A stretch of DNA of 64,000 nt, from positions 6,149,257 through 6,213,256 of the forward strand of contig NZ_CP042913.1 of NCBI RefSeq assembly GCF_008065115.1. Direction: 5' to 3'. This document shows positions 1 to 64,000 of the stretch, in pieces. The notes below the pieces were generated by a model that was given only the letters and a program-made list of their open reading frames with translations, was not told where the DNA came from and did not search any database. Origin of the DNA: Bythopirellula goksoeyrii. GTDB lineage: Bacteria; Planctomycetota; Planctomycetia; Pirellulales; Lacipirellulaceae. Both the position numbers and the translations under genes were made by a program. Each line of letters opens with the position of its first letter. The first letter of the stretch is position 1.

Positions 1-861
1 GACGCTGCCAGGAGATCCCGCGATCCAAACATTTTCACCCCTGGTTGCCACGGTACGCCACTCGATAGATTCGACGATTTCCTCGGGCAGCATATCCACT
101 CTCTCCCAATGGGCGCCGTCATCGGTGGTGTGAGCGATCAGCCCCGCCTCACCAACGATCCAGCCCGTACCGTCGTCCGCGAGTTTCACCGCATGGGCAT
201 CATGAACATTCTTCTCTAAGTTGATGGGCACTGCATCGCCGGCCACCATGCGAGCGATCTGGCCCCCGGGGCCAACGACCATCCCGCGGTGCTGGCTGGT
301 AAAATCGCCGCCCCACCATACCGAAGGTGCAGCGACTCCCAATGCACGCCAGTTGCGACCGCCGTCATCGGTAGCGAACACGCCCAATGGCTCGCCCTCT
401 GAGCCGCGCCCCCAGGCCACGCCGTGATGGGGGTCAAAGAATATCACGCTCTCCAAGGCGGGAACGAAAGCCAATTGCTTCTCCCACGTTTGCCCTCCAT
501 CGGTGGTGCGGAGGACGACTGCCTGACTGGTCCAGAGATAGGGCTGCGTCGCGCCCCCCACGGCCCAGCCAAGTTCGCGATTTAGAAAATAGACTCCGCC
601 GAGGTGTACGTCTGCATGCGACTCCTGTTGGTGCCAATGTTCCCCACCATCCAGGGTATGCCAAATGCAACCATGCTCTCCGACGGCCCAGCCATAGGTG
701 GCGTCAACAAAACAGATGTCGTTGAGCGACGCATCATCGACCAGTGGAGCGGAAATCGCCTCGGCTGCAGCAGGCGTGATCGCCGGAGGAAAGGCTTCTT
801 GGGCCAGTAGTTCGACGCTCCAAATAAGCGTAACCCAGAATATGAAACTAAAGCGAACCAT
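1..861 (-). CDS. Ycf48-like/BNR-repeat secreted beta-propeller protein (partial, C-terminus off the left edge)
   Basis: Reading inward from an ATG, 287 codons stay open to the window edge, so the C-terminus is missing. The N-terminus is a signal peptide (MVRFSFIFWVTLIWSVELLA, then QE). Repeated units follow with the pattern 'GWAVG...G.I..T.DGG..W', for example YGWAVGEHG, TLDGGEHWH, LGWAVGG, TTDGGQTWEK, TDDGGRNWR and HTTDDGAHWE. These are BNR/Asp-box-like blades as in the photosystem II assembly factor Ycf48 and its many non-photosynthetic relatives. In a planctomycete it is more likely a generic exported propeller than a photosystem factor. The gene is divergent from the HDOD gene. The propeller fold is fairly sure; the function is unknown. 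Confidence 0.75.
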   Translation of the reverse strand, partial: MVRFSFIFWVTLIWSVELLAQEAFPPAITPAAAEAISAPLVDDASLNDICFVDATYGWAVGEHGCIWHTLDGGEHWHQQESHADVHLGGVYFLNRELGWAVGGATQPYLWTSQAVVLRTTDGGQTWEKQLAFVPALESVIFFDPHHGVAWGRGSEGEPLGVFATDDGGRNWRALGVAAPSVWWGGDFTSQHRGMVVGPGGQIARMVAGDAVPINLEKNVHDAHAVKLADDGTGWIVGEAGLIAHTTDDGAHWERVDMLPEEIVESIEWRTVATRGENVWIAGSPGSV

Positions 862-1195
862 GGGCTTCCTGTGCCGCGTGAGATATGTCATCCCCAGGTA
901 CTCCGAGGGTCTCCGCAGGCGACTCGCCGTGGCGAGATCTGGCCAGATTTCTCGGAGAACCTCGAAATGACAGGAACGTGAATTCCTGGACTTCCACAGC
1001 CTATTCTATTGAATTCTCTCAGTTGGCCTAGCGCAATGGCTCTATCGCGTTGGTAATGCTGTGTCGCATTGTAGGGGATATTCCGACGACCCCACCCGAA
1101 GGCCTTTCCTGAGCTATATTTTCGGTATGGGGGCGAGTTTCTCGAATGCACTCGTTTTGCGCCCATTCCTTGCTTGCACTCCCCCGTTAGACCAT
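862..1195. other. Intergenic region between divergent genes
   Basis: This 334-base stretch separates the divergent propeller and HDOD genes and presumably carries both promoters. An open frame in the HDOD frame reaches back to 1061, but its residues (Ser/Arg/Pro-rich) do not look like protein, so I treat it as untranslated. I saw no convincing -35/-10 pair and no RNA gene. Confidence 0.4.
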
Positions 1196-2794
1196 ATGAC
1201 AGACACTCTCATAGCGTCGAACTTCGAGACCACAGCACCAACGATTGATCAGTTCGTTGGTCGGGTAAAATCGCTATACAGTTTGCCTGTCGTGGCGGCG
1301 GAAGTGCTGGAACTCACCGCCTGCCCGCAAGTTGATACCTCGGCACTCAAAGCGTGCATCGAGCGAGACCCTGCGCTGACGGTGCGTATTCTGCGTGTGG
1401 TGAATAGTTCGCTCTTCGGATTGAGTCATCCGGTGAGCAATCTGAGCCAAGCGATCACGATGCTCGGTATCAAGCCGCTCAAACTGCTGGTACTCGGATT
1501 TAGTTTGCCGGAAGGCTTGTTTGCGAATGTTGCGCGGGAGCAACTCGAGTGGTACTGGTCGACGACTCTAGTTCGTGCGGTGGCCGCGCGGGAAATTAGT
1601 GAACAATTGTTTGAACGTCCCGGCGACGAAGCCTTTCTCGCTGGATTGCTGCAAGACATTGGTGTCTTGGCCCTCTTGGGGCAGTTTCAAGAGTCGTACT
1701 CCTGTTTCCTGGCAAGCGCAATCGAAAGTGAAGCCAATTTAGAGGAACTCGAAACGGAATCACTTGGCTTTGACCACCTCGAATTGAGTGCCGCCCTCTT
1801 GGAGCAGTGGAACATGCCTGCCCCCCTGGGAAGGGCTATCGCGAATGTTCGCACGAGAGAATTTCACGCAGGTGGTGAGACGTCCTCAGATCATCTTACT
1901 CGCGTGCTGCAATTGGCCACGCTACTTGGTGAGCTCGTGGGACGCCATCGTTTGAGTAGCTTGCCTGATTTGTTGACCCTGGGTGCCAAGTATTGCGGCC
2001 TCGATAAATCTCGCTTGTGTGAACTGGTCTCCGACCTGCAGCCGCGAGTTGAGCAACTTGCCGAGGTTCTCGCTTTGCGCTTGCCAGACGGTCGGGAATA
2101 CTCCGAGATATTGATTGCCGCCCATGGGCAAATGTCGGCGATCGCGATTGAAGACCCTCTGCCATCAATCTCCGCTTCTGAGAGAACTGGGGATGTTCTC
2201 TCGCAAGTTCACGCGGAATCCGCTCGACTTCGATTCGCCGTGCAGGCATTTCTACAAGGCCCCTCAGCAAAAGCTGGACAATCTGCACCTACGATTGATG
2301 TTGCAACGTCTTCGCAGACGCGCACCCACGACCATTCCTTCGAGCGTCGCTTGGTGGTTGCTCTGGGAAAATGTCGTGCACAGCGGCAGCCCCTGAGTGT
2401 CGTGATGCTGGAAATTGCTTTAGACAATCGATCCGACAAACAACACCAGTCCATACTGAGCGAAATACTGGATACCGTCTGCCGAGAAGAATTCTGCTGT
2501 CCGTTAGAAATCCAAGAGTGCACTCCATTTCGTCGAACTTTGATCTTGCCAGGCTGCGATCGTCAGGAGGCGGTTCACACGGCACGAGGTGCACTTCAAG
2601 CTATCGAGACTGCCATTGAGCAGCAAAACGCCCTTGATCGGCGAGAGCAAATCCATGTCAGCGCGGGAGTTGCCAGTGCGGCGTTGCCCTCAAGGAATTT
2701 CGATGCGTCGCGTCTCTTGCAAGCGGCGAATCGTTGCCTGGCGGGAGCACGCACCTGTGGAACGAACAGCGTAAAAAGCCTGGAAATCTATTGA
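1196..2794 (+). CDS. HDOD-domain signalling protein with degenerate C-terminal GGDEF-like domain
   Basis: A protein of 532 residues. The first about 210 residues form an HDOD domain, a catalytically dead relative of HD phosphohydrolases. Typical features are 'SLPVVAAEVLELT', 'IERDPALTVRILRVVNSSLFGL' in pieces and 'QAITMLGIKPLKLLVLGFS'. A linker follows, then a C-terminal part of about 145 residues laid out like a nucleotide cyclase (Val-Val-Met-Leu-Glu-Ile strand, a 'HVSAGVASA' strand, 'ASRLLQAANRCLAGAR' helix). The GGDEF signature itself is absent. HDOD proteins usually act as adaptors in signalling, motility or c-di-GMP networks; which one cannot be told here. I chose the ATG just before MTDTLIAS because upstream codons look non-coding; an ATG at 1127 is an alternative. 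No clear Shine-Dalgarno is seen. Confidence 0.85.
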   Translation: MTDTLIASNFETTAPTIDQFVGRVKSLYSLPVVAAEVLELTACPQVDTSALKACIERDPALTVRILRVVNSSLFGLSHPVSNLSQAITMLGIKPLKLLVLGFSLPEGLFANVAREQLEWYWSTTLVRAVAAREISEQLFERPGDEAFLAGLLQDIGVLALLGQFQESYSCFLASAIESEANLEELETESLGFDHLELSAALLEQWNMPAPLGRAIANVRTREFHAGGETSSDHLTRVLQLATLLGELVGRHRLSSLPDLLTLGAKYCGLDKSRLCELVSDLQPRVEQLAEVLALRLPDGREYSEILIAAHGQMSAIAIEDPLPSISASERTGDVLSQVHAESARLRFAVQAFLQGPSAKAGQSAPTIDVATSSQTRTHDHSFERRLVVALGKCRAQRQPLSVVMLEIALDNRSDKQHQSILSEILDTVCREEFCCPLEIQECTPFRRTLILPGCDRQEAVHTARGALQAIETAIEQQNALDRREQIHVSAGVASAALPSRNFDASRLLQAANRCLAGARTCGTNSVKSLEIY

Positions 2795-2859
2795 CTTCAG
2801 CTCACGGGGATTCTGAAAAGGGCTTTGCCACAGCACTCCGAAGGGTGTAAGATTCCCCG

Positions 2860-3990
2860 ATGAAGAGCGAGGCCCCCACCCCCGGAACCCCATCTGCCCA
2901 ACCGCCCAAAGAGTCGCTGCCGGAGATGCAGCCCCCGGCAGTCGCGCCGGCAAAGACCTCGGCAGCTGTCCCTGTGGCTAAGCAAACCGAGAGTCCCGGA
3001 CCGCGTGGCGGTCCGGCTAGGGGGGAATTGGTGGCGGCGACTGATGCGTTTGATGATCCGTCGGTTGCGCATTTACCCGAACTGACGGTCTCCGATCTGC
3101 ACTTTCGGCCTCAACGGCGAGTTTTGCTACCGATCGTCTTATTTCTCGCGACCTGTGCTTCGACTTTCTGGGTCGGTGTCACCCACTGGGAACCGCTTGA
3201 GCCTCGCTACATTGGCACCTATGCCGCGATGGGGCGTATTATTCAGACCAACTGGGCGACTGGCTTACAGTATATGGTCGCCGTGCTGGCTATCTTGCTT
3301 ACTCACGAGATGGGGCACTTCTTGCAAACGGTCAAGAATCGCATCGCGGCAAGTTATCCGTTGTGCATTCCAGTTCCTTTTAACGCCATCGGTACGATGG
3401 GAGCCGTGATCGGCATGGACGGCATGCGCGCGGATCGGCGGCAGATTTTCGATATCGGCATCGCCGGGCCGCTGGCAGGATTGGTGGTGGCGTTCCCTGT
3501 CTTATGGTGGGGCATCACTGACTTGGATCTCACGCGCGTGCCACAGCATGGCGAGTTCCAACTTTATCTCCCCTGGATTGCGCAATGGATGCTCGAACGA
3601 GCACACCCTCAATGGGCTGGCCGTGAATGGGTTGCCATCTCGCAACTCAATCCGTTCTTCATGGCCGGCTGGGTGGGCATGCTCATAACGGGGCTCAACA
3701 TGATGCCGATCAGCCAACTCGACGGTGGTCACACGATCTACGCTTTGTTTCTGGAGAAGGCCCACACCCTGGCCAAATGGTTCGTCTCGCTGGCGATTTT
3801 TTACGTCGTCAGCAATCTCAACCACGCCGTGATGTGGACCCCGATGCTGGTGCTGGTAATCTTCATGGGCATCCATCATCCACCGACCGCCAATGACAAC
3901 GTCCCGTTGGGCCCCGTGCGCTGGGCAATCGGTATCGCGTCGCTGGCGATCCCGTTGATCTGTTTCCCGCTGGAAGGGTTTCGGCAGTAG
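2860..3990 (+). CDS. Site-2 protease family (M50) intramembrane metalloprotease
   Basis: A 376-residue polytopic protein. The N-terminal 80 residues are Pro/Ala-rich and probably cytosolic. Membrane helices follow, with the zinc motif HEMGH at 149-153 and the second metal motif LDGGH at 287-291, both in hydrophobic surroundings as in S2P/M50 enzymes. 'GIAGPLAGLVV' at about 200-210 is the usual conserved helix. The family cleaves transmembrane segments, often of anti-sigma factors; the layout resembles the plant EGY/bacterial EGY-like subgroup. The substrate is unknown. It lies 65 bp downstream of the HDOD gene in the same direction and could be co-transcribed. Both metal-binding motifs are intact, so an active protease is likely. 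Confidence 0.9.
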   Translation: MKSEAPTPGTPSAQPPKESLPEMQPPAVAPAKTSAAVPVAKQTESPGPRGGPARGELVAATDAFDDPSVAHLPELTVSDLHFRPQRRVLLPIVLFLATCASTFWVGVTHWEPLEPRYIGTYAAMGRIIQTNWATGLQYMVAVLAILLTHEMGHFLQTVKNRIAASYPLCIPVPFNAIGTMGAVIGMDGMRADRRQIFDIGIAGPLAGLVVAFPVLWWGITDLDLTRVPQHGEFQLYLPWIAQWMLERAHPQWAGREWVAISQLNPFFMAGWVGMLITGLNMMPISQLDGGHTIYALFLEKAHTLAKWFVSLAIFYVVSNLNHAVMWTPMLVLVIFMGIHHPPTANDNVPLGPVRWAIGIASLAIPLICFPLEGFRQ

Positions 3991-4111
3991 ATGGCTAGCA
4001 GATGGAAGAGGTCTCATCTGTGCAAGGGATGAGGGATTCAAACGATTATCGTTGTTGCGATTCGAGATCATTGTAAGTCACAACGCCGGTAATTAGCACT
4101 CCGCAGTATTC

Positions 4112-4135
4112 AGGAGAGCTTTGCTCTCTTTGTGC
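4112..4135 (+). terminator. Possible weak terminator hairpin after the M50 gene
   Basis: AGGAGAGC-TTT-GCTCTCTT can fold into a short stem and is followed only by TGTG, so the U-tract is poor. It sits about 120 bases after the protease stop and before the next gene, where a terminator would be useful. Low confidence. Confidence 0.25.
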
Positions 4136-4202
4136 TGAATAGGTACAATCGGAAGAATCGGCTATATTCTCGATTGCGACTCATTCGATTAGCGGATTAG
4201 GC

Positions 4203-5099
4203 ATGTGGCGGCGTATTCTCATCGTTGTGCTAATTCTAGTTGGTGTCGCTCTAGTCTGGGGGATGTTTTCCCTTCCGGATTATATGACTGGCGTCCACCA
4301 ACGTAGCGTTACTCAATCGCTTTCAGATTGGAAAGTCGAGTATAGTAAGATTGAATCACACGATGCAGTCCGTGCGGCTGAAATGCTCGAATATGTCAAG
4401 GGTTACTACGTTCCGGCTGAAGGTTATCGAAGCACACCCGAAATCGAGGCAGCCTTGGAATCTCAACGTCAGGATACAATTGATGCATTCGTTGCCGCAT
4501 TACGCGAATACACGAACAAGGATTTTGGCGAAGATTCTGAAGCGTGGCTAGCTAACCTGCGGACTTCAGATTCATTCGATCTATCCAGAGAAGAGATGAA
4601 TGAATTCTCAAAGCTTGTAGATGCTCTAAGTGAAGAACATAGTATCGAGAAAGCTCTAGCCGCACGAAGTGAACTTGTTTCGGCAAGTAAACAAGCTTTT
4701 CCGGTTCTATTGAATCGTCTCAACGACCAGACCTATACACATATAGAGTTTCTTGGTTCAGTTTCTACTACCGATCTACCCTCTATTGGTCAAGTTTGTT
4801 TTGAAATCCTGCGAATACAAATTGAGGGTCGATGGCTAAAGGGAATGATTCAATTTCACATTCTCGACCAGTCGAATATCACTCAGTGGGTCAACAATCA
4901 TTCGTTGAAGTCGCTGACCGAAATGCGGCAAATTGCCCTGACACAAGCCATACAGAAAGTTGAATCTCAGCCAGAGGACGAGATCGAATCGAAGTACGCG
5001 AAAGAGTTTCTCAGATTCTTACGAGACAAGAAGTCCTATATTGAAAAACCTGGATACGACTTTGGCAAGCCAGAAGAGGATCCCTTTGATGAGTTCTAA
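4203..5099 (+). CDS. Hypothetical membrane-anchored protein
   Basis: A 298-residue protein I do not recognise. Residues 4-22 (RILIVVLILVGVALVWGM) form one membrane helix. The rest is charged and predicted mostly helical, rich in Glu, Ser, Gln and Lys, with no Cys pair or catalytic motif visible. The topology suggests an N-terminal anchor with the body outside the cytoplasm. Base composition is clearly richer in A/T than in the flanking metabolic genes, and the next three genes share this, so the group may have been acquired together. It begins at an ATG right after a TTAG-rich leader without a strong Shine-Dalgarno. No function is proposed. Confidence 0.65.
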   Translation: MWRRILIVVLILVGVALVWGMFSLPDYMTGVHQRSVTQSLSDWKVEYSKIESHDAVRAAEMLEYVKGYYVPAEGYRSTPEIEAALESQRQDTIDAFVAALREYTNKDFGEDSEAWLANLRTSDSFDLSREEMNEFSKLVDALSEEHSIEKALAARSELVSASKQAFPVLLNRLNDQTYTHIEFLGSVSTTDLPSIGQVCFEILRIQIEGRWLKGMIQFHILDQSNITQWVNNHSLKSLTEMRQIALTQAIQKVESQPEDEIESKYAKEFLRFLRDKKSYIEKPGYDFGKPEEDPFDEF

Positions 5100-5255
5100 G
5101 GAGGCACGCCAACTAGCGTCGGGCAGGTCGACTATCGGCTCTAAATTGGACGGGCCAACTCCAGTTACCTTGTTGCACGAGCTAGGTACGTAGGGTAGTA
5201 TCAATCTCACTCGTTATTCATTGAATACATCCATAATCCTCTGCGTTGTTCAGCA

Positions 5256-5711
5256 ATGCTCAAATCACGATACTTCATTTTGCGTCATGAATTTGGCAAT
5301 GTGGTTGCCATTGAGGCACCGACAAGCATCACAGAGAAGTTGCCTCCAAGTGTTTCAATGAACGGCAATGAGTATTTGCCATTGAGGGACGGGGACACCT
5401 TTTTCTTTTGGGACGAACTTTGCAACAAGTCAGGGGCGACGGTAGGTTACACTTTTTTGTTGCCTGAAAGCGACACTTTTGCTAACTCGTCATTTATTCG
5501 AAATTCCAACAATGTGAAATTGGATGGTAGTGAGGTCATCGTCCTTCTTGAGCCGTGCAGTGAACCTGTGTGGGAATGTGTTCAAGGATTCCACTCTGAA
5601 ATATATTGCAACAGTACAGACAAGACTGATTGCTTGATCTGCATGTATGACTGGTCTCAGAACCCTCTTGCTTTTCCGTTGCGGGTGTTGACCAAGCAGC
5701 AACTCAAATAG
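5256..5711 (+). CDS. Hypothetical protein
   Basis: A 151-residue soluble protein with no signal peptide or membrane helix. It has a beta-rich look (alternating hydrophobics, 'SRYFILRHEFGNVVAIEAP', 'GDTFFFWDELCNKSG'). Six cysteines lie in the second half, several of them in a 'CSEPVWECVQGF...CNSTDKTDCLICMYDW' region, which could bind metal or form disulfides. I do not recognise a family. Base composition is A/T-rich, like the neighbours. The start is the only ATG near the beginning of the frame. Being a real gene is likely from length and composition; the function is unknown. Confidence 0.5.
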   Translation: MLKSRYFILRHEFGNVVAIEAPTSITEKLPPSVSMNGNEYLPLRDGDTFFFWDELCNKSGATVGYTFLLPESDTFANSSFIRNSNNVKLDGSEVIVLLEPCSEPVWECVQGFHSEIYCNSTDKTDCLICMYDWSQNPLAFPLRVLTKQQLK

Positions 5712-5825
5712 TCGATTTTCCTTGTGATTAACGTACAGTTTCTCTTGAAAAGAGCTTTGTCCAGTTCCTAGTTTACTATTTTGCAATTCGTGAGAACGCC
5801 TTCAAGAAAAGCGGCTGATAGCACC

Positions 5826-6074
5826 ATGCCTCGTTCTCTACTTGCAACCTTTGTCTCAATACTGATTGGCGGAGTAGTTGCTTTTGTTGTCATAGTGTTT
5901 GTCCTCGAAGGACTGCACACAAAACACACTTTCCCTAACTTGATTGGATTCGTCGCTGGAGCTGGGCTCGGCTGTTTGATTGCGCTCAAAATTCGCAGGT
6001 CACTACTAGCTCCAAAGACGCACTCATATAGGCCCTTTACCAATGAACGAGAGCCCCAGGACGATGTGAAATAA
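5826..6074 (+). CDS. Small membrane protein, two predicted helices
   Basis: About 82 residues from the ATG at MPRSLLATF; an in-frame ATG at 5781 would add 15 polar residues before the helix. Two hydrophobic stretches are seen, LLATFVSILIGGVVAFVVIVFVL in pieces at residues 4-26 and LIGFVAGAGLGCLIAL at 36-51. They are followed by a basic, then polar tail, consistent with a two-helix hairpin with both ends in the cytoplasm. No known family was recognised. It sits between two other small A/T-rich genes in the same direction. Confidence 0.45.
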   Translation: MPRSLLATFVSILIGGVVAFVVIVFVLEGLHTKHTFPNLIGFVAGAGLGCLIALKIRRSLLAPKTHSYRPFTNEREPQDDVK

Positions 6075-6168
6075 GATGCGTCAGCTTCATCGTTCGTCGC
6101 GACTGTTGGAATGTCGGTTCGTACCAGCGTGCACATCGACCTTCGTGTTTAACTAGACCGGCGGGCAG

Positions 6169-6609
6169 ATGAATACCTTTCTAACATATGCAGTGCCAAT
6201 TGCAGTTGTGGTTCTATCACTGGCAGTTGTTCTCCGTTCTTTGCGCTCGGATTCTCTGTTATCGCGTGCCGAATCTGCTAGAAGAGACCGATTAAATGCT
6301 CGCACTACTCTAGCCGATGCGGAATTGGTCTCTGGAATCCATGAGGCAGCTGTTCCGAATGATATAGTGATTTCGCTCATTCGAGCATTCGAGGAAGCTC
6401 TCGAAGTTGATTGTGGAAAGATCCGTCTGGAAGACCGTTTAAAGAAGGATCTATCGCTAGATGGGGATACTACGACCGATAACGCGGACGAAGCCTTCTA
6501 CCAACTCTTAAAGGAAAAATACGGCGATTCTTGGGTCTGGAATCCTTCGTGGGAGACCGTTGGTGATGTTATCAGTGGAATAGGTCGACAAATTGCAAGT
6601 GGAAACTGA
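6169..6609 (+). CDS. Membrane-anchored protein with acyl-carrier-like (DUF1493-like) C-terminal domain
   Basis: A 146-residue protein. Residues 5-25 (LTYAVPIAVVVLSLAVVLRSL) form one membrane helix, followed by a charged linker. From about residue 65 the pattern 'IVISLIRAFEEAL...IRLEDRLKKDLSLDGD...ADEAFYQLLKEKYG' matches the helix layout of acyl carrier proteins and closely recalls DUF1493. In that family the phosphopantetheine Ser of the ACP 'DSL' motif is replaced by a Gly-Asp pair. No attachment serine is visible at the expected place, so it probably does not carry an acyl chain. A membrane tether on such a domain is unusual. The family assignment is by eye and moderately sure. Confidence 0.55.
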   Translation: MNTFLTYAVPIAVVVLSLAVVLRSLRSDSLLSRAESARRDRLNARTTLADAELVSGIHEAAVPNDIVISLIRAFEEALEVDCGKIRLEDRLKKDLSLDGDTTTDNADEAFYQLLKEKYGDSWVWNPSWETVGDVISGIGRQIASGN

Positions 6610-6741
6610 GAGCCGATTGGCTAACACCTTGGATCAAAGGGCCCATGCGCATGTTTCAATCTTCCTCTCCCACGAGACGAGCTCGCGGGGGTCGTGAAGG
6701 GTAGCTGTGAGGAGGCCATGCTAGCCAGCGAATCTTTCGCT

Positions 6742-6762
6742 CCACGGGGACAAGCCCCGTGT
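6742..6762. repeat. Short GC-rich inverted repeat
   Basis: CACGGGG-ACAAG-CCCCGTG is a perfect 7-bp stem in the gap between the DUF1493-like gene and the next promoter. It has no following T-run, so it is a hairpin of unknown role rather than a clear terminator. Confidence 0.35.
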
Positions 6763-6804
6763 GGGCGAGGTACGCCGCTCGACCTGCCCAAAATTAAATG
6801 TAAA

Positions 6805-6838
6805 ATATACTTGACATCTTCAATGTAAAGTATATCAT
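6805..6838 (+). promoter_or_regulatory. Sigma70-like promoter with overlapping inverted repeat
   Basis: TTGACA (6811-6816), a 16-base spacer and TATCAT (6833-6838) form a good housekeeping-type promoter. Arms ATATACTT (6805-6812) and AAGTATAT (6828-6835) are a perfect 8-bp inverted repeat that covers both promoter boxes. The segment also reads as a direct repeat of AATGTAAARTATA. It lies about 50 bases before the membrane protein/Xre regulator pair. Autoregulation by the Xre protein is my inference. Confidence 0.6.
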
Positions 6839-6890
6839 ACATTCATTGGTGGAGTTTTAATCCCGTTTTTTTCCGCGATCGGAGGTTCTC

Positions 6891-7301
6891 ATGAATGCAA
6901 TGGAAAAGGTTGCCTGGACCGAGTTGTCGGTCTCGCTGGTTGCGTTGGTGCTGGTTGCGTTTCTGTACCCTTGGCTAGGTGATGGGGCTACTGGAGCGTT
7001 TGGGCTAATGGGATTGCTTGGTTTCAGTGTTCTCTTTCTGCGTCAGAGGGGCAAAGAAGTAGTTGTGGATGAGCGTGACCGGGATATTGAGCAGCGGGCT
7101 ACCAGAATTGGAGTGAACGTCGCCTGGATGACTCTGTTTATGTCACTGGCAGCTATTGTGATGTGGTCGAGTTTTACCGACAGGGACTCTGTTTCTCTCG
7201 GTGTCTTGAATTGGCTGATTTGGATTCAATTCGCATTGTGCTTCGCAATCAAAGGCTTTGTCTCGGTCAAATCTTATCGGGATCAGCAGCATGCCGCGTA
7301 A
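6891..7301 (+). CDS. Four-helix membrane protein, DUF2178-like, paired with an Xre regulator
   Basis: A 136-residue integral membrane protein with two N-terminal hydrophobic segments (about 10-30 and 34-50), a charged loop '[17 protein letters not shown]', and two more helices (about 72-92 and 100-122). This loop and layout recall small DUF2178-type membrane proteins that are regularly encoded just before a short Xre/YozG-type regulator, as here. A GGAGG Shine-Dalgarno lies 6 bases before the ATG. The 3' end overlaps the regulator gene by 11 bases, so translation is coupled. The biochemical role is unknown. Confidence 0.65.
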
Positions 7302-7509
7302 GTCGGAACCGCACCTAATGAATTCTGTGCGCGAGTTGCGCACCGAGTCAACAATGACTCAGCAGGATCTGGCAGATTGTGTCGGGGTTACCAGACAGAC
7401 GATTATTGCCTTGGAGGGAGGGGCCTATACCCCCTCGCTCACCTTGGCACTGAGAATCGCTCGCACCTTCGGGAAGTCGGTCGAACAAGTATTCACTCTC
7501 AATGAATAG
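7291..7509 (+). CDS. Small Xre-family (HTH_3) transcriptional regulator
   Basis: 72 residues from the ATG at MPRKSEPH; an ATG at 7318 (MNSVREL) is also possible. Nearly the whole protein is one Cro/CI-type helix-turn-helix: '[20 protein letters not shown]' then '[29 protein letters not shown]', ending 'VEQVFTLNE'. This short form is the YozG/YgzD-like type. It overlaps the membrane gene upstream and shares its promoter. The inverted repeat over that promoter is the obvious candidate operator. Recognition of the fold is secure; the target is inferred. Confidence 0.85.
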
Positions 7510-7553
7510 TGAGCAAGAAAGCTCGGAGTAGCTACCTTCTTGCACTACGATGG

Positions 7554-10337
7554 TCAGAAGCTGGCCCGAAGTTCACCGGTACTTTGAGGTGCGAATTTCA
7601 ATTCGACTACCTCCTCCCCTGGCGGCGCAAAGCGGACGCGGAATTTCTTGATAGCATACGCTTGACCATTTTCAAACTTTTCGAAGGAATAGGCCATCGT
7701 GATTTCTCTCTTCAGCTCGATCTGCGACTCAATTCGCGCTGACAGCAGTCCGTAAGCCGTGGGGAATTTGTTTAGTTTGATGTGTTTTCCCTGTTCGAAC
7801 CATGCGCTGGGGACGGTGGGCAGGAGGACGAGCCCGCCATCGGGAATGCCCCCGTCAGTGCGAGTTTCAGTCACCAGGGCATCTCGAATCAGCCACAAAG
7901 CTTGTCCTGCGCCGGCACCTAGGGGTTCCGTGAAGGAGATATGCCCTTCGAGGTATCTCTGGGCTTCGTACATGCCGAAGCTCCAGGGGGATTCTCGCAC
8001 AAGTAGTTCATAGGCAGCATCGTCGAGACGATCCGGAAACAGACTCGCCACTTCTGGAATGGTATATCCGTTGCGGCTGGCGGCGTGGAGAAAGAATGCT
8101 TCCAACGATGCAAGGGCTTGGGGTCGAAACCGAAAATCGAGGGCCGAAGCGTTGAGAAGATAGCCGATCGTACCCCCCGCATAGGCCACGTCGAGACCGT
8201 GGTAAAATCGCGGCAGACCCGCCCAGAGTCCACCGTGGTGCTGCATGTACTCGTACACTTCACGATCAGGAAACGCCATGGGATCAGCAGCGCACAATTG
8301 CAACTGAAGCAAGGAAGGGGCGAAAAGATTCCAATAGTTTCCTAGTCGGGTGTCGGTGAGGGCTTCATATGGTCCCTCATGCTTTCCATCCAGCGAAGGC
8401 AAATCGAGTGCCAAAGGGAGGAAAACATCCTCACCGTCTTCTAAAGCAACCTCGCGCATGACCTCATCAATTCTGTTGCGGAGAGCTTCTGCTTCCTGAC
8501 GCAACTTGTCAGCCACTTCGTGATACGATTCGCCACCTAGATGGTCTAAGACGTCTGCCGTCTCAACGATGCCTTTCCAGCAGATGGCTGTCGCGTATAG
8601 ACTTGTCGCTGGATCGCGAATATCGCCGCCATAGATATGGGGTGGCAGTAAGCCACGAGTTAGCGGAGACCGTTCTTGCTGATTTTCTCGGCGGACTCGG
8701 CTGGTCCACTCCGCGCACTCGATCATCGCTGGCGCTACTGAGGCCAGCCACTCGGGATCGTTGGTCAGTCGAGCCACGACTGCCGCTGCCCAGGGTGCGG
8801 CTCCATTTCGCGACTGGTGATGGACATTCGACTTATCCAAATTCTGAGGATCCAGCATGATTTTGGCTTGGCGCTGGGCTTCCTTGCCGCGGCCCCATTG
8901 GGCAAGGGCAACTACAGGCCAAGCCTCTTCGATGCCAAAGTAGTACTGATAGAAATACGCCCCGTAACTGAGCCGATCACGACCCTGGTAGTTCACACGC
9001 GTAATCGACTCGACTTGGGCTTGCCAGGCTTCAATGCGATCCTGCCACTGGGACGAAGGAAGTTTCACCTGGGCGCCGAGTGACAGAATTCGATCCCACT
9101 GACGTCGAAACTCAGCTTCAGCACGTGCAAAAGCAGGAAGAAGAGATGATTTTTGTTCATGCGGTATCCCCTCCTGGGGAGTAGCCAGCTCAACGAAACC
9201 CTTTTCGTCAGGCGTAAATACCAGCAGCATCTCCAAAGGTCCGCAATTCTCAAGCAAGAAGTCTTGTGGAGATCCGAGCACGACCCGATCCCATTCATCA
9301 AGTAGCTTCCGTCCTTGCTGGCGATAACCTGGCTGCAAGGTGAAAAAGGGAATCGGAGTCCGTTCGCGCGTTTTATCGTCCCAGTAGTGGGCATTTGGTC
9401 GGCGCCCTATACCAACGGCTAATCGAGTATCAGGAGAGGTGTTCTCGATGTGGAACCGGACGAAGAGAATCGGACTTGGAGTTCCTGCTGATTGGAAGGA
9501 GAACATGGACTGATGGACGGTCGCCCCTTCATGCATCCATTCCACGTTCCATTGGGGAAGCAACTTGCTTGCAGTGGTCTTCGAGAAGCTAGTTCGTGCC
9601 GACAAGGGTGCGGGACGAATCAAGCGATCGCCAATCTTAAGTGCCGGAGCAAACCAGTGATCTTCCTTGCCGCCCTCATTAAGATCGCGCCTCTTCCAAG
9701 TGGTCAACCACTGGCCATTCTGGTAGGCAAAGGCTGGACTCGCATCATGTGGCGAGGCGAGCAACACTTTCTGAAAGTCGAGCGGCAAGCCGGCGGCGGC
9801 GAGCTGGTCCCAAGCCAATTCCTGAGAGATTCCTTCAGGTAGAATCGGATCAATGAGGCTGGTTTGCTGGCTGGCAATTTCTGCTTCGCTGAGCGAGATG
9901 TCGCCTATCTCTGGCGGCAAGCTCTCCGCAAACTTACCAGCTTCATCGATCTGCACCGTCGGCGATTCTGGAAGAAAAGATTCATCAACAACCAGGATTT
10001 GATCCCAAAAAGAATCGCGACTTGGGACGACACTAAGATTAATAGTCCTTCCGCGATATTGTGCTGGCAATTGCCATTGAACCGCTCGCAACTCCTGAAA
10101 GGGAGCGATTGGAATCTCCGTCATTTCAGTGAAGGCGATTTCAAGCCCCTTGTCATCCGTAACGCTATCCGGTGCATAAGAGTGATCACCGAATTTGAGA
10201 AAACAGACGATCCCATCAGAGGGGACCTCCAACGTGGTCCTGCCATTTTCGAGTGGCAATCGCGTGATCCCGTCAGCAAAGGCAGTAGCAGCAACTGATA
10301 CAAGCGCAAACGAGCATAGTAAGATTCGCAGTGACAT
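7554..10337 (-). CDS. Large secreted protein with (alpha/alpha)6-barrel glycosidase-like domain
   Basis: 927 residues with a signal peptide (SLRILLCSFALVSVAATAFADG). The N-terminal half is beta-rich (substrate-binding sandwich-like). From about residue 430 helices and motifs follow, such as 'YGAYFYQYYFGIEEAWPVVALAQWG', 'QSRNGAAPWAAAVVARLTNDPEWL', 'LLPPHIYGGDIRDPATSLYATA' and 'GGLWAGLPRFYHGLD' in separate pieces. These are typical of six-hairpin glycosidases (amylo-alpha-1,6-glucosidase/GH-like superfamily). A C-terminal beta domain closes the protein. The exact GH family and substrate cannot be named. It is divergent from a secreted esterase gene with a 150-bp shared upstream region, which suggests joint polysaccharide breakdown. 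Confidence 0.65.
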   Translation of the reverse strand: MSLRILLCSFALVSVAATAFADGITRLPLENGRTTLEVPSDGIVCFLKFGDHSYAPDSVTDDKGLEIAFTEMTEIPIAPFQELRAVQWQLPAQYRGRTINLSVVPSRDSFWDQILVVDESFLPESPTVQIDEAGKFAESLPPEIGDISLSEAEIASQQTSLIDPILPEGISQELAWDQLAAAGLPLDFQKVLLASPHDASPAFAYQNGQWLTTWKRRDLNEGGKEDHWFAPALKIGDRLIRPAPLSARTSFSKTTASKLLPQWNVEWMHEGATVHQSMFSFQSAGTPSPILFVRFHIENTSPDTRLAVGIGRRPNAHYWDDKTRERTPIPFFTLQPGYRQQGRKLLDEWDRVVLGSPQDFLLENCGPLEMLLVFTPDEKGFVELATPQEGIPHEQKSSLLPAFARAEAEFRRQWDRILSLGAQVKLPSSQWQDRIEAWQAQVESITRVNYQGRDRLSYGAYFYQYYFGIEEAWPVVALAQWGRGKEAQRQAKIMLDPQNLDKSNVHHQSRNGAAPWAAAVVARLTNDPEWLASVAPAMIECAEWTSRVRRENQQERSPLTRGLLPPHIYGGDIRDPATSLYATAICWKGIVETADVLDHLGGESYHEVADKLRQEAEALRNRIDEVMREVALEDGEDVFLPLALDLPSLDGKHEGPYEALTDTRLGNYWNLFAPSLLQLQLCAADPMAFPDREVYEYMQHHGGLWAGLPRFYHGLDVAYAGGTIGYLLNASALDFRFRPQALASLEAFFLHAASRNGYTIPEVASLFPDRLDDAAYELLVRESPWSFGMYEAQRYLEGHISFTEPLGAGAGQALWLIRDALVTETRTDGGIPDGGLVLLPTVPSAWFEQGKHIKLNKFPTAYGLLSARIESQIELKREITMAYSFEKFENGQAYAIKKFRVRFAPPGEEVVELKFAPQSTGELRASF

Positions 10338-10488
10338 AGACTAGAGACCCTTTGACAAGCAATCATTCCATAGGACAATCCCCACGGCAGGCATTCATCG
10401 TATTGGCTTTTAACTTTGAGACAAAGGCCCTAGAATGGTCAGCCTTACTTGTCGCTGTATTTCAACGGTCTACTAAGGAGTTCTCAAA

Positions 10489-11454
10489 ATGATTCGCGTC
10501 CTGTGTTCGCTGGGGATTTTTGTTTCTTTCATCGCTTCTGCCACCGGCCAGGGCCTCGATGATTTCTACAAGCTTGGTCCCGATTCGCTGCCACAAGAGG
10601 GAGTACCCCAGGGAGAAATCAACGGTCCGCATGTGATAGCAAGTGAAGCCTTTCCCGGCACTCAGCATACCTATTGGGTCTATGTTCCTGCACAGTATGA
10701 CTCTGAGGTGCCAGCCAGTCTGATGATCTTTCAGGATGGGCAGGCATTCATCAATGAAAAAGGGCCACTTCGCGCTCGGCATGTGCTCGATAACTTGATT
10801 CATCGACGGGAAATCCCTGTCATGATCGCCGTGTTTATCAATCCGGGCCGCATGCCGGAGCAACCGGAAGCGAATCCGAAAGAATGGGGTGACAAGACAT
10901 CCAATCGCCCTGAGGAGTACAACTCGCTCGACGACCGCTACGCTCGTGTGATTATAAATGAGTTGATGCCCGAGCTTACGAAGTCGTACAACATCGCCCC
11001 GGAAGCGGAGCGGCATGGCATCGGCGGCGTGAGTTCCGGTGCCATCGCCGCGTTCACTGTCGCTTGGGAACGGCCCGACCAGTTCAGCAAAGTGCTCAGC
11101 ATTGTCGGTAGTTTTACTAACATTCGAGGCGGGCATGTGTATCCAGAAAAAGTTCGGGAGAGCGAGAAAAAACCAATCCGTGTGTTTTTCCAGGATGGCC
11201 GTAACGACCTTCGTGGCACGCGCCGTGGCAAGGGCAAATACGATCCCACATGGGATTGGTTTCTGCAAAACGTGCGACTCGTAGAGGCAATGACCGAGAA
11301 AGGCTACGATATCAATTACTGTTGGGGAATTGGCTTACACGGCTCCGCTCAGGGTGGTGCGATGCTTCCCGAAATGATGCGCTGGCTCTGGCGAGATCAC
11401 GGCGCGAGTACTGATCCGGAGGATACCGTCGAGCGGAGCTTCAACAGACCTTAG
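10489..11454 (+). CDS. Secreted esterase, enterochelin esterase/esterase D-like alpha/beta hydrolase
   Basis: 321 residues with a cleavable signal peptide ([18 protein letters not shown]). The fold is that of PF00756-type esterases (Fes/feruloyl esterase-like). '[27 protein letters not shown]' in pieces marks the first strands. GVSSG places the nucleophile at Ser182. '[10 protein letters not shown]' and '[11 protein letters not shown]' supply a likely acid/histidine part. Planctomycetes carry many such enzymes acting on acetylated or feruloylated sugars; the real substrate is unknown. It is divergent from the large glycosidase-like gene and converges with the K+ channel gene (stops 2 bp apart). 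ATG preceded by AAGGAG, a good ribosome site. Confidence 0.85.
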
Positions 11455-11456
11455 GA

Positions 11457-12518
11457 CTACACAGAAACCGCCAGCTTTGCCCCGCGATAGAGAATCTCCG
11501 CGGCGGATTTTGATTTCACGGCAAGCTGGGGAGGTTGCTCTCCACGACAGAGTACGACCAGCGAATCGCCTGGATCGATTTGGCAGTCGAACGCCGGATC
11601 GACGACGACTTCCCCCGCCTGGCGATTGATCGCCACAATGAGAAACTTGTGGTCGGAGGTCGTGGTGATTTCTGCAATCTGATGACCGGCTATCAATTCA
11701 TTGGCCGTGACTTCATGCATCTGCAAGCCGATCTGCGATAACTCATGCTGCAATTGCTCATTTCGCTCGGGGTCAGCCAGCAACTCCTCGCGGCTGGGAT
11801 GGGTAATGAGTTGGGCCATCCGTTTCCCTCCAATAACGGCGGGCGATACGACGTGGGTCGCGCCACTGCGAAGTAGTTTTTTCTCGGTAGCAGGATGTTC
11901 AGCGCGTGCGATGATCTCAACGTCAGGATTGAGTACCCGCGCTGTGAGTGTAATAAACACATTCGCAGCATCATCAGGCAAAACCGTCGCCAGCACCGAT
12001 GCATTCTGTACTCCAGCACTTAATAGTACTTCATCCTCGGTAGCATTCCCTTGCAATACAAGACAATGTAATTGCTCCGCGGCAGCAAGCTTGTCATCAT
12101 CTTGATCGATCACCACAAAAGGCTTCCCCGCAGCCTGCAGATCGTTCACCAGAATACTGCCAGCCCTGCCAAAGCCACATACTATGGCGTGATCTCGCAG
12201 TTCTTCGATTCCTTTGGTCATGCGACGATTGTTCAGCGCACGATTGATCTCGCCTTCCATCAACATTTGTACCAATCCTCCACCAGTATAAATGGCTGAC
12301 CCATAACCAAACACGATGAGTAAAATGGTCATCATCCGCAGTTGCGGTGTCTCGATGGGATGGACCTCGCCATATCCGACCCCGAAAATTGTGATGGTTA
12401 CCATATAGATGGCATCCATCACATTCCAGCCGGCCATCATGTAGCCGATGGTCGCCAGCACACACGTCAACACAAAGAACGTGATGCCTTCAGCGAGTCG
12501 ACGCATTGATGGGGACAC
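11457..12518 (-). CDS. Two-helix potassium channel with RCK (TrkA-N/TrkA-C) domains
   Basis: 353 residues if begun at the GTG; the ATG four codons later (MRRLAEG) is equally possible. Helix one is about 10-30, then pore loop TIFGVGYGE with the selectivity filter GVGYG at 46-50, then helix two at about 60-85. A cytosolic RCK domain follows with the Rossmann motif 'CGFGRAGS' and the acidic 'VVIDQDDDK' end of strand two. A C-terminal TrkA-C-like part contains 'ANELIAGHQIAEI'. This is the KCH/MthK plan: ligand- or redox-gated K+ flux across the inner membrane. A 13-base palindrome (GTTCTC-A-GAGAAC) lies just upstream. Confidence 0.9.
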   Translation of the reverse strand: MSPSMRRLAEGITFFVLTCVLATIGYMMAGWNVMDAIYMVTITIFGVGYGEVHPIETPQLRMMTILLIVFGYGSAIYTGGGLVQMLMEGEINRALNNRRMTKGIEELRDHAIVCGFGRAGSILVNDLQAAGKPFVVIDQDDDKLAAAEQLHCLVLQGNATEDEVLLSAGVQNASVLATVLPDDAANVFITLTARVLNPDVEIIARAEHPATEKKLLRSGATHVVSPAVIGGKRMAQLITHPSREELLADPERNEQLQHELSQIGLQMHEVTANELIAGHQIAEITTTSDHKFLIVAINRQAGEVVVDPAFDCQIDPGDSLVVLCRGEQPPQLAVKSKSAAEILYRGAKLAVSV

Positions 12519-12566
12519 TGCGCAGCACCGTTCTCAGAGAACCATCTGGAATCTTATGGGCAAGTT

Positions 12567-14837
12567 TTACTTGATGAACAACATTTCTTGGTAGGTTGGC
12601 AGGGGCCACAGATCGTCGGCGACCCACCCTTCTAGCAAATCGGCATATTGCCGAACGGCAGCCATGGCCGGGAGTATCTCCTCAATGAAGTATTTCGCGT
12701 GCTCTTGTGTGGAGTCCTCGATGGGATCTGCCAGACATGCCTCCAGCACGGAGACGCTGTCCTGCAAAGCCTTTACTAACTCCGTGACTTTCTCCAGCGT
12801 GTCGGTATCAAAATCGATTCCCACCGCAGCCAGATTCGCACAGGCTGAGGCGAGTTGACTCTGATAGCGAACTGCCGCGGGGAAGATCAGGGTCTTGGCC
12901 ATTTCCACAGTAAGCTTGGCCTCAACAGAAACCGTATTGCAATACTGTTCCAAATAGGTTTCCAAGCGGCTCTCCAGCTCTCGCTCGCTGAGAACGCCGT
13001 ACTTGGAGAAGATCTCCTTGACCCCGGGGCCTTCGAGTTCAGGAAGTGCATCGACGGTCGTCTTGAGATTCAACAGTCCTCGCTTCTCAGCCTCTTCGTG
13101 CCAGGCATCGGAATAGCCATCGCCATTGAAAATGATAGGTTCGCACTCCGTGATCAATTCGGTAAGCAAAGTCTGCAGTGCGCCGTGTAGTTTGCTGGTA
13201 TCACCATCGATGGCCTTTTCCAGCTTGGTCGCACAATAGTCGAGCGACTCGGAAATGATTGTGTTCATCACTACCAAAGGACCTGCGATTGATTGGTTTG
13301 ATCCAACCGCGCGGAACTCGAAGCGATTGCCAGTGAAGGCAAATGGACTCGTGCGGTTGCGGTCCCCTGCATCCTTAGGAAGCGGAGGCAATACATCGAC
13401 TCCTACACCCAGCGTCCCTTTGGCAATCGAGGATTTTGCACCACCCGCCTTGATTTGCTCAAAGACGTCGGTGAGCTGATCGCCGAGGAAGATGGAAATG
13501 ATTGCCGGTGGTGCTTCGTTGGCACCCAACCGATGGTCGTTTCCTGCCGTAGCTACCGAGGCCCGCAGCAATCCCTGATTCAGATAGACGGCCCGGATGA
13601 CGGCAGCACAAAACACCAAGAATTGGGCATTCTCATGCGGCGTCTCACCAGGATCCAAGAGATTTCCCTGGGAGGAACTACCGAGCGACCAGTTCACGTG
13701 CTTGCCGGAACCGTTCACACCTGCGAAGGGTTTTTCATGGGTGAGACATGCCATGCCGTATTTCTCGGCAACACGCTTGAGTGTAATCATCACTAAATGT
13801 TGATGATCGTTGGCCAGGTTCGCCGATTCGAACACCGGAGCAATCTCGTACTGCCCCGGAGCGACTTCGTTATGCCGCGTCTTCACGGGAATTCCCAGCT
13901 TGAGTAGTTCACGTTCTGAATCGAGCATGAAGGCGAGCACTCGCTCGGGAATTGCACCGAAATAATGATCATCGAACTCCTGCCCCTTCGGGGGAGTTGC
14001 TCCAAACAGAGTTCTGCCAGCGGTGAATAAATCGGGGCGGGAAAAATAGAAGTGGCGATCTATTAAGAAATACTCTTGTTCGGGACCAGCAGTCGATGAC
14101 ACGAACGACCCATCTGCGTGACCGAACAAACTAAGAATCCGCTGAGCCTGGCTATTGAGGGCCTGCATCGAGCGTAGCAAAGGTGTTTTCTTGTCGAGTG
14201 CTTCCCCGGTCCAGGAGACAAATGCTGTAGGGATGCAGAGCGTTGTGCCGTTGGGATTTTCCAGAATATAGGCCGGGCTGGTGACGTCCCAGATGGTATA
14301 GCCTCGGGCTTCAAAAGTAGCGCGAATGCCTCCCGTAGGAAAGCTCGAACCGTCTGGCTCACCTTGGATGAGTTGCTTGCCGGTAAATTCGGTAACCGCT
14401 CCACCGTTGCCATCCGGCGAGAGAAAGCTATCGTGCTTCTCGGCTGTGGCGCCCGTTAGAGGATAGAATACATGGGCATAGTGGGTGGCACCTTTTTCGA
14501 TCGCCCAATCTTTCATCGCTGAAGCCACGACGTCAGCTATTTCCGGATCAAGTTTCTCCCCCACCTCAATGGTTTTCATCAAAGACTTGTAGATTGGCTT
14601 GGGTAGCCGATCTTTCATCACCGACTTGCTAAACACATTTTCGCCGAAGAGTCGGTGGGCAGGTGTCTTGGCAAAATCGAGTGGCTGAGAAAAAGGCTGA
14701 TAATTCGTGACCGCGGCAATTGCTGCCATCCGGGAAGACATCCCTCCAGAGGAAAATCCACCGCCGCCCGCGGCAGCTCCAAAGCTCTTTCTCTCTTCGG
14801 ACCCAACAGACGGTTCAGCGTAGCTCATTGTGCTCAT
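12567..14837 (-). CDS. glnN: Glutamine synthetase type III
   Basis: 756 residues, the length of GSIII enzymes and much longer than GSI. The protein starts with a Gly/Ser-rich tail, then the GSIII-specific N-terminal block ('[18 protein letters not shown]', '[21 protein letters not shown]' in pieces). The catalytic core has '[15 protein letters not shown]', '[18 protein letters not shown]' and '[14 protein letters not shown]' in pieces, which hold metal, ATP and glutamate ligands. It condenses glutamate and ammonia with ATP to glutamine in the cytoplasm. It is a single gene with a long upstream region carrying two hairpins, so nitrogen-responsive control is plausible. A GGTGG sequence lies before the ATG. 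Confidence 0.95.
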
Positions 14838-14861
14838 GGCACCACCTTTCCTTACCAGGAG

Positions 14862-14938
14862 ACCTACCTATACCATATACGTAGGTGCAAAAATGACTGG
14901 ATATACCTCCACCCCCTAGGCAGAGGTATACCCCAGTC
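14862..14938 (-). promoter_or_regulatory. Two hairpins in the leader of the glutamine synthetase gene
   Basis: Hairpin A: ACCTAC (14862-14867) pairs with GTAGGT (14881-14886). Hairpin B is stronger: GACTGG plus TATACCTC (14895-14909) pair with GAGGTATA plus CCAGTC (14923-14938), a 14-bp stem broken by a 1/2-base internal loop, with a 13-base apical loop. Both lie 25-100 bases upstream of the start codon. They could be an RNA leader structure or paired operator sites; I recognise no known riboswitch. Confidence 0.55.
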
Positions 14939-15568
14939 TATTAGCGCCAATCCGTGGCAAGCCGGGGACGAGCGAGATCCGTGCTCATCTATTTACGACA
15001 ACATCTATTTTCAACGGTCTTGATCTTGCCATTTCTGCGAGCTAGCAACATCTATGCTTATGCCACTTTGATAGGCATACTATGCTTTCTTTGCAGACAC
15101 ACATTCTCCACGTCATTGATGGACCTCACTTACAAAACACGAGGACTATCAATCCGCGATGAGAGAGGTAGTGATTCACGTAGGCAGTAAATCAAGACAT
15201 ATCACACGCACGGTCTAAAAAATTAATGGCGGACTTCCTTCAGAGCTCGCGATTATTTCTGAACACCAAACCAAGCCAACTAACAAGTTCAGTTCAATAG
15301 AAGCAAAACTCGTGCCGCCAGCCGAGATCGAGTCCTCAGATCAAGCCTGCTCCGTCAACCAGGCAAGTGTAAACTGCCGCATTATCTGCAAAATCCCAGG
15401 AGAAAAGCCTGGAATTCAGATGTAACACGCCGACTATGTCTACGAACGTCGTGCAACTGCGAATAAGATAGGTTGACCAGTCAAGTTATCTGCTTTTTGC
15501 AGAAGTGAAAGGCGGATAGCCTTGCTGCCTAGCTTCCTTACTTTCAACCCCACACTCCAAAACCATTC
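14939..15568. other. 630-base gap between divergent genes; no gene seen
   Basis: Short open frames here (for example about 14954-15190) lack protein-like composition and ribosome sites. Small structures are visible: a nested stem with ATCTG/CAGAT and CCAGG/CCTGG arms at 15384-15421, TTGAC-CA-GTCAA near 15473-15484, and TCTGC-TTTTT-GCAGA at 15489-15503. They precede the CNNM-type transporter gene and may be part of its leader. I recognise no known RNA family. Confidence 0.35.
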
Positions 15569-16762
15569 ATGAAAATCACTGCCACAACTGTTTTGATCTG
15601 CATTGCCATGGCTACGACGGCGGCGACCGTCTATGCCGTAGGGATCGCGCCGGAGACTTCGGTGGACGAAGCTGGAGATTCATCGCGACACCTGGTGCTG
15701 ATGATCGTTTATGCGACAGTTGCCTTGTTCTTCTCGTCGCTCTGTTCGGTTGCTGAAGCAGTTCTGTTGAGCGTAACCCCATCGTATATCGCGAACCTCA
15801 AGCAGACATCACCCGGTACTGCCAGTCGTCTCGGCAAGGTGAAGGGAAATATCGACCGCTCGCTCGCGGCGATTCTCACACTCAACACCATTGCCCACAC
15901 TGTCGGTGCGGGAGGTGCCGGGGCCGAGGCGGCAGCTTATTTCGGCACAGAATACGTCGGCGTAGCGATGGCTGTGCTCACGCTGCTGATTCTCTTTGTC
16001 TCGGAGATTATTCCCAAAACAATTGGGGCCCTCTATTGGCGCGGGCTCGCCCCGCTGACGGCTCGATTCGTGCAACTGCTGACTTGGATACTCTATCCAT
16101 TGTTGTTGATTTCCGATTTGCTGACCAAGCTGATCACGCGCGGCAAAGCAGTCCATACAATTAGTCGTGACGAAATTGCGGCCATGGCCGAACTAGGCAT
16201 GGCATCGGGGCAACTTGACGAGAGCGAATCGAGAATGCTCAAGAACGTGTTTCGCCTGCCGGGCTTGCAGGTCTCCGACGTCATGACTCCTCGAACGGTC
16301 GTCTTCGCTCTGCAACAGGATCTCACTGCAGCAGAGGTCATCACAGCGCATCCGACCATGGTTTTCTCGCGAATTCCCGTCTACGCGGCCCATCGGGATG
16401 AGGTGACAGGATTTGTGCTCAAGAGCGATCTCTATGCCAACATGGTTAACGGAGAGGGGGCGGCACAACTTCGTGACCTCAAGCGCGGCATCAGCAGCGT
16501 GCCCGATCAAATGCCACTGAATGTCGCACTGGATAAGATGCTCACTTTGCGCGAACATGTTCTGTTGGTCGTCGACGAGCATGGTGGCATGGATGGAATC
16601 GTCACACTCGAAGACGTCGTCGAAACGCTCATCGGAATTGAGATCGTCGACGAAGCCGATCAAATCGATGATATGCGCCGCCTGGCCCGCCAGAAGTGGC
16701 GCGAGCGCATGGAACGCGTCGGGATTGATGTGGACAGTTTTGATGAGAAATTTGAAGAATAG
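15569..16762 (+). CDS. CNNM/CorC (HlyC) family transporter: DUF21 membrane domain plus CBS pair
   Basis: 397 residues. After an N-terminal signal/anchor-like segment, the DUF21 domain runs from about 45 to 210 ('SSLCSVAEAVLLSVTPSYIANL', 'ILTLNTIAHTVGAGGAGAEA' in pieces, 'SEIIPKTIGALYWR'). A linker with 'GQLDESESRMLKNVFRLPGLQVSDVMTPRTV' in pieces leads to two CBS domains (about 240-370), ending 'VDEHGGMDGIVTLEDVVETLIG'. These are hallmark motifs of the CNNM/MgtC-like Mg2+ (or Na+/Co2+) efflux family once called hemolysins. The C-terminal CorC_HlyC domain is missing or very short. It acts in the inner membrane; the substrate is inferred from family. Confidence 0.9.
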   Translation: MKITATTVLICIAMATTAATVYAVGIAPETSVDEAGDSSRHLVLMIVYATVALFFSSLCSVAEAVLLSVTPSYIANLKQTSPGTASRLGKVKGNIDRSLAAILTLNTIAHTVGAGGAGAEAAAYFGTEYVGVAMAVLTLLILFVSEIIPKTIGALYWRGLAPLTARFVQLLTWILYPLLLISDLLTKLITRGKAVHTISRDEIAAMAELGMASGQLDESESRMLKNVFRLPGLQVSDVMTPRTVVFALQQDLTAAEVITAHPTMVFSRIPVYAAHRDEVTGFVLKSDLYANMVNGEGAAQLRDLKRGISSVPDQMPLNVALDKMLTLREHVLLVVDEHGGMDGIVTLEDVVETLIGIEIVDEADQIDDMRRLARQKWRERMERVGIDVDSFDEKFEE

Positions 16763-16804
16763 GTCAAGGCCTGCGAGTAATTGCCTAAACTCACTGCTCC
16801 GATG

Positions 16805-18115
16805 CTAGACCTCCCACTCGCGTATGGGCCGCTCACGGAAGCGGTTCGCTTCGGCATCCTCTGGAAAAGACTCCGACTGTGGATCGAACTTGAGCTTACG
16901 CTGAAGTACCCAGGCGATCGCGGCGGCGTGGGATGCTACGTGCGAGTGGCGCATGATCCGGTTGCTGGCGTTTGGTTCCTTGCGCGAACGCATGCAGTCG
17001 AGAAAGTTGCGCGTATGCAGCGTAGCATCGATGCCCCGTATGCGCTTTTGGGATGGAGGGAGTTCTGCTTGTAGTGCTTCAGTCGATGCGACGATTTCTC
17101 CCTCATCTCCGGTTTCAACCGAGCCACGCTCGCCTTCGAATCGCACCGGGCACGTACCCAGCCGTGTGATGAAGTGTGGCTCACGTTTTCCAAATGGTTC
17201 TGGCAGGAAATCAAGCGATACTTCCACACCGCTGGCATAGCGGCACATGATTTTGTCGCTGAGTGGTTCAAATTCAATGGGTCCCGTATCGTCGCTGCCG
17301 TTGGCCCATTGGCAGAGGTCCAATGTGTGAGCAGCCCAATCGAGCAAACTGCATCCCGCATCAAAATCCCACACCTTCCGCCACTTGCCTTCGACATATT
17401 CGTGGTTGTAAGGCCTCCACATCGCGGGTCCCAACCACATATTCCATTCGAGCGAGTCGGGATCAAATTCCTCTCGGGATAGCCAGGTATTTTGCAGTGT
17501 CGGCTCATAGACCGAGGCGTGAAGTGTATGCAGCTTTCCGAGTTTTCCGTTGTGCACAAATTCCACGGCGGTTTGGAAATTCGGCACGCTACGGCGCTGC
17601 GTACCCGCCTGGAAGATCCGCCCGGTCTTTTGGATTGTATCGTCGAGTTGTTGGCACAAGCCCATTGTCAACCCACATGGCTTTTCGCAATAGATATCCT
17701 TACCAGCCTCGGCGGCGAGCATCGATGCGGTAGCATGCCAACGATCACCGGTGGCAATAAGCACTGCGTCGATGTCCTGACGCTCAAGCAATTTGCGGAA
17801 ATCGGTGTAAGTCTTACACTCGGTGTTGCCGTAGTGTTTGTCGATTGCCGCCTTGCCATCATCGCGATGTTGCTTCCAGACGTCGGCCAGGGCAACACAC
17901 TGGGCATCTTCGTGGGTAAGCATCGAGGAGAGTACATACTTGCAGCGAGAACCGTAGCCGATTACGCCGTAGCGGATTTGATCGTTGGCCCCAACCGAGG
18001 GCTTGCTGCCTGTCGTCTCGGCCACTGCCATTCCCGCTGCCAAAGAACTCGTCGCCAGGGTGGTAGCAGTATTAAGGATAAATTCACGCCGCGTTTTATG
18101 TGAGAGTTCTTTCAT
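16805..18115 (-). CDS. Tat-exported Gfo/Idh/MocA family oxidoreductase
   Basis: 436 residues from the ATG that has AAGGA 8 bases upstream; a TTG seven codons earlier is unlikely. The N-terminus carries a twin-arginine signal (TRREFILNTATTLATSSLA). The NAD(P)-binding Rossmann part has 'IRYGVIGYGSRCKYVLSSM', and the conserved lysine motif is 'YCEKPCGLT'. The C-terminal domain has 'DWAAHTLDLCQWANG' with a His typical of the active site. Planctomycetes have dozens of such exported enzymes acting on sugars or inositols; the substrate is unknown. The 3' end faces the CNNM transporter gene (convergent). Confidence 0.9.
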   Translation of the reverse strand: MKELSHKTRREFILNTATTLATSSLAAGMAVAETTGSKPSVGANDQIRYGVIGYGSRCKYVLSSMLTHEDAQCVALADVWKQHRDDGKAAIDKHYGNTECKTYTDFRKLLERQDIDAVLIATGDRWHATASMLAAEAGKDIYCEKPCGLTMGLCQQLDDTIQKTGRIFQAGTQRRSVPNFQTAVEFVHNGKLGKLHTLHASVYEPTLQNTWLSREEFDPDSLEWNMWLGPAMWRPYNHEYVEGKWRKVWDFDAGCSLLDWAAHTLDLCQWANGSDDTGPIEFEPLSDKIMCRYASGVEVSLDFLPEPFGKREPHFITRLGTCPVRFEGERGSVETGDEGEIVASTEALQAELPPSQKRIRGIDATLHTRNFLDCMRSRKEPNASNRIMRHSHVASHAAAIAWVLQRKLKFDPQSESFPEDAEANRFRERPIREWEV

Positions 18116-18250
18116 TGAGTGTTCCTTGGAAATCAAACAGACAGATTGAAATATTGAATATACTGGCGACAGTCGCTTAGATCAGCAGGAGGTGTAAAGT
18201 GAGACATTATGATTCTCTCATTCATTACGCGAGTAGATAAACCATTCTAC

Positions 18251-18276
18251 AAAAAGCGGCTGGCTAAGCCAGTCGC
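18251..18276 (-). terminator. Rho-independent terminator after the VOC gene
   Basis: On the minus strand GCGACTGGCT-T-AGCCAGCCGC forms a 10-bp stem with one G-T pair and a one-base centre on paper, followed by TTTTT. It lies about 70 bases downstream of the VOC-protein stop and would end the 19.2-18.3 kb transcript before the oxidoreductase gene. Confidence 0.65.
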
Positions 18277-18343
18277 GCCTGGCAAGGTTGCTCGCCACAG
18301 TCAACCTAGATTCATCCCTTAGCTTCCCCAAACCAACTAGACT

Positions 18344-18730
18344 TCACTCTTCAACGATTTGGCCGAAAGCGATGTCGTGCCCGTCGATATCCTGGATGCC
18401 GAATTCCTTCACTCCGTAAGGTTTAAGATGGAGCGAATAGTCGATCTTGGCGTCGTTCTGTTGGAACTCTGTGTACAATGCCTCGACGTCGTCGACCCAA
18501 AAATTGGCGTTCCACATTTTGTCGACGATCTGCCAATGGGGAACAATCTCTGTGTGAGAACCCACCTGGCTGAGCATTACTGTTAAGCCATCGCGCCGCA
18601 CCATACAGAAGTTCGGCGGCTCGCCCCAAAAGCGATCATAAGAAAACCCCAGCTTCTCGCGGTAGTACTCAGCAGCGGCTACGACATCATGCACGAGTAG
18701 CACAGGTGACACGGCCAATAGACTTGCCAT
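18344..18730 (-). CDS. VOC (glyoxalase/bleomycin-resistance-like) family protein
   Basis: 128 residues from the ATG at MASLLAVS; a GTG three codons earlier has GAGG close by and may be the real start. One vicinal-oxygen-chelate domain: 'SPVLLVHDVVAAAEYYREKLGF', 'PPNFCMVRRDGLTVML', 'NANFWVDDVEALYTEFQQN', ending 'GIQDIDGHDIAFGQ'. The spacing fits the two beta-alpha-beta-beta-beta modules. Family members include glyoxalase I, dioxygenases and drug-binding proteins. Metal ligands here are not obvious, so no reaction is assigned. It lies 21 bp after the MGMT-like gene and is probably in the same transcript. Confidence 0.8.
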   Translation of the reverse strand: MASLLAVSPVLLVHDVVAAAEYYREKLGFSYDRFWGEPPNFCMVRRDGLTVMLSQVGSHTEIVPHWQIVDKMWNANFWVDDVEALYTEFQQNDAKIDYSLHLKPYGVKEFGIQDIDGHDIAFGQIVEE

Positions 18731-18751
18731 TAGTTTCACTATACCTCAATT

Positions 18752-19237
18752 TTAAGATGAATCCAGCTTCGGAAGTATTGCTGCCTGTTCGTAATTTTGG
18801 ACGAAGTAACGTTTGCCCCGCCGGACGATCGCATGTCCTTCGGCAGCTAGCCGCCGTTTCAAATTCGTGATCCCCCCTGGATATTTTGGATTGAGCTCGC
18901 CATCTTTCTTGAGAGTTCTCCAGTAGGGCGTGATCCGCTTTCGTCCCTCCTCTTCTGACTCATTCGCTGCATGAGAGGCAATCCAGGCGAAGATTCCCGT
19001 CGTCATGGGGCAGGCAACGGAAGCACGATGTTTTTTTGCCAGGGAGTTGCGAATCAAATCAATCGTCGTCAACTTGCCCCGCCGAATCGCTTTCATCGCC
19101 GCATCGACCTCCAATGGCGCTGGAACAACAACTGTCCCCGTTCCGAGCCGCTGCGACATTTTTCCGGTGATCTTCACGACCTTGGGAAGCCCTTTGTCGT
19201 CAGCAAGTTTTTCGCGCCAGGATTTTTTGTGGGCCAT
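18752..19237 (-). CDS. MGMT-like (alkyltransferase-like) DNA-binding family protein
   Basis: 161 residues. The central part 'GKLTTIDLIRNSLAKKHRASVACPMTTGIFAWIASHAA' in pieces and the tail 'ITPYWRTLKKDGELNPKYPGG' match the group named MGMT family protein in bacterial genomes, which keeps the helix-turn-helix of O6-methylguanine methyltransferases. The acceptor motif PCHR of true methyltransferases is absent; a Cys-Pro-Met-Thr-Thr-Gly sequence stands instead. It may bind alkylated DNA without repairing it, like ATL proteins; that is inference. The C-terminal 'GHAIVRRGKRYFVQNYE' resembles a small winged segment. Confidence 0.7.
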   Translation of the reverse strand: MAHKKSWREKLADDKGLPKVVKITGKMSQRLGTGTVVVPAPLEVDAAMKAIRRGKLTTIDLIRNSLAKKHRASVACPMTTGIFAWIASHAANESEEEGRKRITPYWRTLKKDGELNPKYPGGITNLKRRLAAEGHAIVRRGKRYFVQNYEQAAILPKLDSS

Positions 19238-19340
19238 GTTTCACCTCAGGCCTGAGAAGAAGAAAAGTTAGAAGAGTGTTATTTATCCTACCCAGATGGG
19301 TTTCCTTCCACTAGTCTCAAATTCTCAACACTAACTTGGC

Positions 19341-19871
19341 TCACTCCTTTGTCAGCACTTCCAGCATTCCTCGACAAAACTCTGGCAGGTCATCGGGCTT
19401 GCGGCTGGAAACGAAGTGTCGGTCGACCACTACGGCGGCGTCTTCCCAAATGGCGCCGGCGTTGACCAGATCGTCCTTGATGCCGAGTGAGCCTGTGACG
19501 CGCACTCTCTGATACACGCCTGCGGAGATCGGGATCCAGCCACCGTGGCAGATGGCGGCGATCAGTTTGCCAGCCGCGTCAAATTGACGCACGAGGTCGA
19601 GTACTTTGTTGTCACGACGCAGTTTGTCGGGCATGAAGCCACCCGGTACCAACAGACCGTCGAACTGGTCGGCCTGCACGTCGGCAATTGCGGCGTCGGA
19701 CGTACAAGGGTAGCCATTCTTTCCCTGATAATGCGCGCCAGCCTCCGGACCGGCAACCACGACCTCGGCCCCTGCTTCGATCAGGCGCAGCTTGGGGTAC
19801 CAAAGTTCGAGGTCTTCATAGATATCTCCTACGAAAGACAGGATACGTTTTCCTGTGAGTAGTCGGTTCAT
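19341..19871 (-). CDS. DJ-1/PfpI family protein (class I glutamine amidotransferase-like)
   Basis: 176 residues from the ATG at MNRLLTG; the upstream extension overlaps an inverted repeat and is not protein-like. Motifs: 'KRILSFVGDIYEDLELWYP' with the conserved Glu, 'DGLLVPGGFMPDKLRR' and the nucleophile elbow 'AAICHGGW' with the reactive Cys. These fit the PfpI/YhbO subgroup, which includes deglycase/protease-like and chaperone proteins of stress response. The activity is disputed in the family and cannot be set here. It is a single gene on the minus strand, followed by the MGMT-like gene about 100 bp on. Confidence 0.85.
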   Translation of the reverse strand: MNRLLTGKRILSFVGDIYEDLELWYPKLRLIEAGAEVVVAGPEAGAHYQGKNGYPCTSDAAIADVQADQFDGLLVPGGFMPDKLRRDNKVLDLVRQFDAAGKLIAAICHGGWIPISAGVYQRVRVTGSLGIKDDLVNAGAIWEDAAVVVDRHFVSSRKPDDLPEFCRGMLEVLTKE

Positions 19872-19915
19872 AAATTTGTTCTCCGTTATCCAGAATCGTG
19901 TCTCGCACTGACGTG

Positions 19916-19961
19916 GAGACGCAGAGAATACCAAATTCCTTCCCTGCTGTCTCTGCGCCTG
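19916..19961. repeat. Imperfect inverted repeat built of short TCTCTGC-like units
   Basis: GAGACGCAGAGA (19916-19927) and TCTCTGCGCCTG (19950-19961) are inverted copies, 10 of 12 positions matching, with further TCTCC/GTGTGAG-type units outside. It lies between divergent DJ-1 and DUF6607-like genes. It resembles the heptamer-array elements described under findings. Confidence 0.4.
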
Positions 19962-20066
19962 TGTGAGAGATAATTCTTTAAGAGAAAATCATTCTGCGAT
20001 ACAATACTTGCATTGTTTCCACCTGAGCAAAATCATAGACCCTCAATCACGAAAGACCTCCCTGCC

Positions 20067-21203
20067 ATGCTACGCCTTCATTCACCATTCCTATTATTCG
20101 GAATTGCCATTGCCATGTCTGTCGACTCTCGGGCCCACGATGCTGACTCGCCGAAGGAGGCATCGGAAAGTGTAGTCAGCATGGCCTTCGGGTGGCCCTT
20201 TCTCGATCCCACTACGATGGAAACACAGGGCGGTACAACTCAGGGGAGCAAGGTTACATTGGCTGGGGAACCGAGCGAGGCTTGGGAGAAGATTCGGCAA
20301 CCTGATCTTTCGAAGCAAGAACGAGATCGTATGGCCGTCCTGGCAATGGCGGGATCGTTTCGAGTCAGCTTTCAGTTCATTGAATCGATGGGTTTTGCCG
20401 AGGACTATAAGCCAAGTCGGCCCTACTTCTCGTGGGCCACCGAACATGTTCGTGTACTAGCCGACACACCGACTTTTGTCAGTTTACAACATACGCTGGT
20501 CATGTATTTCGAGGATGAAGAAATGGGGGGACCGATGGTCATGAAGCACTGGCGGCAGGACTGGACTTACGAGGACCGTGAACTGGTTGTCTATCGCGGG
20601 CATTTGGTTTGGGAGAAAATGAAACTCGCGGAAGAAGAAGCTTCCGGAGGCTGGTCCCAAGCCGTGTTTCAAGTGGACGATTCGCCTCGTTACGAAGCGT
20701 TCGGGCGCTGGGAACATGAAGCCGGTTTTTCTCGCTGGACGAGCAATGATGCCTGGCGACCGTTGCCTCGTCGCGAGTTCTCGGTTCGCGACGACTACAA
20801 TGTCTTGGGCGGGACGCAGGCGATCACGATCACACCAACCGGATGGGTGCATTTCCAGGATAACTGCAAGCTGCAAGTCGATAGCAAAACCAACTCGCCT
20901 CGCAGCGTCGCCTGCGAAATAGGAATCAATCGCTACGAACGGATCCTTGAGCCAACCATACAAAAACCTGCCGACGCGTATTGGGCCAAGACCGGCGACT
21001 ATTGGAAGGAAGTGCGTGGCGCATGGAAAGATATTTTTCGCACACGCGACCGGTTTCAGCTGAAAAACCAAGCAGACGGCAAGAAACTCTATGAAGAACA
21101 CTTCGGCTACGCAGCAGAGATTGAAGCAACAGACAGCTACGACAAGGAAAACGGTCGGACACATGCCCAGGAGACAGTAAATAGATTCCTGGAAAACCTC
21201 TGA
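20067..21203 (+). CDS. Secreted protein, DUF6607-like
   Basis: 378 residues from the ATG at MLRLHSPF; the earlier in-frame ATG adds a non-protein-like leader. A signal peptide ends near 'VDSRAHDAD'. The mature part is rich in Trp and aromatic residues ('YFSWATEHVRVL', 'MVMKHWRQDWTYEDRELVVYRG' in pieces, 'YEAFGRWEHEAGFSRWTSND' in pieces). This matches what I know as the DUF6607 family, found in planctomycetes and proteobacteria. No catalytic motif is evident and the function is not known. No clear operon partner; the next gene starts about 150 bp later. Confidence 0.65.
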   Translation: MLRLHSPFLLFGIAIAMSVDSRAHDADSPKEASESVVSMAFGWPFLDPTTMETQGGTTQGSKVTLAGEPSEAWEKIRQPDLSKQERDRMAVLAMAGSFRVSFQFIESMGFAEDYKPSRPYFSWATEHVRVLADTPTFVSLQHTLVMYFEDEEMGGPMVMKHWRQDWTYEDRELVVYRGHLVWEKMKLAEEEASGGWSQAVFQVDDSPRYEAFGRWEHEAGFSRWTSNDAWRPLPRREFSVRDDYNVLGGTQAITITPTGWVHFQDNCKLQVDSKTNSPRSVACEIGINRYERILEPTIQKPADAYWAKTGDYWKEVRGAWKDIFRTRDRFQLKNQADGKKLYEEHFGYAAEIEATDSYDKENGRTHAQETVNRFLENL

Positions 21204-21349
21204 ACTAAACTATGCCCAGAATGTATGGACCTGCGAATTGGTGTCGAAGCCTCCCAGTCAGTGACGATAATATCGCTGGCGGATGGATTTGGATCCGTCG
21301 TGCTAGCAATGCTGCGCAGGTGAATGATAAGAATTGGGAGGGGTTTACG

Positions 21350-21994
21350 ATGTTTTGCTCAGAGTGCGGTGCCAAAGCCGCAGGAAAATTCTGCTCGTCG
21401 TGTGGTGCAAAGCTGACGGCAATGGATTCGGCAGCAATCGAGACGATCGATCTTCCGATCGACTGGTCCGATGTGAGTGACTATGAAACCCTGCTTCGCA
21501 TTCCCGAGGTCCGTGATCGAATCGCCGAAAGTGCGGCACAGTCAAAAAAGTCACTCACCGGCGAAGACTTTCTCGACATGTATGGCAATGCCCTGGGAAA
21601 GCTTGCCGGGCTCCCCATCAAGTTGCCGATGGCAAGTCTCGCTCAGTTCGCGCAATCGACCTACGCCAAATTGGGTGTGAAGACAGGCAAAGAGAAGTCG
21701 AAGTTTGTGGTCCAGCCACCAGGCAAAGTGATCGTCTCTCTACTATGTTCACTTGCACGGTCTGGCCGCGCGATACGTGGCGTCCATCAACTCGCCGATG
21801 GCTGTGTGATTGTGGCGGCTCTCCCTTCGGATATGCTTGCTCTCGAAGGAGAATTGATCATCAAGGTGTGCCGCAGCCCAGGGGGTACGCAAGTCGAAGC
21901 CAAGACCGAGATCCCCGGCCAGATGTTTGATTGGGGCAAGAGCACCCGTTGTTTGGAATCGCTACTGAGCGAGCTGACAAGGGTTGCTGCGTAA
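21350..21994 (+). CDS. Zinc-ribbon protein of unknown function
   Basis: 214 residues starting MFCSECGAKAAGKFCSSCGAKL, a four-Cys zinc ribbon (CxxC at residues 3-6 and 15-18). The start is set by a strong GGGAGGGG ribosome site 8 bases before it; upstream codons in the frame are not protein-like. The rest has helical 'DYETLLRIPEVRDRIAESAA' and beta-rich C-terminal parts with 'QVEAKTEIPGQMFDWGKSTR'. The C-terminal part could be a lipid- or ligand-binding fold, but I do not recognise a family. Cytosolic. Confidence 0.7.
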   Translation: MFCSECGAKAAGKFCSSCGAKLTAMDSAAIETIDLPIDWSDVSDYETLLRIPEVRDRIAESAAQSKKSLTGEDFLDMYGNALGKLAGLPIKLPMASLAQFAQSTYAKLGVKTGKEKSKFVVQPPGKVIVSLLCSLARSGRAIRGVHQLADGCVIVAALPSDMLALEGELIIKVCRSPGGTQVEAKTEIPGQMFDWGKSTRCLESLLSELTRVAA

Positions 21995-22027
21995 TCTCGG
22001 GACCAACCTCGCGAGGTCGATAGCCTG

Positions 22028-23017
22028 CTATTCTGCGCGGTTTACATTTCGTTGCGCCAAGTATCGCACATCTCGGGGAGCCATCTCGAAATAATCTCGA
22101 AATCGTCGGTTGAAAGTTGCCAAATTGCTGAAGCCAGAGCGGAAGGCAATATCGGCGATCGTTAAATGGTCGTAGGCGGGATTTGTGAGAATCTTTCTGC
22201 ATTCTTCGAGCCGACGCTGGGCAACCCAGGCGGCAAAGCTGATTCCACTCCGCTCAAGCACTGCATGCAGCCAACGCTGCGAGATCTTTAGGTCCTTCGC
22301 AGCTTGCTGCGCCGTAAGACTTGGATCTGTCAAGCGCGCTTCGACATAGGAAAGAATTTGTTGCCGACGTACTTCGCGCTGAGTTTCACGGCGCGACTGA
22401 TGTGCTTCGGAACTGGCACCGACGGCCAAACCGATCAGTCCATACAAATGTGTCAACATGGAGCTTTGTTCGCTCGGTTCGAGATGCCTCGCTTCAATGA
22501 GCAGCGCGCGCACAAAGTCTGCAAGGATAGCGCCAATGCCTGAATGGCCAGAGATTCTCATACCGAGCGAACGATCTGGTGCGGCAATCATTTTGGCTAC
22601 GGATTCTCGCGGCAAACTCCACGAGAGCAGATGGTAGTTGGCGGGATGCACAATGTCGAACGATTGGGAGCTGTCGAACAACATGAGATCCCCTGCTTTC
22701 CAAACCTCTTCGCGGCCGGCATGACGACTTCGGCAATTGCCTTTCGCAAGAAGTGCAAGGTTGTAAGTATCTTGAAACCATGAAGGTGAAGGAGTACTTA
22801 CTACTCGGACTGGCCTGGCACTGGCAATTTCCATAACTTGAGAATCGGCGAATCGGCTTAAGCCAAGCCATGCTGGCCGAGGCTGCTCCTGGATCCAATC
22901 CAGAGAAATGCCGGAGTAAAACCCGCATACCACATCACGCCACTTTTCAGGTCCGAGAGCTTCCGTTGAGAAAGTCAGCTTCCTACTTTCTTGGCTATTT
23001 CTTTGCATGTCATTCAT
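22028..23017 (-). CDS. AraC-family transcriptional regulator
   Basis: 329 residues; the start is fixed by AGGAG 6 bases before the ATG (MNDMQRNS). The N-terminal 200 residues form an AraC_binding_2-like cupin ('YNLALLAKGNCRSRHAGREEVW', 'GDLMLFDSSQSFDIVHP'). The C-terminal 100 residues hold two helix-turn-helix units: 'LTAQQAAKDLKISQRWLHAVLERSG' in pieces and 'LTIADIAFRSGFSNLATFNRRFRDYFEMAPRDVR' in pieces, the classic AraC/XylS signature. The effector and targets are unknown. Convergent with the zinc-ribbon gene; its 5' side faces the PEP-CTERM genes, which may be regulated by it. Confidence 0.9.
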   Translation of the reverse strand: MNDMQRNSQESRKLTFSTEALGPEKWRDVVCGFYSGISLDWIQEQPRPAWLGLSRFADSQVMEIASARPVRVVSTPSPSWFQDTYNLALLAKGNCRSRHAGREEVWKAGDLMLFDSSQSFDIVHPANYHLLSWSLPRESVAKMIAAPDRSLGMRISGHSGIGAILADFVRALLIEARHLEPSEQSSMLTHLYGLIGLAVGASSEAHQSRRETQREVRRQQILSYVEARLTDPSLTAQQAAKDLKISQRWLHAVLERSGISFAAWVAQRRLEECRKILTNPAYDHLTIADIAFRSGFSNLATFNRRFRDYFEMAPRDVRYLAQRNVNRAE

Positions 23018-23317
23018 GAGTACTCCTTGTGGAAGTTTCCCGAACGTCATGGTGCGGCCGTGCGTGCACAGATTGGGGCATTCTAATGCACAAAATGAGG
23101 AGAAGCAAATAATCCCTCGGGGTAAGCTAACTTCTTGAAACTAAGAATCACTCCTTAAAGTTGTTGAATAGCGTGAGAAACTGGACTTTCGCCATTTCAG
23201 TCTTGAATAGGCGGCGATGTCACTTCTTAGAGGAATTGCTTGCCGCCCCACCGAATGCGAGCGACCATCTCACGAGTTGTCCTACTGTCGACATGATATC
23301 GAACGGAGGTAGAACTC
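23018..23317. other. Divergent upstream region of the AraC and PEP-CTERM genes
   Basis: 300 bases that must hold both promoters. The only firm element is GGAGGT 8 bases before the PEP-CTERM start. A small open frame at 23161 has no ribosome site and is not supported. No inverted repeat long enough to be an obvious AraC site was seen. Confidence 0.35.
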
Positions 23318-24919
23318 ATGATCAACAAGACTTCTTGTCCACACGTCCTCTTCCTGCTGGCGCTCAGTACTGGAGTCTCAGCCGTACCCACTCAAGCGAT
23401 TCAGCTTATCGAGTTGTCTACACAACTTGAAAAGCTGTCGGGTGAGGTCATTGCCGATAACAATCGGCTTGCTCCTGGAGGAGATCTAACCGAGTCTGAA
23501 TCGCGAGTAGGCGATGTCGCCGTTGCTGCTTCCCAGGCAACCTTAGAACTGATGCCGATCAACGAGTATGTCGTTGGTGTGGCAGATATTCCCTCCGGTC
23601 CATTACAGGTCTTGGGAGATACTCGCTGGGTGGTCAAGACTTCAACTACGCTTCACATTGGACCGAACGACTGGCACTTTGCGGATTCGTTTGCAAACTT
23701 TACTAACACCCGTGGGAATGAAAAGTATTTTGTTTACGCAGTCGCACCGAACTCGGCGAGCGGATTCGCACCACTTGATGTGGGACCAAGTGCTGGTGGC
23801 GGGAATGGTATCCGCTTGCTGATGACTGGCTATTTCAATGGCGGGATCTACACCGATCACTTTTTAAACGACCCAACCGTGCCACATTTTGATATCGGTG
23901 ACGGTTTTGGGGACATGTTTGGCGTGCCACCTGGACCGACCTTCCATGAGACCTTGATGCAGTTTAACCAAGGCTTTGCCGTCGTGGTCGATCTTGATGC
24001 GGCAGGTGTCGCTGTGGGAGAGGAGTATATTTTCCACGAACACTTTCAGCTAGGTGTTGGACCGGGCGTGTTTCTCGAGCCGCTCGAGGAAGCTTTCGTG
24101 ACTATCGATCCGGTGATAGGCTTTGCTGTTCCTGAGCCTGGGGCAGGATTGCTAGTGCTGGTTGGGATCGCGTTGTTAGTTCTGTGCTGTGAACGATACA
24201 GGTGCTCACAAATCGCAGTTTGGGCGTTGATCTTGGCCTTCGTCTCGCTGAACGTCTTCGCGGCAGGCTCCCTGCAGGCAGCACCGGTCTACTTTGACTG
24301 GTCATCGACCTCCAGCGGTTCAGCCGGAGGCATCACCGGGTCCATCTCGTCAACCGTCACTTCAGGCGAGTTTGACGTAAATCTCCAGCCTGCCACCGAT
24401 TCGGCCTTTGTCGCGTCTTACGGCGAAAGCATCCCGGTTCTCGACTACGGCGCACCTTCGAGTGCGCTGCCGGGCGACGTACAGACAGACATCAACTTTT
24501 CTGATGCCCTTCCCACCGGATCAATCCTGTTGGCCTTCGACGTCGACTGGAACGGCGAGACCTTCACGATCTCCTCGGACATCGGAATTCTGACGCTCCT
24601 TGACCAAGGCGAGACGACTGATGGAGAGACTTCGTTTCTTCCGATCTATGATTCTTTGACCGGACAGCTCGTCGAAAACAGGCCCGGCGGCGGCGGAAAC
24701 GAGGAAGAGTACTCTTTGTTTGATGTCTCCGGCGTGTCGTCTCTATCGATCGACTATTTCAACGGAAGCCTCGACTCTGCCTCACGCATCGCCATCGGCA
24801 TTCCAGTTCCAGAGCTGTCGACAGGGGCACTGTTAACGTTCGCAGCTACGTGGTTCGTAGGGTGGGGACTCGGAGAGCGAAGCGGACGAACCAACGTTTT
24901 CCAGAGGCATCGGCATTGA
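23318..24919 (+). CDS. Apparent fusion of two PEP-CTERM exported proteins
   Basis: 533 residues. Part one has a signal peptide (HVLFLLALSTGVSAVPTQA), an extracellular domain and at 271-295 a full PEP-CTERM tail: VPEP, a hydrophobic helix (GLLVLVGIALLVL) and basic ERYR. Instead of stopping, the frame runs straight into a second signal-peptide-like segment (IAVWALILAFVSLNVFAAG, then AAP at about 321). A second extracellular domain follows and another sorting tail (VPELSTGALLTFAATWF, then basic GERSGR). PEP-CTERM tails are recognised by exosortase, which here would be asked to cut in the middle. A strong GGAGGT precedes the start. Fusion by loss of a stop is the likely origin; the function of either half is unknown. 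Confidence 0.75.
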   Translation: MINKTSCPHVLFLLALSTGVSAVPTQAIQLIELSTQLEKLSGEVIADNNRLAPGGDLTESESRVGDVAVAASQATLELMPINEYVVGVADIPSGPLQVLGDTRWVVKTSTTLHIGPNDWHFADSFANFTNTRGNEKYFVYAVAPNSASGFAPLDVGPSAGGGNGIRLLMTGYFNGGIYTDHFLNDPTVPHFDIGDGFGDMFGVPPGPTFHETLMQFNQGFAVVVDLDAAGVAVGEEYIFHEHFQLGVGPGVFLEPLEEAFVTIDPVIGFAVPEPGAGLLVLVGIALLVLCCERYRCSQIAVWALILAFVSLNVFAAGSLQAAPVYFDWSSTSSGSAGGITGSISSTVTSGEFDVNLQPATDSAFVASYGESIPVLDYGAPSSALPGDVQTDINFSDALPTGSILLAFDVDWNGETFTISSDIGILTLLDQGETTDGETSFLPIYDSLTGQLVENRPGGGGNEEEYSLFDVSGVSSLSIDYFNGSLDSASRIAIGIPVPELSTGALLTFAATWFVGWGLGERSGRTNVFQRHRH

Positions 24920-24929
24920 GGAGGAAGAA

Positions 24930-27128
24930 ATGTATACGAGGACACTTTTCTTGACGATCGTAATCACCGGTTACCTGTTCGGCGAGATCGCGCGCAGTGA
25001 TGACGTCTTCTGGGACGGCGAAACCAGCAGCGACTGGCACACAGGCACGAACTGGCAGCCGCAGTGCAGCGGGCAGTTTTGCCTGCAGTCGCCGCCGGGT
25101 GTGGGCGATAACGCGATCCTTCAAAATGTCGGTCCCTTGGGCAGCGACCTCGCGAGTCTCTCCGATGACGTCAATATCGATATCCTAGCCATCCGAGATG
25201 GTGTCACCGTGAACACCAACGGTCACACACTACTAGCTTTAGTTCATACATACGTGGAGGACAATGGTACTGCCTTGATCGTTCCCGATTCCCCCAATAG
25301 CTCACAAGCTTTTTTCACGTTTGCATTGGATATTGCCGATGGAGGCAGCGTCGAGCTGGGCGGGCTGGGACAAGCAGCGGCTACCGTGGAAATTGGTGGA
25401 CCGCAATCGACGATCGGTGCAGGGAGCTCACTGGCTGGCAATGGAACGATTAAGTTTGACAACTTCCAAGGCAACTCAGAAACCGTCTTGCTAGACAACA
25501 GCGGGACCATTCGACCACAGAACGGATTCTTGTCGCTGTTGCCAGTGGGAGCGAGTAGAGGCGTCTTCGATCTCGATGGCGCGAATGAAGACGGTGTTCT
25601 GGATGTGGACGATGGTTCGTTTCTTGCAACCAGCGTGCGACTCAATGTGTACGGCCCCCTGGCCGATTCGTTTACCGGCATCCTGCAAATTGGACAAGAC
25701 GATCAGGCCCACTTCGCTTTTCCCTGGCGGCTGGGAAGCAGCAACCAAGTGCTCAACGCCGGTCTGATTGAAATGAACGGCGACAACGGCACGGCGACGC
25801 TATCGGGCGAGGCCCTGGAAATGTTTCACAACAACGCCAAGTTGAATGTCCTCTCGGGCAAGGCATCGCTTCTTGGTCCCGTCACTGTGACACGCGGCCA
25901 AGTTAATGTAGCTCCGGGAGCCACAATTCACTTCAGCGAAAACTCGTGGATTCGCGAGAACGGAGAATTTGTCACAGGGGATCATTACGATTTGATTGTC
26001 GATAAGCTGCTGCGGATCGACGATCCGCATATCGACTGGGATAGCCCTTCTCCCGGAAGCCATACGACGACCATCAACTCCGGTGGCAGACTCGAGATCA
26101 ATAGCAACACCATCGACCCGGGCAACCCTTTCCCCGATAACGAATTCCGGGGGACCTTGGAGGTCAACGGCGGAGAACTCAGAATGGACATTTGTTGCCA
26201 GTGGGTGTTCGATGGCCGGATGATGCTCCAGTACACCAATGGCTCGGAAGCAACAATCCAGGGGGCGCCTTTTATCCTTGGCGATGGCTTCGACACGGGC
26301 AACGACGCCCTAGTCGAAGTGAGTGGACCAGGTGCCTCAGTGTTCAACGCACCGGTTGTGTTTCGGGGCGATGCGGAACTACAGATGGACTACGGATCGC
26401 AGTTGGAACTTCTTGGCGATTCGGATTTCGAGCAGGGCGTTCAAATCAGCGGGCCTGGAGAGCTTGAGAACCTAGTTGGCACCATGACCTTTGCTGGCGG
26501 TATCGCCATTTCCGCACCTTTGATTAATTCCGCAACACTGGTCGTCGGTGGTGACAATCAGGTGGGCGTTTTGACCACGGCTGGGTTTACTCAAACGGAT
26601 GCGCCGTCGGTCCTCGGGGTCGAGGAGAGTCTGAACCTTGAACTCCAGAGCACAACACTCGGTGACTTTGATCAGTTGATTGTCAATGGCCCGGCATCCC
26701 TTGATGGGATGCTCGCCGTCGATTGGCTGGGCGCGAGCATGCCGAGCCTGGGCGATTCGTTTCCTATCCTTTCCGCCACGAGTGTTACAGGTACCTTTGA
26801 AGAACTGATGTTGCCTCCAGTTGCCAGTGGCCACGCTTGGAGCATTCAATACAACCCAACTTCAGTTGTACTGGAGGTCGTCGATCCGACCCAGCTCACC
26901 GCAGATTTCGATCAGGACGGCGACGTGGACGGAAATGACTTTCTCATCTGGCAGCGAGGTGGGTCGCCGAATGGAATCAATAGCGGTGACTTGGCGCTGT
27001 GGCAGTCACATTACGGCGCGCCGATTACTGCTGCGACGGCTGCGGTCCCCGAGCCGAGACCTTTGGTTCTGTTGTCACTCTTGCTCGTATCGCTCCGAGG
27101 GCAGTTCCTCAGTAGGATTGCCTGGTGA
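24930..27128 (+). CDS. Large PEP-CTERM protein with dockerin-like repeat
   Basis: 732 residues; GAGGAGG lies just before the ATG, 10 bp after the previous stop, so the two PEP-CTERM genes form an operon. Signal peptide (TLFLTIVITGYLFGEIA). The body is a repetitive beta-helix-like sequence with 'VFWDGETSSDWHTGTNW', 'LEMFHNNAKLNVLSGKASLLG' in pieces and many Gly/Asn/Thr turns, as in autotransporter-like adhesins of planctomycetes. Near the end lies the Ca-binding dockerin-like stretch 'DFDQDGDVDGNDFLIWQRG', then AAVPEPRPLVLLSLLLVSLRG, the exosortase sorting tail. Likely a cell-surface protein. Confidence 0.85.
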   Translation: MYTRTLFLTIVITGYLFGEIARSDDVFWDGETSSDWHTGTNWQPQCSGQFCLQSPPGVGDNAILQNVGPLGSDLASLSDDVNIDILAIRDGVTVNTNGHTLLALVHTYVEDNGTALIVPDSPNSSQAFFTFALDIADGGSVELGGLGQAAATVEIGGPQSTIGAGSSLAGNGTIKFDNFQGNSETVLLDNSGTIRPQNGFLSLLPVGASRGVFDLDGANEDGVLDVDDGSFLATSVRLNVYGPLADSFTGILQIGQDDQAHFAFPWRLGSSNQVLNAGLIEMNGDNGTATLSGEALEMFHNNAKLNVLSGKASLLGPVTVTRGQVNVAPGATIHFSENSWIRENGEFVTGDHYDLIVDKLLRIDDPHIDWDSPSPGSHTTTINSGGRLEINSNTIDPGNPFPDNEFRGTLEVNGGELRMDICCQWVFDGRMMLQYTNGSEATIQGAPFILGDGFDTGNDALVEVSGPGASVFNAPVVFRGDAELQMDYGSQLELLGDSDFEQGVQISGPGELENLVGTMTFAGGIAISAPLINSATLVVGGDNQVGVLTTAGFTQTDAPSVLGVEESLNLELQSTTLGDFDQLIVNGPASLDGMLAVDWLGASMPSLGDSFPILSATSVTGTFEELMLPPVASGHAWSIQYNPTSVVLEVVDPTQLTADFDQDGDVDGNDFLIWQRGGSPNGINSGDLALWQSHYGAPITAATAAVPEPRPLVLLSLLLVSLRGQFLSRIAW

Positions 27129-27447
27129 TCCCTTCAAAAGCTTCTCAGTACCACGACCTAGTTGCTCGCAGACTTCAATTTCCTCGCCGAATTCGACAGA
27201 GTGCGGCTCAACACGTTCAAAAGTGAATATTGCAAGCTTTCCTGTTCAGGGGTTGGGGAACACAAATATGTTGGCAAGGGCTGAGCCCACGCCAGCTTTC
27301 CCTCACCTCAGTGCAGTCAATCCTTGGGGCTAGTCCATTCAACGCAAAAGTTGTAACCTACGAGTGTAGTAAATATCCGCGAGGGCAGGCTGGCTGCCTC
27401 CCAAGATGCATGCCGTTTCATCATTCTTTAACTGGGGAGGCGGAAGC
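27129..27447. other. Intergenic region before the aldo/keto reductase
   Basis: 319 bases with no credible gene. The only structure noted is GGCAG-GCTGG-CTGCC at 27384-27398, close to the ribosome site of the next gene. Promoter boxes are not clear. Confidence 0.35.
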
Positions 27448-28362
27448 ATGCCAGAGTTCAATCGACGTCGCTTTCTCGCAGTATCTGCGGGTACTGCCAC
27501 ACTCGCTTCCAGCATAGCGCCTCAGGTAGTTCGAGCCGACGACGCCACACCGCCGCCACCGCAGATGCCGATCGGGAAGACGGGCATCGTCATGTCCCGC
27601 GTCGGTCAGGGAACCGGCATGCATGGTGGTAATCGTCAATCGGATCATACCCGAAAAGGCTTTGAGAATTTCGTTGCGCTCATGCAACACGCTTACGATC
27701 GCGGGGTTACGTTCTTCGACTTGGCCGATTTGTATGGCTCACATGTCTACTTCCGTGAAGCATTGAAGACAATACCTCGCGACAAGGTCTCGATCCTCAC
27801 AAAGATCTGGACACGATATGACAGCGCCTGCACACCTGACGCGCCCAAATTCTGCAAGCAAATCGCCAAAACGACGCTTGATCGCTTTTGCCATGAAATT
27901 GCCACCGATCATTTGAATATTGTCCTCTTGCATTGCATGATGACACCAAATTGGCCCGATCAGTTGGCACCTTACATGGAAGCCCTCGACGAAGCGAAAC
28001 AGCGGGGACAGGTTCGAGCCGTTGGTGTCTCCTGTCACGATCTTCGAGCCGTGGTGACGGCCGTCAATTCTCCCTGGGTCGACGTGATCTTGGCCAGAAT
28101 CAATCCGTTTGGTGCCAGAATGGATGGAAATCTGGAGGATGTGGTACCCGTATTGACCAAGGCTCGCCAGAATGGCAAAGCGATCTTAGGGATGAAGATT
28201 TATGGCGAAGGCACGCTGGTGGACAACAAGGAAGAGTGTATTCAGTTCGCTCAGGAAAACGGTTTGCTGGATGCGATGACCGTTGGTGCTGAGACTCCCG
28301 CACAGATGGATGAAACTTTACGACTCATCGCGAAATATCCCGTCAAGAAGCTTATAGGCTAG
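27448..28362 (+). CDS. Tat-exported aldo/keto reductase
   Basis: 304 residues from the ATG at MPEFNRRRFL, which has AGGCGGAAG just upstream. The twin-arginine signal (NRRRFLAVSAGTATLASSI) implies folded export. The AKR barrel shows the catalytic set: Asp and Tyr in 'FFDLADLYGSHVYF', Lys in 'SILTKIWTR' and His in 'NIVLLHCM'. 'QVRAVGVSCHDLRAV' is the usual strand. It would reduce carbonyls with NADPH, probably sugar- or aldehyde-type; the substrate is unknown. It lies near surface-protein genes but has its own upstream region. Confidence 0.85.
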   Translation: MPEFNRRRFLAVSAGTATLASSIAPQVVRADDATPPPPQMPIGKTGIVMSRVGQGTGMHGGNRQSDHTRKGFENFVALMQHAYDRGVTFFDLADLYGSHVYFREALKTIPRDKVSILTKIWTRYDSACTPDAPKFCKQIAKTTLDRFCHEIATDHLNIVLLHCMMTPNWPDQLAPYMEALDEAKQRGQVRAVGVSCHDLRAVVTAVNSPWVDVILARINPFGARMDGNLEDVVPVLTKARQNGKAILGMKIYGEGTLVDNKEECIQFAQENGLLDAMTVGAETPAQMDETLRLIAKYPVKKLIG

Positions 28363-28446
28363 TTTTTATCGTAGCTGACAAGTGCTTTTTCGCGGTTTCG
28401 TGCTGCTGGCAAGTGCCAGTGGCCGAACACCCGTGTGCTGTTCGCA

Positions 28447-28937
28447 CTAGCAATTGCTTCGTATCGAGTTCAGTGATGCATTTCTTCTTGGGCACCTGAT
28501 TGAACAGAAAATGAACAGAGTTGCAGCGACGAAAAGAAGAGAGCTGCGCGGCTCGGGAACTGCGGATAGAGAGGTAGTGGCGAGTGGTTGGTAGGTTTGT
28601 TGCCAGGCAAGAAAATCTGCACCATCAATATCGGCATCGCTCCAATCAAATGAGGCGCCCGACGCGGTATCAAACTCTGCTCGCCACTGTTCCAAATCTG
28701 CGTCATCGACATCACCGTCGTAGTCAAAGGCTCCTAGGGATGCGAGCAAGCTCCCATCGGGATTGTGGGCCACACTGTCGAGATAGATCGTCGGTGGCAC
28801 CTTCAAACTGGATCGAATGTAACACTTCAGCCATCTGAAATGTTACCGCAAAAGAAAGATTTCGCGTCGTTGTTAGTCGCTTGAATAGAGACGAAATGCC
28901 GACATCTGCCAGAGAGCAATATAATTCATCCCCGGTT
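28447..28937 (-). pseudogene. Decayed PEP-CTERM/dockerin-like protein, C-terminal remnant with frameshift
   Basis: The distal frame (28447-28806) encodes 'TIYLDSVAHNPDGSL', a dockerin-like 'FDYDGDVDDADLEQW' and 'DIDGADFLAWQQTY', then SAVPEPRSSLLFVAATLFIF, a PEP-CTERM tail. It has only a TTG start and no signal peptide. Just upstream, the neighbouring frame reads 'LSFAVTFQMAEVLHSIQFEGA', which continues the same protein in sense; the switch falls near 28795-28805. Upstream of about 28940 a stop closes that frame as well. So it is most likely a remnant with at least one frameshift and a lost N-terminus. A short functional peptide is a less likely alternative. Confidence 0.55.
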
Positions 28938-29042
28938 CGTTAAATCCCACTGAGTCAGACGGACTGGACAATGCGAAGGTGGATATCGCAAATTGTGCTC
29001 TGCTACGGAGGCGGTTTGCATTGCGGCTAACCGTTCAATGCA

Positions 29043-30419
29043 TCAAGGTGCCAACAACAATCTACCTGGATTGGCCAGGTAGCGCTTCACGTCGTTGAGG
29101 AACCTTGCCGCTGCCGCACCGTCGACCACGCGGTGGTCGTAGGTTATTGAGAGTGGCATTATCAGGCGGGGTTCGAGGCTTTCTTTGACGTACATCGGCA
29201 GCGTGCGACTGCGGCCCACCAACAGGATCGCGACCTCAGGGGGATTGATGATCGGCGTGGAATATGTGCCACCCACTGCGCCTAGATTGCTGATCGTAAA
29301 CGTGCCACCGCGCAAGTCCTCGATGACGAAAGTCCCATCGCGGGCCGCTTCTGCCATCTTGGCCATCTCTCGAGCGATGGACGGGATGCTCTTGCGATCT
29401 GCGTCGCGCAGCACGGGTACGATGAGACCCTTCTCAGTATCCACCGCGATGCCAATGTTCACGTATTCCTTGTAAATGATCTCGTCGCCTGATTCGCTCA
29501 CGGAGGCGTTGACAATGGGATGCTGCTTCAGGGCAGTTGCGATGGCCTTCACCAGAAACGGCATGGAAGTGAGCTTGACACCTTGCGAGGCATAGTCGTC
29601 TTTGCTGTCTTTGCGAATCCGCTCGAGTTCCGTCACATCCACATCATCGAAATTCGTGAGCTGGGGGATCGTCGAATAGGACGCGAACATGTTGCGGGCG
29701 ATGGTCTGCCGCAGGCGAGACATCTTCTCGCGCCGCACAGCACCATGGCCATCACTGTCGGGAGTACCGGGGGGAGTCACACCTTGCGCAGCGGACGAAG
29801 CCGCTTGGGCATTGCTGGCACGGACGTGAACTCGAACGTCTTCTTCCGTGATGCGACCGCCGCTGGCTGGTCGCACACGCCGTAGGTCGACGCCCAACTC
29901 GCGAGCCAATCGCCGCACAGCAGGTCCGGCAGCGGCGGGCGCATGTCCATCGCCTGCCGTGGCTGGGATTTCTTTCACTGGCGCCGGTTTCGGTGGCGCT
30001 TTCGCGACTGATTCTGGCTCGACAACGGTAGGAACGTCGGTCTCGGGGGCGGGGGGGATGTCTGATTCAGAAGTTTCTGGTTCCGAAGTCTCTGGCTTCG
30101 GTTCCGGGGGAGCTTGCTTCTTCGCGGGCTTCTCCACCTCAGGTGCAGGTTCAGCAGCGGCCTTCCCGTTCGAAGACCCTTCCCCCGCTTCGATCTCCAG
30201 GATCGGCGCACCGACCTCGACGGTATCTCCTTCCGAGACGAGCACTTTCGTCACCTTCCCCGCTTCGGGGCTCGGGATCGGCATCGTTGCCTTGTCGGTC
30301 TCCACTTCAATGAGATCTTGATCGACCGTGACGGTATCGCCCGCGGCGACCAAGATCGAAAGCACGTCGCCCGATTCAATTTTCTCGCCCAAATGGGGCA
30401 GTTTTATTTGTGTTGCCAT
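29043..30419 (-). CDS. aceF: Pyruvate dehydrogenase E2, dihydrolipoyllysine acetyltransferase
   Basis: 458 residues. One lipoyl domain (1-77) with the lipoylated Lys43 in ETDKAT. A long Pro/Glu/Ala-rich linker follows, then the E3/E1-binding domain (about 164-200, 'VRRLARELGVDLRRV'). The catalytic acyltransferase domain runs from about 230 to 458, with the active-site His429 in DHRVVDG near the C-terminus. It transfers the acetyl group from lipoate to CoA in the pyruvate dehydrogenase complex. Third gene of the operon after lpd and aceE. Only a single lipoyl domain is present, where enteric E2 has three. The gap to aceE holds four 7-bp repeats. Confidence 0.95.
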   Translation of the reverse strand: MATQIKLPHLGEKIESGDVLSILVAAGDTVTVDQDLIEVETDKATMPIPSPEAGKVTKVLVSEGDTVEVGAPILEIEAGEGSSNGKAAAEPAPEVEKPAKKQAPPEPKPETSEPETSESDIPPAPETDVPTVVEPESVAKAPPKPAPVKEIPATAGDGHAPAAAGPAVRRLARELGVDLRRVRPASGGRITEEDVRVHVRASNAQAASSAAQGVTPPGTPDSDGHGAVRREKMSRLRQTIARNMFASYSTIPQLTNFDDVDVTELERIRKDSKDDYASQGVKLTSMPFLVKAIATALKQHPIVNASVSESGDEIIYKEYVNIGIAVDTEKGLIVPVLRDADRKSIPSIAREMAKMAEAARDGTFVIEDLRGGTFTISNLGAVGGTYSTPIINPPEVAILLVGRSRTLPMYVKESLEPRLIMPLSITYDHRVVDGAAAARFLNDVKRYLANPGRLLLAP

Positions 30420-30427
30420 TATAAGTT

Positions 30428-30456
30428 GTTAGCTATTAGCTGTTAGTCGTTAGCTA
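30428..30456. repeat. Four tandem 7-bp units between aceE and aceF
   Basis: The units are TTAGCTA, TTAGCTG, TTAGTCG, TTAGCTA (30429-30456), preceded by GTTG. The same heptamer style (GTTAGTG, GTTTGTA) forms the left end of the S23 cassette at 56.3 kb. There is no inverted partner here, so this may be a solo array left by an element. It lies in the 67-bp aceE-aceF gap. Confidence 0.6.
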
Positions 30457-30486
30457 TTGTTCAGTGAAAATTGGTCGTTCCGATTA

Positions 30487-33198
30487 CTAGGCGTACAACG
30501 CGGAGGGCTTATCGGGGTCGATATCGAGTTCTTTCACGACACCCGCAAGTTTCTTTTTGTCGAATTTGCCTTGTTCGCTCAATTGGGTCAGGGAGGCCAG
30601 AGTGATACACTCGGCGTCGACTTCGAAATGTCGTCGCAGAGCCTCGCGGGATTCGCTGCGGCCCATGCCATCGGTTCCCAGAGTAAACAAGTTGGGAATC
30701 CACGGCATCAGCTGATCGGCGAGAATCCGCATGTAGTCGCTGGCCGCGATCACGGGATCTTGGCAATCGCCGAGTTGTTCTTCCACGTAGGACAAACGTG
30801 CCTTCTTGCCAGGATTGAGCATGTTCCAACGCTGGCACTCTTGAGCGTCGCGTCGCAGTTGGGTGTAGCTGGTAACACTCCAAACGTCGCTGGAGACGCC
30901 ATACTTTTCGGCCAGGATGCCGGCGGCACGCAAGGTTTCGTTGAGAATCGGACCACTACCAAAGAGTTGCACTCGCTTGTCATTTTCTTTGCCTTCGGCT
31001 TCGTGACTAGCACAGCGATACATACCCCGGATGATGCCTTCCTCGCAACCTTCCGGCATCTCAGGCATCAGATAGTTCTCGTTCTCCAGTGTGATGTAGT
31101 AGATCGCCTGTTCGTTGTCTTCGTACATACGCTTGAGACCGTCGAAGATGATAACCGCCGTTTCATAGGCAAAGGCCGGATCGTAGGCACGGACCGTTGG
31201 GAAGGCCATCGCGTTTACCAGACTGTGACCATCTTGATGCTGGAGCCCCTCACCGTTGAGGGTCGTGCGCCCCGCAGTGCCGCCGAGCATGAAACCCTTG
31301 GCCCGCATGTCAGCTGCTGCCCAAATCAGATCGCCGATCCGCTGGAAGCCGAACATTGAGTAGTAGATGAACATGGGAATCATGTTCACGCCATGCGACG
31401 AGTAGGCTGTGCCTGCTGCATTAAATGACGACATGCTCCCCGCTTCGGTAATCCCTTCTTCAAGGAGCTGTCCATCTTTGGCTTCTTTGTAGAATGCCAC
31501 CTGATCGGAATCGACGGGTTGGTAAAGCTGGCCGAGATGGGAATAGATACCCACCTGGCGGAACAGACCTTCCATACCGAATGTGCGTGATTCGTCGGGA
31601 ACGATCGGAACGATGTTCTTGCCGATCTCTTTGTCACGCAATAAATCGCCTAACAAACGGACAAAGCCCATCGTGGTCGACATCTCTTTGCCGGGACCCT
31701 TGCTGACCAACTTCCCCATGGTCTTTTCGTAGTCCGTCAGACGGGGAACCTTCAACTTGATCGGCTCGGTAGTGCGACTAGGTACGAAGCCTCCCAACTC
31801 TTCGCGCCGTGCGCGGAGATATTTCATCTCGGGACTATCCTCGGGTGGCTTATAGAAAGGTGCTTCGGCTACCCGTTCGTCTGAGATGGGGATGCCAAAG
31901 CGGGTTCGGAATTCGCGGAGCTCTGCTTCGTTGAGCTTCTTCTGGTTGTGGGTGATATTGCGACCCTCGCCCCCTTCACCAAGTCCATAGCCCTTGATGG
32001 TCTTGGCGATGACGACGGTCGGCTTGCCATTGCGCTGGCAAGCCAGTTGATAGGCAGCAAACACCTTCTCGGGGTCGTGCCCACCGCGACGCATTTTGCT
32101 AAGCTTTTCGTCGGAATAGTTCTTCACCAGTTCCAACAATTCAGGATATTTGCCGAAGAAATCTTTGCGGATAAAGTCGCCAGGCGAGACAACATATTTC
32201 TGGTACTGGCCATCGACGACTTCCATCATGCGCTGAGCAAGGAGGCCCGTGTCGTCATCTTCCAGCAGCGGATCCCAATCTCCACCCCAGACAACTTTGA
32301 TGACGTTCCAACCTGCACCACGGAAGGCACCTTCGAGTTCCTGGATGATCTTACCGTTGCCGCGGACCGGGCCGTCGAGTCGTTGCAAGTTGCAGTTGAT
32401 GACAAAGATCAGTCCGTCCAAATGTTCTCGCGAGGCAAGGGTGATAGCACCCAATGACTCGGGCTCGTCGCATTCGCCGTCGCCGAGGAATGCCCAGACG
32501 CGTTTTTGTGAGCAGTCGACAATACCGCGATCTGTCAGATATTCATTGAAACGCGCCTGATAGATGGCCATGATCGGCCCAAGCCCCATCGACACGGTGG
32601 GGAATTCCCAGAAGTTGGGCATCAGCCAAGGATGGGGATACGAGGAAAGACCCCCTCCTTCGGCCAATTCGCGGCGGAAGTTGATCAAGTTCTCTTCGGT
32701 AAGTCGTCCTTCCAAATAGGCGCGAGAGTACATGCCAGGCGAGGCGTGTCCCTGGAAGTAAACTTGATCGCCGCCAAAACCATCTTCGCCACGGCCGCGG
32801 ATGAAGTGATTCAGGGCAACTTCGTACAGCGTGGCTGACGAGGCGTATGTGGAAATGTGACCACCGGGAGCGGCCGGATCGCGGTTGGCACGGGTGACCA
32901 TGGCCATCGCATTCCAGCGAATGAAGCTCTTGATGCGTCGCTCCATTTCGCGATTGCCCGGATAGGGAGGCTGCTTCTCGCGCGAGATGGTGTTGTAATA
33001 GGGAGTGGTGGCCGTGAAAGGCAGATCCACCCCATTGCGATGGGCCGTTTGCTCCAGAGCAGAGATCAATTGCTGAAGCCGCTCAGGTCCCTTGCTTTCG
33101 AGCACGTAGTCGAGCGACTCGAGCCACTCTGCGGTCTCGGCGGGGTCGCTGTCGTTGGGAATCGGCGACTTGATCATCTCTGCTTTCATTTCTGCCAT
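30487..33198 (-). CDS. aceE: Pyruvate dehydrogenase E1, homodimeric type
   Basis: 903 residues, the length of the single-chain E1 (AceE) rather than the alpha/beta form. The thiamin-diphosphate motif GDGECDE stands at 239-245 and its end in 'VINCNLQRLDGPVRGN'. 'GHISTYASSATLYEVALNHF' in pieces and 'SFGMEG/FGMEGLFRQVGIYS' type motifs mark E1. It decarboxylates pyruvate and passes the acetyl group to E2-lipoate. Second gene of the lpd-aceE-aceF operon; 231 bp separate it from lpd, so it may have an extra promoter. That gap has three GCGGAT copies and a small palindrome but no gene. Confidence 0.95.
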   Translation of the reverse strand: MAEMKAEMIKSPIPNDSDPAETAEWLESLDYVLESKGPERLQQLISALEQTAHRNGVDLPFTATTPYYNTISREKQPPYPGNREMERRIKSFIRWNAMAMVTRANRDPAAPGGHISTYASSATLYEVALNHFIRGRGEDGFGGDQVYFQGHASPGMYSRAYLEGRLTEENLINFRRELAEGGGLSSYPHPWLMPNFWEFPTVSMGLGPIMAIYQARFNEYLTDRGIVDCSQKRVWAFLGDGECDEPESLGAITLASREHLDGLIFVINCNLQRLDGPVRGNGKIIQELEGAFRGAGWNVIKVVWGGDWDPLLEDDDTGLLAQRMMEVVDGQYQKYVVSPGDFIRKDFFGKYPELLELVKNYSDEKLSKMRRGGHDPEKVFAAYQLACQRNGKPTVVIAKTIKGYGLGEGGEGRNITHNQKKLNEAELREFRTRFGIPISDERVAEAPFYKPPEDSPEMKYLRARREELGGFVPSRTTEPIKLKVPRLTDYEKTMGKLVSKGPGKEMSTTMGFVRLLGDLLRDKEIGKNIVPIVPDESRTFGMEGLFRQVGIYSHLGQLYQPVDSDQVAFYKEAKDGQLLEEGITEAGSMSSFNAAGTAYSSHGVNMIPMFIYYSMFGFQRIGDLIWAAADMRAKGFMLGGTAGRTTLNGEGLQHQDGHSLVNAMAFPTVRAYDPAFAYETAVIIFDGLKRMYEDNEQAIYYITLENENYLMPEMPEGCEEGIIRGMYRCASHEAEGKENDKRVQLFGSGPILNETLRAAGILAEKYGVSSDVWSVTSYTQLRRDAQECQRWNMLNPGKKARLSYVEEQLGDCQDPVIAASDYMRILADQLMPWIPNLFTLGTDGMGRSESREALRRHFEVDAECITLASLTQLSEQGKFDKKKLAGVVKELDIDPDKPSALYA

Positions 33199-33429
33199 AA
33201 AACGGTTCCTAACGTATCTGTTTTACCTCGCGTCCTAGCTGCAATAAATCAGACGCGGATTGCCGCGGATCCATGGGATCTCTGCGGATTCGTGTTAGTT
33301 AATGTTTGGAAACTAATTGCCTGAACATCCATCCAATTGTATCGCTACCTATCTCCGGGGAAATTCTCACCTGTGGCAATCCTGCAAAACCGCGTTTATC
33401 TGCGACTTTTTACTTTTCGTACAGTTCAG

Positions 33430-34848
33430 TTATTTCCTCTTCGGACGATAAACCTCGGTTGCCGTACCCAGGTAAACTTCCCCGGCGAAAGCCACTGTTT
33501 CACTTAATGTGGGATGGGCATGGATCGAGTCGGCGATGTCACGCACGGTGCAGCCCATCTCGATTGCGACGACTGCCTCGGCGATTAATTCACCCGCCCC
33601 AGTACCCACGATGCCGCAGCCGAGGACTCTGTTGGTTTCGGGATCAACAAGCCACTTGGTCAGTCCATCGGTCTTGCCGATAGCAATAGCCCGGCCACTC
33701 GCTTGCCAGGGGTATTGTGCGATTGTGACGTTGATGTTGTCTCGCTTGGCCTCGTCCGCGGTAAGCCCGGCCCAGGCTATTTCTGGTTCAGTGAACACGA
33801 CCGCTGGGATTGCTGCCGCATCAAAGGCAGCCGGTTCGCCAGCGAGAACTTCGGCGGCAACCTTCCCTTCGTGCGACGCTTTGTGCGCAAGCATCGGGTC
33901 TCCAGCCACATCGCCAATTGCCAAGATATGTGGGTCGGAGGTTTCCTGTCGTTCATTCACCTCAACGAAGCCACGCTTGTTGACCGTCACCTTGGTGTTC
34001 TCCAAGCCAAGACCCGTCGAGACAGGGCGGCGACCGACCGAGACCAACACACGATCGAAGGTGAGTGTTTGCTTCCCATCGGCTCCTTCGACCTGCACTT
34101 CAACCTGTTTGCCAGTGTCTTCGAGACCCAGCACCTTGGTACCAAGGTAAATTTTGTCGAACAGTTTTTCGAGTCGTTTGTGCAGCGGTTTGACCAAATC
34201 GCGATCCGCTCCGGGAAGTAAGCCATCCATGAGCTCCACCACGGTCACTTTACTGCCGAGCTCCGCGTAGACAGTGCCCATCTCCAGCCCGATATATCCG
34301 CCGCCGATCACCAGCAGCGACTTAGGGATTTCTTCCAGTTCAAGTGCGCCGGTCGAATCCATCACGCGTGGCGAACCAAGTTTGAACATCTTGGGCATCG
34401 CGGGAACCGAGCCGGTCGCGAGGATGCAATGGTCGAAGGTGAGTCGCTCGCTTTCGTAAGTTTCTGGATTGCCCCCTTCGAGTTGAAGAGTCTGAGAATC
34501 GACAAAGATTCCTCGCGCGTTGACCACCTGCACATTCCGCCGCTTGGCCAACTGGGCCAACCCACCGGTGAGCGTGTCGATTACTTTTTCTTTGCGGGCA
34601 CGCAAACCGTCGACATCGAGCTTCATCTTGCCGAAGGTGACACCCCACTCGCTCATGTCGCGAGCTTCGCTGATCACCTTGGCCACATGCAACAGGGCTT
34701 TGGAAGGGATGCAACCACGTATGAGGCAGGTTCCTCCCAGCCGCGGATCCGCCTCGACAATGGTGACTTGCAGCCCCAGGTCAGCGGCCATAAACGCGGC
34801 AGCATATCCCCCGGGACCTCCTCCTAATACGACAACTTGCGAGTGCAT
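33430..34848 (-). CDS. lpdA: Dihydrolipoyl dehydrogenase (E3)
   Basis: 472 residues from the ATG at [10 protein letters not shown]; the longer TTG start is not needed. FAD-binding GGGPGG at 9-14, redox disulfide C41-LIRG-C46 followed by IPSK, NAD-binding '[12 protein letters not shown]', a second FAD contact '[21 protein letters not shown]' in pieces, and the C-terminal catalytic '[10 protein letters not shown]' His-Pro-Thr. It re-oxidises the E2 lipoamide with NAD+. First gene of the pyruvate dehydrogenase operon and transcribed leftwards. The order E3-E1-E2 differs from the enteric E1-E2-E3. Confidence 0.95.
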
Positions 34849-35132
34849 CAAACTGGTTTTCCACGGTTGTATAGGTCCTGCCCCGCGCAAGACAGAGAAA
34901 CCCCCAGTTTACCTGAACGGGGCGTTCTCACAATGCCTAAGAAAGGGGCGAATGAAAGGAAGAAATGGAGAGAAAATCACAATCTGACATGAATGTCGGG
35001 GCTATTGCTGGATACCCCATATAATCCTGAGAATTCTGAATGGTGGCCCAAAGATTCTTGAACAAATCTGACTCGCAAGAATATCCTCACAAATAGTTTC
35101 AACGCATATTTCTTCCAGGCGGAGCGATTACC
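34849..35132. other. Divergent upstream region of lpdA and the interrupted secreted-protein gene
   Basis: 284 bases. TATAAT at 35020-35025 is a good -10 for the rightward gene, though no close -35 match is present. GACAT-GA-ATGTC is a small inverted repeat at about 34986-34997. No reading frame is convincing. Confidence 0.35.
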
Positions 35133-36179
35133 ATGTCACGTCTTTTCAGATTGCTATTGGGCACGCTCGGATGTTTCCTCTTCGTCATAGTCATGGCGTC
35201 AGCGGAAGAGACGGCTTCGACTTCCGAGACTGTCGAACAACACCTGATCACCCTTCCAGTGAAGTTCGTCAACCAAGAGGGGCGGCCTGTGGGCGATGTC
35301 GAAGTGAGCCCCTGGGCACTTAGAAGCTCCCAAGGTCACGGACAATGGAACGATGAGCGAACAGGGTATCCTGTACCGGAACAGGTGAAGTCGGATGCCA
35401 ATGGTATGGTGGAGGTGCAATATCCCTTCTATGCCAACCCAAAGGAACATGTGCTTACAACACAGGTCACTCTGTCGGTGGACCATCCCGAGTATGTCTT
35501 CAAGAGCCATCAAAATATTAATGTGCCCTACGAGGAGGACGAACCGTTTCTTGTCGAGCTGGAGAAGGGTGTTACCGTCGAGATCGAACCGATCGAGAAT
35601 GGCAAACCAACCGACTTGAAGGCTCTTCATTGTCTATGGTCTGATGGGCGAAGTTGGTTGTCGGGAGCTAGCCCGACCGTGACACAGCAAGGAACACTGC
35701 GCATCCCTCCGCTTTCTGAGGGCAAATCTCAGGTGCTGTTGGTTCGACTCGATGGGGAGCATGCAACTCATTTCAGCCCGATCGACACCGTGGAGGGTAA
35801 AGCCGGCGAAGTTGTGAAACATCGCTTGGAGCTGCTACCAGCGGTGCGTATCACTGGTCGATTGAGCGACAACGTCCCTCGGCCAATTCACAATGGCCGC
35901 GTGTGCGTTTCGACTTTGCCGGAAAAGCATCACCTTCATAGCGTTGATTGGTGGTCTTGGTCTCCGATCGCAGAAGATGGAAAGTTTGTGATCGAGCGTT
36001 GGCCAGCCACACAACCGATACAAGTAACGGCACTCTGCGATCACTACATCGCTCGGTCGGGCGACACTCCCTCAGGTATCGAGCCGCGCGATCCGGACCC
36101 GTACTGGCGCCCTCAAACCTTTCAACCGAGCCAGTTCTCCGAGGAGCTACTCATCGAGATGCAGCCCATGGTTCGCTGA
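35133..36179 (+). CDS. Secreted protein with Cna-B/carboxypeptidase-regulatory-like domains, cut by an in-frame TGA
   Basis: 348 residues to the stop. A signal peptide (LLLGTLGCFLFVIVMASAEE) is followed by beta-sandwich repeats: 'LPVKFVNQEGRPVGDVEVSPW', 'SDANGMVEVQYPFYANPKEH' in pieces and 'VRITGRLSDNVPRPIHNGRVCV' in pieces. These look like carboxypeptidase-regulatory or Cna-B modules. The frame stops at TGA (36177-36179), but the same frame continues directly as 'EIEVVDHREQPVVEAKMF', which is the start of another such module. So this is probably the front part of one 560-residue protein broken by a nonsense change. No function is assigned. Confidence 0.6.
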   Translation: MSRLFRLLLGTLGCFLFVIVMASAEETASTSETVEQHLITLPVKFVNQEGRPVGDVEVSPWALRSSQGHGQWNDERTGYPVPEQVKSDANGMVEVQYPFYANPKEHVLTTQVTLSVDHPEYVFKSHQNINVPYEEDEPFLVELEKGVTVEIEPIENGKPTDLKALHCLWSDGRSWLSGASPTVTQQGTLRIPPLSEGKSQVLLVRLDGEHATHFSPIDTVEGKAGEVVKHRLELLPAVRITGRLSDNVPRPIHNGRVCVSTLPEKHHLHSVDWWSWSPIAEDGKFVIERWPATQPIQVTALCDHYIARSGDTPSGIEPRDPDPYWRPQTFQPSQFSEELLIEMQPMVR

Positions 36180-36188
36180 GAAATCGAA

Positions 36189-36815
36189 GTGGTCGATCAT
36201 CGCGAGCAGCCCGTCGTAGAGGCCAAGATGTTCTCTAACCCCAACGTCGGCTGGTGGAATGGTGGATCACAAATCTACTGTGATTGGCTCTGCCGCAGTG
36301 AACGAGTATTGAAAGAAAAAGATTATGAAGCCGCAATCGAAAAACACGGCCCGGTGCCATTTCGTGCTGAAGCAAATCAGCAAGGCCTTGCCACCATGTT
36401 CCTACCTGCAGGCAAGCAGGACCTGGGTGTCTGGCACGACCATCTGGAACTCCCTGTAGCTCGCGGAGCAAGACGTAGGCAGGTAGATCTTGTCGAGGGT
36501 GAAACCTTCCAAGTACGGCTGGAACTGCAGCCAAAAGGTACAGAATTCCTCGGCGAATGGGACAAGCTAGCCGGAGTCCTTTTTGGCTGCACCGGTGAAG
36601 AGTGCCGCCGGTTGATGACCGATGAGGGCTTCCGCAACCGCATAGAAAAGGTTCGCGAGCGATATGCCGAGAGCGACGACCACACTGATCCCGCCCTCTT
36701 AACCAATGCCTATTCGATGTTCTCCGATGCCTTTGCCGAACTGGGCGACAAAAAAGAAGCTCAGCTCTGGCGGCGCAAGTCGAAAGAGCAAGCGGAGAAG
36801 CTCGAAGGAGAATGA
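36189..36815 (+). pseudogene. Back part of the interrupted secreted protein
   Basis: 208 residues if begun at the first start codon (GTG/Met of 'VDHREQPVVEAKMF'), in the same frame as the upstream gene and only a few codons after its TGA. The beginning completes a regulatory-like beta domain ('FRAEANQQGLATMFLPAGKQDLG' in pieces). The end is charged and helical ('ELGDKKEAQLWRRKSKEQAEK'). There is no signal peptide and no ribosome site, so independent production of an exported protein is unlikely. It is best explained as the C-terminal third of the gene at 35133. Sequencing error or translational readthrough remain possible. Confidence 0.5.
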
Positions 36816-36857
36816 CGCTGAATACAATCTTGGCGCTCGATGCAGTGGTCAGCGAGA

Positions 36858-37349
36858 TCATGGCCTAAGCGGCTTGGACATGAAAAGTGCTCCTCCCGCG
36901 TCGGCAGCATAAACGGCCTGGGCGAAACCGAAGCGATCGTAGATCGATCGAGCTCGAGAATTATTCTCTTGGACTTCGAGCGTCAGCTTGCAGCAACCAG
37001 TCGCTCGTGCTTCGTTCTCTACGGCATCGAGTAACGCTCGTCCAACACCCTGGCCACGCACTTCAGCGGCGACGTAGAAGTCATGGATATTGATGAGCGG
37101 CTTGGCGGCAAAAGTTGAAAATCCGCGGAAACAAATCGCGATACCGCAGGGCATTGTGTCACGCGTGGCCAAAAAGATCACAGTGGTTGGGTGACGGACC
37201 AAACCTTCGATTAAATGGGAACTCGCATACTCCGAAAGCGGCTTGCCATCGCCCATGGCATCCGAAGCATAGCAGTTCAACATCGCCAACACGGCTGCTT
37301 GGTGCACTTCGTTAGTCAAATCCGCCTTAATGAAGTCGATTTCGAGCAC
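36858..37349 (-). CDS. GNAT family N-acetyltransferase
   Basis: 163 residues. The acetyl-CoA motif 'VAAEVRGQGVGRALLDAVE' (R/Q-x-x-G-x-G/A) is intact, with motif B 'CCKLTLEVQENNSRARSIYDRFGF' in pieces. An N-terminal 'MLEIDFIKADLTNEVHQAAVLAMLN' in pieces starts the fold. It would transfer acetyl from acetyl-CoA to a small amine or protein; the substrate is unknown. It is a monocistronic minus-strand gene about 70 bp upstream in coordinate of the HigA-type antitoxin; the two may share transcription. Confidence 0.85.
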   Translation of the reverse strand: MLEIDFIKADLTNEVHQAAVLAMLNCYASDAMGDGKPLSEYASSHLIEGLVRHPTTVIFLATRDTMPCGIAICFRGFSTFAAKPLINIHDFYVAAEVRGQGVGRALLDAVENEARATGCCKLTLEVQENNSRARSIYDRFGFAQAVYAADAGGALFMSKPLRP

Positions 37350-37416
37350 TTGAAGGTTTCAGTCGATCTAGAGAATTCTTTGAAGGTCCAAAATACTCCA
37401 CCTTGTGGACAATTGG

Positions 37417-37737
37417 TCAACCGACCACCTCGGCCTCCTCCGGAACGATTCGGATCTCGATCCTACTATGCAAAGCACTTGCAATTCGCTCCAACATCGA
37501 AAAAGAGTGTCCTTCGTAGTCAGCGCTTTCCAGTTGCGAAATCACTTGTTGCTTCGTACCAACTGCTTTCGCAAGTTCGGCTTGGGTAAGTCCAGCTTGT
37601 TTTCTTGCAGCATAAATCATCTCAGCAATCTTGATCTGCCGAGAAAACTGCTGGAAATCAGAATCTCTGTCGGCATCAATACCAGCCTCGTCAATATAAG
37701 TATCGAGAGCATCTTTCTTTGGAAGTTTTTTATTCAT
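37417..37737 (-). CDS. HigA-type antitoxin (Xre helix-turn-helix)
   Basis: 106 residues. 'MIYAARKQAGLTQAELAKAVGTKQQVISQLESADYEG' in pieces is a Cro/CI helix-turn-helix. An acidic N-terminus ('LDTYIDEAGIDADRDSDF') could contact the toxin. It overlaps the toxin gene by 8 bases, the typical toxin-first order of HigBA/RelE-like systems. It would neutralise the toxin and repress the shared promoter. The family is clear; partner choice is from the overlap. Confidence 0.85.
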   Translation of the reverse strand: MNKKLPKKDALDTYIDEAGIDADRDSDFQQFSRQIKIAEMIYAARKQAGLTQAELAKAVGTKQQVISQLESADYEGHSFSMLERIASALHSRIEIRIVPEEAEVVG

Positions 37738-38119
37738 CTAACACATCCATTGGGTAAGAATGCCGCTTAGGGTCTTTACGATAAGCTGCAAGCCTTGCTA
37801 CTGCATTTTCAATCTCAGCAGGTGGAACTCGCTTTTCTTTTGTAATGCCATGTGAAACTACAACGAGGCCTTGCCCTGCAAATCCATAAAGGATGCGATA
37901 ATTCACTCCTTGGTAGGATGGTCTCAATTCGTAGATGCCGTCACGGAGCAGGTCTGCCGTTGGTCTGCGCAGCTCATGGCCTTCGCGTTGCAGGTGTCGC
38001 AGGTAGGTGAGACATTTATTACGTACCTTTGGATTCTGTTGTGCCAGCTCTTCAAGCCATTCGTTGAAAGGTACTGTTCCATCATCCTCCCGAAAAAAGT
38101 GAATTGTTGTTTCAGGCAC
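37730..38119 (-). CDS. HigB/RelE-like toxin (phage-derived Gp49-like family)
   Basis: 129 residues from a GTG start (VPETTIHFF, read as Met). The pattern 'FNEWLEELAQQNPKVRNKCLTYLRHLQREGHELRRPTADLLRDGIYELRPSYQGVNYRILY' in pieces matches the Gp49-like HigB toxin family, ribosome-dependent mRNA nucleases. Conserved Arg and Tyr residues of the RelE fold (ELRPSYQ, YRILYGF) are present, so it should be active. The first gene of the toxin-antitoxin pair, with a strong promoter 30 bases upstream. The 3' end overlaps the antitoxin gene. Confidence 0.85.
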   Translation of the reverse strand: MPETTIHFFREDDGTVPFNEWLEELAQQNPKVRNKCLTYLRHLQREGHELRRPTADLLRDGIYELRPSYQGVNYRILYGFAGQGLVVVSHGITKEKRVPPAEIENAVARLAAYRKDPKRHSYPMDVLDE

Positions 38120-38149
38120 CGAGACCTCGTTGCTAATCTCTATACAACA

Positions 38150-38178
38150 ATATTATGATATTTTGGACTGAAAGTCAA
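38150..38178 (-). promoter_or_regulatory. Sigma70-like promoter of the toxin-antitoxin module
   Basis: On the minus strand TTGACT, a 17-base spacer and TAATAT form a near-consensus promoter, about 30 bases before the GTG of the toxin gene. The A/T-rich stretch after it (ATTGTTGTATAG) may hold the antitoxin operator. Confidence 0.7.
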
Positions 38179-38210
38179 TTCAACTCACACTAAACACTGC
38201 TAGAAAAACA

Positions 38211-38618
38211 ATGGTCATCACTATGCCCCGCACCGTCATTCTCGCCGCTTTTTTGCCTGCAACGCCCGACCGACTTTACGAGATGTATCTCGACCCCAAA
38301 CAGCATGCCGCGTTCTCGGGAGCGACTGTAGAGATTGGAGAAAGCCCCGGCAGTGCATTCCGTGCATTTGAGGGTATGCTTTCCGGCACGATCCTGCATG
38401 TCGAACCGAAGCGACTTATTGTGCAAACCTGGCGATCGGGGAATTGGCCCTCTGATGCGATCGACTCTACTCTCACACTCTCATTCTGTTCAGACAAAGA
38501 CGGAGCACGGATAGAACTAGTACAAGTCAACGTGCCCGACGTAGACTTTGCCGGGGTCTGCCAGGGCTGGGAGAGACACTACTGGACTCCCTGGCGGGAA
38601 TATCTTGGCACTGTATAG
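38211..38618 (+). CDS. SRPBCC/AHSA1-like START-fold protein
   Basis: 135 residues; an ATG at 38223 (MPRTVILA) is an alternative start. The pattern 'LPATPDRLYEMYLDPKQHAAFSGATVEIGESPGSAFRAFEGMLSG' in pieces, then 'IVQTWRSGNWP' and 'WERHYWTPWREYL', is that of AHSA1/SRPBCC domains. These bind hydrophobic ligands or assist Hsp90. The exact role is unknown. It is divergent from the toxin-antitoxin module. Confidence 0.85.
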   Translation: MVITMPRTVILAAFLPATPDRLYEMYLDPKQHAAFSGATVEIGESPGSAFRAFEGMLSGTILHVEPKRLIVQTWRSGNWPSDAIDSTLTLSFCSDKDGARIELVQVNVPDVDFAGVCQGWERHYWTPWREYLGTV

Positions 38619-38799
38619 GAGTTGGTTTTCTTGGAACTGCTAATGGATCGCTGGGCTCCGGTAAAGAACATTACATTTTTACACACAATCAGAAAACATT
38701 ATCAATTGCTTTACCGAGTTTGTAATGTTCAATACAATAGATTCCAGTTCCGCAAAGATTCTATTTTTGCCTTCTTCTACTTGTGAGCTCCTCCAAAGA

Positions 38800-40197
38800 A
38801 TGAACTTGCCTTTCGCTAGCATTAGCTTCACTTGTCTACTGTTTGTCCCAACAGTGGAGGCTGCAGTGGATTTCAGCAAGGAAATTCAACCGATTCTCGA
38901 GACATCCTGCGTCAGTTGCCACAGTGGCGAGGAGGCCGACGGCGAGTTGTGGCTCGATACGCGGCAGGGTGCATTGACAGGAGGCAGCGGTGGTCCGGCA
39001 CTCTTCCCCAGCAAATCTGACGAGAGCTCGCTGTACATATATATCACCTTGCCTGCGGACGATGACCTGATCATGCCGCCCGACGGTCCGCTGGAGAAGA
39101 CGCAAATCGAGCGTATCAAACAGTGGATCGACGAGGGAGCCGAATGGCCAAGGGGGCTCGTACTCAGCGCGAAGGAAAAGACTCGGCAAGAATCTCAGGC
39201 GCCTGACAATCAAGAACTAGTCCAACAGATCTGGGCGAAGATTCACAAGCACTCGGTCGAAACGGCCCAGCCGGATATGAAGGTCTATCAGGAGAAAATC
39301 CCCAAGACGGGTGTCGAGTTCTGGATGCAGCCTATTCCTGGCGGGAAGTTTCTTATGGGGAGCCCTTCCGACGAGCCGCTGAGAGAGGCAGACGAAGGCC
39401 CCCAAACGCAAGTAACCGTCGCGCCGTTTTGGATGGGTCGGCAAGAAGTTACCTGGGATGAGTACGAACCCTATATGATCACGAAGGTCGACCGGCATAA
39501 GAACGGTGCGCGCAAAGACTACGACCCTGTCAAGCACGGCCTCGTCGATGCGATCAGCCAACCGACAGCGCCTTATATGGAGATGAGTTTTGGTATGGGG
39601 CAAAGTGGCTATCCGGCCATCAGCATGACGCAGCATGCCGCCAGTAAGTATTGCGAATGGCTCAGCGCACAAACGGGCCATTTTTATCGCCTGCCGACCG
39701 AAGCCGAGTGGGAATACGCCTGTCGCGCTGGCTCGACGACGGCTTACTCTTTTGGCGACAACTCGCAGGACCTCGACCAGTACGCCTGGTATTATGACAA
39801 CAGCAACGAGAAATATCAGAAGGTTGGCGAAAAAAAGCCGAACCCCTGGGGCCTGTACGACATGCACGGCAACGTGAGCGAATGGACGCTCGACCAATTC
39901 CTGCCCGATTATTTCACGAAGCTGGCGGGGGATGCTAAAAACCCCTTCATCAAACCCAAGACACTTTACCCGCGTACCGTACGTGGGGGTAGTTGGGACA
40001 GCGATCCGGAGCACTTGCGCTCTGCTTACCGCATTGGTTCCGATTCATCGTGGAAGCAGCAAGACCCCCAATTACCCAAGAGTATTTGGTATCATACAGA
40101 TGCCCGTTGGTTGGGCTTTCGAATTGTCCGTCCGCTCGAAATCCCGAGTGCTGAGGAGATGGATGTATATTGGAATAGTGCAGTGAACAAAAGATGA
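38800..40197 (+). CDS. Planctomycete cytochrome c domain fused to SUMF1 (formylglycine-enzyme-like) domain
   Basis: 465 residues from the ATG at MNLPFAS, whose first 22 residues form a signal peptide; a longer frame from 38725 adds a non-exported leader. A PSCyt1-type heme domain holds CVSCH at 37-41 and 'LIMPPDGPLEKTQIERIKQWID' in pieces. After a linker, a SUMF1 domain runs from about 180 to 460 ('MQPIPGGKFLMGSPSDEP', 'RLPTEAEWEYACRAG', 'WGLYDMHGNVSEW', 'VRGGSWDSDPEHLRSAYR'). True FGE needs two Cys in that last stretch, which are absent, so it is probably not a sulfatase-activating enzyme. A TTTACC-17-TACAAT promoter lies at about 38711-38738. Confidence 0.85.
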   Translation: MNLPFASISFTCLLFVPTVEAAVDFSKEIQPILETSCVSCHSGEEADGELWLDTRQGALTGGSGGPALFPSKSDESSLYIYITLPADDDLIMPPDGPLEKTQIERIKQWIDEGAEWPRGLVLSAKEKTRQESQAPDNQELVQQIWAKIHKHSVETAQPDMKVYQEKIPKTGVEFWMQPIPGGKFLMGSPSDEPLREADEGPQTQVTVAPFWMGRQEVTWDEYEPYMITKVDRHKNGARKDYDPVKHGLVDAISQPTAPYMEMSFGMGQSGYPAISMTQHAASKYCEWLSAQTGHFYRLPTEAEWEYACRAGSTTAYSFGDNSQDLDQYAWYYDNSNEKYQKVGEKKPNPWGLYDMHGNVSEWTLDQFLPDYFTKLAGDAKNPFIKPKTLYPRTVRGGSWDSDPEHLRSAYRIGSDSSWKQQDPQLPKSIWYHTDARWLGFRIVRPLEIPSAEEMDVYWNSAVNKR

Positions 40198-40327
40198 CCA
40201 ATCACATTTACTCGGCATGGCGCGAGACACCAATGAATCTCAAATACTGGCGGCTAGAGCCGTTCCGCTCAAAATCAGCAAGTCTGCCCTACACTTCCGC
40301 CCCCAAATTTCTTTCCACAGAGCAACC

Positions 40328-41722
40328 ATGACTAAACAACCAAGTCAGCAATCCGATCGTCGCGAATTTATTAAGATCGCCGGGGCAGCCTCGGCACTGA
40401 GTACTTTGACACTTTCGGGTGTCCACGCTGCAGAGGGCGAGAAAAATAAAATACAAGTTGCCCTGATTGGCTGCGGGGGTCGGGGCACAGGTGCTGCTGC
40501 CGATGCATTGTCAGTCAAGAATGAAAATGTTGATTTGCAACTCGTCGCGATGGCCGACGTGTTTGAGGAGCGTCTCGCTTCCAGCTACGAGGAAATTACG
40601 AAGTTCGCTGAGAGTTCGCCCAACATGGTCCAAGTCCCCGAAGATCAACGTTTTGTTGGTTTTGATGCCTACCGCAAGGCAATGGATCTCCTTAGTCCCG
40701 GCGACATCGCCATCTTCGCTACACCTCTCGCATTTCGGCCAATCCATTTTCAGTACGCAATCGACCGTGGGCTGCATGTATTCATGGAAAAACCGCTCGT
40801 AGCCGATGGGGTTTCCGCGAAGCAGATGTACGAACTTGCTGCGCAGGCCGATGCCAAGAACCTCAAATGCGGTGTAGGGCTGATGGTGCGTCATTGCCGC
40901 GGACGGCAGGAATTGCACCAAAGGATTGCGGACGGAGAAATCGGTGATCTAGTTGCCATGCGTGCTTATCGAATGCATGGTCCGGTTGGCTCGTGTTTCT
41001 CCACCCGCAAACCTGCAGATCGCAAAGAACTCATGTGGCAGATCGAACGGTTCCATAGCTTTCTGTGGGCCAGTGGAGGACTGTTCAACGATTTCTACAT
41101 TCATCAGATCGACGAAATCTGTTGGATGAAAAATGCGTGGCCTATCAAAGCCCAAGCACTCGGCGGTCGGAATTATCGCGAAAACTACGTCGATCAAAAC
41201 TTCGACGTCTACTCCGTGGAGTATACATTCGATGACGGAACCAAATTCTTTTTCGACGGCCGCACTATGACCGGTTGCTACAACGACATGTCGAGTGTTG
41301 TTCATGGCAGTAAGGGGTCTGCCATAGTCAGTACAGCAGGGCACACACCGGGAAAAGTCCGCATCTTCGGTGGCCAACGGCAAAATCGTCGCGATGTCGT
41401 GTGGGCCTATCCTCAGCCTGAACAGAACCCCTATCAACTTGAGTGGCAAGACCTGGTCGACGCGATTGTCGAAGATCGTCCTTACAACGAAGTCCCCCGT
41501 GGCGTTGAAGCAAGCGTCGTTAGCAATATGGGTCGCATTGCTGCCCACACTGGCCAGGAAATCACTTTCCAGCAGACAATGGATTGGCCACAAGAACTTG
41601 CACCGAACATCGCCGATTTCACCCCCGATGGACCCGCACCAGTGATGCCGGACTCCGCGGGGCGTTATCCATTTCCCATGCCGGGGATTGTCCGCGATGC
41701 GGAGTACAAGGTGTTGAGTTAG
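40328..41722 (+). CDS. Tat-exported Gfo/Idh/MocA family oxidoreductase
   Basis: 464 residues from the ATG at MTKQPSQQ; the earlier start adds about 37 residues in front of the signal. Twin-arginine signal (DRREFIKIAGAASALSTLTL). The NAD(P)-binding motif is 'VALIGCGGRGTGAA', the conserved Lys is in 'HVFMEKPLVADG' and the active-site region has 'GGLFNDFYIHQIDEICWM'. It is a different subgroup from the enzyme at 16.8 kb. Probably acts on a sugar or polyol outside the cytoplasm. 130 bp after the SUMF1 gene, same strand, and could be co-transcribed. Confidence 0.9.
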   Translation: MTKQPSQQSDRREFIKIAGAASALSTLTLSGVHAAEGEKNKIQVALIGCGGRGTGAAADALSVKNENVDLQLVAMADVFEERLASSYEEITKFAESSPNMVQVPEDQRFVGFDAYRKAMDLLSPGDIAIFATPLAFRPIHFQYAIDRGLHVFMEKPLVADGVSAKQMYELAAQADAKNLKCGVGLMVRHCRGRQELHQRIADGEIGDLVAMRAYRMHGPVGSCFSTRKPADRKELMWQIERFHSFLWASGGLFNDFYIHQIDEICWMKNAWPIKAQALGGRNYRENYVDQNFDVYSVEYTFDDGTKFFFDGRTMTGCYNDMSSVVHGSKGSAIVSTAGHTPGKVRIFGGQRQNRRDVVWAYPQPEQNPYQLEWQDLVDAIVEDRPYNEVPRGVEASVVSNMGRIAAHTGQEITFQQTMDWPQELAPNIADFTPDGPAPVMPDSAGRYPFPMPGIVRDAEYKVLS

Positions 41723-41833
41723 TCTGCTTGTAAATACTCACCCTGCATGCAAGTGTTGCCTTAAAGATTTCCCACTGATCCGTAGCTCTTCTGGTTTCTA
41801 TCGCATCTCAATAAGCTCGAACTATGACAACGC

Positions 41834-42307
41834 TTATTGGATCGTAAGTACGGCTGGCATGTTGACAATCTTCGCGCCCCCGTTTGGCATTTCAAGCCGG
41901 TTGTCTACGCAGTCAATCGATATTAGCGAACTCGGTTGAGCATCGACGATATCACTGAAATCGAAAAGATCAATCTCCTCAAGTAGGCCAATTGCTCGAA
42001 TACTTAGAGGATCAGCACATTCTAATGGAAGGAGTTTCCCTTCGCTCGATTCGCGATTCGGAATCAGGACAATGTCTATCTCATGGGTTTGAATGTGCTT
42101 AGAGGCGGTGCTCTCCAAATCAAACTTCACCATATTCAAGCAAGGATAGTCGAATCCTTCTATGCTACTCTGCCCCTTCGTTTCCATAGCCCTATTGCTG
42201 CTTTCCCAAGCGATGGGTTCACGTGCTAACAATGGTGAGACAAATAGAGCGACAATTGCAGATGCCAAGTATGCGGCTTGGAATGACCGAGTTGCTTTAG
42301 TATTCAT
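41834..42307 (-). CDS. Hypothetical secreted protein
   Basis: 157 residues with a signal peptide (SFQAAYLASAIVALFVSPLLA, then REP). The mature part is acidic ('SEGKLLPLECADPLSIRAIG', 'EEIDLFDFSDIVDAQPSSL') and has two Cys, which may form a disulfide. No family was recognised. Base composition is somewhat richer in A/T than the neighbours. ATG start; no clear partner. Confidence 0.55.
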   Translation of the reverse strand: MNTKATRSFQAAYLASAIVALFVSPLLAREPIAWESSNRAMETKGQSSIEGFDYPCLNMVKFDLESTASKHIQTHEIDIVLIPNRESSEGKLLPLECADPLSIRAIGLLEEIDLFDFSDIVDAQPSSLISIDCVDNRLEMPNGGAKIVNMPAVLTIQ

Positions 42308-42384
42308 GGAGCTAGTTCTCGAAAGTGATTCGCCTATTCAAGTAAATAATCTACCTATCCTTTGATCGGTTAGATTCCGATTCC

Positions 42385-43242
42385 TCAAGCGTGGGCCGCA
42401 ATCCATTCCTGCAAGTCATGCGGGGTATCGTCCGCGCGCAATATGGGTGCGGGAAATATCTCCTCGAGATCTCGTGTGCGATCGGAAAGTTCTGCGACGG
42501 AATCCAGCACCAAGCCGGGGCAGTAGGCGAAGTTTCGTAGATCGCTCCGACGAGTTCCTCCCGAGAGCACTAGTACCGAGCGGTAACCCATCTGCACGGC
42601 GCCCAAAATGTCGGTCTCCATCGTGTCGCCGATCATGATAGTCTGGGACGTAGTGAGCCCCAGTTCCTTGCGAGCGATACGAAGCATCACCGGACTTGGC
42701 TTTCCCAGGGTGAATGCTTTCTTGCCTGTGGCGGTTTCCAGATAGGCAAGTGTTGCGCCGCATCCTGGTCGGGTGCCCGACTGCGTGGGGCAATTCGGGT
42801 CGAGATTGGTACCAATGAGTTTGGCACCCCCTAGAATCAGATCGACAGCATGCTCGAGCATCTCCAGGGTGATGGTCCGGGCTTCTCCCACTACTACATA
42901 GTCGGGCGACCGATCGACCACGGCGTAGCCATTTTCATGCAAGGCTTGCAGAAGTCCCCCTTCGCCGATTACGTAGGCCGTGCCATGAGGCTTCTGACGC
43001 GCGAGAAAGCGGGCCGTTGCCATGGCACAGGTAAAGACGTGGTGTTCGTCCACATCGATGCCCATCCGCACCAGCTTGATCGCCACATCGCGGCGGGTTC
43101 GCTGGCTATTGTTGGTGAGAAATAGGAAGGGAATCTGTTCTTCGAGCAGTCGCTCGATAAACTGTTTCGCACCAGGGATCAATTCTGAACCTCGGTAGAT
43201 CACGCCATCCATGTCTACGAGGAAACCTAATGGGGAGCGCAT
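42385..43242 (-). CDS. HAD-superfamily (NagD/IIA-type) phosphatase
   Basis: 285 residues from the ATG with AAGGAT upstream (MRSPLGFLV); the frame extends 87 codons further but these are not protein-like. The HAD motifs are all present: I 'VDMDGVIYRG', II 'LTNNSQRTR', III the Lys in 'TLGKPSPVML' and IV 'MIGDTMETDILGA'. The large C2a cap between motifs II and III is that of NagD/4-nitrophenylphosphatase-type enzymes that remove phosphate from nucleotides or sugar phosphates. Cytosolic. The substrate is unknown. Confidence 0.9.
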   Translation of the reverse strand: MRSPLGFLVDMDGVIYRGSELIPGAKQFIERLLEEQIPFLFLTNNSQRTRRDVAIKLVRMGIDVDEHHVFTCAMATARFLARQKPHGTAYVIGEGGLLQALHENGYAVVDRSPDYVVVGEARTITLEMLEHAVDLILGGAKLIGTNLDPNCPTQSGTRPGCGATLAYLETATGKKAFTLGKPSPVMLRIARKELGLTTSQTIMIGDTMETDILGAVQMGYRSVLVLSGGTRRSDLRNFAYCPGLVLDSVAELSDRTRDLEEIFPAPILRADDTPHDLQEWIAAHA

Positions 43243-43612
43243 ACTATCATCCTTGTGAAATATGGTTATTCTGATGCCGTTGCGCCATTCATCGTCCTGA
43301 ACGCAACAAGTGGACATTTGGGGTGGGGTGTCGGGGCGGGAGGTTTCGGAGGGAGTCGAACGAATTTGCAAACGGCGTACCATTCGGAGATTCTGCGACG
43401 TGCTTCCGTCGGAATAGCAAAATTCGCAATGATATTTCGAGTAGAACGAGTTTTCGTCCCTTCCGCTAAAACGCAAGCATGCAGCTATCAAAACGCAAAA
43501 CATGAGCAGGTGGTGAACATAATTGAGGCAGCACTTGCACCCATCTGTTGCGAATTTCCTTCTCCGTTGCTTGTAGCCGATCCTGTGCAGGCACAGGTAG
43601 GAAAGGACAGGA

Positions 43613-44134
43613 CTACTCCATCCAATTCACGTCCTTCAACGCCTTGCGAATCCGTGCCTTGACCGACGCAGCCTCTTCCTGCTGCCCCTCGGCAATCAGT
43701 GATGCGACTTTCTTGCGTAACTTCCTGTGCTGCGTTGCGAGAACGATCAGTCCGTTGTAGCTCCATGCGCGCACGAATTTATTGTCCTCGGAATCAAGAA
43801 ATCCTGCGATTGTTTGAAAGAGAGGTTCAGCCTGCTGCGAAGTGACTCGCAATTGTGGCAGCATTTGCAGAAGGTGCAGTTTCGCTTCCCAAGGAGCAAC
43901 TTTGTGCAGGAGATTCAGCAGTTGGTTATGCTGTGAGGCATTGAAGCTGACCCCACGCTCTTGCAAGCATTTGAGAACCCAGGTCGCTGCCGATTGCACA
44001 TTCGACTCGTCACTCTCCACGCAGACGAGCAGCGTCCCTATTGCCTGAGTATCCCATTCACCTCGAAAGGCAAGTTCTTCCAATGGTTTGGTATGCTTAC
44101 CATCGAAGTCTCGCAGAGCATCGAGAATTTCCAT
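43613..44134 (-). CDS. HEAT-repeat-like helical protein of unknown function
   Basis: 173 residues from the ATG at MEILDALRDF. All helical, with repeated amphipathic pairs: 'SAATWVLKCLQERG', 'QLLNLLHKVAPWEAKLHLLQML' in pieces, 'TIAGFLDSEDNKFVRAWSYNGLIVLA' in pieces. These look like HEAT/Armadillo-type repeats; I do not see a specific family. The C-terminus is basic. It is followed 100 bp later by the RND pump genes' stop side (both minus), and transcribed on its own or as the tail of the pump operon. Confidence 0.65.
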   Translation of the reverse strand: MEILDALRDFDGKHTKPLEELAFRGEWDTQAIGTLLVCVESDESNVQSAATWVLKCLQERGVSFNASQHNQLLNLLHKVAPWEAKLHLLQMLPQLRVTSQQAEPLFQTIAGFLDSEDNKFVRAWSYNGLIVLATQHRKLRKKVASLIAEGQQEEAASVKARIRKALKDVNWME

Positions 44135-44233
44135 GGCTGAGTCCCAGTATTTACTCCTAAAAGAAAGCCCATATCTTGGCTGATGCAAACGTCCAGTTGC
44201 AAGCGGACATTCCAGAGGAAACTATCCGACAAC

Positions 44234-47200
44234 CTAAACAACCCGATCTATCTCAGGTTTCCCCGCCGACCACTCGCTGATGCTGCGAAACACGACAAAG
44301 AATGTCGGAACAAACAACAGCGAGAAGAATGTTGCGGCGATCATGCCGCCGACAACGGCGTTGCCTACTGCCTGACGGCTGGCGGCGCCGGCACCACTCG
44401 AGAACAACAGCGGCAAGAAACCTAGGATGGAGGAAAACGCCGTCATCAGGATCGCTCTAAAACGCAGCCGGGCCGCTTGAGTTGCAGCCTTACTGATGTC
44501 CTGTCCCTTCTTCCGAAGTTCGCTGGCAAACTCCACGATCAAAATCGCGTTCTTACTGGCCAGTGCGACCAACAAGACCACCCCGATTTGCGTGTAGACA
44601 TTATTGTCGGCATGGCGCAAGAACAGCACGACCACCACTCCCAGGGCGGCTAAGGGGACCACTGAAATAACGGCCGCGGGACTGGTCCAGCTCTCATACT
44701 GCGCTGCCAGCACCAAGAAGACGAACACCACTGCAAGTGCAAAAATGAAATATTGTTCGTTGCCAACCTGCTTTTCCTGGTACGACATTCCGGTCCATTC
44801 ATAACCCATCGAAGGAGGCAAAGTCTTGTCGGCCATCTGTTCGACCAACTGCAGGGCCTGACCCGAGCTGAACCCCGGGGCAGCCTCCCCGTTGATCTGG
44901 GCACTGGGGTAAAGATTATATCGCTGAATGACTTGTGGGCCGAGTGTTTCCTCGACCCTTACAAAAGTTCCCAGCGGGAGCATGTCGCCATTTTGATTGC
45001 GAACATCAAGCTTCTTGATCGCATCGGGATCCAAACGAAACTGGTGATCCGCCTGTAAGCGGACCTGATAGGTCCTTCCAAACTGATTGAAGTCGTTCAC
45101 GTAGGTTGAACCAAGATATGCCTGCAATGTGTTGAAGACCGACGTCAGCGGGACGCCGAGCGTTTTCACCTTTGTGCGGTCGATATCGACAAACAACTGC
45201 GGCACAGATGCGCGGAAAGTAGTGTTGACCGCCTGCAGCCCAGTCTGGCCATTGCCAGCCTCAACCAGTTCCCGTGCCACAGTCTGCAACTGTTCAAGCC
45301 CCGCGTTACCACGATCTTGCAACTGCAACTGGAAACCACCGGCGTTGCCTAAGCCATCGATTGCCGGCGGTACAAAGGCGATCACAAATGCGTCGCGAAT
45401 TTTTCGAAACTCTTTTCGCAGGTGATTCACGATCGCATCCTGACTGAGCTCTGGTGTGGTCCGCTCATCCCAGGGCTCATACACCACAGCCACCATGCCG
45501 TTGTTCGAGCCGTTGGTGTTGCTCAAAATCGAGAACCCCGTGATCATCACCCAGTCGGCGATCCCCGGCGTCTCTTTGAGAATCGTGTTAATGTGGTCCA
45601 TCACCTCTTGGGTACGACCGATGGCCGCCGCGTCAGGCAACTGAACATTCACAAAGGCGTAGCCCTGATCCTCGGTGGGGAGAAATCCCGTCGGCAGTCG
45701 GCTAAAACCCCAACCAGTGAGTGCTACAAGTCCGCCAAACACCATCAGTGACACAACCAAGCGACGGACAATACTTACGCCCACCGCACCATACACACTG
45801 GCAATGCGTTCAAACACATTGTTGAACGCGCGGAAAATGATATTTCGCTTGGCCGGCGCAGGTCGCATGAGAATCGCACATAGTGCGGGACTCATCGTCA
45901 AAGCATTGATCGAACTGATCACCACTGCTGCTGAGATCGTGAGCGAAAATTGCCGATAAAGCTGCCCGGTGATGCCCCCCATGAATGCCGTGGGAACGAA
46001 CACGGCCAGCAGCACCAAGGTAGTGGCGATCACTGGTCCTGTGATTTCTTCCATCGCCGCCAAGGCAGCTTCTTTGGAAGTCATCCCTTTGTCAATGTTC
46101 GCGGCAGTGCTTTCCACCACCACGATCGCATCGTCTACCACAATTCCGATTGCCAGCACGATGCCGAACAGGGTGAGCATGTTGATCGAAAAACCCATCG
46201 CCGCCATGAAAGCAAATGCCCCAATGAGCGAGACGGGAATTGCTGCACATGGAATCAGCGTTGCCCGCCAATCTTGGAGAAAAATGTAAATCACCAACAC
46301 CACCAAGACCACAGCAATGAAAAGTGTCTCATAAACCTCGGCGATCGAGGCATGCACAAACCGGGTTGTGTCGAACGGCACAGCATATTTCATTCCCGCC
46401 GGGAAGCTCTTGCTCAGCCGTTTCAAGGTCGCTTCAATCTTGGAAGCCACTTCGAGCCCGTTGGCCCCTGGCAATTGGTAAACAGCAATCGTCGCGCAGG
46501 GATCGCCATTGAAACTGGACTGCCAATTGTAGCTCTTGGCGCCCCGTTCCACGCGGGCCACATCGCGGACTCGAATGATCCGCCCCCCTGGCGACGCCTT
46601 AACGATCAAATCCTCAAACTCACTGGCTTCTGACAGCCGCCCCTTGGTATTTACCACCAACTGAAAGGCAATATCATCCGGGGCAGGTGGCTCGCCAATA
46701 CGACCGGCGGCAACTTGTACGTTTTGTTCCTGAACCGCTTTGACCACGTCTTCGGTGGTAAGTTGCCGGGCCTTGAGCCGCTCGGGATCGAGCCAGATCC
46801 GCATGCTGTATTCTTCAGCCCCAAAAACCTTAATCGATCCGACACCAGGGATGCGACTCAATTCATCGTTGATGTTGATCTTCACATAGTTGCTCAAGTA
46901 CAACGCATCAATTCGAGGATCGGTCGACGAAAAGGCGATAAACTGCAAAATACTTGTGGATTGTTTCTTGGTCGTGACTCCTTGTCGACGCACCTCTTCG
47001 GGAAGTTTTGGCGTAGCAATCGACACCCGGTTCTGCACTAGCACGGTCGCCATGTCGATGTCTGTGCCGATATTAAACGTCACGTTCAGCGCATATGATC
47101 CGTCATCGGCCGAAGTAGATGACATATAGATCATCCCCTCAACACCGTTGACTTCCTGCTCGATCGGGGCCGCGACAGTCTCCGCCAATACCTGGGCATT

Positions 47201-47359
47201 GGCACCTGGATAGAAACAGGTCACCTGTACCGTAGGGGGAGCAATTTCAGGAAATTTCGCCACGGGTAACCCAAGCTGCGCAACCGCGCCTGCGATCATG
47301 ATCACAATCGAGATCACACTGGCAAAAATTGGTCGATTTATAAAGAATCGCGAAATCAT
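44234..47359 (-). CDS. RND (HAE1) multidrug efflux pump, inner-membrane subunit
   Basis: 1041 residues, the length of AcrB/MexB. It starts MISRFFINRPIFASVISIVI. 'PVAKFPEIAPPTVQV' begins the first porter domain. The proton-relay motif 'GIVVDDAIVVVE' holds the two Asp of helix 4, and the duplicated second half carries 'VLLVALASKNAILIVEFA'. It extrudes hydrophobic drugs or bile-like compounds using the proton gradient, in a tripartite system with the adaptor. The start overlaps the adaptor stop by 4 bases (ATGA), so translation is coupled. No TolC-type outer-membrane channel is encoded nearby. Confidence 0.95.
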   Translation of the reverse strand: MISRFFINRPIFASVISIVIMIAGAVAQLGLPVAKFPEIAPPTVQVTCFYPGANAQVLAETVAAPIEQEVNGVEGMIYMSSTSADDGSYALNVTFNIGTDIDMATVLVQNRVSIATPKLPEEVRRQGVTTKKQSTSILQFIAFSSTDPRIDALYLSNYVKININDELSRIPGVGSIKVFGAEEYSMRIWLDPERLKARQLTTEDVVKAVQEQNVQVAAGRIGEPPAPDDIAFQLVVNTKGRLSEASEFEDLIVKASPGGRIIRVRDVARVERGAKSYNWQSSFNGDPCATIAVYQLPGANGLEVASKIEATLKRLSKSFPAGMKYAVPFDTTRFVHASIAEVYETLFIAVVLVVLVIYIFLQDWRATLIPCAAIPVSLIGAFAFMAAMGFSINMLTLFGIVLAIGIVVDDAIVVVESTAANIDKGMTSKEAALAAMEEITGPVIATTLVLLAVFVPTAFMGGITGQLYRQFSLTISAAVVISSINALTMSPALCAILMRPAPAKRNIIFRAFNNVFERIASVYGAVGVSIVRRLVVSLMVFGGLVALTGWGFSRLPTGFLPTEDQGYAFVNVQLPDAAAIGRTQEVMDHINTILKETPGIADWVMITGFSILSNTNGSNNGMVAVVYEPWDERTTPELSQDAIVNHLRKEFRKIRDAFVIAFVPPAIDGLGNAGGFQLQLQDRGNAGLEQLQTVARELVEAGNGQTGLQAVNTTFRASVPQLFVDIDRTKVKTLGVPLTSVFNTLQAYLGSTYVNDFNQFGRTYQVRLQADHQFRLDPDAIKKLDVRNQNGDMLPLGTFVRVEETLGPQVIQRYNLYPSAQINGEAAPGFSSGQALQLVEQMADKTLPPSMGYEWTGMSYQEKQVGNEQYFIFALAVVFVFLVLAAQYESWTSPAAVISVVPLAALGVVVVLFLRHADNNVYTQIGVVLLVALASKNAILIVEFASELRKKGQDISKAATQAARLRFRAILMTAFSSILGFLPLLFSSGAGAASRQAVGNAVVGGMIAATFFSLLFVPTFFVVFRSISEWSAGKPEIDRVV

Positions 47360-48654
47360 GGGTGTGCGACAGTCCCTTCTTCCGCAGAACTCGTGGCCTT
47401 GGACTTCTCGACCGGTGTTACCACCGCCCCAGGTCGTGACATTTGGATCCCTTCGACGACGACCCGATCCTCTGGCGTCAAATCACCACCGCTCACGATT
47501 TGCATTCTATTGAATTTTCCGCCCAAGGTGACACGTTTCATCTCGACTTCGTTCTTGTCATTGACCACTAAGAGATAAGCACCTCCTTGATCACGGCCCA
47601 CAGCAGTTTCGCTTACCAATAAAGCAGGCTTTTTCTGCATCGGGATACTAATCCGCACGAACGCTCCAGGAGAGATTAATTCGTCGGGGTTGTCGAACCG
47701 TGCACGCACAAGAAACGTCCCCGTACTTTCATCGAGCGCCAAGTCCGCAAAGTCGATTATCCCTTGATGCGGATAGCCCTCCTCGTCTCCGAGGCCCAAC
47801 ATCACGGATCGCGCCTCCCCTCCAGATTTGGTGCTCGACATACTGCGATCCTGAGCGATCCGTTCGCGATTGAAACGGAGAAAATCTTGCTCGCTCACTG
47901 TGAAATATGCGTAAATCGGATCGGTCCGCACGACCGTTGTCAGTAGCTTGGTGCTGGGAGTACCTACTAGACTCCCCACGTCGAAATTCTTTTGTCCCAC
48001 GCGACCGGCAATCGGTGAATGAATTTCAGTGTAGCTTAAATTCAATTCAGCCTTCGTGACTTCGGCATCGGCGACGGCGATTTCCGCTTCCGAGGAGGCG
48101 ATGGCTGCCTGGGCTGATTCAACGGCCGCATCAGCGGTCATCACGGCCGTGCGCCGCATATCGATCTCTGCTTCGGTGACCGCCCCGGGAGAACGGGATT
48201 GTGCATCTTCGACGCGGCGGAGTTGGGTCTTCATGTTTGCTAGTTCGGCGTCGGCTCGAGATAGCTCGGCCTGGGAACTTTTTCGACGAGCCTGAGCCAA
48301 TGCCAGACTTGCCTTCGCTTGGGCTAGCACCGCTGCAAAAGGTTTCGGATCAATCCGCGAAAGCAATTGATCATGCTTAACGTCGGCACCATCTTCGAAT
48401 TCAATTGCATCTAAAAAACCTTCGACGCGTGCCAAGATTTCGACCGCTTCGAATGCCTTGGTTGTGCCGGTGTAGTCGCGGGTTTCAACGATCTCTTCCG
48501 CGACAGGATGAGCGACCGTCACCTTCGGCGGTGGTGGAGCAACATAGGTATTCTTACCCTTCTCACAACCAACAACAGCCAACAAAGCCAGGCAAGTCCC
48601 GTAGAGTATTAGCGAACTGCATGACGAAATCTTAGGCCAACTTGGAAAAAGCAT
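47356..48654 (-). CDS. RND efflux periplasmic adaptor (AcrA/MexA-like lipoprotein)
   Basis: 432 residues. Signal ends in a lipobox LAVVGC with Cys30, so it is lipid-anchored. Barrel-sandwich/lipoyl halves ('DYTGTTKAFEAVEILARVEGFL' in pieces and 'LSYTEIHSPIAGRVGQK'), a coiled-coil alpha-hairpin of about 100 residues between them ('RADAELANMKTQLRRVEDAQS'), then the beta-barrel and 'GGKFNRMQIVSGGDLTPEDRVVVEGI' in pieces. It joins the inner-membrane pump to an outer-membrane channel. First gene of the two-gene operon. Confidence 0.95.
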   Translation of the reverse strand: MLFPSWPKISSCSSLILYGTCLALLAVVGCEKGKNTYVAPPPPKVTVAHPVAEEIVETRDYTGTTKAFEAVEILARVEGFLDAIEFEDGADVKHDQLLSRIDPKPFAAVLAQAKASLALAQARRKSSQAELSRADAELANMKTQLRRVEDAQSRSPGAVTEAEIDMRRTAVMTADAAVESAQAAIASSEAEIAVADAEVTKAELNLSYTEIHSPIAGRVGQKNFDVGSLVGTPSTKLLTTVVRTDPIYAYFTVSEQDFLRFNRERIAQDRSMSSTKSGGEARSVMLGLGDEEGYPHQGIIDFADLALDESTGTFLVRARFDNPDELISPGAFVRISIPMQKKPALLVSETAVGRDQGGAYLLVVNDKNEVEMKRVTLGGKFNRMQIVSGGDLTPEDRVVVEGIQMSRPGAVVTPVEKSKATSSAEEGTVAHP

Positions 48655-48918
48655 CTTTCAACTCCTCGCAGGACCCACTTGTTGCAGCGGACGCGACTGG
48701 ACAGAATGTGACGGTTGGATGGACCGTAGGCGCTGTCCACTCGCGATTGTAATAATAGTAATACTATAGTGCATAATGGCGACAACTTGCATCAATCAGA
48801 CGAACTTAGGCAAGATCACTGACAGGCAACCTTTCTGATAGTCAATTTTAGCCCGTACATTCAGCGTAAATCAGGTAGTCGGAACCGATCACAGGACGAG
48901 AAAGGCAATTCCAAGTTT

Positions 48919-48960
48919 GGCTCCTCGCCAGAATTTACCCACAGATTCTGGTGAGGAGCC
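48919..48960. repeat. 16-bp inverted repeat in the divergent pump/ion-channel region
   Basis: GGCTCCTCGCCAGAAT (48919-48934) and its inverted copy (48945-48960) match except for one G-T pair, with a 10-base loop. It lies in the 377-bp gap between the divergent RND operon and the ion-channel gene. No T-run follows on either strand, so it is not a terminator. An A/T-rich stretch GTAATAATAGTAATAC near 48749-48764 may be part of the pump promoter. I see no gene in the gap. Confidence 0.5.
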
Positions 48961-49031
48961 AGTAATTTGGAAGTCCTGTCGAAATTACGTGGAACCTTGA
49001 TGAAAGGCGTCAAATGAGTTAGGAAAGACGC

Positions 49032-49484
49032 ATGATCGCCAATCTCTTCTATAGCAGTCTTATCATCGTGTGCTGCGTCTTCATCCAAACTTTGTTTGTG
49101 GCCATACTCTTACGGATCTTCATTCGACTGGATGAAAAAGGCCTGATTCGAATGTCGATTTTTCGTAGTTCTTTGCTGCTTTCACTCATCACTCTTATTA
49201 TGTTAATAGGCAACTTGGTTCAAATTGCGATCTGGGGTGGCTTTTTTATAGTTATCGGTGAATTCAGTGACATGTTTCAGGCTTTCTCCCACTCGGCGGT
49301 CAACTTCACTACTCTCGGATATGGAGACGTTGTAATGTCTCAAGAGAGGCGAATCTTAGGCGCACTTGAGGCAGCCAATGGTATGGTTATGTTTGGCGTG
49401 ACAACCAGCGTGCTTTTCTCGTTCATGTCGATACTTATCAAGCGTCGCTCGATTAAGGAATCGCGAAGTCTGCCAATCGAATGA
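49032..49484 (+). CDS. Small potassium channel-like protein (ion_trans_2)
   Basis: 150 residues. Three or four hydrophobic segments (about 5-30, 48-75, 112-138) with a pore loop between the second and third: 'AVNFTTLGYGDVV' has the K+ selectivity filter TLGYGD. Unlike the channel at 11.5 kb it lacks a cytosolic RCK domain. It should be an oligomeric K+ channel or a sensor. Single gene, divergent from the RND pump. Good recognition of the pore; the gate is unknown. Confidence 0.85.
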   Translation: MIANLFYSSLIIVCCVFIQTLFVAILLRIFIRLDEKGLIRMSIFRSSLLLSLITLIMLIGNLVQIAIWGGFFIVIGEFSDMFQAFSHSAVNFTTLGYGDVVMSQERRILGALEAANGMVMFGVTTSVLFSFMSILIKRRSIKESRSLPIE

Positions 49485-49702
49485 TTCATGATCGGTCGCG
49501 CTAGTCAGCAACTTTTTATTAAAGGAAACCTATGCCACGAATTAAGCATCTTCAGTCCGAAATCAGGCCGCCAAGCGATGTAGTCGGCGGGAGCTTTCAT
49601 AGATTTCTCCTGATAGTACGATTCCGCTTGTGTACTTTCTTTACCAAATCTGCTAAAGTGATACTCCTCTTATCGCGGGCCATCACTCGAAGGAGGTGTC
49701 TC

Positions 49703-50509
49703 ATGCGTCGCGTAACTTGTCTGGCCAGTCTGCTTGAAATACTCACTCTGCTCTCACTCGGACTGCAATCGGCTTCGGCTCAGCCGCCCGATTTGCTTCG
49801 CTCCTATCGATTCATTCCCCGATTGAGCACGTTGCATCAAACGGGCGGGCTTATCGGGACTGATTTCCACATGCCCATCTCCGGGCCGTACGATTTCATC
49901 ACGGGTTATCAGGGGAGCGATTCTCCGCTGCCTTCGCTCAATCCTTATGCGCAATTCGCCAATGTCGAAGCTACCGTGCAACATCCTTTCTACATGGAGC
50001 CGCACAACATTGACAATTTCTTGAATCTGTCCGGCTTGGACGGAACCCCCGTTCATCATGGCCCGCATGGGCTGGTTGTCTATCACTTCAGCGGATTCGA
50101 TTCTCAAGAATCCCGAGTCGATCTGCATGTCGCCACCTTCCGGCGCTGGATGTTCATGCGAGGAGGGACCGAGCCCCTTTGTTGCGATTTCTTTGGGTAC
50201 GACATCAAGGCGATTGCGCGACAGATTCCCTATGGTGATTTCGACGACGATGGGAATGTCGGCGCGTCGGATCTCGCTGCTTGGCAGTCCGGACACGACG
50301 CCGCAGGTAACGTGCTCGGCGGTCGCGACTTTCTCAGTTGGCAACGTTCCTACGGTGAGACGGCGCCCTCGATCGGCGAGTTCGATGCCATGCTTGATGC
50401 AGCGCTAGTTGCCAGCGGCAATGCTGCGATTAGTGCAATTCCGGAACCAGCGAGCTTGATATTGATTGCGGGGTTCGCGATGGCGTTGGTCAACGCTCGG
50501 CGTCGCTAG
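49703..50509 (+). CDS. PEP-CTERM protein with dockerin-like stretch
   Basis: 268 residues. The start is fixed by AAGGAGGTG 7 bases before the ATG at MRRVTCLA; the frame is open further upstream but not protein-like. Signal peptide (LASLLEILTLLSLGLQSASA). The extracellular part is unrecognised. 'GDFDDDGNVGASDLAAWQSG' and 'DFLSWQRSYG' are dockerin-like Ca-binding turns, and SAIPEPASLILIAGFAMALVNARRR in pieces is a textbook PEP-CTERM tail (PEP, helix, basic end). It would be exported and processed by exosortase (not encoded here). Confidence 0.85.
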   Translation: MRRVTCLASLLEILTLLSLGLQSASAQPPDLLRSYRFIPRLSTLHQTGGLIGTDFHMPISGPYDFITGYQGSDSPLPSLNPYAQFANVEATVQHPFYMEPHNIDNFLNLSGLDGTPVHHGPHGLVVYHFSGFDSQESRVDLHVATFRRWMFMRGGTEPLCCDFFGYDIKAIARQIPYGDFDDDGNVGASDLAAWQSGHDAAGNVLGGRDFLSWQRSYGETAPSIGEFDAMLDAALVASGNAAISAIPEPASLILIAGFAMALVNARRR

Positions 50510-50559
50510 AATTTTTAGCTCTCTCTTTCAGAGCTAAGATGAGGCATGGTATTCATTTT

Positions 50560-50645
50560 CCCAGGGCGGCGTTCTGACTTCGCTGTTGCTTGTAGGATCT
50601 TGCCCTGGGTATCAATTCAAGAAACCCGGCTAGCCCTGAAAGGGC
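50560..50645. repeat. REP-like palindromic sequence at the 3' flank of the group II intron
   Basis: CCCAGGGC (50560-50567) pairs with GCCCTGGG (50602-50609), and GCCCT-GAA-AGGGC (50633-50645) makes a second hairpin. Such 'CCCAGGG...CCCTGGG' plus 'GCCCTGAAAGGGC' combinations look like an interspersed repeat. The intron end lies about 47 bases further on. Confidence 0.5.
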
Positions 50646-50691
50646 GTGCTGGTTCTCTTGAAGAGCCTCTCTACGCGCATCGATCCGCCCG

Positions 50692-52690
50692 GTCGAGTAG
50701 GCCCGGGGGATCTCTCCCCCAAGCCTCTCACAGAACCGGACTTGCGGGTCACGCATCCGGCTCTTCAAGTTGCTGCCTTAGGTTTCAAACAGTCGTTGCT
50801 GTTTGATGAAGACCTGTCGGGAAGGGTTCAAGGCATGCCAACGGTCGGTGAGCGGCATCAATCGTTCGGCGAACCAGGCGTTGGAATACGCCTGATGGAT
50901 GCCATAGCTGACACTGCGTCTCCAAACGCCAGCACGAGTGAAGGCGGTCTTAGCCGCCGACTTCCGAGAAACGCCACGTGTTTGCAGGTGGCGGAACAGA
51001 TACCGGTCCCGCTTCTTCTGACGAATGATAATCGCCCGAATACGACGCCGAATGTGGGCGTCGAACTTGTGGAGCGGTCGCAGGGAATCTTCGGTACACA
51101 ACCGAAAGTATCCAATCCATCCTCGCAGGTAGCGTTCGGTTCTCTCGAAGCACGTCGACAGCGATTGACCCCAGACTCGTGGCGTTAGCTCACGAATACG
51201 GGCATCCATTCGCTCCTTAGTTCGGCGAGAGATTGCCACCATGACTTGGCCCTCGGCATTCTTGCCGAGTTGAAAGCCGAGGAAAGTTAGATAATTCGGA
51301 CCCGTGACGGAACTCTTGTCTTCATTGACCAGCAGACGCAAGCGTCTATCAATGAATTTACTGACGGAGTCCATCACCCGACGACCGGCACGTTCGCTTT
51401 TCACGAACACGCTGAAGTCGTCGGCGTAACGCACGAACCGAAGTCCACGACGTGCCAGTTCCCAATCGAGTTCGTCAAGAACTACATTGGAAAGTAGCGG
51501 AGAAAGCGGACCACCTTGCGGTGCGCCTTCGGTCGTGGCCGTTCGTGTGCCATCGGGCAACACAACCTTCGCCTTGAGCATGCCATGCACTAGCTTTAGG
51601 AGACGCCCATCCTTTACGTGGTTCGCCAAGCGGTTTAATAGCCGCTGGTGGTGAACACGATCGAAGAACTTTGAAAGGTCAATATCGACCGTCCAGGCAT
51701 ATCCTTCTGCCAGATATTGCTTGGCCGCAGCAATGGCCGTTTGTGCACCACGCCTCGGACGGAATCCGTGACTGCTGTCGTGAAACGTCGGCTCGAAGAT
51801 CGGCTCCAAAACTTGGAGTACGGCCTGCTGAACCCAGCGGTCCACGACATTCGGAATACCTAGGCCCCGATGCCCGCCACCGGACTTGGGAATCCAGACC
51901 CGGCGAATGTCGCCAGGCAGGTAGGTACCCGAAAGCAATTCACGGCGTAGCTGAGCAAGCAGTTGGGGCGAAGCCTCAACCACTTCCCGTACACCACGTC
52001 CGTCCACACCTGCCGCACCTTTATTGCGCGCGACGTTAAGCAACGCCCGGGCCAAATTAGACACCGAGGCTACTTGTTCCAGTGACCGACTTGTGTCGTC
52101 GGCTACCCAGGTGGCTGGATGATCTACCTCCTTGGTATTCGCTCTGAGCAGCAGGTGCGACTTTCCCTTGGATTCGTCCGAGGTTCTCTCGTCCTTGCCC
52201 CCATGCGGGCTGTCGGCAAACGCGAAAGCCAGTTGGCATGTTCCAGCACTTAACAACTTGTCGCCCCCTTCGCTCCACCGGCATTACCCAGCTTCAGCAC
52301 TACTATGGGGCGATCCGACTTCTCTGCGGGCATCAACCGGTCGTCGTTGCCTTCTTCCGGAATACCGATAGGCGGACCCGCAGAGATCTCCTGGGGTAAG
52401 ATCGAACAATGTCCTGCCGCCTCCGCCCTCACTACTCCTCGGCCACCAACGGATATCGGGCGTCGCGCTGGAAGGCACGCTAACCCAGGTCCGAGAAGCC
52501 CGTTTGAGGGTTCACTTACGTTCGGTGCTGCAGTTCGGCTACGGCTTCCTCCCCACACGCCCTCGCGGGATAGACTTCGATTGTCCAATGTCCAAACTCC
52601 GTCTCGTGCAGTTGCTTTCACCTCGTGGTTACCTCCGTTAGGATCCACAGGGGACTTCCACCCTCAATCGCTCGACCATGCCCAGCGCAC
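50692..52690 (-). mobile_element. Complete group II intron with maturase ORF
   Basis: The 5' end is set by GTGCG (read from 52690 leftwards), the group II consensus. The 3' end is set by CTACTCGAC at 50700-50692. Domain V lies at 50763-50733 on the minus strand: an 8-bp outer stem GAGCCGGA/TCCGGTTC, inner TGCG/CGCA, loop TGACC and the AG bulge. Domain VI follows with GGGGGA-GA-TCCCCC. The ORF sits in domain IV. 'CCGGTGGAGCGAAGGGG' (about 52279-52263) is a conserved piece preceding the ORF. Length is about 2.0 kb. It looks intact and potentially mobile. Not inside a recognised gene. Confidence 0.85.
50778..52256 (-). CDS. ltrA: Group II intron reverse transcriptase/maturase
   Basis: 492 residues from a TTG; shorter starts are possible because no ATG occurs in the first 200 codons. 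RT motifs: 'NKGAAGVDG', 'PKSGGGHRGLGIPNVVDR', 'DIDLSKFFDRV' at 191-201, 'TTEGAPQGGPLSPLLSN' at 241-257 and the catalytic YADD at 277-280. The maturase (X/GIIM) domain has 'CFERTERYLRGWIGYFRL'. No HNH or other endonuclease domain is visible at the C-terminus. It helps the intron RNA splice and reverse-transcribes it on insertion. All catalytic residues are intact. Confidence 0.95.
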   Translation of the reverse strand: MLSAGTCQLAFAFADSPHGGKDERTSDESKGKSHLLLRANTKEVDHPATWVADDTSRSLEQVASVSNLARALLNVARNKGAAGVDGRGVREVVEASPQLLAQLRRELLSGTYLPGDIRRVWIPKSGGGHRGLGIPNVVDRWVQQAVLQVLEPIFEPTFHDSSHGFRPRRGAQTAIAAAKQYLAEGYAWTVDIDLSKFFDRVHHQRLLNRLANHVKDGRLLKLVHGMLKAKVVLPDGTRTATTEGAPQGGPLSPLLSNVVLDELDWELARRGLRFVRYADDFSVFVKSERAGRRVMDSVSKFIDRRLRLLVNEDKSSVTGPNYLTFLGFQLGKNAEGQVMVAISRRTKERMDARIRELTPRVWGQSLSTCFERTERYLRGWIGYFRLCTEDSLRPLHKFDAHIRRRIRAIIIRQKKRDRYLFRHLQTRGVSRKSAAKTAFTRAGVWRRSVSYGIHQAYSNAWFAERLMPLTDRWHALNPSRQVFIKQQRLFET

Positions 52691-52820
52691 CCTCAAGGGC
52701 TACGCGATTCGGCGGAATTTTCAAATATGCGCCAGCATTTTGCCCACAATCATTCTCGCCATGGTAAGATAAGGATTTGGTACCAATCACTAGACGAACC
52801 TCCTTCTGAAGAACATTTTT

Positions 52821-55151
52821 ATGGCCGAAGAAGCCGAGAAAACACCGCAGTCGGGCCTGACCAACGACGACCGCTACGACGCCACCCTGCTCTTTGAGCC
52901 CAATGCGGATATCTCGCGCCAGGAACAAGACATCGCGCTTGCGGCAGAGCTTTTGCAGTCTGGACTGGTTAATGAGCGCGAAATCGCGGCAGCTGTTTCC
53001 GATTGGTCGATGTACGGTAGTCTTTCGCTGGCTCAACACTTGGAGAACCGTGACCTTCTCACGGCGGAGCAAATCGAGATGCTCATTATCCGTGCTGCCA
53101 CGCGTATCGATCGCGCGCGCCAGAGCATCGCGGGAGGAACGGAAATGCCCGCGGCAGGCCAGAGCATGCTGCTGGCAACGCTGGAGCGGCTCGACGGATC
53201 AGGTCGTGTTGCAAAACTATTGGGTGTGACCGTTGCTGCTCGGGCTGGCGAAAACGATGCCCGCGAGATGCAGGGTCGCTACGAAATCATTCGCAAGCTT
53301 GGTCAAGGCGGACTGGGGCGTGTGTGGCTCACACGGGATGTGAATCTCAATCGCCATGTCGCGCTGAAGGAAATCAGTCATGGGGCAAACGCGTCTGAGA
53401 TCGCAATCGAACGTTTCAAACACGAAGCAGAGATCACTGGTCGGCTCGATCATCCCAGCATCGTGCCAATTTATCAACTTGGCGAAGACCTTCAGTCGGG
53501 ACGAGCATTCTACACCATGCGCTTCCTCGGCAGATCGACGCTACAAGATTCAATTAGCGAGTATCACGAGCGACGCGAGGAGGGGGACGAAGATCCCATG
53601 CTGCTGAGGCGACTCTTGGGCGCCTTCGTCAATGTGTGCCATGCGATCGGCCATGCCCATTCGCGCAAAGTTATTCATCGCGACCTGAAGCCCGAGAACG
53701 TGGTGATCGACAATTTTGGACAGGTTATCGTCATCGATTGGGGGCTGGCCAAGGTGATTGACGATGCCTCGGTCGAAAGTCTTATGGATTCGACGGCAAT
53801 GGGAAGCGCGGACCGCACAAACGAGGGGCAAGTGCTGGGAACACCGCTGTTCATGGCACCGGAACAGGCGGCGGGACGACTCGATGAGTTGGATCAACGG
53901 ACCGACATCTACGGTCTGGGATCGATTCTCTTTGCCATCGTCACCGGCTATGCCCCGCACGAAAAAACCCAAAAGGAATCGATTGATTCGGGTGTTGGCG
54001 CACGGGGGATGATCAGCACGATTGCCAGTGGCGTCACACCACTGGCACGCGATGTCCATGCGAATGCAGACCCTGCCCTGGAAGCCATCTGCCGCAAGGC
54101 AATGGCACGTCGCCGTTACGCTCGGTATCAAAGTGCGTCAGAGCTGGCCGAGGACGTGCAACGTTGGATGGCTGGCGAGCCGGTCACTGCCTACCAGGAA
54201 ACTTCCTGGCAACGCGTGAACCGCTGGATCTCACAGCATCAGCGTCTGTCGCAATCGCTTATCGGTGCAGCGATGGTGATTCTCGTTGCACTAACCACAC
54301 TGGGAATGGCAGCTCGGCAAAGGCACCAGGCAGAATGGCACAATCGATATTCCGAAATGGAGGGAGATGTCCGCGAGGTCTCATTACATTTGCAGGGAAT
54401 CGCGAAAGACATGTCTCAGGATGTTCGCTTTCTTTCTTCGCTCCCCCCGATTCAAGGTCTGGTCAATGCACTCAGCGGTGTAGAAGGAGAAAGCGAAGAC
54501 GTTTGGCGCCCTCGACTCGAAACGATATTTAAAGGCATGCTCGGTTTGAATTCCGACTACCTCGCGCTCTCCTTTGAAGAAATGAAAGGCGAGGGAGTTG
54601 TAGACCTTGTACGCGTCGAACGTAGCCCAGCCGATCCCACTTTGATTCGCGTGTTGCCGGAGAGCCGACGTCAAATGGTCGAAACGGATGAACTCATGAA
54701 TGAGGTCTCCACACTGGACCCCGGCGATGTACGGTTGTCGTTGGCAAAACGTGGTCGCCACACCAATGATGCGACCAGTGTGGAACGCTTTTCCGCCGCC
54801 ACTCCCGTCTATGGCGATAATTCTGGAGAGTGCTTTGGCATGACCGTCATCGAAACGGACATCGCACGAAGAATCCAGGAAGTTCTCCGCGGCCTGGGAT
54901 CTGTTGATTGCGACATTTACATTGCTGACGGGAGCGGCAACCTTTGGGCGTCGACCAAACCAGAGCAAGGAGTACGCATGGCACATCAGGGAGAAACCAT
55001 CCCCGATCTCCCTAAACAGGTTGCCGAACAAATGGCCCATGAAGGAGAGTCGTTTGAATTGCATAGCGAAGACGAATATGTCGCCCAGCGATTCTATATC
55101 GACCCCCAGGCTCGTGGTGTCACGATTTTTGCGCGCTTGCCGGAAGAATAG
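52821..55151 (+). CDS. Transmembrane Ser/Thr protein kinase with extracellular Cache-like sensor
   Basis: 776 residues. The N-terminal 150 residues are a cytosolic region. Kinase domain at about 153-450: P-loop 'KLGQGGLGRVW', Lys183 (ALKE), catalytic HRDLKPEN at 286-293, metal-binding DWG at 306-308 (usually DFG), 'GTPLFMAPEQ' activation segment. One membrane helix at about 478-496. The outside domain of about 270 residues ('DMSQDVRFLSSLPPIQGLV', 'LETIFKGMLGLNSDYLALS', 'ELMNEV...DVRLSL') resembles a double-Cache sensor. So an extracellular ligand probably controls kinase activity. Upstream promoter context includes the intron insertion site. Confidence 0.9.
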   Translation: MAEEAEKTPQSGLTNDDRYDATLLFEPNADISRQEQDIALAAELLQSGLVNEREIAAAVSDWSMYGSLSLAQHLENRDLLTAEQIEMLIIRAATRIDRARQSIAGGTEMPAAGQSMLLATLERLDGSGRVAKLLGVTVAARAGENDAREMQGRYEIIRKLGQGGLGRVWLTRDVNLNRHVALKEISHGANASEIAIERFKHEAEITGRLDHPSIVPIYQLGEDLQSGRAFYTMRFLGRSTLQDSISEYHERREEGDEDPMLLRRLLGAFVNVCHAIGHAHSRKVIHRDLKPENVVIDNFGQVIVIDWGLAKVIDDASVESLMDSTAMGSADRTNEGQVLGTPLFMAPEQAAGRLDELDQRTDIYGLGSILFAIVTGYAPHEKTQKESIDSGVGARGMISTIASGVTPLARDVHANADPALEAICRKAMARRRYARYQSASELAEDVQRWMAGEPVTAYQETSWQRVNRWISQHQRLSQSLIGAAMVILVALTTLGMAARQRHQAEWHNRYSEMEGDVREVSLHLQGIAKDMSQDVRFLSSLPPIQGLVNALSGVEGESEDVWRPRLETIFKGMLGLNSDYLALSFEEMKGEGVVDLVRVERSPADPTLIRVLPESRRQMVETDELMNEVSTLDPGDVRLSLAKRGRHTNDATSVERFSAATPVYGDNSGECFGMTVIETDIARRIQEVLRGLGSVDCDIYIADGSGNLWASTKPEQGVRMAHQGETIPDLPKQVAEQMAHEGESFELHSEDEYVAQRFYIDPQARGVTIFARLPEE

Positions 55152-55174
55152 AGCATGGGCGAGGCATCGCGGTT

Positions 55175-55498
55175 CTAGTGCTCGAAAGCCTTTAGCCCAA
55201 TGATTCCTGCTGCGATTAATCCCACGCTTGCCATTCTGGCCGCAGTTGCCGGCTCGGAAAACGCGATGATGCCGAGTACAAAGGTCCCGATCGTGCCGAT
55301 CCCCGTCCAGACGGCATAGGCAGATCCCATCGGGATGGTCCGCTGGGCGATAAGGAGAAACAACCCACTCAGCGCCATCGAGATGATCGCCAGAGCAAGT
55401 GGCATGGGCCGGATCCCCTGTTCGTTCCAGCCTAGTTTCAGACCCAAGGGCCAACCCATCTCGAACAAACCTCCTATGATCAGATACAGCCAAGCCAT
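55175..55498 (-). CDS. SugE/SMR-family small multidrug or guanidinium exporter
   Basis: 107 residues; the start is the ATG with AAGGAG upstream (MAWLYLIIGG). The long frame to 56059 is otherwise non-coding. Four membrane helices, the conserved essential Glu13 in 'GGLFEMGWPLGLK' and 'AYAVWTGIGTIGTFVLGII' in pieces are features of SugE-type SMR proteins. Members export guanidinium or quaternary ammonium compounds. I see no guanidine riboswitch upstream; instead a large palindrome lies there. Divergent from the Xre-type regulator. Confidence 0.85.
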   Translation of the reverse strand: MAWLYLIIGGLFEMGWPLGLKLGWNEQGIRPMPLALAIISMALSGLFLLIAQRTIPMGSAYAVWTGIGTIGTFVLGIIAFSEPATAARMASVGLIAAGIIGLKAFEH

Positions 55499-55537
55499 GG
55501 AATCTCCTTTGATTTCGTGTTGATTAGCGTCTGCATT

Positions 55538-55634
55538 GTAAGCCGCGATGCGCAGCGCCAGCGCAGCAGAGCGCGTTTTGACATGGCGACCGAGGACGCG
55601 CTCTGCTGCGCTGGCGCTGCGCATTGCGGCTAAC
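55538..55634. repeat. Long palindrome, 38-bp arms
   Basis: Arms 55538-55575 and 55597-55634 are inverted copies with only two mismatches, separated by 21 bases. The arm sequence is GC-rich and made of GCGCAGC/CAGCGC-type repeats. The right outer end shares the 14-mer GCATTGCGGCTAAC with 29018-29031. It lies between divergent SMR and Xre genes. It may be a REP/MITE-like element or a cruciform-forming site. Confidence 0.85.
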
Positions 55635-55650
55635 GAGAAGTATCCCCCAC

Positions 55651-55679
55651 TTGACTCGGTACACCTATTAGTGTACATA
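55651..55679 (+). promoter_or_regulatory. Promoter with embedded operator before the Xre regulator
   Basis: TTGACT, a 17-base spacer and TACATA form a promoter about 50 bases before the start. The spacer carries a perfect inverted repeat GTACAC-CTATTA-GTGTAC (55659-55676). Its placement fits a repressor site, plausibly for the Xre protein itself and possibly also affecting the divergent SMR gene. Confidence 0.6.
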
Positions 55680-55729
55680 CGTTTATATTCGTCAAGGGGC
55701 GTTTTGTACTCTTTCTGGTAGGCAACGTC

Positions 55730-56260
55730 ATGCATACGACACAATCTGAGACTCAACTGCACGGGCTGCGACTGCTGCCGGGGGCGAATATTCGGCGGTT
55801 GATGGCCCGACTGGATATGACCCTGCAAGATGTGGTGGGCGCCACGGGACTCGATGAGCGGACCCTGCGGAGCATGTTGCAGGGGTCCACCCGGCCTCAT
55901 GCGCGTACGTTGCACAAATTGGCTCATGGCCTGGGCGTTGCCACCGACGAGCTGTTTCAGGATCCGTTCGGCAATGGTCAGGCAGCCTTCGATCGGGCCA
56001 CCAATCCGCTCGTTGCCGATGTGATCGACAGTCATCCCGAGATGTTCGACGACTGGCACAGCACGGACTACGAAGAACTCTTCAGCCGCATGGGGGTCGG
56101 CGGCGAGTTGACCGAGGAGGGAACCCTCTCCGCGGCGATCGCAATGAATGCTCGCCGCGAGTTGCAGTACCAGGTGTCGGTGATTCTGGAAACCGGCGAG
56201 GCTGATTTATTGCGGGAATTTGTCGGAATGTTGTTTCGGCGGGTGACGGAGGTGGGGTGA
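55730..56260 (+). CDS. Xre-family helix-turn-helix regulator
   Basis: 176 residues. The N-terminal 'GANIRRLMARLDMTLQDVVGATGLDERTLRSMLQGSTRPHARTLHKLAHGLGV' in pieces is a Cro/CI helix-turn-helix. The C-terminal 110 residues ('NPLVADVIDSHPEMFDDWHS', 'RRELQYQVSVILETGEADLLREFVGMLFRRV' in pieces) are helical and of unknown role. Its promoter carries a perfect inverted repeat. The stop TGA is also the first part of the left inverted repeat of the S23 cassette, so the insertion abuts the gene exactly at its end. The effector is unknown. Confidence 0.85.
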   Translation: MHTTQSETQLHGLRLLPGANIRRLMARLDMTLQDVVGATGLDERTLRSMLQGSTRPHARTLHKLAHGLGVATDELFQDPFGNGQAAFDRATNPLVADVIDSHPEMFDDWHSTDYEELFSRMGVGGELTEEGTLSAAIAMNARRELQYQVSVILETGEADLLREFVGMLFRRVTEVG

Positions 56261-56693
56261 GTGGTTTGTAGTTAGTGGTGAGAGAATGGGAGGTAATGAT
56301 TGGAATGAGTGATTTCAAGCAGCTTGAGGCGTGGAAGCAATCAATGCAGTTAGTAGACCAAGTTTATGATCTGTGCAAACTCTTACCAACTGATGAACGA
56401 TATGGCATTATCTCTCAGATGCAAAGATGCTCTATCTCGATACCTGCCAACTTAGCTGAAGGATGTGGCCGTGATTCGACAAAAGATTTCCTGAGGCACG
56501 TTGCCATATCCCGCGGTTCCCTCGCAGAACTCTCTACCTTCTTGACGTTTGTCCAACGACGCCGTTTCGTTACACCAGAATCTGTGACAACAATAGAAGA
56601 GCAGCTTGAGACCTGCGCCAAGCTACTCGGAGGATTACGTCGCTCCCTTCGCAGAAAGCTTAATCTCTAACCACCAACCACAAACCACCAACC
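56256..56693 (+). mobile_element. S23 four-helix-bundle cassette flanked by inverted heptamer arrays
   Basis: Ends at 56256-56279 and 56670-56693 are inverted copies, 20 of 24 positions equal. The right end is four tandem heptamers AACCACC, AACCACA, AACCACC, AACCACA (56669-56696). The left end reads GTGAGTG, GTTTGTA, GTTAGTG in heptamer phase. The only gene inside is the S23 protein, and the ends touch its stop codon and the stop of the upstream regulator. It looks like a compact mobile unit of about 440 bp. Confidence 0.6.
56305..56670 (+). CDS. Four-helix-bundle protein, S23/23S rRNA intervening-sequence (Avd-like) family
   Basis: 121 residues from the ATG with GGAGG 11 bases upstream; an ATG three codons before is also possible. 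'FKQLEAWKQSMQLVDQVYDLCKLLPTDERYGIISQMQRCSISIPANLAEGCGRDSTKDFLRHVAISRGSLAELSTFL' in pieces is the S23/PF05635 signature. The family makes pentameric barrels, occurs in 23S rRNA intervening sequences, and includes the Avd accessory of diversity-generating retroelements. Function of free-standing members is unknown. No retroelement reverse transcriptase is next to it. The gene is A/T-richer than its neighbours. Confidence 0.9.
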   Translation: MSDFKQLEAWKQSMQLVDQVYDLCKLLPTDERYGIISQMQRCSISIPANLAEGCGRDSTKDFLRHVAISRGSLAELSTFLTFVQRRRFVTPESVTTIEEQLETCAKLLGGLRRSLRRKLNL

Positions 56694-56701
56694 ACACAAT
56701 C

Positions 56702-56917
56702 TTACGTCGTTCCTTCTGAGCGAACCTCAAACGGCTCGTAGCCTGCGAGTTTCTCGTCACACCAATCAACAGTTTGCTCGAGTCGGCTCACAAGTTCAGC
56801 CCAGGTAACATCCTCTGATCCGAATTGATAACCCGTACTGGGATCCGCGTGCATATCCGCCAATTGCGCTAGCGTAAGTGTGCGGATAGTTTCGATTTGC
56901 TCGACGTCGCTTGGCAT
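56702..56917 (-). CDS. Small phage-module protein, hypothetical
   Basis: 71 residues. 'TIRTLTLAQLADMHADPSTGYQFGSEDVTWAELVSRLEQTVDWCDEKLAGYEPFEV' in pieces is a short helical protein. Similar short proteins commonly follow the major capsid gene in planctomycete prophage-like clusters, by my recollection; I cannot confirm a family. GGAGAG before the ATG. It lies just beyond the S23 cassette and ends the head module on its 3' side. Confidence 0.6.
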   Translation of the reverse strand: MPSDVEQIETIRTLTLAQLADMHADPSTGYQFGSEDVTWAELVSRLEQTVDWCDEKLAGYEPFEVRSEGTT

Positions 56918-56995
56918 GGCTGAACTCTCCGAAGGACTGTGTCAGAAGAACATTTTATTCGTAGCCGTCGGCGGAAGCCGATGGACGATGCAGGA

Positions 56996-57020
56996 AAAAC
57001 ACCCCCGCCCTCCGGCGGGA
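56996..57020 (-). terminator. Terminator after the major capsid gene
   Basis: On the minus strand CCCGCC-GGAG-GGCGGG then GGTG and TTTTT, about 20 bases after the capsid stop. The few bases between stem and T-run weaken it, but placement is right. Confidence 0.5.
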
Positions 57021-57039
57021 GCTAGAACCTAAGACGCAC

Positions 57040-58236
57040 TTAGCCAGTACACTTCACTACGAAGCGAGGATTCAATACTGCGGCCGCGCCGCGTTCGCTT
57101 GCTTTGAAACGCAGTACGATGTCGTTGTTGAAATCGGCTTCGCTGTTGACCGGGGCCTGCGTGACGGTGATCGGCCAGTTCTCCATGTAGGCAAACGCCT
57201 TGGCGAGATCGCCGATGAACCAGTACTTCCGCGCATCGGCAGCATCCACGCCGGAGGCAATCACCCGGCGATAGGCCAGTCGACTCTCCTCGACGCGGTA
57301 GTTGCCCAGCGGGTTGCTGGCGCGTGTACTGGTTTCACTTCCACTAGCGGTGTATTCGATCTCCGCCGCTTTGAACACACGATGGGCCGCGTGACGATAA
57401 GCAGGCATCACCAGCACCGTCGTCCCCCGCACCAAGACAGGCTCCTCGGTATGCGGATCGAGAATCTCCGCGAACAACTGTTCAGCCGCGTCGACATTGG
57501 TCCAATCCACCAGTTCGTTGCTCGCAAGCGTATTGACCCACGGCCCAACCGTTTGGTAGGTGTCATAGCTCGTGCCATTGGTCTTGTAGTTATTGGTCGC
57601 CCCAATGACGAGATCCAAGAGCCGCTTTTCCTTGTTGAGGCCCAGAATCTCGCCGACTTCCGCAGCCCGACTGAGCACCAAGTGGGTGCGGTCAAAGAAG
57701 ATTGCTTCTTTGGTCACTGGCACGATGAACCCCCGCTTGGCGGTGGCTGGTGTTTCGATGTAATCCTGGCCGAAGCCCAGATTCGGATACGGCATTCCTG
57801 GCCCGACCTCGTCGATGTTGTCGGCAACACGAGTGGCGCCGGGAATCTTTTCTCCATCGAGCCGCGTAGGAATCGTCTGTACGAGTTTCGATACGACAAA
57901 CGCCTCTTGCGTATAGGCATCGAGGATCTTGGAGTACACGACCTGCCCAGTGACGTTCAGAAACGCTGTGACATCAACGCCGTCCGAGGCTTCCATCATG
58001 CTTACTTGCCCACTGTTGCGCGGGTCGAGCATCCGCAACCACTGTCGACCATCAGGCACCAACGCCTCAGCCAAATCGCGGAGTGAAAAATCTTCGGCCG
58101 TCAGATGCCGTTCGCGCAGGGCTTCCGACAAGTGGTCGACCGTGCGGTCGGCGCCGTCCAATTCATAGCGTCGTTTGAGTTCTCGATAATTGAGTGACAC
58201 GATTGATGTCTCCTTGTTTGTTGGTTGCTGATTCAT
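57040..58236 (-). CDS. Phage major capsid protein
   Basis: 398 residues. The N-terminal part is helical ('SLNYRELKRRYELDGADRTVDHLSEALRER' in pieces). The middle 'TGQVVYSKILDAYTQEAFVVSKLVQTIPTRLDGEKIPG' in pieces and the C-terminal 'GTTVLVMPAYRHAAHRVFKAAEIEY' in pieces match the major-capsid family found in planctomycete prophage-like clusters (HK97-like/gpT-like fold expected). It would form the head shell. Second last gene of the module, followed by a terminator. No portal or terminase gene is next to it. Confidence 0.8.
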   Translation of the reverse strand: MNQQPTNKETSIVSLNYRELKRRYELDGADRTVDHLSEALRERHLTAEDFSLRDLAEALVPDGRQWLRMLDPRNSGQVSMMEASDGVDVTAFLNVTGQVVYSKILDAYTQEAFVVSKLVQTIPTRLDGEKIPGATRVADNIDEVGPGMPYPNLGFGQDYIETPATAKRGFIVPVTKEAIFFDRTHLVLSRAAEVGEILGLNKEKRLLDLVIGATNNYKTNGTSYDTYQTVGPWVNTLASNELVDWTNVDAAEQLFAEILDPHTEEPVLVRGTTVLVMPAYRHAAHRVFKAAEIEYTASGSETSTRASNPLGNYRVEESRLAYRRVIASGVDAADARKYWFIGDLAKAFAYMENWPITVTQAPVNSEADFNNDIVLRFKASERGAAAVLNPRFVVKCTG

Positions 58237-58242
58237 TCCACT

Positions 58243-58335
58243 GGCGAGCCGGGGCGTCCTCGCCCCCGGTCTATGCCGCCCTTGAACTTACATTGAAAGC
58301 GAAGTAGATCGGGCTTGGGGACGGGCCGGCTCGCC
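58243..58335. repeat. Inverted repeat between capsid and DUF2190 genes
   Basis: Arms of 17 bases (58243-58259 and 58319-58335), 15 matching, built on GGCGAGCC/GGCTCGCC, separated by about 59 bases. A further GGCTCGCC copy lies at about 58365-58372. The arms have the flavour of interspersed planctomycete repeats. It separates two genes that would normally be adjacent in a phage operon. Confidence 0.6.
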
Positions 58336-58375
58336 GTTAATTGCTCCGGGCGCTTACGCTTACGGCTCGCCTTGG

Positions 58376-58846
58376 TTAAGCCGCCACTTGTGGGCCACCC
58401 TTGGCGACAGTGCTGACCACGTCGACCAACACTTTGGTCGCGGCGGGTGATACGCGTTTCATGCAGCGGCCGAGGGCAAGATTGGCGGTCGCGACACCGT
58501 CGACAATTTGAGCACCGAGAGTTCCCGCACCGGCATCGCTGCCGCCGACCAAGTCGCCCAGTTCGAACGTTGCTGACGCGCAGTCAAACTCGAACACACC
58601 GGAGGTCGCGATTCGAATCGCCTCGGTCGACCCTACCGGCGAGCATTGCATCGCAATGCCGAGAAATTCGTCATGAAATGCCTCTTGAGTAGCGGCCAGG
58701 GTACCCTGATCAGACAAGGCGGAAGCAGGCAACACATCGCCGCTGTTTAAATACAAGAGGTCGCCAATTTCGATCGCCGTGGCCGAGCCCACGGGCAACA
58801 TGATCGGATTGGTATCCCCGTAACGCCATCGCATCGTATTCGCCAT
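58376..58846 (-). CDS. DUF2190 family phage capsid decoration-type protein
   Basis: 156 residues from the ATG with AGGAG 6 bases before (MANTMRWRYGD); the longer frame crosses the REPIN and is not real. The 'IEIGDLLYLNSGDVLPASALSDQG', 'EAFHDEFLGIAMQCSPVGSTEAIRIATSGVFEFDCAS' in pieces and 'LGDLVGGSDAG' segments are those of DUF2190, small beta-rich proteins that decorate or stabilise phage heads, usually encoded beside the major capsid gene, as here. Confidence 0.85.
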   Translation of the reverse strand: MANTMRWRYGDTNPIMLPVGSATAIEIGDLLYLNSGDVLPASALSDQGTLAATQEAFHDEFLGIAMQCSPVGSTEAIRIATSGVFEFDCASATFELGDLVGGSDAGAGTLGAQIVDGVATANLALGRCMKRVSPAATKVLVDVVSTVAKGGPQVAA

Positions 58847-58881
58847 TTGAAATTCTCCTGTGTGAAGTGGTTGATGATAGG

Positions 58882-58962
58882 TAGGCCGGAACAAGCCGTG
58901 CGCAGTTCCGGCAATCGATCGATACACAATGCCAGAACAGCGCTATCGCTCGTTCCGGCCTA
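58882..58962. repeat. REPIN-like palindrome, copy 1
   Basis: 81 bases that start TAGGCCGGAAC and end GTTCCGGCCTA. The left half (GCCGGAAC...GTTCCGGC) and right half (GCCAGAAC...GTTCCGGC) are each hairpins, and the whole is an inverted pair, the REPIN layout. The first 31 bases are identical to copy 2 at 63285. It covers the last 20 bases of the protease gene, including its stop codon. Confidence 0.85.
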
Positions 58963-59722
58963 CAATTCGCAGCGATCGCGCGAAGTCGCGCGGATTCGCC
59001 TCTTGCCGACGATTGGATTCAACGAGTGCCAATTGGTCGCGCGATCGGGGACCGGTCACCACATCGAGGCGGCGTTCTAGTTCCGCGATTCTGGGCAAGA
59101 CCTGCTCCTCCAAAGTGTGTGCTTCGATCTCTGCCAAGAGATCCGGCCGATGCAGCCGCAAGGTTTCGAGCGTCAGCGAGTCCCACTGAACCTTGGCAGG
59201 CTTCTCGAAAACTTTCTTTTGCTCGAACAATCCTTGAGTCGTCGCCGGATCGGCGACGAGATCGACGCTCTGCACGCGAGTGATTTCTTCAACGACAAGA
59301 CCCGCATCGGTTCGCGAAGTCCGCGCCTGGACATTGTGCGAAAAGCCAACATTTCGCGGATTGTGCTCAGCGTCCCACACCAATTGCTCCGCCAGGGCAT
59401 GCCGGGGATTGAAGTGCAGATTGCCAAAGAGCCCTTCGCCGGCGCGAAATTCGACACCGCGAATCGTGCCGAGACGGTCCTGATAATCCCGCGGCGCGAG
59501 TGGCCCCTCCTTCGGATGATTCACATTCACGCGGGCCTCTTCATAGAGCGGCATCGCCTGCTCAAGTGCCGCCTCGCGGTAGGTTCGTCCATTGCGGGAA
59601 CTGAGCCCGAGGAGTTTCACTCCTGTGAGGACTCCTGCCTCGCGATCTATTCGCAAATCGACTCCCCGCGAGTCAATGAATTCTTGCAATGTTTCAAGCT
59701 GCTTCTCGATTGTCGTTGGCAT
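58943..59722 (-). CDS. Phage prohead protease/scaffold-like protein
   Basis: 259 residues. 'SSRNGRTYREAALEQAMPLYEEARVNVNHPKEGPLAPRDYQDRLGTIRGVEFRAGEG' in pieces and 'NVGFSHNVQARTSRTDAGLVVEEITRVQSVDLVADPAT' in pieces match phage prohead proteases of the herpes-type fold, with candidate catalytic His (NVNHP) and Ser. The C-terminal third is helical and may be the scaffold part. The last residues, VGRNER, are encoded by the REPIN, so the natural C-terminus has been altered by that insertion. It precedes DUF2190 in the usual phage order. Confidence 0.75.
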   Translation of the reverse strand: MPTTIEKQLETLQEFIDSRGVDLRIDREAGVLTGVKLLGLSSRNGRTYREAALEQAMPLYEEARVNVNHPKEGPLAPRDYQDRLGTIRGVEFRAGEGLFGNLHFNPRHALAEQLVWDAEHNPRNVGFSHNVQARTSRTDAGLVVEEITRVQSVDLVADPATTQGLFEQKKVFEKPAKVQWDSLTLETLRLHRPDLLAEIEAHTLEEQVLPRIAELERRLDVVTGPRSRDQLALVESNRRQEANPRDFARSLRIVGRNER

Positions 59723-59744
59723 TGGTTAGTCTCCCTGATTGCAC

Positions 59745-59792
59745 AAAAAAAGCCCCGATCGAAACACACTTGTGTGTGTCTCAATCGGGGCT
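59745..59792 (-). terminator. Strong rho-independent terminator inside the phage module
   Basis: On the minus strand AGCCCCGAT pairs with ATCGGGGCT, with inner ACACAC/GTGTGT pairs, followed by seven T. It lies between the small 60-residue gene and the protease gene, so it would stop transcription of the rest of the module coming from upstream. Confidence 0.85.
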
Positions 59793-59841
59793 GGAACTTG
59801 ATACCACTGGTTAAGGTGGCTCTGTCGGATACCTGTTGTCT

Positions 59842-59914
59842 AGTTGCGAGTTTCGAGCTACGAGTTTCGAGTCCTACAACTCGCGCCTCGCAACTCGTCA
59901 CTCATCACTTAATC
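59842..59914. repeat. Inverted heptamer arrays without an S23 gene
   Basis: Left: GAGTTTC, GAGCTAC, GAGTTTC, GAGTCCT. Right: ACAACTC, GCGCCTC, GCAACTC, GTCACTC, ATCACTT. The right units are inverse complements of GAG-type heptamers, so the arrays face each other. The outer arms AGTTGCGAG/CTCGCAACT match perfectly. The right array overlaps the end of the neighbouring small gene. Confidence 0.6.
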
Positions 59915-60087
59915 ATTCTCTCCACCGTGACTCGCGAGTACTGGATATGCCCATCTTGCACGGTGATCGTCACGCTGGCCGAGCCATGAAACCCGGCGAC
60001 GCAGGCGTTTTCTAGTAGTCGCTGGAATTCGGCTTGCGCTTGTCGGCGTCGGTCGCTCGGCGGTGAGTTGGCTTTCGTTCTTGTCAT
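59905..60087 (-). CDS. Small hypothetical protein at the head of the phage module
   Basis: 60 residues from the ATG at MTRTKANS; the frame is open upstream but starts with a less likely Met. Basic N-terminus ('PPSDRRRQAQAEFQRLLEN'), then 'GSASVTITVQDGHIQYSRVTVERMIK', a short beta-rich end. I do not recognise a family, but planctomycete phage clusters often have a similar small gene before the protease. Its last codons and the stop lie in a heptamer array. A strong terminator separates it from the protease gene. Confidence 0.5.
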   Translation of the reverse strand: MTRTKANSPPSDRRRQAQAEFQRLLENACVAGFHGSASVTITVQDGHIQYSRVTVERMIK

Positions 60088-60226
60088 GCGTGTGAATCTA
60101 GCAAATTCGCAGCGCACATTCAGCAACTATTTTTGTGCCACTTCGCAGATTGTGGCCTGCAAGAACTCTTCCCTAGCCGAACCGCCACTCGGTCCGGGAA
60201 TGAATGCGACTAAGCGAAAAGTAATA

Positions 60227-60288
60227 AAACAGAAGCAAACGGAGAGAACGGAGTGGGTGTTCTCCGTTCTCTCGGTTTCTCCCTGTTC
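60227..60288. repeat. Inverted repeat with heptamer-like units; also possible terminator
   Basis: GAGAGAACGGAG (60242-60253) and CTCCGTTCTCTC (60262-60273) form a perfect 12-bp stem with an 8-base loop, and similarity extends outwards (21 of 27 positions). The units TCTCCGT/TCTCTCG/GTTTCTC resemble the heptamer arrays. On the minus strand it follows the stop of the PEP-CTERM lipase-like gene, with a T-rich tail (GTTTTATTACTTTT), so it may also end that transcript. Confidence 0.55.
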
Positions 60289-61117
60289 ACATTCCCCGGA
60301 GGCAGGTGTGCCTCCGGCTGAGAAGCGTTAGATTCGCTGCCATGAATAGCAACACGAACGTTGATGGTTCGGGCACCGCAGTTGAAGCTGCCGAGATTGG
60401 GACTTCGCCATAATTCGCCTGCCAGTCGCTTAGGCTGCCGACGTTTGGATTACGTTGCCAAGTGAGAAAATCAGCGCCGTCGAAGTCTCCATCTTGATCG
60501 AAGTCGACGCTCGTTTGATTGAGATTGTCGAGAATATTCTGGCCGATGAGAGCGTGCAAGCGCGGGTCGTTGTCGATCGAGGTGTGCGTGATCGATGTGT
60601 CGTTAAACAGCACTTCCGTGTTGATGTTCGTGGCACCCGCAACAAAGTCTTCTCCCTGAGGTTCGAATAATCCCGTGGAAATCTGATAGTAGTTGATGCC
60701 CACATCGACGTTAGTCGGCACCATGTCGATCGCACCGGATTGATAGGCCACGGGATCGAGCTGGATTACGAGATCGACAGTTAACCCCGCCGGTTTCAGA
60801 AAATCGTCGGCAAGCTCGAATGCACTGTTACCGCCAAAACTATGGCCGACGAGCACCAAGGTACTACGGTCGCTTGTGTATTGCTGCACCCAATCATAAG
60901 CCTGTTGCCGTTGTGTCCACTCGAAAAGTTTGCCCTCGTAACCGGGGATGCCGAGCATGGTGAGCGTCGAGTTGAGAATCCCCAGCCCCGTGCTCGGGTT
61001 CGTATCGGCTAGGAAGCCGTTAAAGAACACGACCTGATTAGTCAGTGCCGCCGCAGACTGGACGGAACATCCAAGCAGCACGACCAGGAACAGCAACCAA
61101 CGTGAAGTATTTTTCAT
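60287..61117 (-). CDS. PEP-CTERM lipase-like alpha/beta hydrolase with dockerin-like stretch
   Basis: 276 residues. Signal peptide (LLFLVVLLGCSVQSAAA), then an alpha/beta-hydrolase core: 'QVVFFNGFLADTN' and the nucleophile elbow 'VLVGHSFGGNSAFELADDF' (GHSFG Ser), with 'VIQLDPVAYQSGAIDMVP' holding a possible acid residue. After this, 'VDFDQDGDFDGADFLTWQRNP' is a dockerin-like Ca-binding turn, and AVPEPSTFVLLFMAAN a PEP-CTERM tail. It would be an exported, sorted lipase/esterase-like enzyme; activity is untested. Confidence 0.8.
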   Translation of the reverse strand: MKNTSRWLLFLVVLLGCSVQSAAALTNQVVFFNGFLADTNPSTGLGILNSTLTMLGIPGYEGKLFEWTQRQQAYDWVQQYTSDRSTLVLVGHSFGGNSAFELADDFLKPAGLTVDLVIQLDPVAYQSGAIDMVPTNVDVGINYYQISTGLFEPQGEDFVAGATNINTEVLFNDTSITHTSIDNDPRLHALIGQNILDNLNQTSVDFDQDGDFDGADFLTWQRNPNVGSLSDWQANYGEVPISAASTAVPEPSTFVLLFMAANLTLLSRRHTCLRGM

Positions 61118-61176
61118 CCCCTGATAATACTCTGTTCCCGGCAGACCTCACAACTTATTATTTGCGGCAACCGTGT

Positions 61177-62268
61177 TCACAATGCCCAACTCAGCTGCAC
61201 AAGGCCAAGAAATCCAGGGTCGATATCGATCTCATCGCGCCGATTGTCGGAAAAGGAGTCGGACTGAAACACTTGCCGATCGAAGACATATCCCCCTGAG
61301 AGATCCAAACTCAGCCCCGCGAAGAGCTTCCGTTGCAAGCCAAGTGTGACGCGCTGATCGAAGAGGTAGAGCCGCTGGTTCTCGTCGAGGCGTTCGTCGA
61401 GCCAGTAGGTTTCGTTCACCACCTGATAGCCGCCGTAGAGGCTCCAGTCCTCGTTCAATTGCCACTTCGCTAAGACATCAACATTGGTCAGCGGAAAATA
61501 ACTTGCCGTTAGAGTGAAGGTTTCGGTCGGTCGGTAGTGTAGCGAGAACGGCACACCAAGGTTAGCAGTGAATTGATCGCTGGGCCGCCAGACGTACGCC
61601 ACTCCCGGCAGCGGATAGGGCAACTGCGAGGTGGGGGAGTAAAACACACTTAGGTTCCACGCGTCCCGATCACCTCGGGGAATCTCTACAAAGGTAACCA
61701 CTGTTGCGGTCATATCCCGCAGCGCGGCAAAAGGCTGATCGCTGTCAGAGCCAACCGTCAGAATTGTGCCGGAACTCCAGCCATTGTCCCACTCACGAAA
61801 ATTCATGACTCCCGTTTGAATCTGCCACAATTCTCCCGGCATGGCGATGAGTGAATCGGGGAGCACGGCCAGCGTGTTGATCGATGTGTATTGCACGCCA
61901 CCCGTCGCTAGCCAGACATTACCCTCAGCAAGTGAAAGTGGCGCGGCCAACTTGATCTCGGTTCCCGCTTGTGACCAGTTCCCCGGCTGACTGGCAAGGT
62001 TCTGCGTCGGCAGCCAATAGGCCTGACTACTAAAGGGAGAACGCTCTCCGCTGGGAGCTCCAACCTTTCGCTTGGCCGGTCGAGACAGAGTCGGCAAGTC
62101 GACAAGCCCCTGCGACACATCGGCCTCAAGATCGCGGCTCGGAGACAACTGAAAGTCTACCGCTTCGATCCCACCGAGGTCACTTACCACAGCTTGCTGT
62201 CCCTGCACATCGAGACCAGCCGACCACAAGAAAACACACACAACTGGAGAGATTTGCCAGCGATGCAT
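61177..62268 (-). CDS. Outer-membrane beta-barrel-like protein, DUF6268-type
   Basis: 363 residues. Signal peptide (ISPVVCVFLWSAGLDVQGQ). The body is a run of amphipathic beta strands: 'SQAGTEIKLAAPLSLAEGNVWLATGG' in pieces, 'TLTASYFPLTNVDVLAKWQLNEDWSLYGGY' in pieces, 'RVTLGLQRKLFAGLSLDLSGGYVFDRQV' in pieces, ending FLGLVQLSWAL with a terminal aromatic/hydrophobic strand. This resembles DUF6268 outer-membrane barrels common in planctomycetes. Pore or transport role is inferred only from shape. Single gene. Confidence 0.7.
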   Translation of the reverse strand: MHRWQISPVVCVFLWSAGLDVQGQQAVVSDLGGIEAVDFQLSPSRDLEADVSQGLVDLPTLSRPAKRKVGAPSGERSPFSSQAYWLPTQNLASQPGNWSQAGTEIKLAAPLSLAEGNVWLATGGVQYTSINTLAVLPDSLIAMPGELWQIQTGVMNFREWDNGWSSGTILTVGSDSDQPFAALRDMTATVVTFVEIPRGDRDAWNLSVFYSPTSQLPYPLPGVAYVWRPSDQFTANLGVPFSLHYRPTETFTLTASYFPLTNVDVLAKWQLNEDWSLYGGYQVVNETYWLDERLDENQRLYLFDQRVTLGLQRKLFAGLSLDLSGGYVFDRQVFQSDSFSDNRRDEIDIDPGFLGLVQLSWAL

Positions 62269-62408
62269 GCCACCCCTCCCCGTCGTTTCTTCAAGTGCTT
62301 CGTGAGTTCAAATAGAGCGGGAAGATCGTACCAGCATGGCTAGCTCCGTCAAGTCCAGCGAGAATAGCGAATTCAAAGGGGATCAGACTTTTGCGCTGCT
62401 ATCACTTC

Positions 62409-63263
62409 TCACCGCGCTGCCAGTTCCAACGCCTTCAGTACCTGCACGGCAGTCTGTTCGATGGTCAACTGTGTCACGTCGATCAAGGGGTAGCCTCGTC
62501 GCTGGCACTCCTGCTCAAACTCGATTACTTCCCGAATCACGCTCTGCAGGTCGTCGTAGTCGGTGCCGGGAGAACCGGCATGTTTCATCCGTTCCACACG
62601 AATCTCATGGAGCCGCTTGGGCTGCATCGTGAAGGCGACGATCTTATTCTTGCCAAGTCGTGTAAGCTCTGCGGGAAAACCTGTCACCGGCGAAATCGAC
62701 ACATTGGCTACCTTGAAACCACGCGAACCTAAGTACAACGTCGTGGGACTCTTGCTCACACGGCTCAAGCCTACGATCACGATGTCCGCTTGTTGTAGTG
62801 TCGCGGCACCCAGACCGTCGTCGTGTTCCATCGCGAATTCCATCGCCTCGATCCGCTTCTGATAGGTGGCATCCAACTTGTGCAGTTGCGAAAGATCATT
62901 GTCCGCCAATTGTCCGACGCAGTCTGCCATGAAATCAAACAAGGGACCGGTCGCGTCGAAATGGGGCACGTGCTGCCGCACACAATACGACCGCACGAAT
63001 TGCTTGGAACTCGCATCGGGGAGCCCATGAATTACAATTGCACGTGGCCCCATGATCCCATGCAGGACGTGTTCGAGCTTTTCGTGTGTATCCGCCAAAG
63101 GGTGCGATAGAATCTCGAAATCAATCCCCGAGAACTGTGTTTCAGCAACCGAGGCAAGGCGAAACAGCAGATCACCCGTAGAGCCCGAAATCAAGTGGAT
63201 CGTATAGGACTCGTTGGGCTTCTCAGGCTCGCGATCAGAGGCAGCTTGTCGTTTTTTTCCCAT
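62409..63263 (-). CDS. ppsR: Pyruvate,phosphate dikinase/PEP synthase regulatory kinase-phosphatase (DUF299)
   Basis: 284 residues from the ATG at MGKKRQAA; the longer frame runs into the REPIN. 'IHLISGSTGDLLFRLASVAETQF' in pieces, the P-loop-like 'VIVGLSRVSKSPTTLYLGSRGFKVANV' in pieces and 'GFPAELTRLGKNKIVAFTMQPKRLHEIR' in pieces are the DUF299 family signature. It phosphorylates and dephosphorylates a Thr on PPDK or PEP synthase using ADP and Pi, so it tunes pyruvate-PEP flow. Its link to the pyruvate dehydrogenase operon at 30 kb is metabolic only. Confidence 0.9.
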   Translation of the reverse strand: MGKKRQAASDREPEKPNESYTIHLISGSTGDLLFRLASVAETQFSGIDFEILSHPLADTHEKLEHVLHGIMGPRAIVIHGLPDASSKQFVRSYCVRQHVPHFDATGPLFDFMADCVGQLADNDLSQLHKLDATYQKRIEAMEFAMEHDDGLGAATLQQADIVIVGLSRVSKSPTTLYLGSRGFKVANVSISPVTGFPAELTRLGKNKIVAFTMQPKRLHEIRVERMKHAGSPGTDYDDLQSVIREVIEFEQECQRRGYPLIDVTQLTIEQTAVQVLKALELAAR

Positions 63264-63284
63264 ACTTCCGTTGTAACAGACAGA

Positions 63285-63370
63285 TAGGCCGGAACAAGCC
63301 GTGCGCAGTTCCGGCAAGACATCGTCACACGCAAAACGATGCCGGAACTAGCGTTGCTCGTTCCGGCCTA
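63285..63370. repeat. REPIN-like palindrome, copy 2
   Basis: 86 bases with the same ends (TAGGCCGGAAC, GTTCCGGCCTA) and same first 31 bases as copy 1 at 58882; the centre differs. Both halves are hairpins (GCCGGAAC...GTTCCGGC twice). It lies between the ppsR start and the end of the serine-hydrolase gene, 11 bases after the latter's stop. Confidence 0.85.
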
Positions 63371-63380
63371 CAACTATCGT

Positions 63381-64000
63381 TTATTTCCCTTCGACAATCG
63401 CATCGTACACCAGTGGGTTCGCTACGACGAATGTGCTGTCCCTGTAGGGCAAACTCTGTTCGAGGGTAACCACGGTGAATTCTTCGCGCGGGTTTGCCCA
63501 ATACTGGGTACTCGCCATTCCGCCCCAGCCGTACTCGCCAAGCAGACGTCGATCTTCCGCAGGGATCGGCTTACACACCACACGGAAGCCCAGGCCGAAA
63601 CCTGCGCCAGGATCATCGGCCCAGCCGGTCTTGTCGTCGAGTTGATTGTGTGTCATGAGCGCTACGGTCTCCGGTTTGAGAAATCGCTTTCCGCCTGCCT
63701 CGCCACCGGCAGCGATCATGTTGAAGAACCGCCAATAGTCGGAGGCCGTGGAAACAAGCCCCCCGCCACCCGACAAGAATGTTGCCGGCCGCGCATACCG
63801 ACTCGTCGCGGGGTCATCTTCCACGGTCCACTTGCCCTCTTTCTGCTCATAGCAAACGGCGAACCGATCGAGCTTTTCAGGGGGAACTTGAAACGCCGTA
63901 TCAACCATCCCGAGTGGCTCAAAGATCCGCTCGCTTAAGAATGCATCAAGCGGCTTGCCCGATACCCGCTCCACGACCGCACCCAACACGTCGGTCGAAG
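63381..64000 (-). CDS. Serine hydrolase, class C beta-lactamase-like (partial, N-terminus off the right edge)
   Basis: The frame is open to the window edge. Visible from the edge: 'STDVLGAVVERVSGKPLDAFLSERIFEPLGMVDTAF' in pieces, 'FLSGGGGLVSTASDYWRFFNMI', 'KPETVALMTHNQ' and 'YGWGGMASTQYWANPREEFTVV' in pieces. These are the middle and C-terminal blocks of beta-lactamase/transpeptidase-like serine hydrolases (EstB type). The catalytic SxxK lies beyond the edge. Cell-surface or periplasmic hydrolase, substrate unknown. Confidence 0.85.
   Translation of the reverse strand, partial: STDVLGAVVERVSGKPLDAFLSERIFEPLGMVDTAFQVPPEKLDRFAVCYEQKEGKWTVEDDPATSRYARPATFLSGGGGLVSTASDYWRFFNMIAAGGEAGGKRFLKPETVALMTHNQLDDKTGWADDPGAGFGLGFRVVCKPIPAEDRRLLGEYGWGGMASTQYWANPREEFTVVTLEQSLPYRDSTFVVANPLVYDAIVEGK

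Follow-up and report, generated by a model that had tools for sequence, protein, structure and literature searches.

The 73-bp block at positions 59842-59914 of the window (the whole 64,000-nucleotide stretch of Bythopirellula goksoeyrii DNA that was analysed) is probably a non-autonomous form, lacking a gene, of the element family to which an S23 gene cassette located 3.2 kb away also belongs, and we propose an S23-mediated mechanism for this family. Four features of the system are directly evidenced: its architecture, the presence or absence of S23 at orthologous sites, the matching of one arm to the other and the correlation of the heptamer 'dialect' of the arms with S23 lineage. Gain or loss of the element between related species is shown, although this does not of itself identify the mover.

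The gene-less hairpin and the neighbouring S23 cassette

The block consists of two facing arrays, the second of which runs into the end of a small gene:

59842..59874, + strand: left array of the gene-less hairpin, with the GAG-type heptamers AGTTGCG AGTTTCG AGCTACG AGTTTCG AGTCC (lag-7 agreement 19/28)
59875..59877, no strand: hairpin junction (loop) of about 3 bases, TAC, as read from the sequence
59878..59914, - strand: right array, inverted, AACTCGC GCCTCGC AACTCGT CACTCAT CACTTAATC (lag-7 agreement 19/30)
59905..60087, - strand: gene of 60 aa; its stop codon (59905-59907) and the outermost hairpin unit overlap

An earlier note on this DNA had described inverted heptamer arrays forming a 73-bp block across a junction of a few bases, and had proposed that the 7-bp periodicity be compared with that of shuffled sequence. 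Both the layout and the periodicity stand: summed over the two arms there are 38 lag-7 matches in 58 comparisons, whereas the best of 5000 dinucleotide shuffles gave 29. As none of these shuffles reached 38, chance periodicity of the block was rejected. Ungapped identity between the arms is 21/35 (equalled in 2 of 2000 shuffles), whilst Tandem Repeats Finder reports the left arm only (59842-59872, period 7). Folded as RNA, the segment 59836-59917 gives -22.3 kcal/mol on the + strand (z -3.0) and -35.9 on the - strand (z -5.4); the DNA fold of the hairpin's + strand gives -13.1 (z -2.8). At the gathering score, Rfam finds no structured-RNA match at the block, the only matches in the 64-kb window being to two group II intron families at 50692-52572. 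The intron there lies on the - strand and carries a reverse transcriptase, with equal-scoring RVT_1 matches at six places in the genome. As to the 60-aa gene, this sits in a cluster with a gene for a phage-type capsid protein (PF25209).

The same note had called for a comparison of the locus in relatives. Heptamer hairpins with other units are indeed present there, but all the forms seen at this site (in G000, G004 and G005) are gene-less. In G004 and G005 a similar gene end is followed by a heptamer hairpin (L325 and L326, respectively) whose arms are of the TAGGCGC/GCGCTAG type in G004 and the GTCAGTA/GTTGTCA type in G005, as against GAGTTTC in the window. The best lag-7 windows listed for the G004, G005 and window hairpins are 15, 19 and 16 of 21.

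In the S23 cassette, inverted arrays enclose a gene:

56252..56283, + strand: 5' arm of the S23 cassette, units of the GAGTGGT TTGTAGT TAGTGGT type, recognised by eye and unreported by Tandem Repeats Finder
56305..56670, + strand: S23 (23S_rRNA_IVP / TIGR02436) gene, identified by profile matches and fold
56669..56696, - strand: 3' arm of the S23 cassette, inverted, units of the ACCACCA ACCACAA type (Tandem Repeats Finder, period 7, 56669-56695)

The product of this gene scores 114.9 bits against PF05635 (cut-off 33.8) and 110.9 bits against TIGR02436 (cut-off 24), and an in-frame GTG lies upstream of its start, at 56275. The AlphaFold model (mean pLDDT 96.7) has a four-helix fold that matches 2gsc with TM scores (query) of 0.93-0.97 and 2rld with 0.84-0.86, the nearest solved S23 relatives being five-chain entries. 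After these two, the next structural matches are Avd proteins (4dwl, 8ube), and at the sequence level bAvd and DivGenRetAVD match weakly, with scores under the cut-off. S23 is the sole gene of the window's cassette and gave no transposase family match. The genome encodes five S23 genes. Arms are recognisable by eye around them, in one case with period 8; L004, an S23 gene of the same genome, has 8-base units (GAGTAAGT), with many copies in one arm. Just 5' of an HTH gene and the S23 cassette, at 55540-55630, a long near-perfect palindrome of another kind (GCGCAGCGCCAGCGCAGCAGAGCGCG...) can be made out by eye.

Heptamer arms with and without an S23 gene

To place the cassette in a wider setting, flanks were scored at 124 S23 loci of the window's order, mostly the high-scoring ones among 290 S23 matches in 97 genomes, by taking the best 28-base window and counting period matches out of 21. 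Period 7 reaches at least 17/21 upstream of S23 in 52 of the 124 loci and downstream of it in 48. The corresponding counts are 6 and 5 for period 8 and 0-1 for each of the remaining periods from 5 to 12, with shuffled flanks averaging 0-0.4. Both arms reach at least 15/21 in 66 of the loci, leaving 58 without such a pair. The same period is seen in named genomes of many phyla, where the best 80 of at least 576 S23 loci were scored with a threshold of 15/21 on real flanks only: period 7 was found upstream in 50 and downstream in 43, and each other period in 0-5. These 80 loci include Bacteroidota, Proteobacteria, Acidobacteria, Cyanobacteria, spirochaetes, clostridia and five planctomycete records. 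Two Xanthomonas S23 loci (L377, L378) have CGGGAAT arms.

The median arm length is 4.3 units (107 upstream arms passing the threshold, which makes at least 4 units a matter of construction). When the arms are aligned in phase, one column is 96% G and the base preceding it is mostly A; in 100 column-permuted controls no column exceeded 80%. A preliminary lag test on 35 S23 loci, 28 of them parsed, gave lag-7 agreement of 0.34 and 0.33 against 0.26 in the control. Six motifs of 23S rRNA occur in only one of 428 loci, L290, and this is not an S23 locus but a site of ribosomal-protein genes. Outside cellular chromosomes, no S23 was found in 50,697 phage records, and 20 of 72,556 plasmid records, mostly cyanobacterial, carry the gene.

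Gene-less pairs were sought with the pattern GAGN4GAGN4GAG-N0-30-CTCN4CTCN4CTC, the same pattern read backwards serving as control. The genome-wide search that the earlier note had suggested did yield further examples: the 6.47-Mb genome holds 8 distinct GAG-type gene-less pairs, of which the focal block is one, and the control pattern finds 0. Across the order, at least one such array is present in 42 of 97 genomes (reversed control: 2 of 97, G004 and G027), and these counts are lower bounds because the pattern detects GAG-type units only. An S23 gene is present in 40 of the 42 genomes with arrays compared with 31 of the 55 without (Fisher p 1.5e-5, Spearman 0.51, kinship ignored). The two array genomes lacking S23, G011 and G020, are 77% and 66% complete, whilst the figure of 31 array-free genomes with S23 comes from a pattern that covers one dialect only.

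These sets of genomes bear on the possibility of retro-mobility, in which S23 would behave like Avd and the hairpin RNA would be copied by a partner reverse transcriptase, the arrays being rewritten or inserted in this way. The match of the S23 model to Avd and the sub-cut-off bAvd and DivGenRetAVD matches would fit such a scheme. RVT_1 is, however, found in 24 of the 42 array genomes and in 27 of the 55 without arrays (p 0.54), and none was found in array-rich G005, G049, G090, G032, G010 and G002, some genomes being incomplete; we consider retro-mobility very improbable.

A link between gene-less and S23-bearing forms is also seen in the arms themselves. Gene-less arms resemble the S23 arms of the same genome with a similarity of 0.678, versus 0.611 under label permutation (3/2000; 38 of 44 compiled hairpins). 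By eye, none of the five S23 genes of the window genome has GAGTTGC arms, and the gene-less hairpins of this genome find their best-matching S23 arms in G003, G004, G014 or G019. In the case of the focal block the best matches are in G003 (0.82) and G004 (0.81), with 0.65 in its own genome; the focal dialect is thus without a resident autonomous partner.

Elsewhere in the window there is a single array:

30420..30462, + strand: lone heptamer arm, TTAGCTG/TTAGCTA units (Tandem Repeats Finder, period 7, 30429-30458)

This arm lies behind the aceE gene and directly precedes the start codon of the next gene, which is dihydrolipoyl acyltransferase-like. Its DNA fold is no more stable than that of shuffles (z 0.03) and it looks like a one-arm relic, resembling the sucD arm in the same genome. 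Several gene-less hairpins in G055 have near-identical arms (GAGTGCGGAGTGATGAGTGATGA type) with short loops unrelated to one another.

Gain, loss and change at orthologous sites

The names of the genes at the sites compared below have different origins. CarB, the fatty acid CoA ligase-like protein, SucD and aceE are named from NCBIfam, the fragments scoring under full-length cut-offs except in the case of aceE; the permease rests on a weak family match, the ATPase-like gene, unmatched in NCBIfam, owes its name to its Walker motifs, and rplW, rplB, sucC, pheS, pheT and the RND-like gene were named by reading the sequence.

The suggestion in the earlier note that the S23 gene is an optional cargo is upheld by orthologous sites with and without it (the window's S23 site, the permease and sucC-sucD sites, and the sites of L227 and L241), the S23-less arms being read by eye. 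The closest relative found by protein identity is G004 (carB fragment 94%, permease fragment 98%). At the site of the window's S23 gene, G004 has a GAGTTGC-type hairpin without S23, the left flank being 82% identical and the right flank compared by eye. At the sites of two G004 cassettes (L227 and L241) it is the window genome that has S23-less heptamer arms, one pair of them enclosing a different hairpin (by eye). Between pheS and pheT, G004 has an S23 cassette where, in the window genome, the stop codon of one gene overlaps the start codon of the next, and a further G004 cassette, L273, is missing from the window genome, which has an empty junction there. No target-site duplication is visible by eye at pheS-pheT or at the L273 site, where the flanks are only 77-84% identical; such duplications are hard to read because the species compared are too distant.

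Two further sites have been sampled more widely. At the permease site, S23 is present in 12 of 30 loci, with arms of differing units and a broken copy in G006; an S23-less 7-mer hairpin occupies the site in G022 (by eye), and G033 is another S23 case. Between sucC and sucD, S23 is present in G004, G009 and G016 and an S23-less hairpin in G046, and an apparent single arm has been kept in several genomes, including that of the window (by eye). Hairpins of apparent 8-9-base units (CACGGAGGCACGGAG, ACCACAAAGGGCACTAAGGACACGAAG) are also found at both sites (L176, L177 and L180 at the permease, L169 and L150 at sucC-sucD) and may be the arms of a second, similar element family.

S23 sequences cluster by site (permease 0/500, sucC-sucD 0/500 and RND-like 2/500 shuffles), in a site tree with 19 of its 40 inner branches open and 16 rows of unassigned site at the permease group's open fork. 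One simple ancestral S23 per site was nonetheless rejected: the permease-site S23 of G000 groups with that of G001 (100/98) despite a permease fragment that is 98% identical to that of G004 and 76% to that of G001, and cassettes can therefore be replaced.

Gene-less arrays are found within genes as well as between them. Three of the 8 GAG-type hairpins lie inside open frames, all of them in frame, in carB, the fatty acid CoA ligase-like gene and the ATPase-like gene. Among 28 carB loci, an array insert occupies the same position in 7, a degenerate insert is present in one (G013) and 18 have none; the remaining 2 were non-parsed, and their match coordinates suggest no insert. The open frame is kept across the carB and other in-gene inserts seen. 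Between rplW and rplB, heptamer hairpins are present by eye in 12 of 14 species, the exceptions being G007 and G009, with units that span GAGTTGC to TAGTTGT to AGCTGTT. Some of these are apparent intermediates and, judged by sequence, look like gradual in-place change rather than fresh insertion. Of the 10 parsed rplW-rplB hairpins, 8 have a best lag-7 window of at least 13/21 in one arm or both and 5 have one of at least 15/21, whilst those of G010 and G006 reach at most 12/21 in both arms. In G003 and G013 the hairpin between these genes is a tandem double (L318, L319); the second hairpin of G003 follows a short GTTTTAG resembling the sequence at the rplW stop codon, and may be a local duplication.

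Persistence at the same site across the genus with changing units, as at rplW-rplB, carB, the ATPase-like gene and the focal site, together with the intermediates at rplW-rplB, would also be expected of hairpins that do not move at all, if slippage makes the 7-bp arrays, template switching copies arm onto arm and S23 is an enclosed bystander. Against this, the junctions at pheS-pheT and at the L273 site are empty and 18 of the 28 carB loci have no insert, and the occurrence of a 7-bp period across phyla, the correlation of S23 with dialect described below and the shared AG signature all exceed what slippage provides. We therefore regard immobile hairpins as rather unlikely and favour membership of an S23 element family. 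The claim of the earlier note that the arrays are the mobile part has less firm support, namely gain or loss of elements between related species.

Its further idea of a structured RNA was not sustained. Hairpins that serve as RNase III processing sites or stabilise operon mRNAs would account for several observations. S23 is mostly co-directional with the longest flanking ORF (89/119 upstream and 104/121 downstream, by a crude ORF rule), and the focal hairpin is more stable on the strand of the neighbouring gene. It is reported that most GGGNATC-type repeats are transcribed (Rehm et al., PMC4692102) and that the 28-bp stem of the S23-bearing Coxiella IVS is cut by RNase III (PMC4990558). Of 28 gene-less hairpins, however, 14 are more stable as RNA of the coding strand and 14 as RNA of the opposite strand (Wilcoxon p 0.76), and cutting within carB or other coding sequence should, we reason, break the message. 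A role as RNA is in our judgement quite improbable.

Dialects, a proposed mechanism and known systems

The two arms of a locus resemble each other more than they do the arms of other loci, with a motif similarity of 0.797 versus 0.526 across loci (66 loci with both arms at least 15/21). Measured by duplex energy against about 40 random partners, the own partner is best in 43 of the 124 S23 loci; at the permease site own arms are best in 5 of 12. For gene-less hairpins, 28 copies were compared at five fixed sites (10, 7, 4, 4 and 3 copies, with double, relic and non-parsed hairpins excluded). Own arms pair better on average than swapped arms at each of the five sites and are the best pairing in 16 of the 28, some foreign arm pairing as well or better in the other 12. 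Since own arms match best on average at fixed sites, the arms tend to stay matched during sequence change.

S23 protein distance correlates with arm-motif distance (rho 0.342, 0/2000 permutations, no tree correction). The correlation is also seen between genomes only (rho 0.341, 0/2000) and with the flank-GC difference removed (0.340, 0/1000), and at protein p-distances of at least 0.45 and at least 0.55 it is 0.301 and 0.158 (the latter 3/2000), respectively. Neither here nor in the Fisher comparison of genomes do orthologous loci and related species count as independent. A single dialect per genome was considered and rejected: the motif distance between S23 cassettes is 0.489 within genomes and 0.481 between them, and as the former is no smaller, dialect is not a property of the genome. 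The earlier note had remarked that the focal units differ from those of the nearby S23 cassette. This is compatible with one system and is no objection to it, because units vary between S23 cassettes too, following the S23 lineage.

Many S23 dialects are G-rich, and for the GGGAATC and GGGGAYT repeats it has been proposed that such arrays are kept as G-quadruplex elements, Rehm et al. (PMC4692102) describing a preference for four units and G-quadruplex formation in vitro. Runs of three G are, however, missing from the focal units and from many other units (GAGTTGC, AGCTGTT, CAGTTTT), which keep the period and layout all the same, and a G-quadruplex explanation of the arrays seems to us scarcely credible.

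If the block and the cassette belong to one S23 element family, a mechanism can be proposed as follows. Members of the family would end in inverted tandem arrays, often of four to five seven-base units, that combine a shared AG-centred signature with a unit dialect, and full members would carry the S23 gene between the arms. TRAP is a ring protein that binds NAG repeats; by analogy, each S23 subunit may bind one unit, and a ring would take up about five. Recognition of the arms by S23 is suggested by the architecture, the optional gene, the correlation, the Avd-like fold and the five-chain solved entries. By pairing two inverted arrays, S23 would mark the ends of the element for some host recombination or replication enzyme, which would then insert or remove the element. 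At a given site, slippage and copying from arm to arm would let the units drift, or they would be swapped when another family member displaces the resident, and surviving copies would be those between operon genes or in frame within protein genes. Neither a transposase or recombinase nor a target-site duplication came to light for the family, and the moving step is a gap in this scheme.

S23/IVP proteins, familiar chiefly from rRNA intervening sequences (IVS), are found in many phyla and have solved structures; we know of no established function for them. With their own heptamer arms they gain a candidate substrate, and several unexplained bacterial heptamer repeats gain S23 as a candidate partner. 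The comparisons also reveal that CarB, a central enzyme, can keep palindromic inserts in frame, and that the two arms of a hairpin at a fixed site change in step. Taking this further, we think it possible, if on balance doubtful, that there is a bacteria-wide class of mobile elements without a transposase of its own. Here S23 would read the heptamer dialect as a ring, with one subunit per unit, and gene-less hairpins would spread, even in frame into essential genes, and be rewritten in place with their arms matched; cyanobacterial STRRs, Xanthomonas GGGAATC repeats, TAACTGA repeats and S23-bearing rRNA inserts would then be one and the same system.

Cyanobacterial STRRs are repeats of 7-bp units. 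Earlier work describes heptamer repeats of the GGGAATC and GGGGA(C/T)T type from Xanthomonas and Nostoc (Rehm et al. 2015, PMC4692102) and TAACTGA repeats from Beggiatoaceae (MacGregor 2015, PMC4679880). According to the former paper, the repeats have 7-bp units and a four-unit preference, with paired inverted sites in Xanthomonas, and in this the arrays described here are similar. Neither paper uses the terms 'S23' or 'four helix', and a search of the open-licence literature gave no report that connects S23 to heptamer arrays.

Rickettsia palindromic elements are palindromic blocks that lie in frame inside protein genes, as do the carB, CoA ligase-like and ATPase-like copies, whereas the focal copy is intergenic; passages of PMC10969869 describe neither tandem heptamers nor an S23 partner for them, and the likeness is one of description. 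REP-RAYT and IS200-like systems and MITEs combine a gene-bearing form with many small, same-ended, gene-less palindromes, as is the case here, and the two arrays of the focal block constitute terminal inverted repeats of the kind that MITEs possess. In contrast to these systems, which have a parent element with a transposase, the window's S23 cassette has no transposase family match in its S23 gene on scanning, and no target-site duplication was seen. The Avd protein of diversity-generating retroelements shares its fold with S23, whose nearest solved relatives are five-chain entries, but those retroelements have a reverse transcriptase partner and the arrays show no such association (24/42 versus 27/55).

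The closest parallel in layout is with the rRNA IVS of Coxiella, Salmonella and Leptospira, in which inverted ends surround an S23 gene, as they do in the S23 cassettes here. Gene-less forms of the rRNA IVS exist. These sequences are located in 23S rRNA, whereas the sites described here are protein operons and protein genes; there is no rRNA family match in the window, and the focal block is thus not an insertion in 23S rRNA. According to passages of PMC4990558, the Coxiella IVS stem is 28 bp in length, which is the length of four sevens, and a mobile origin for this S23-bearing rRNA insert was already suspected by earlier authors.
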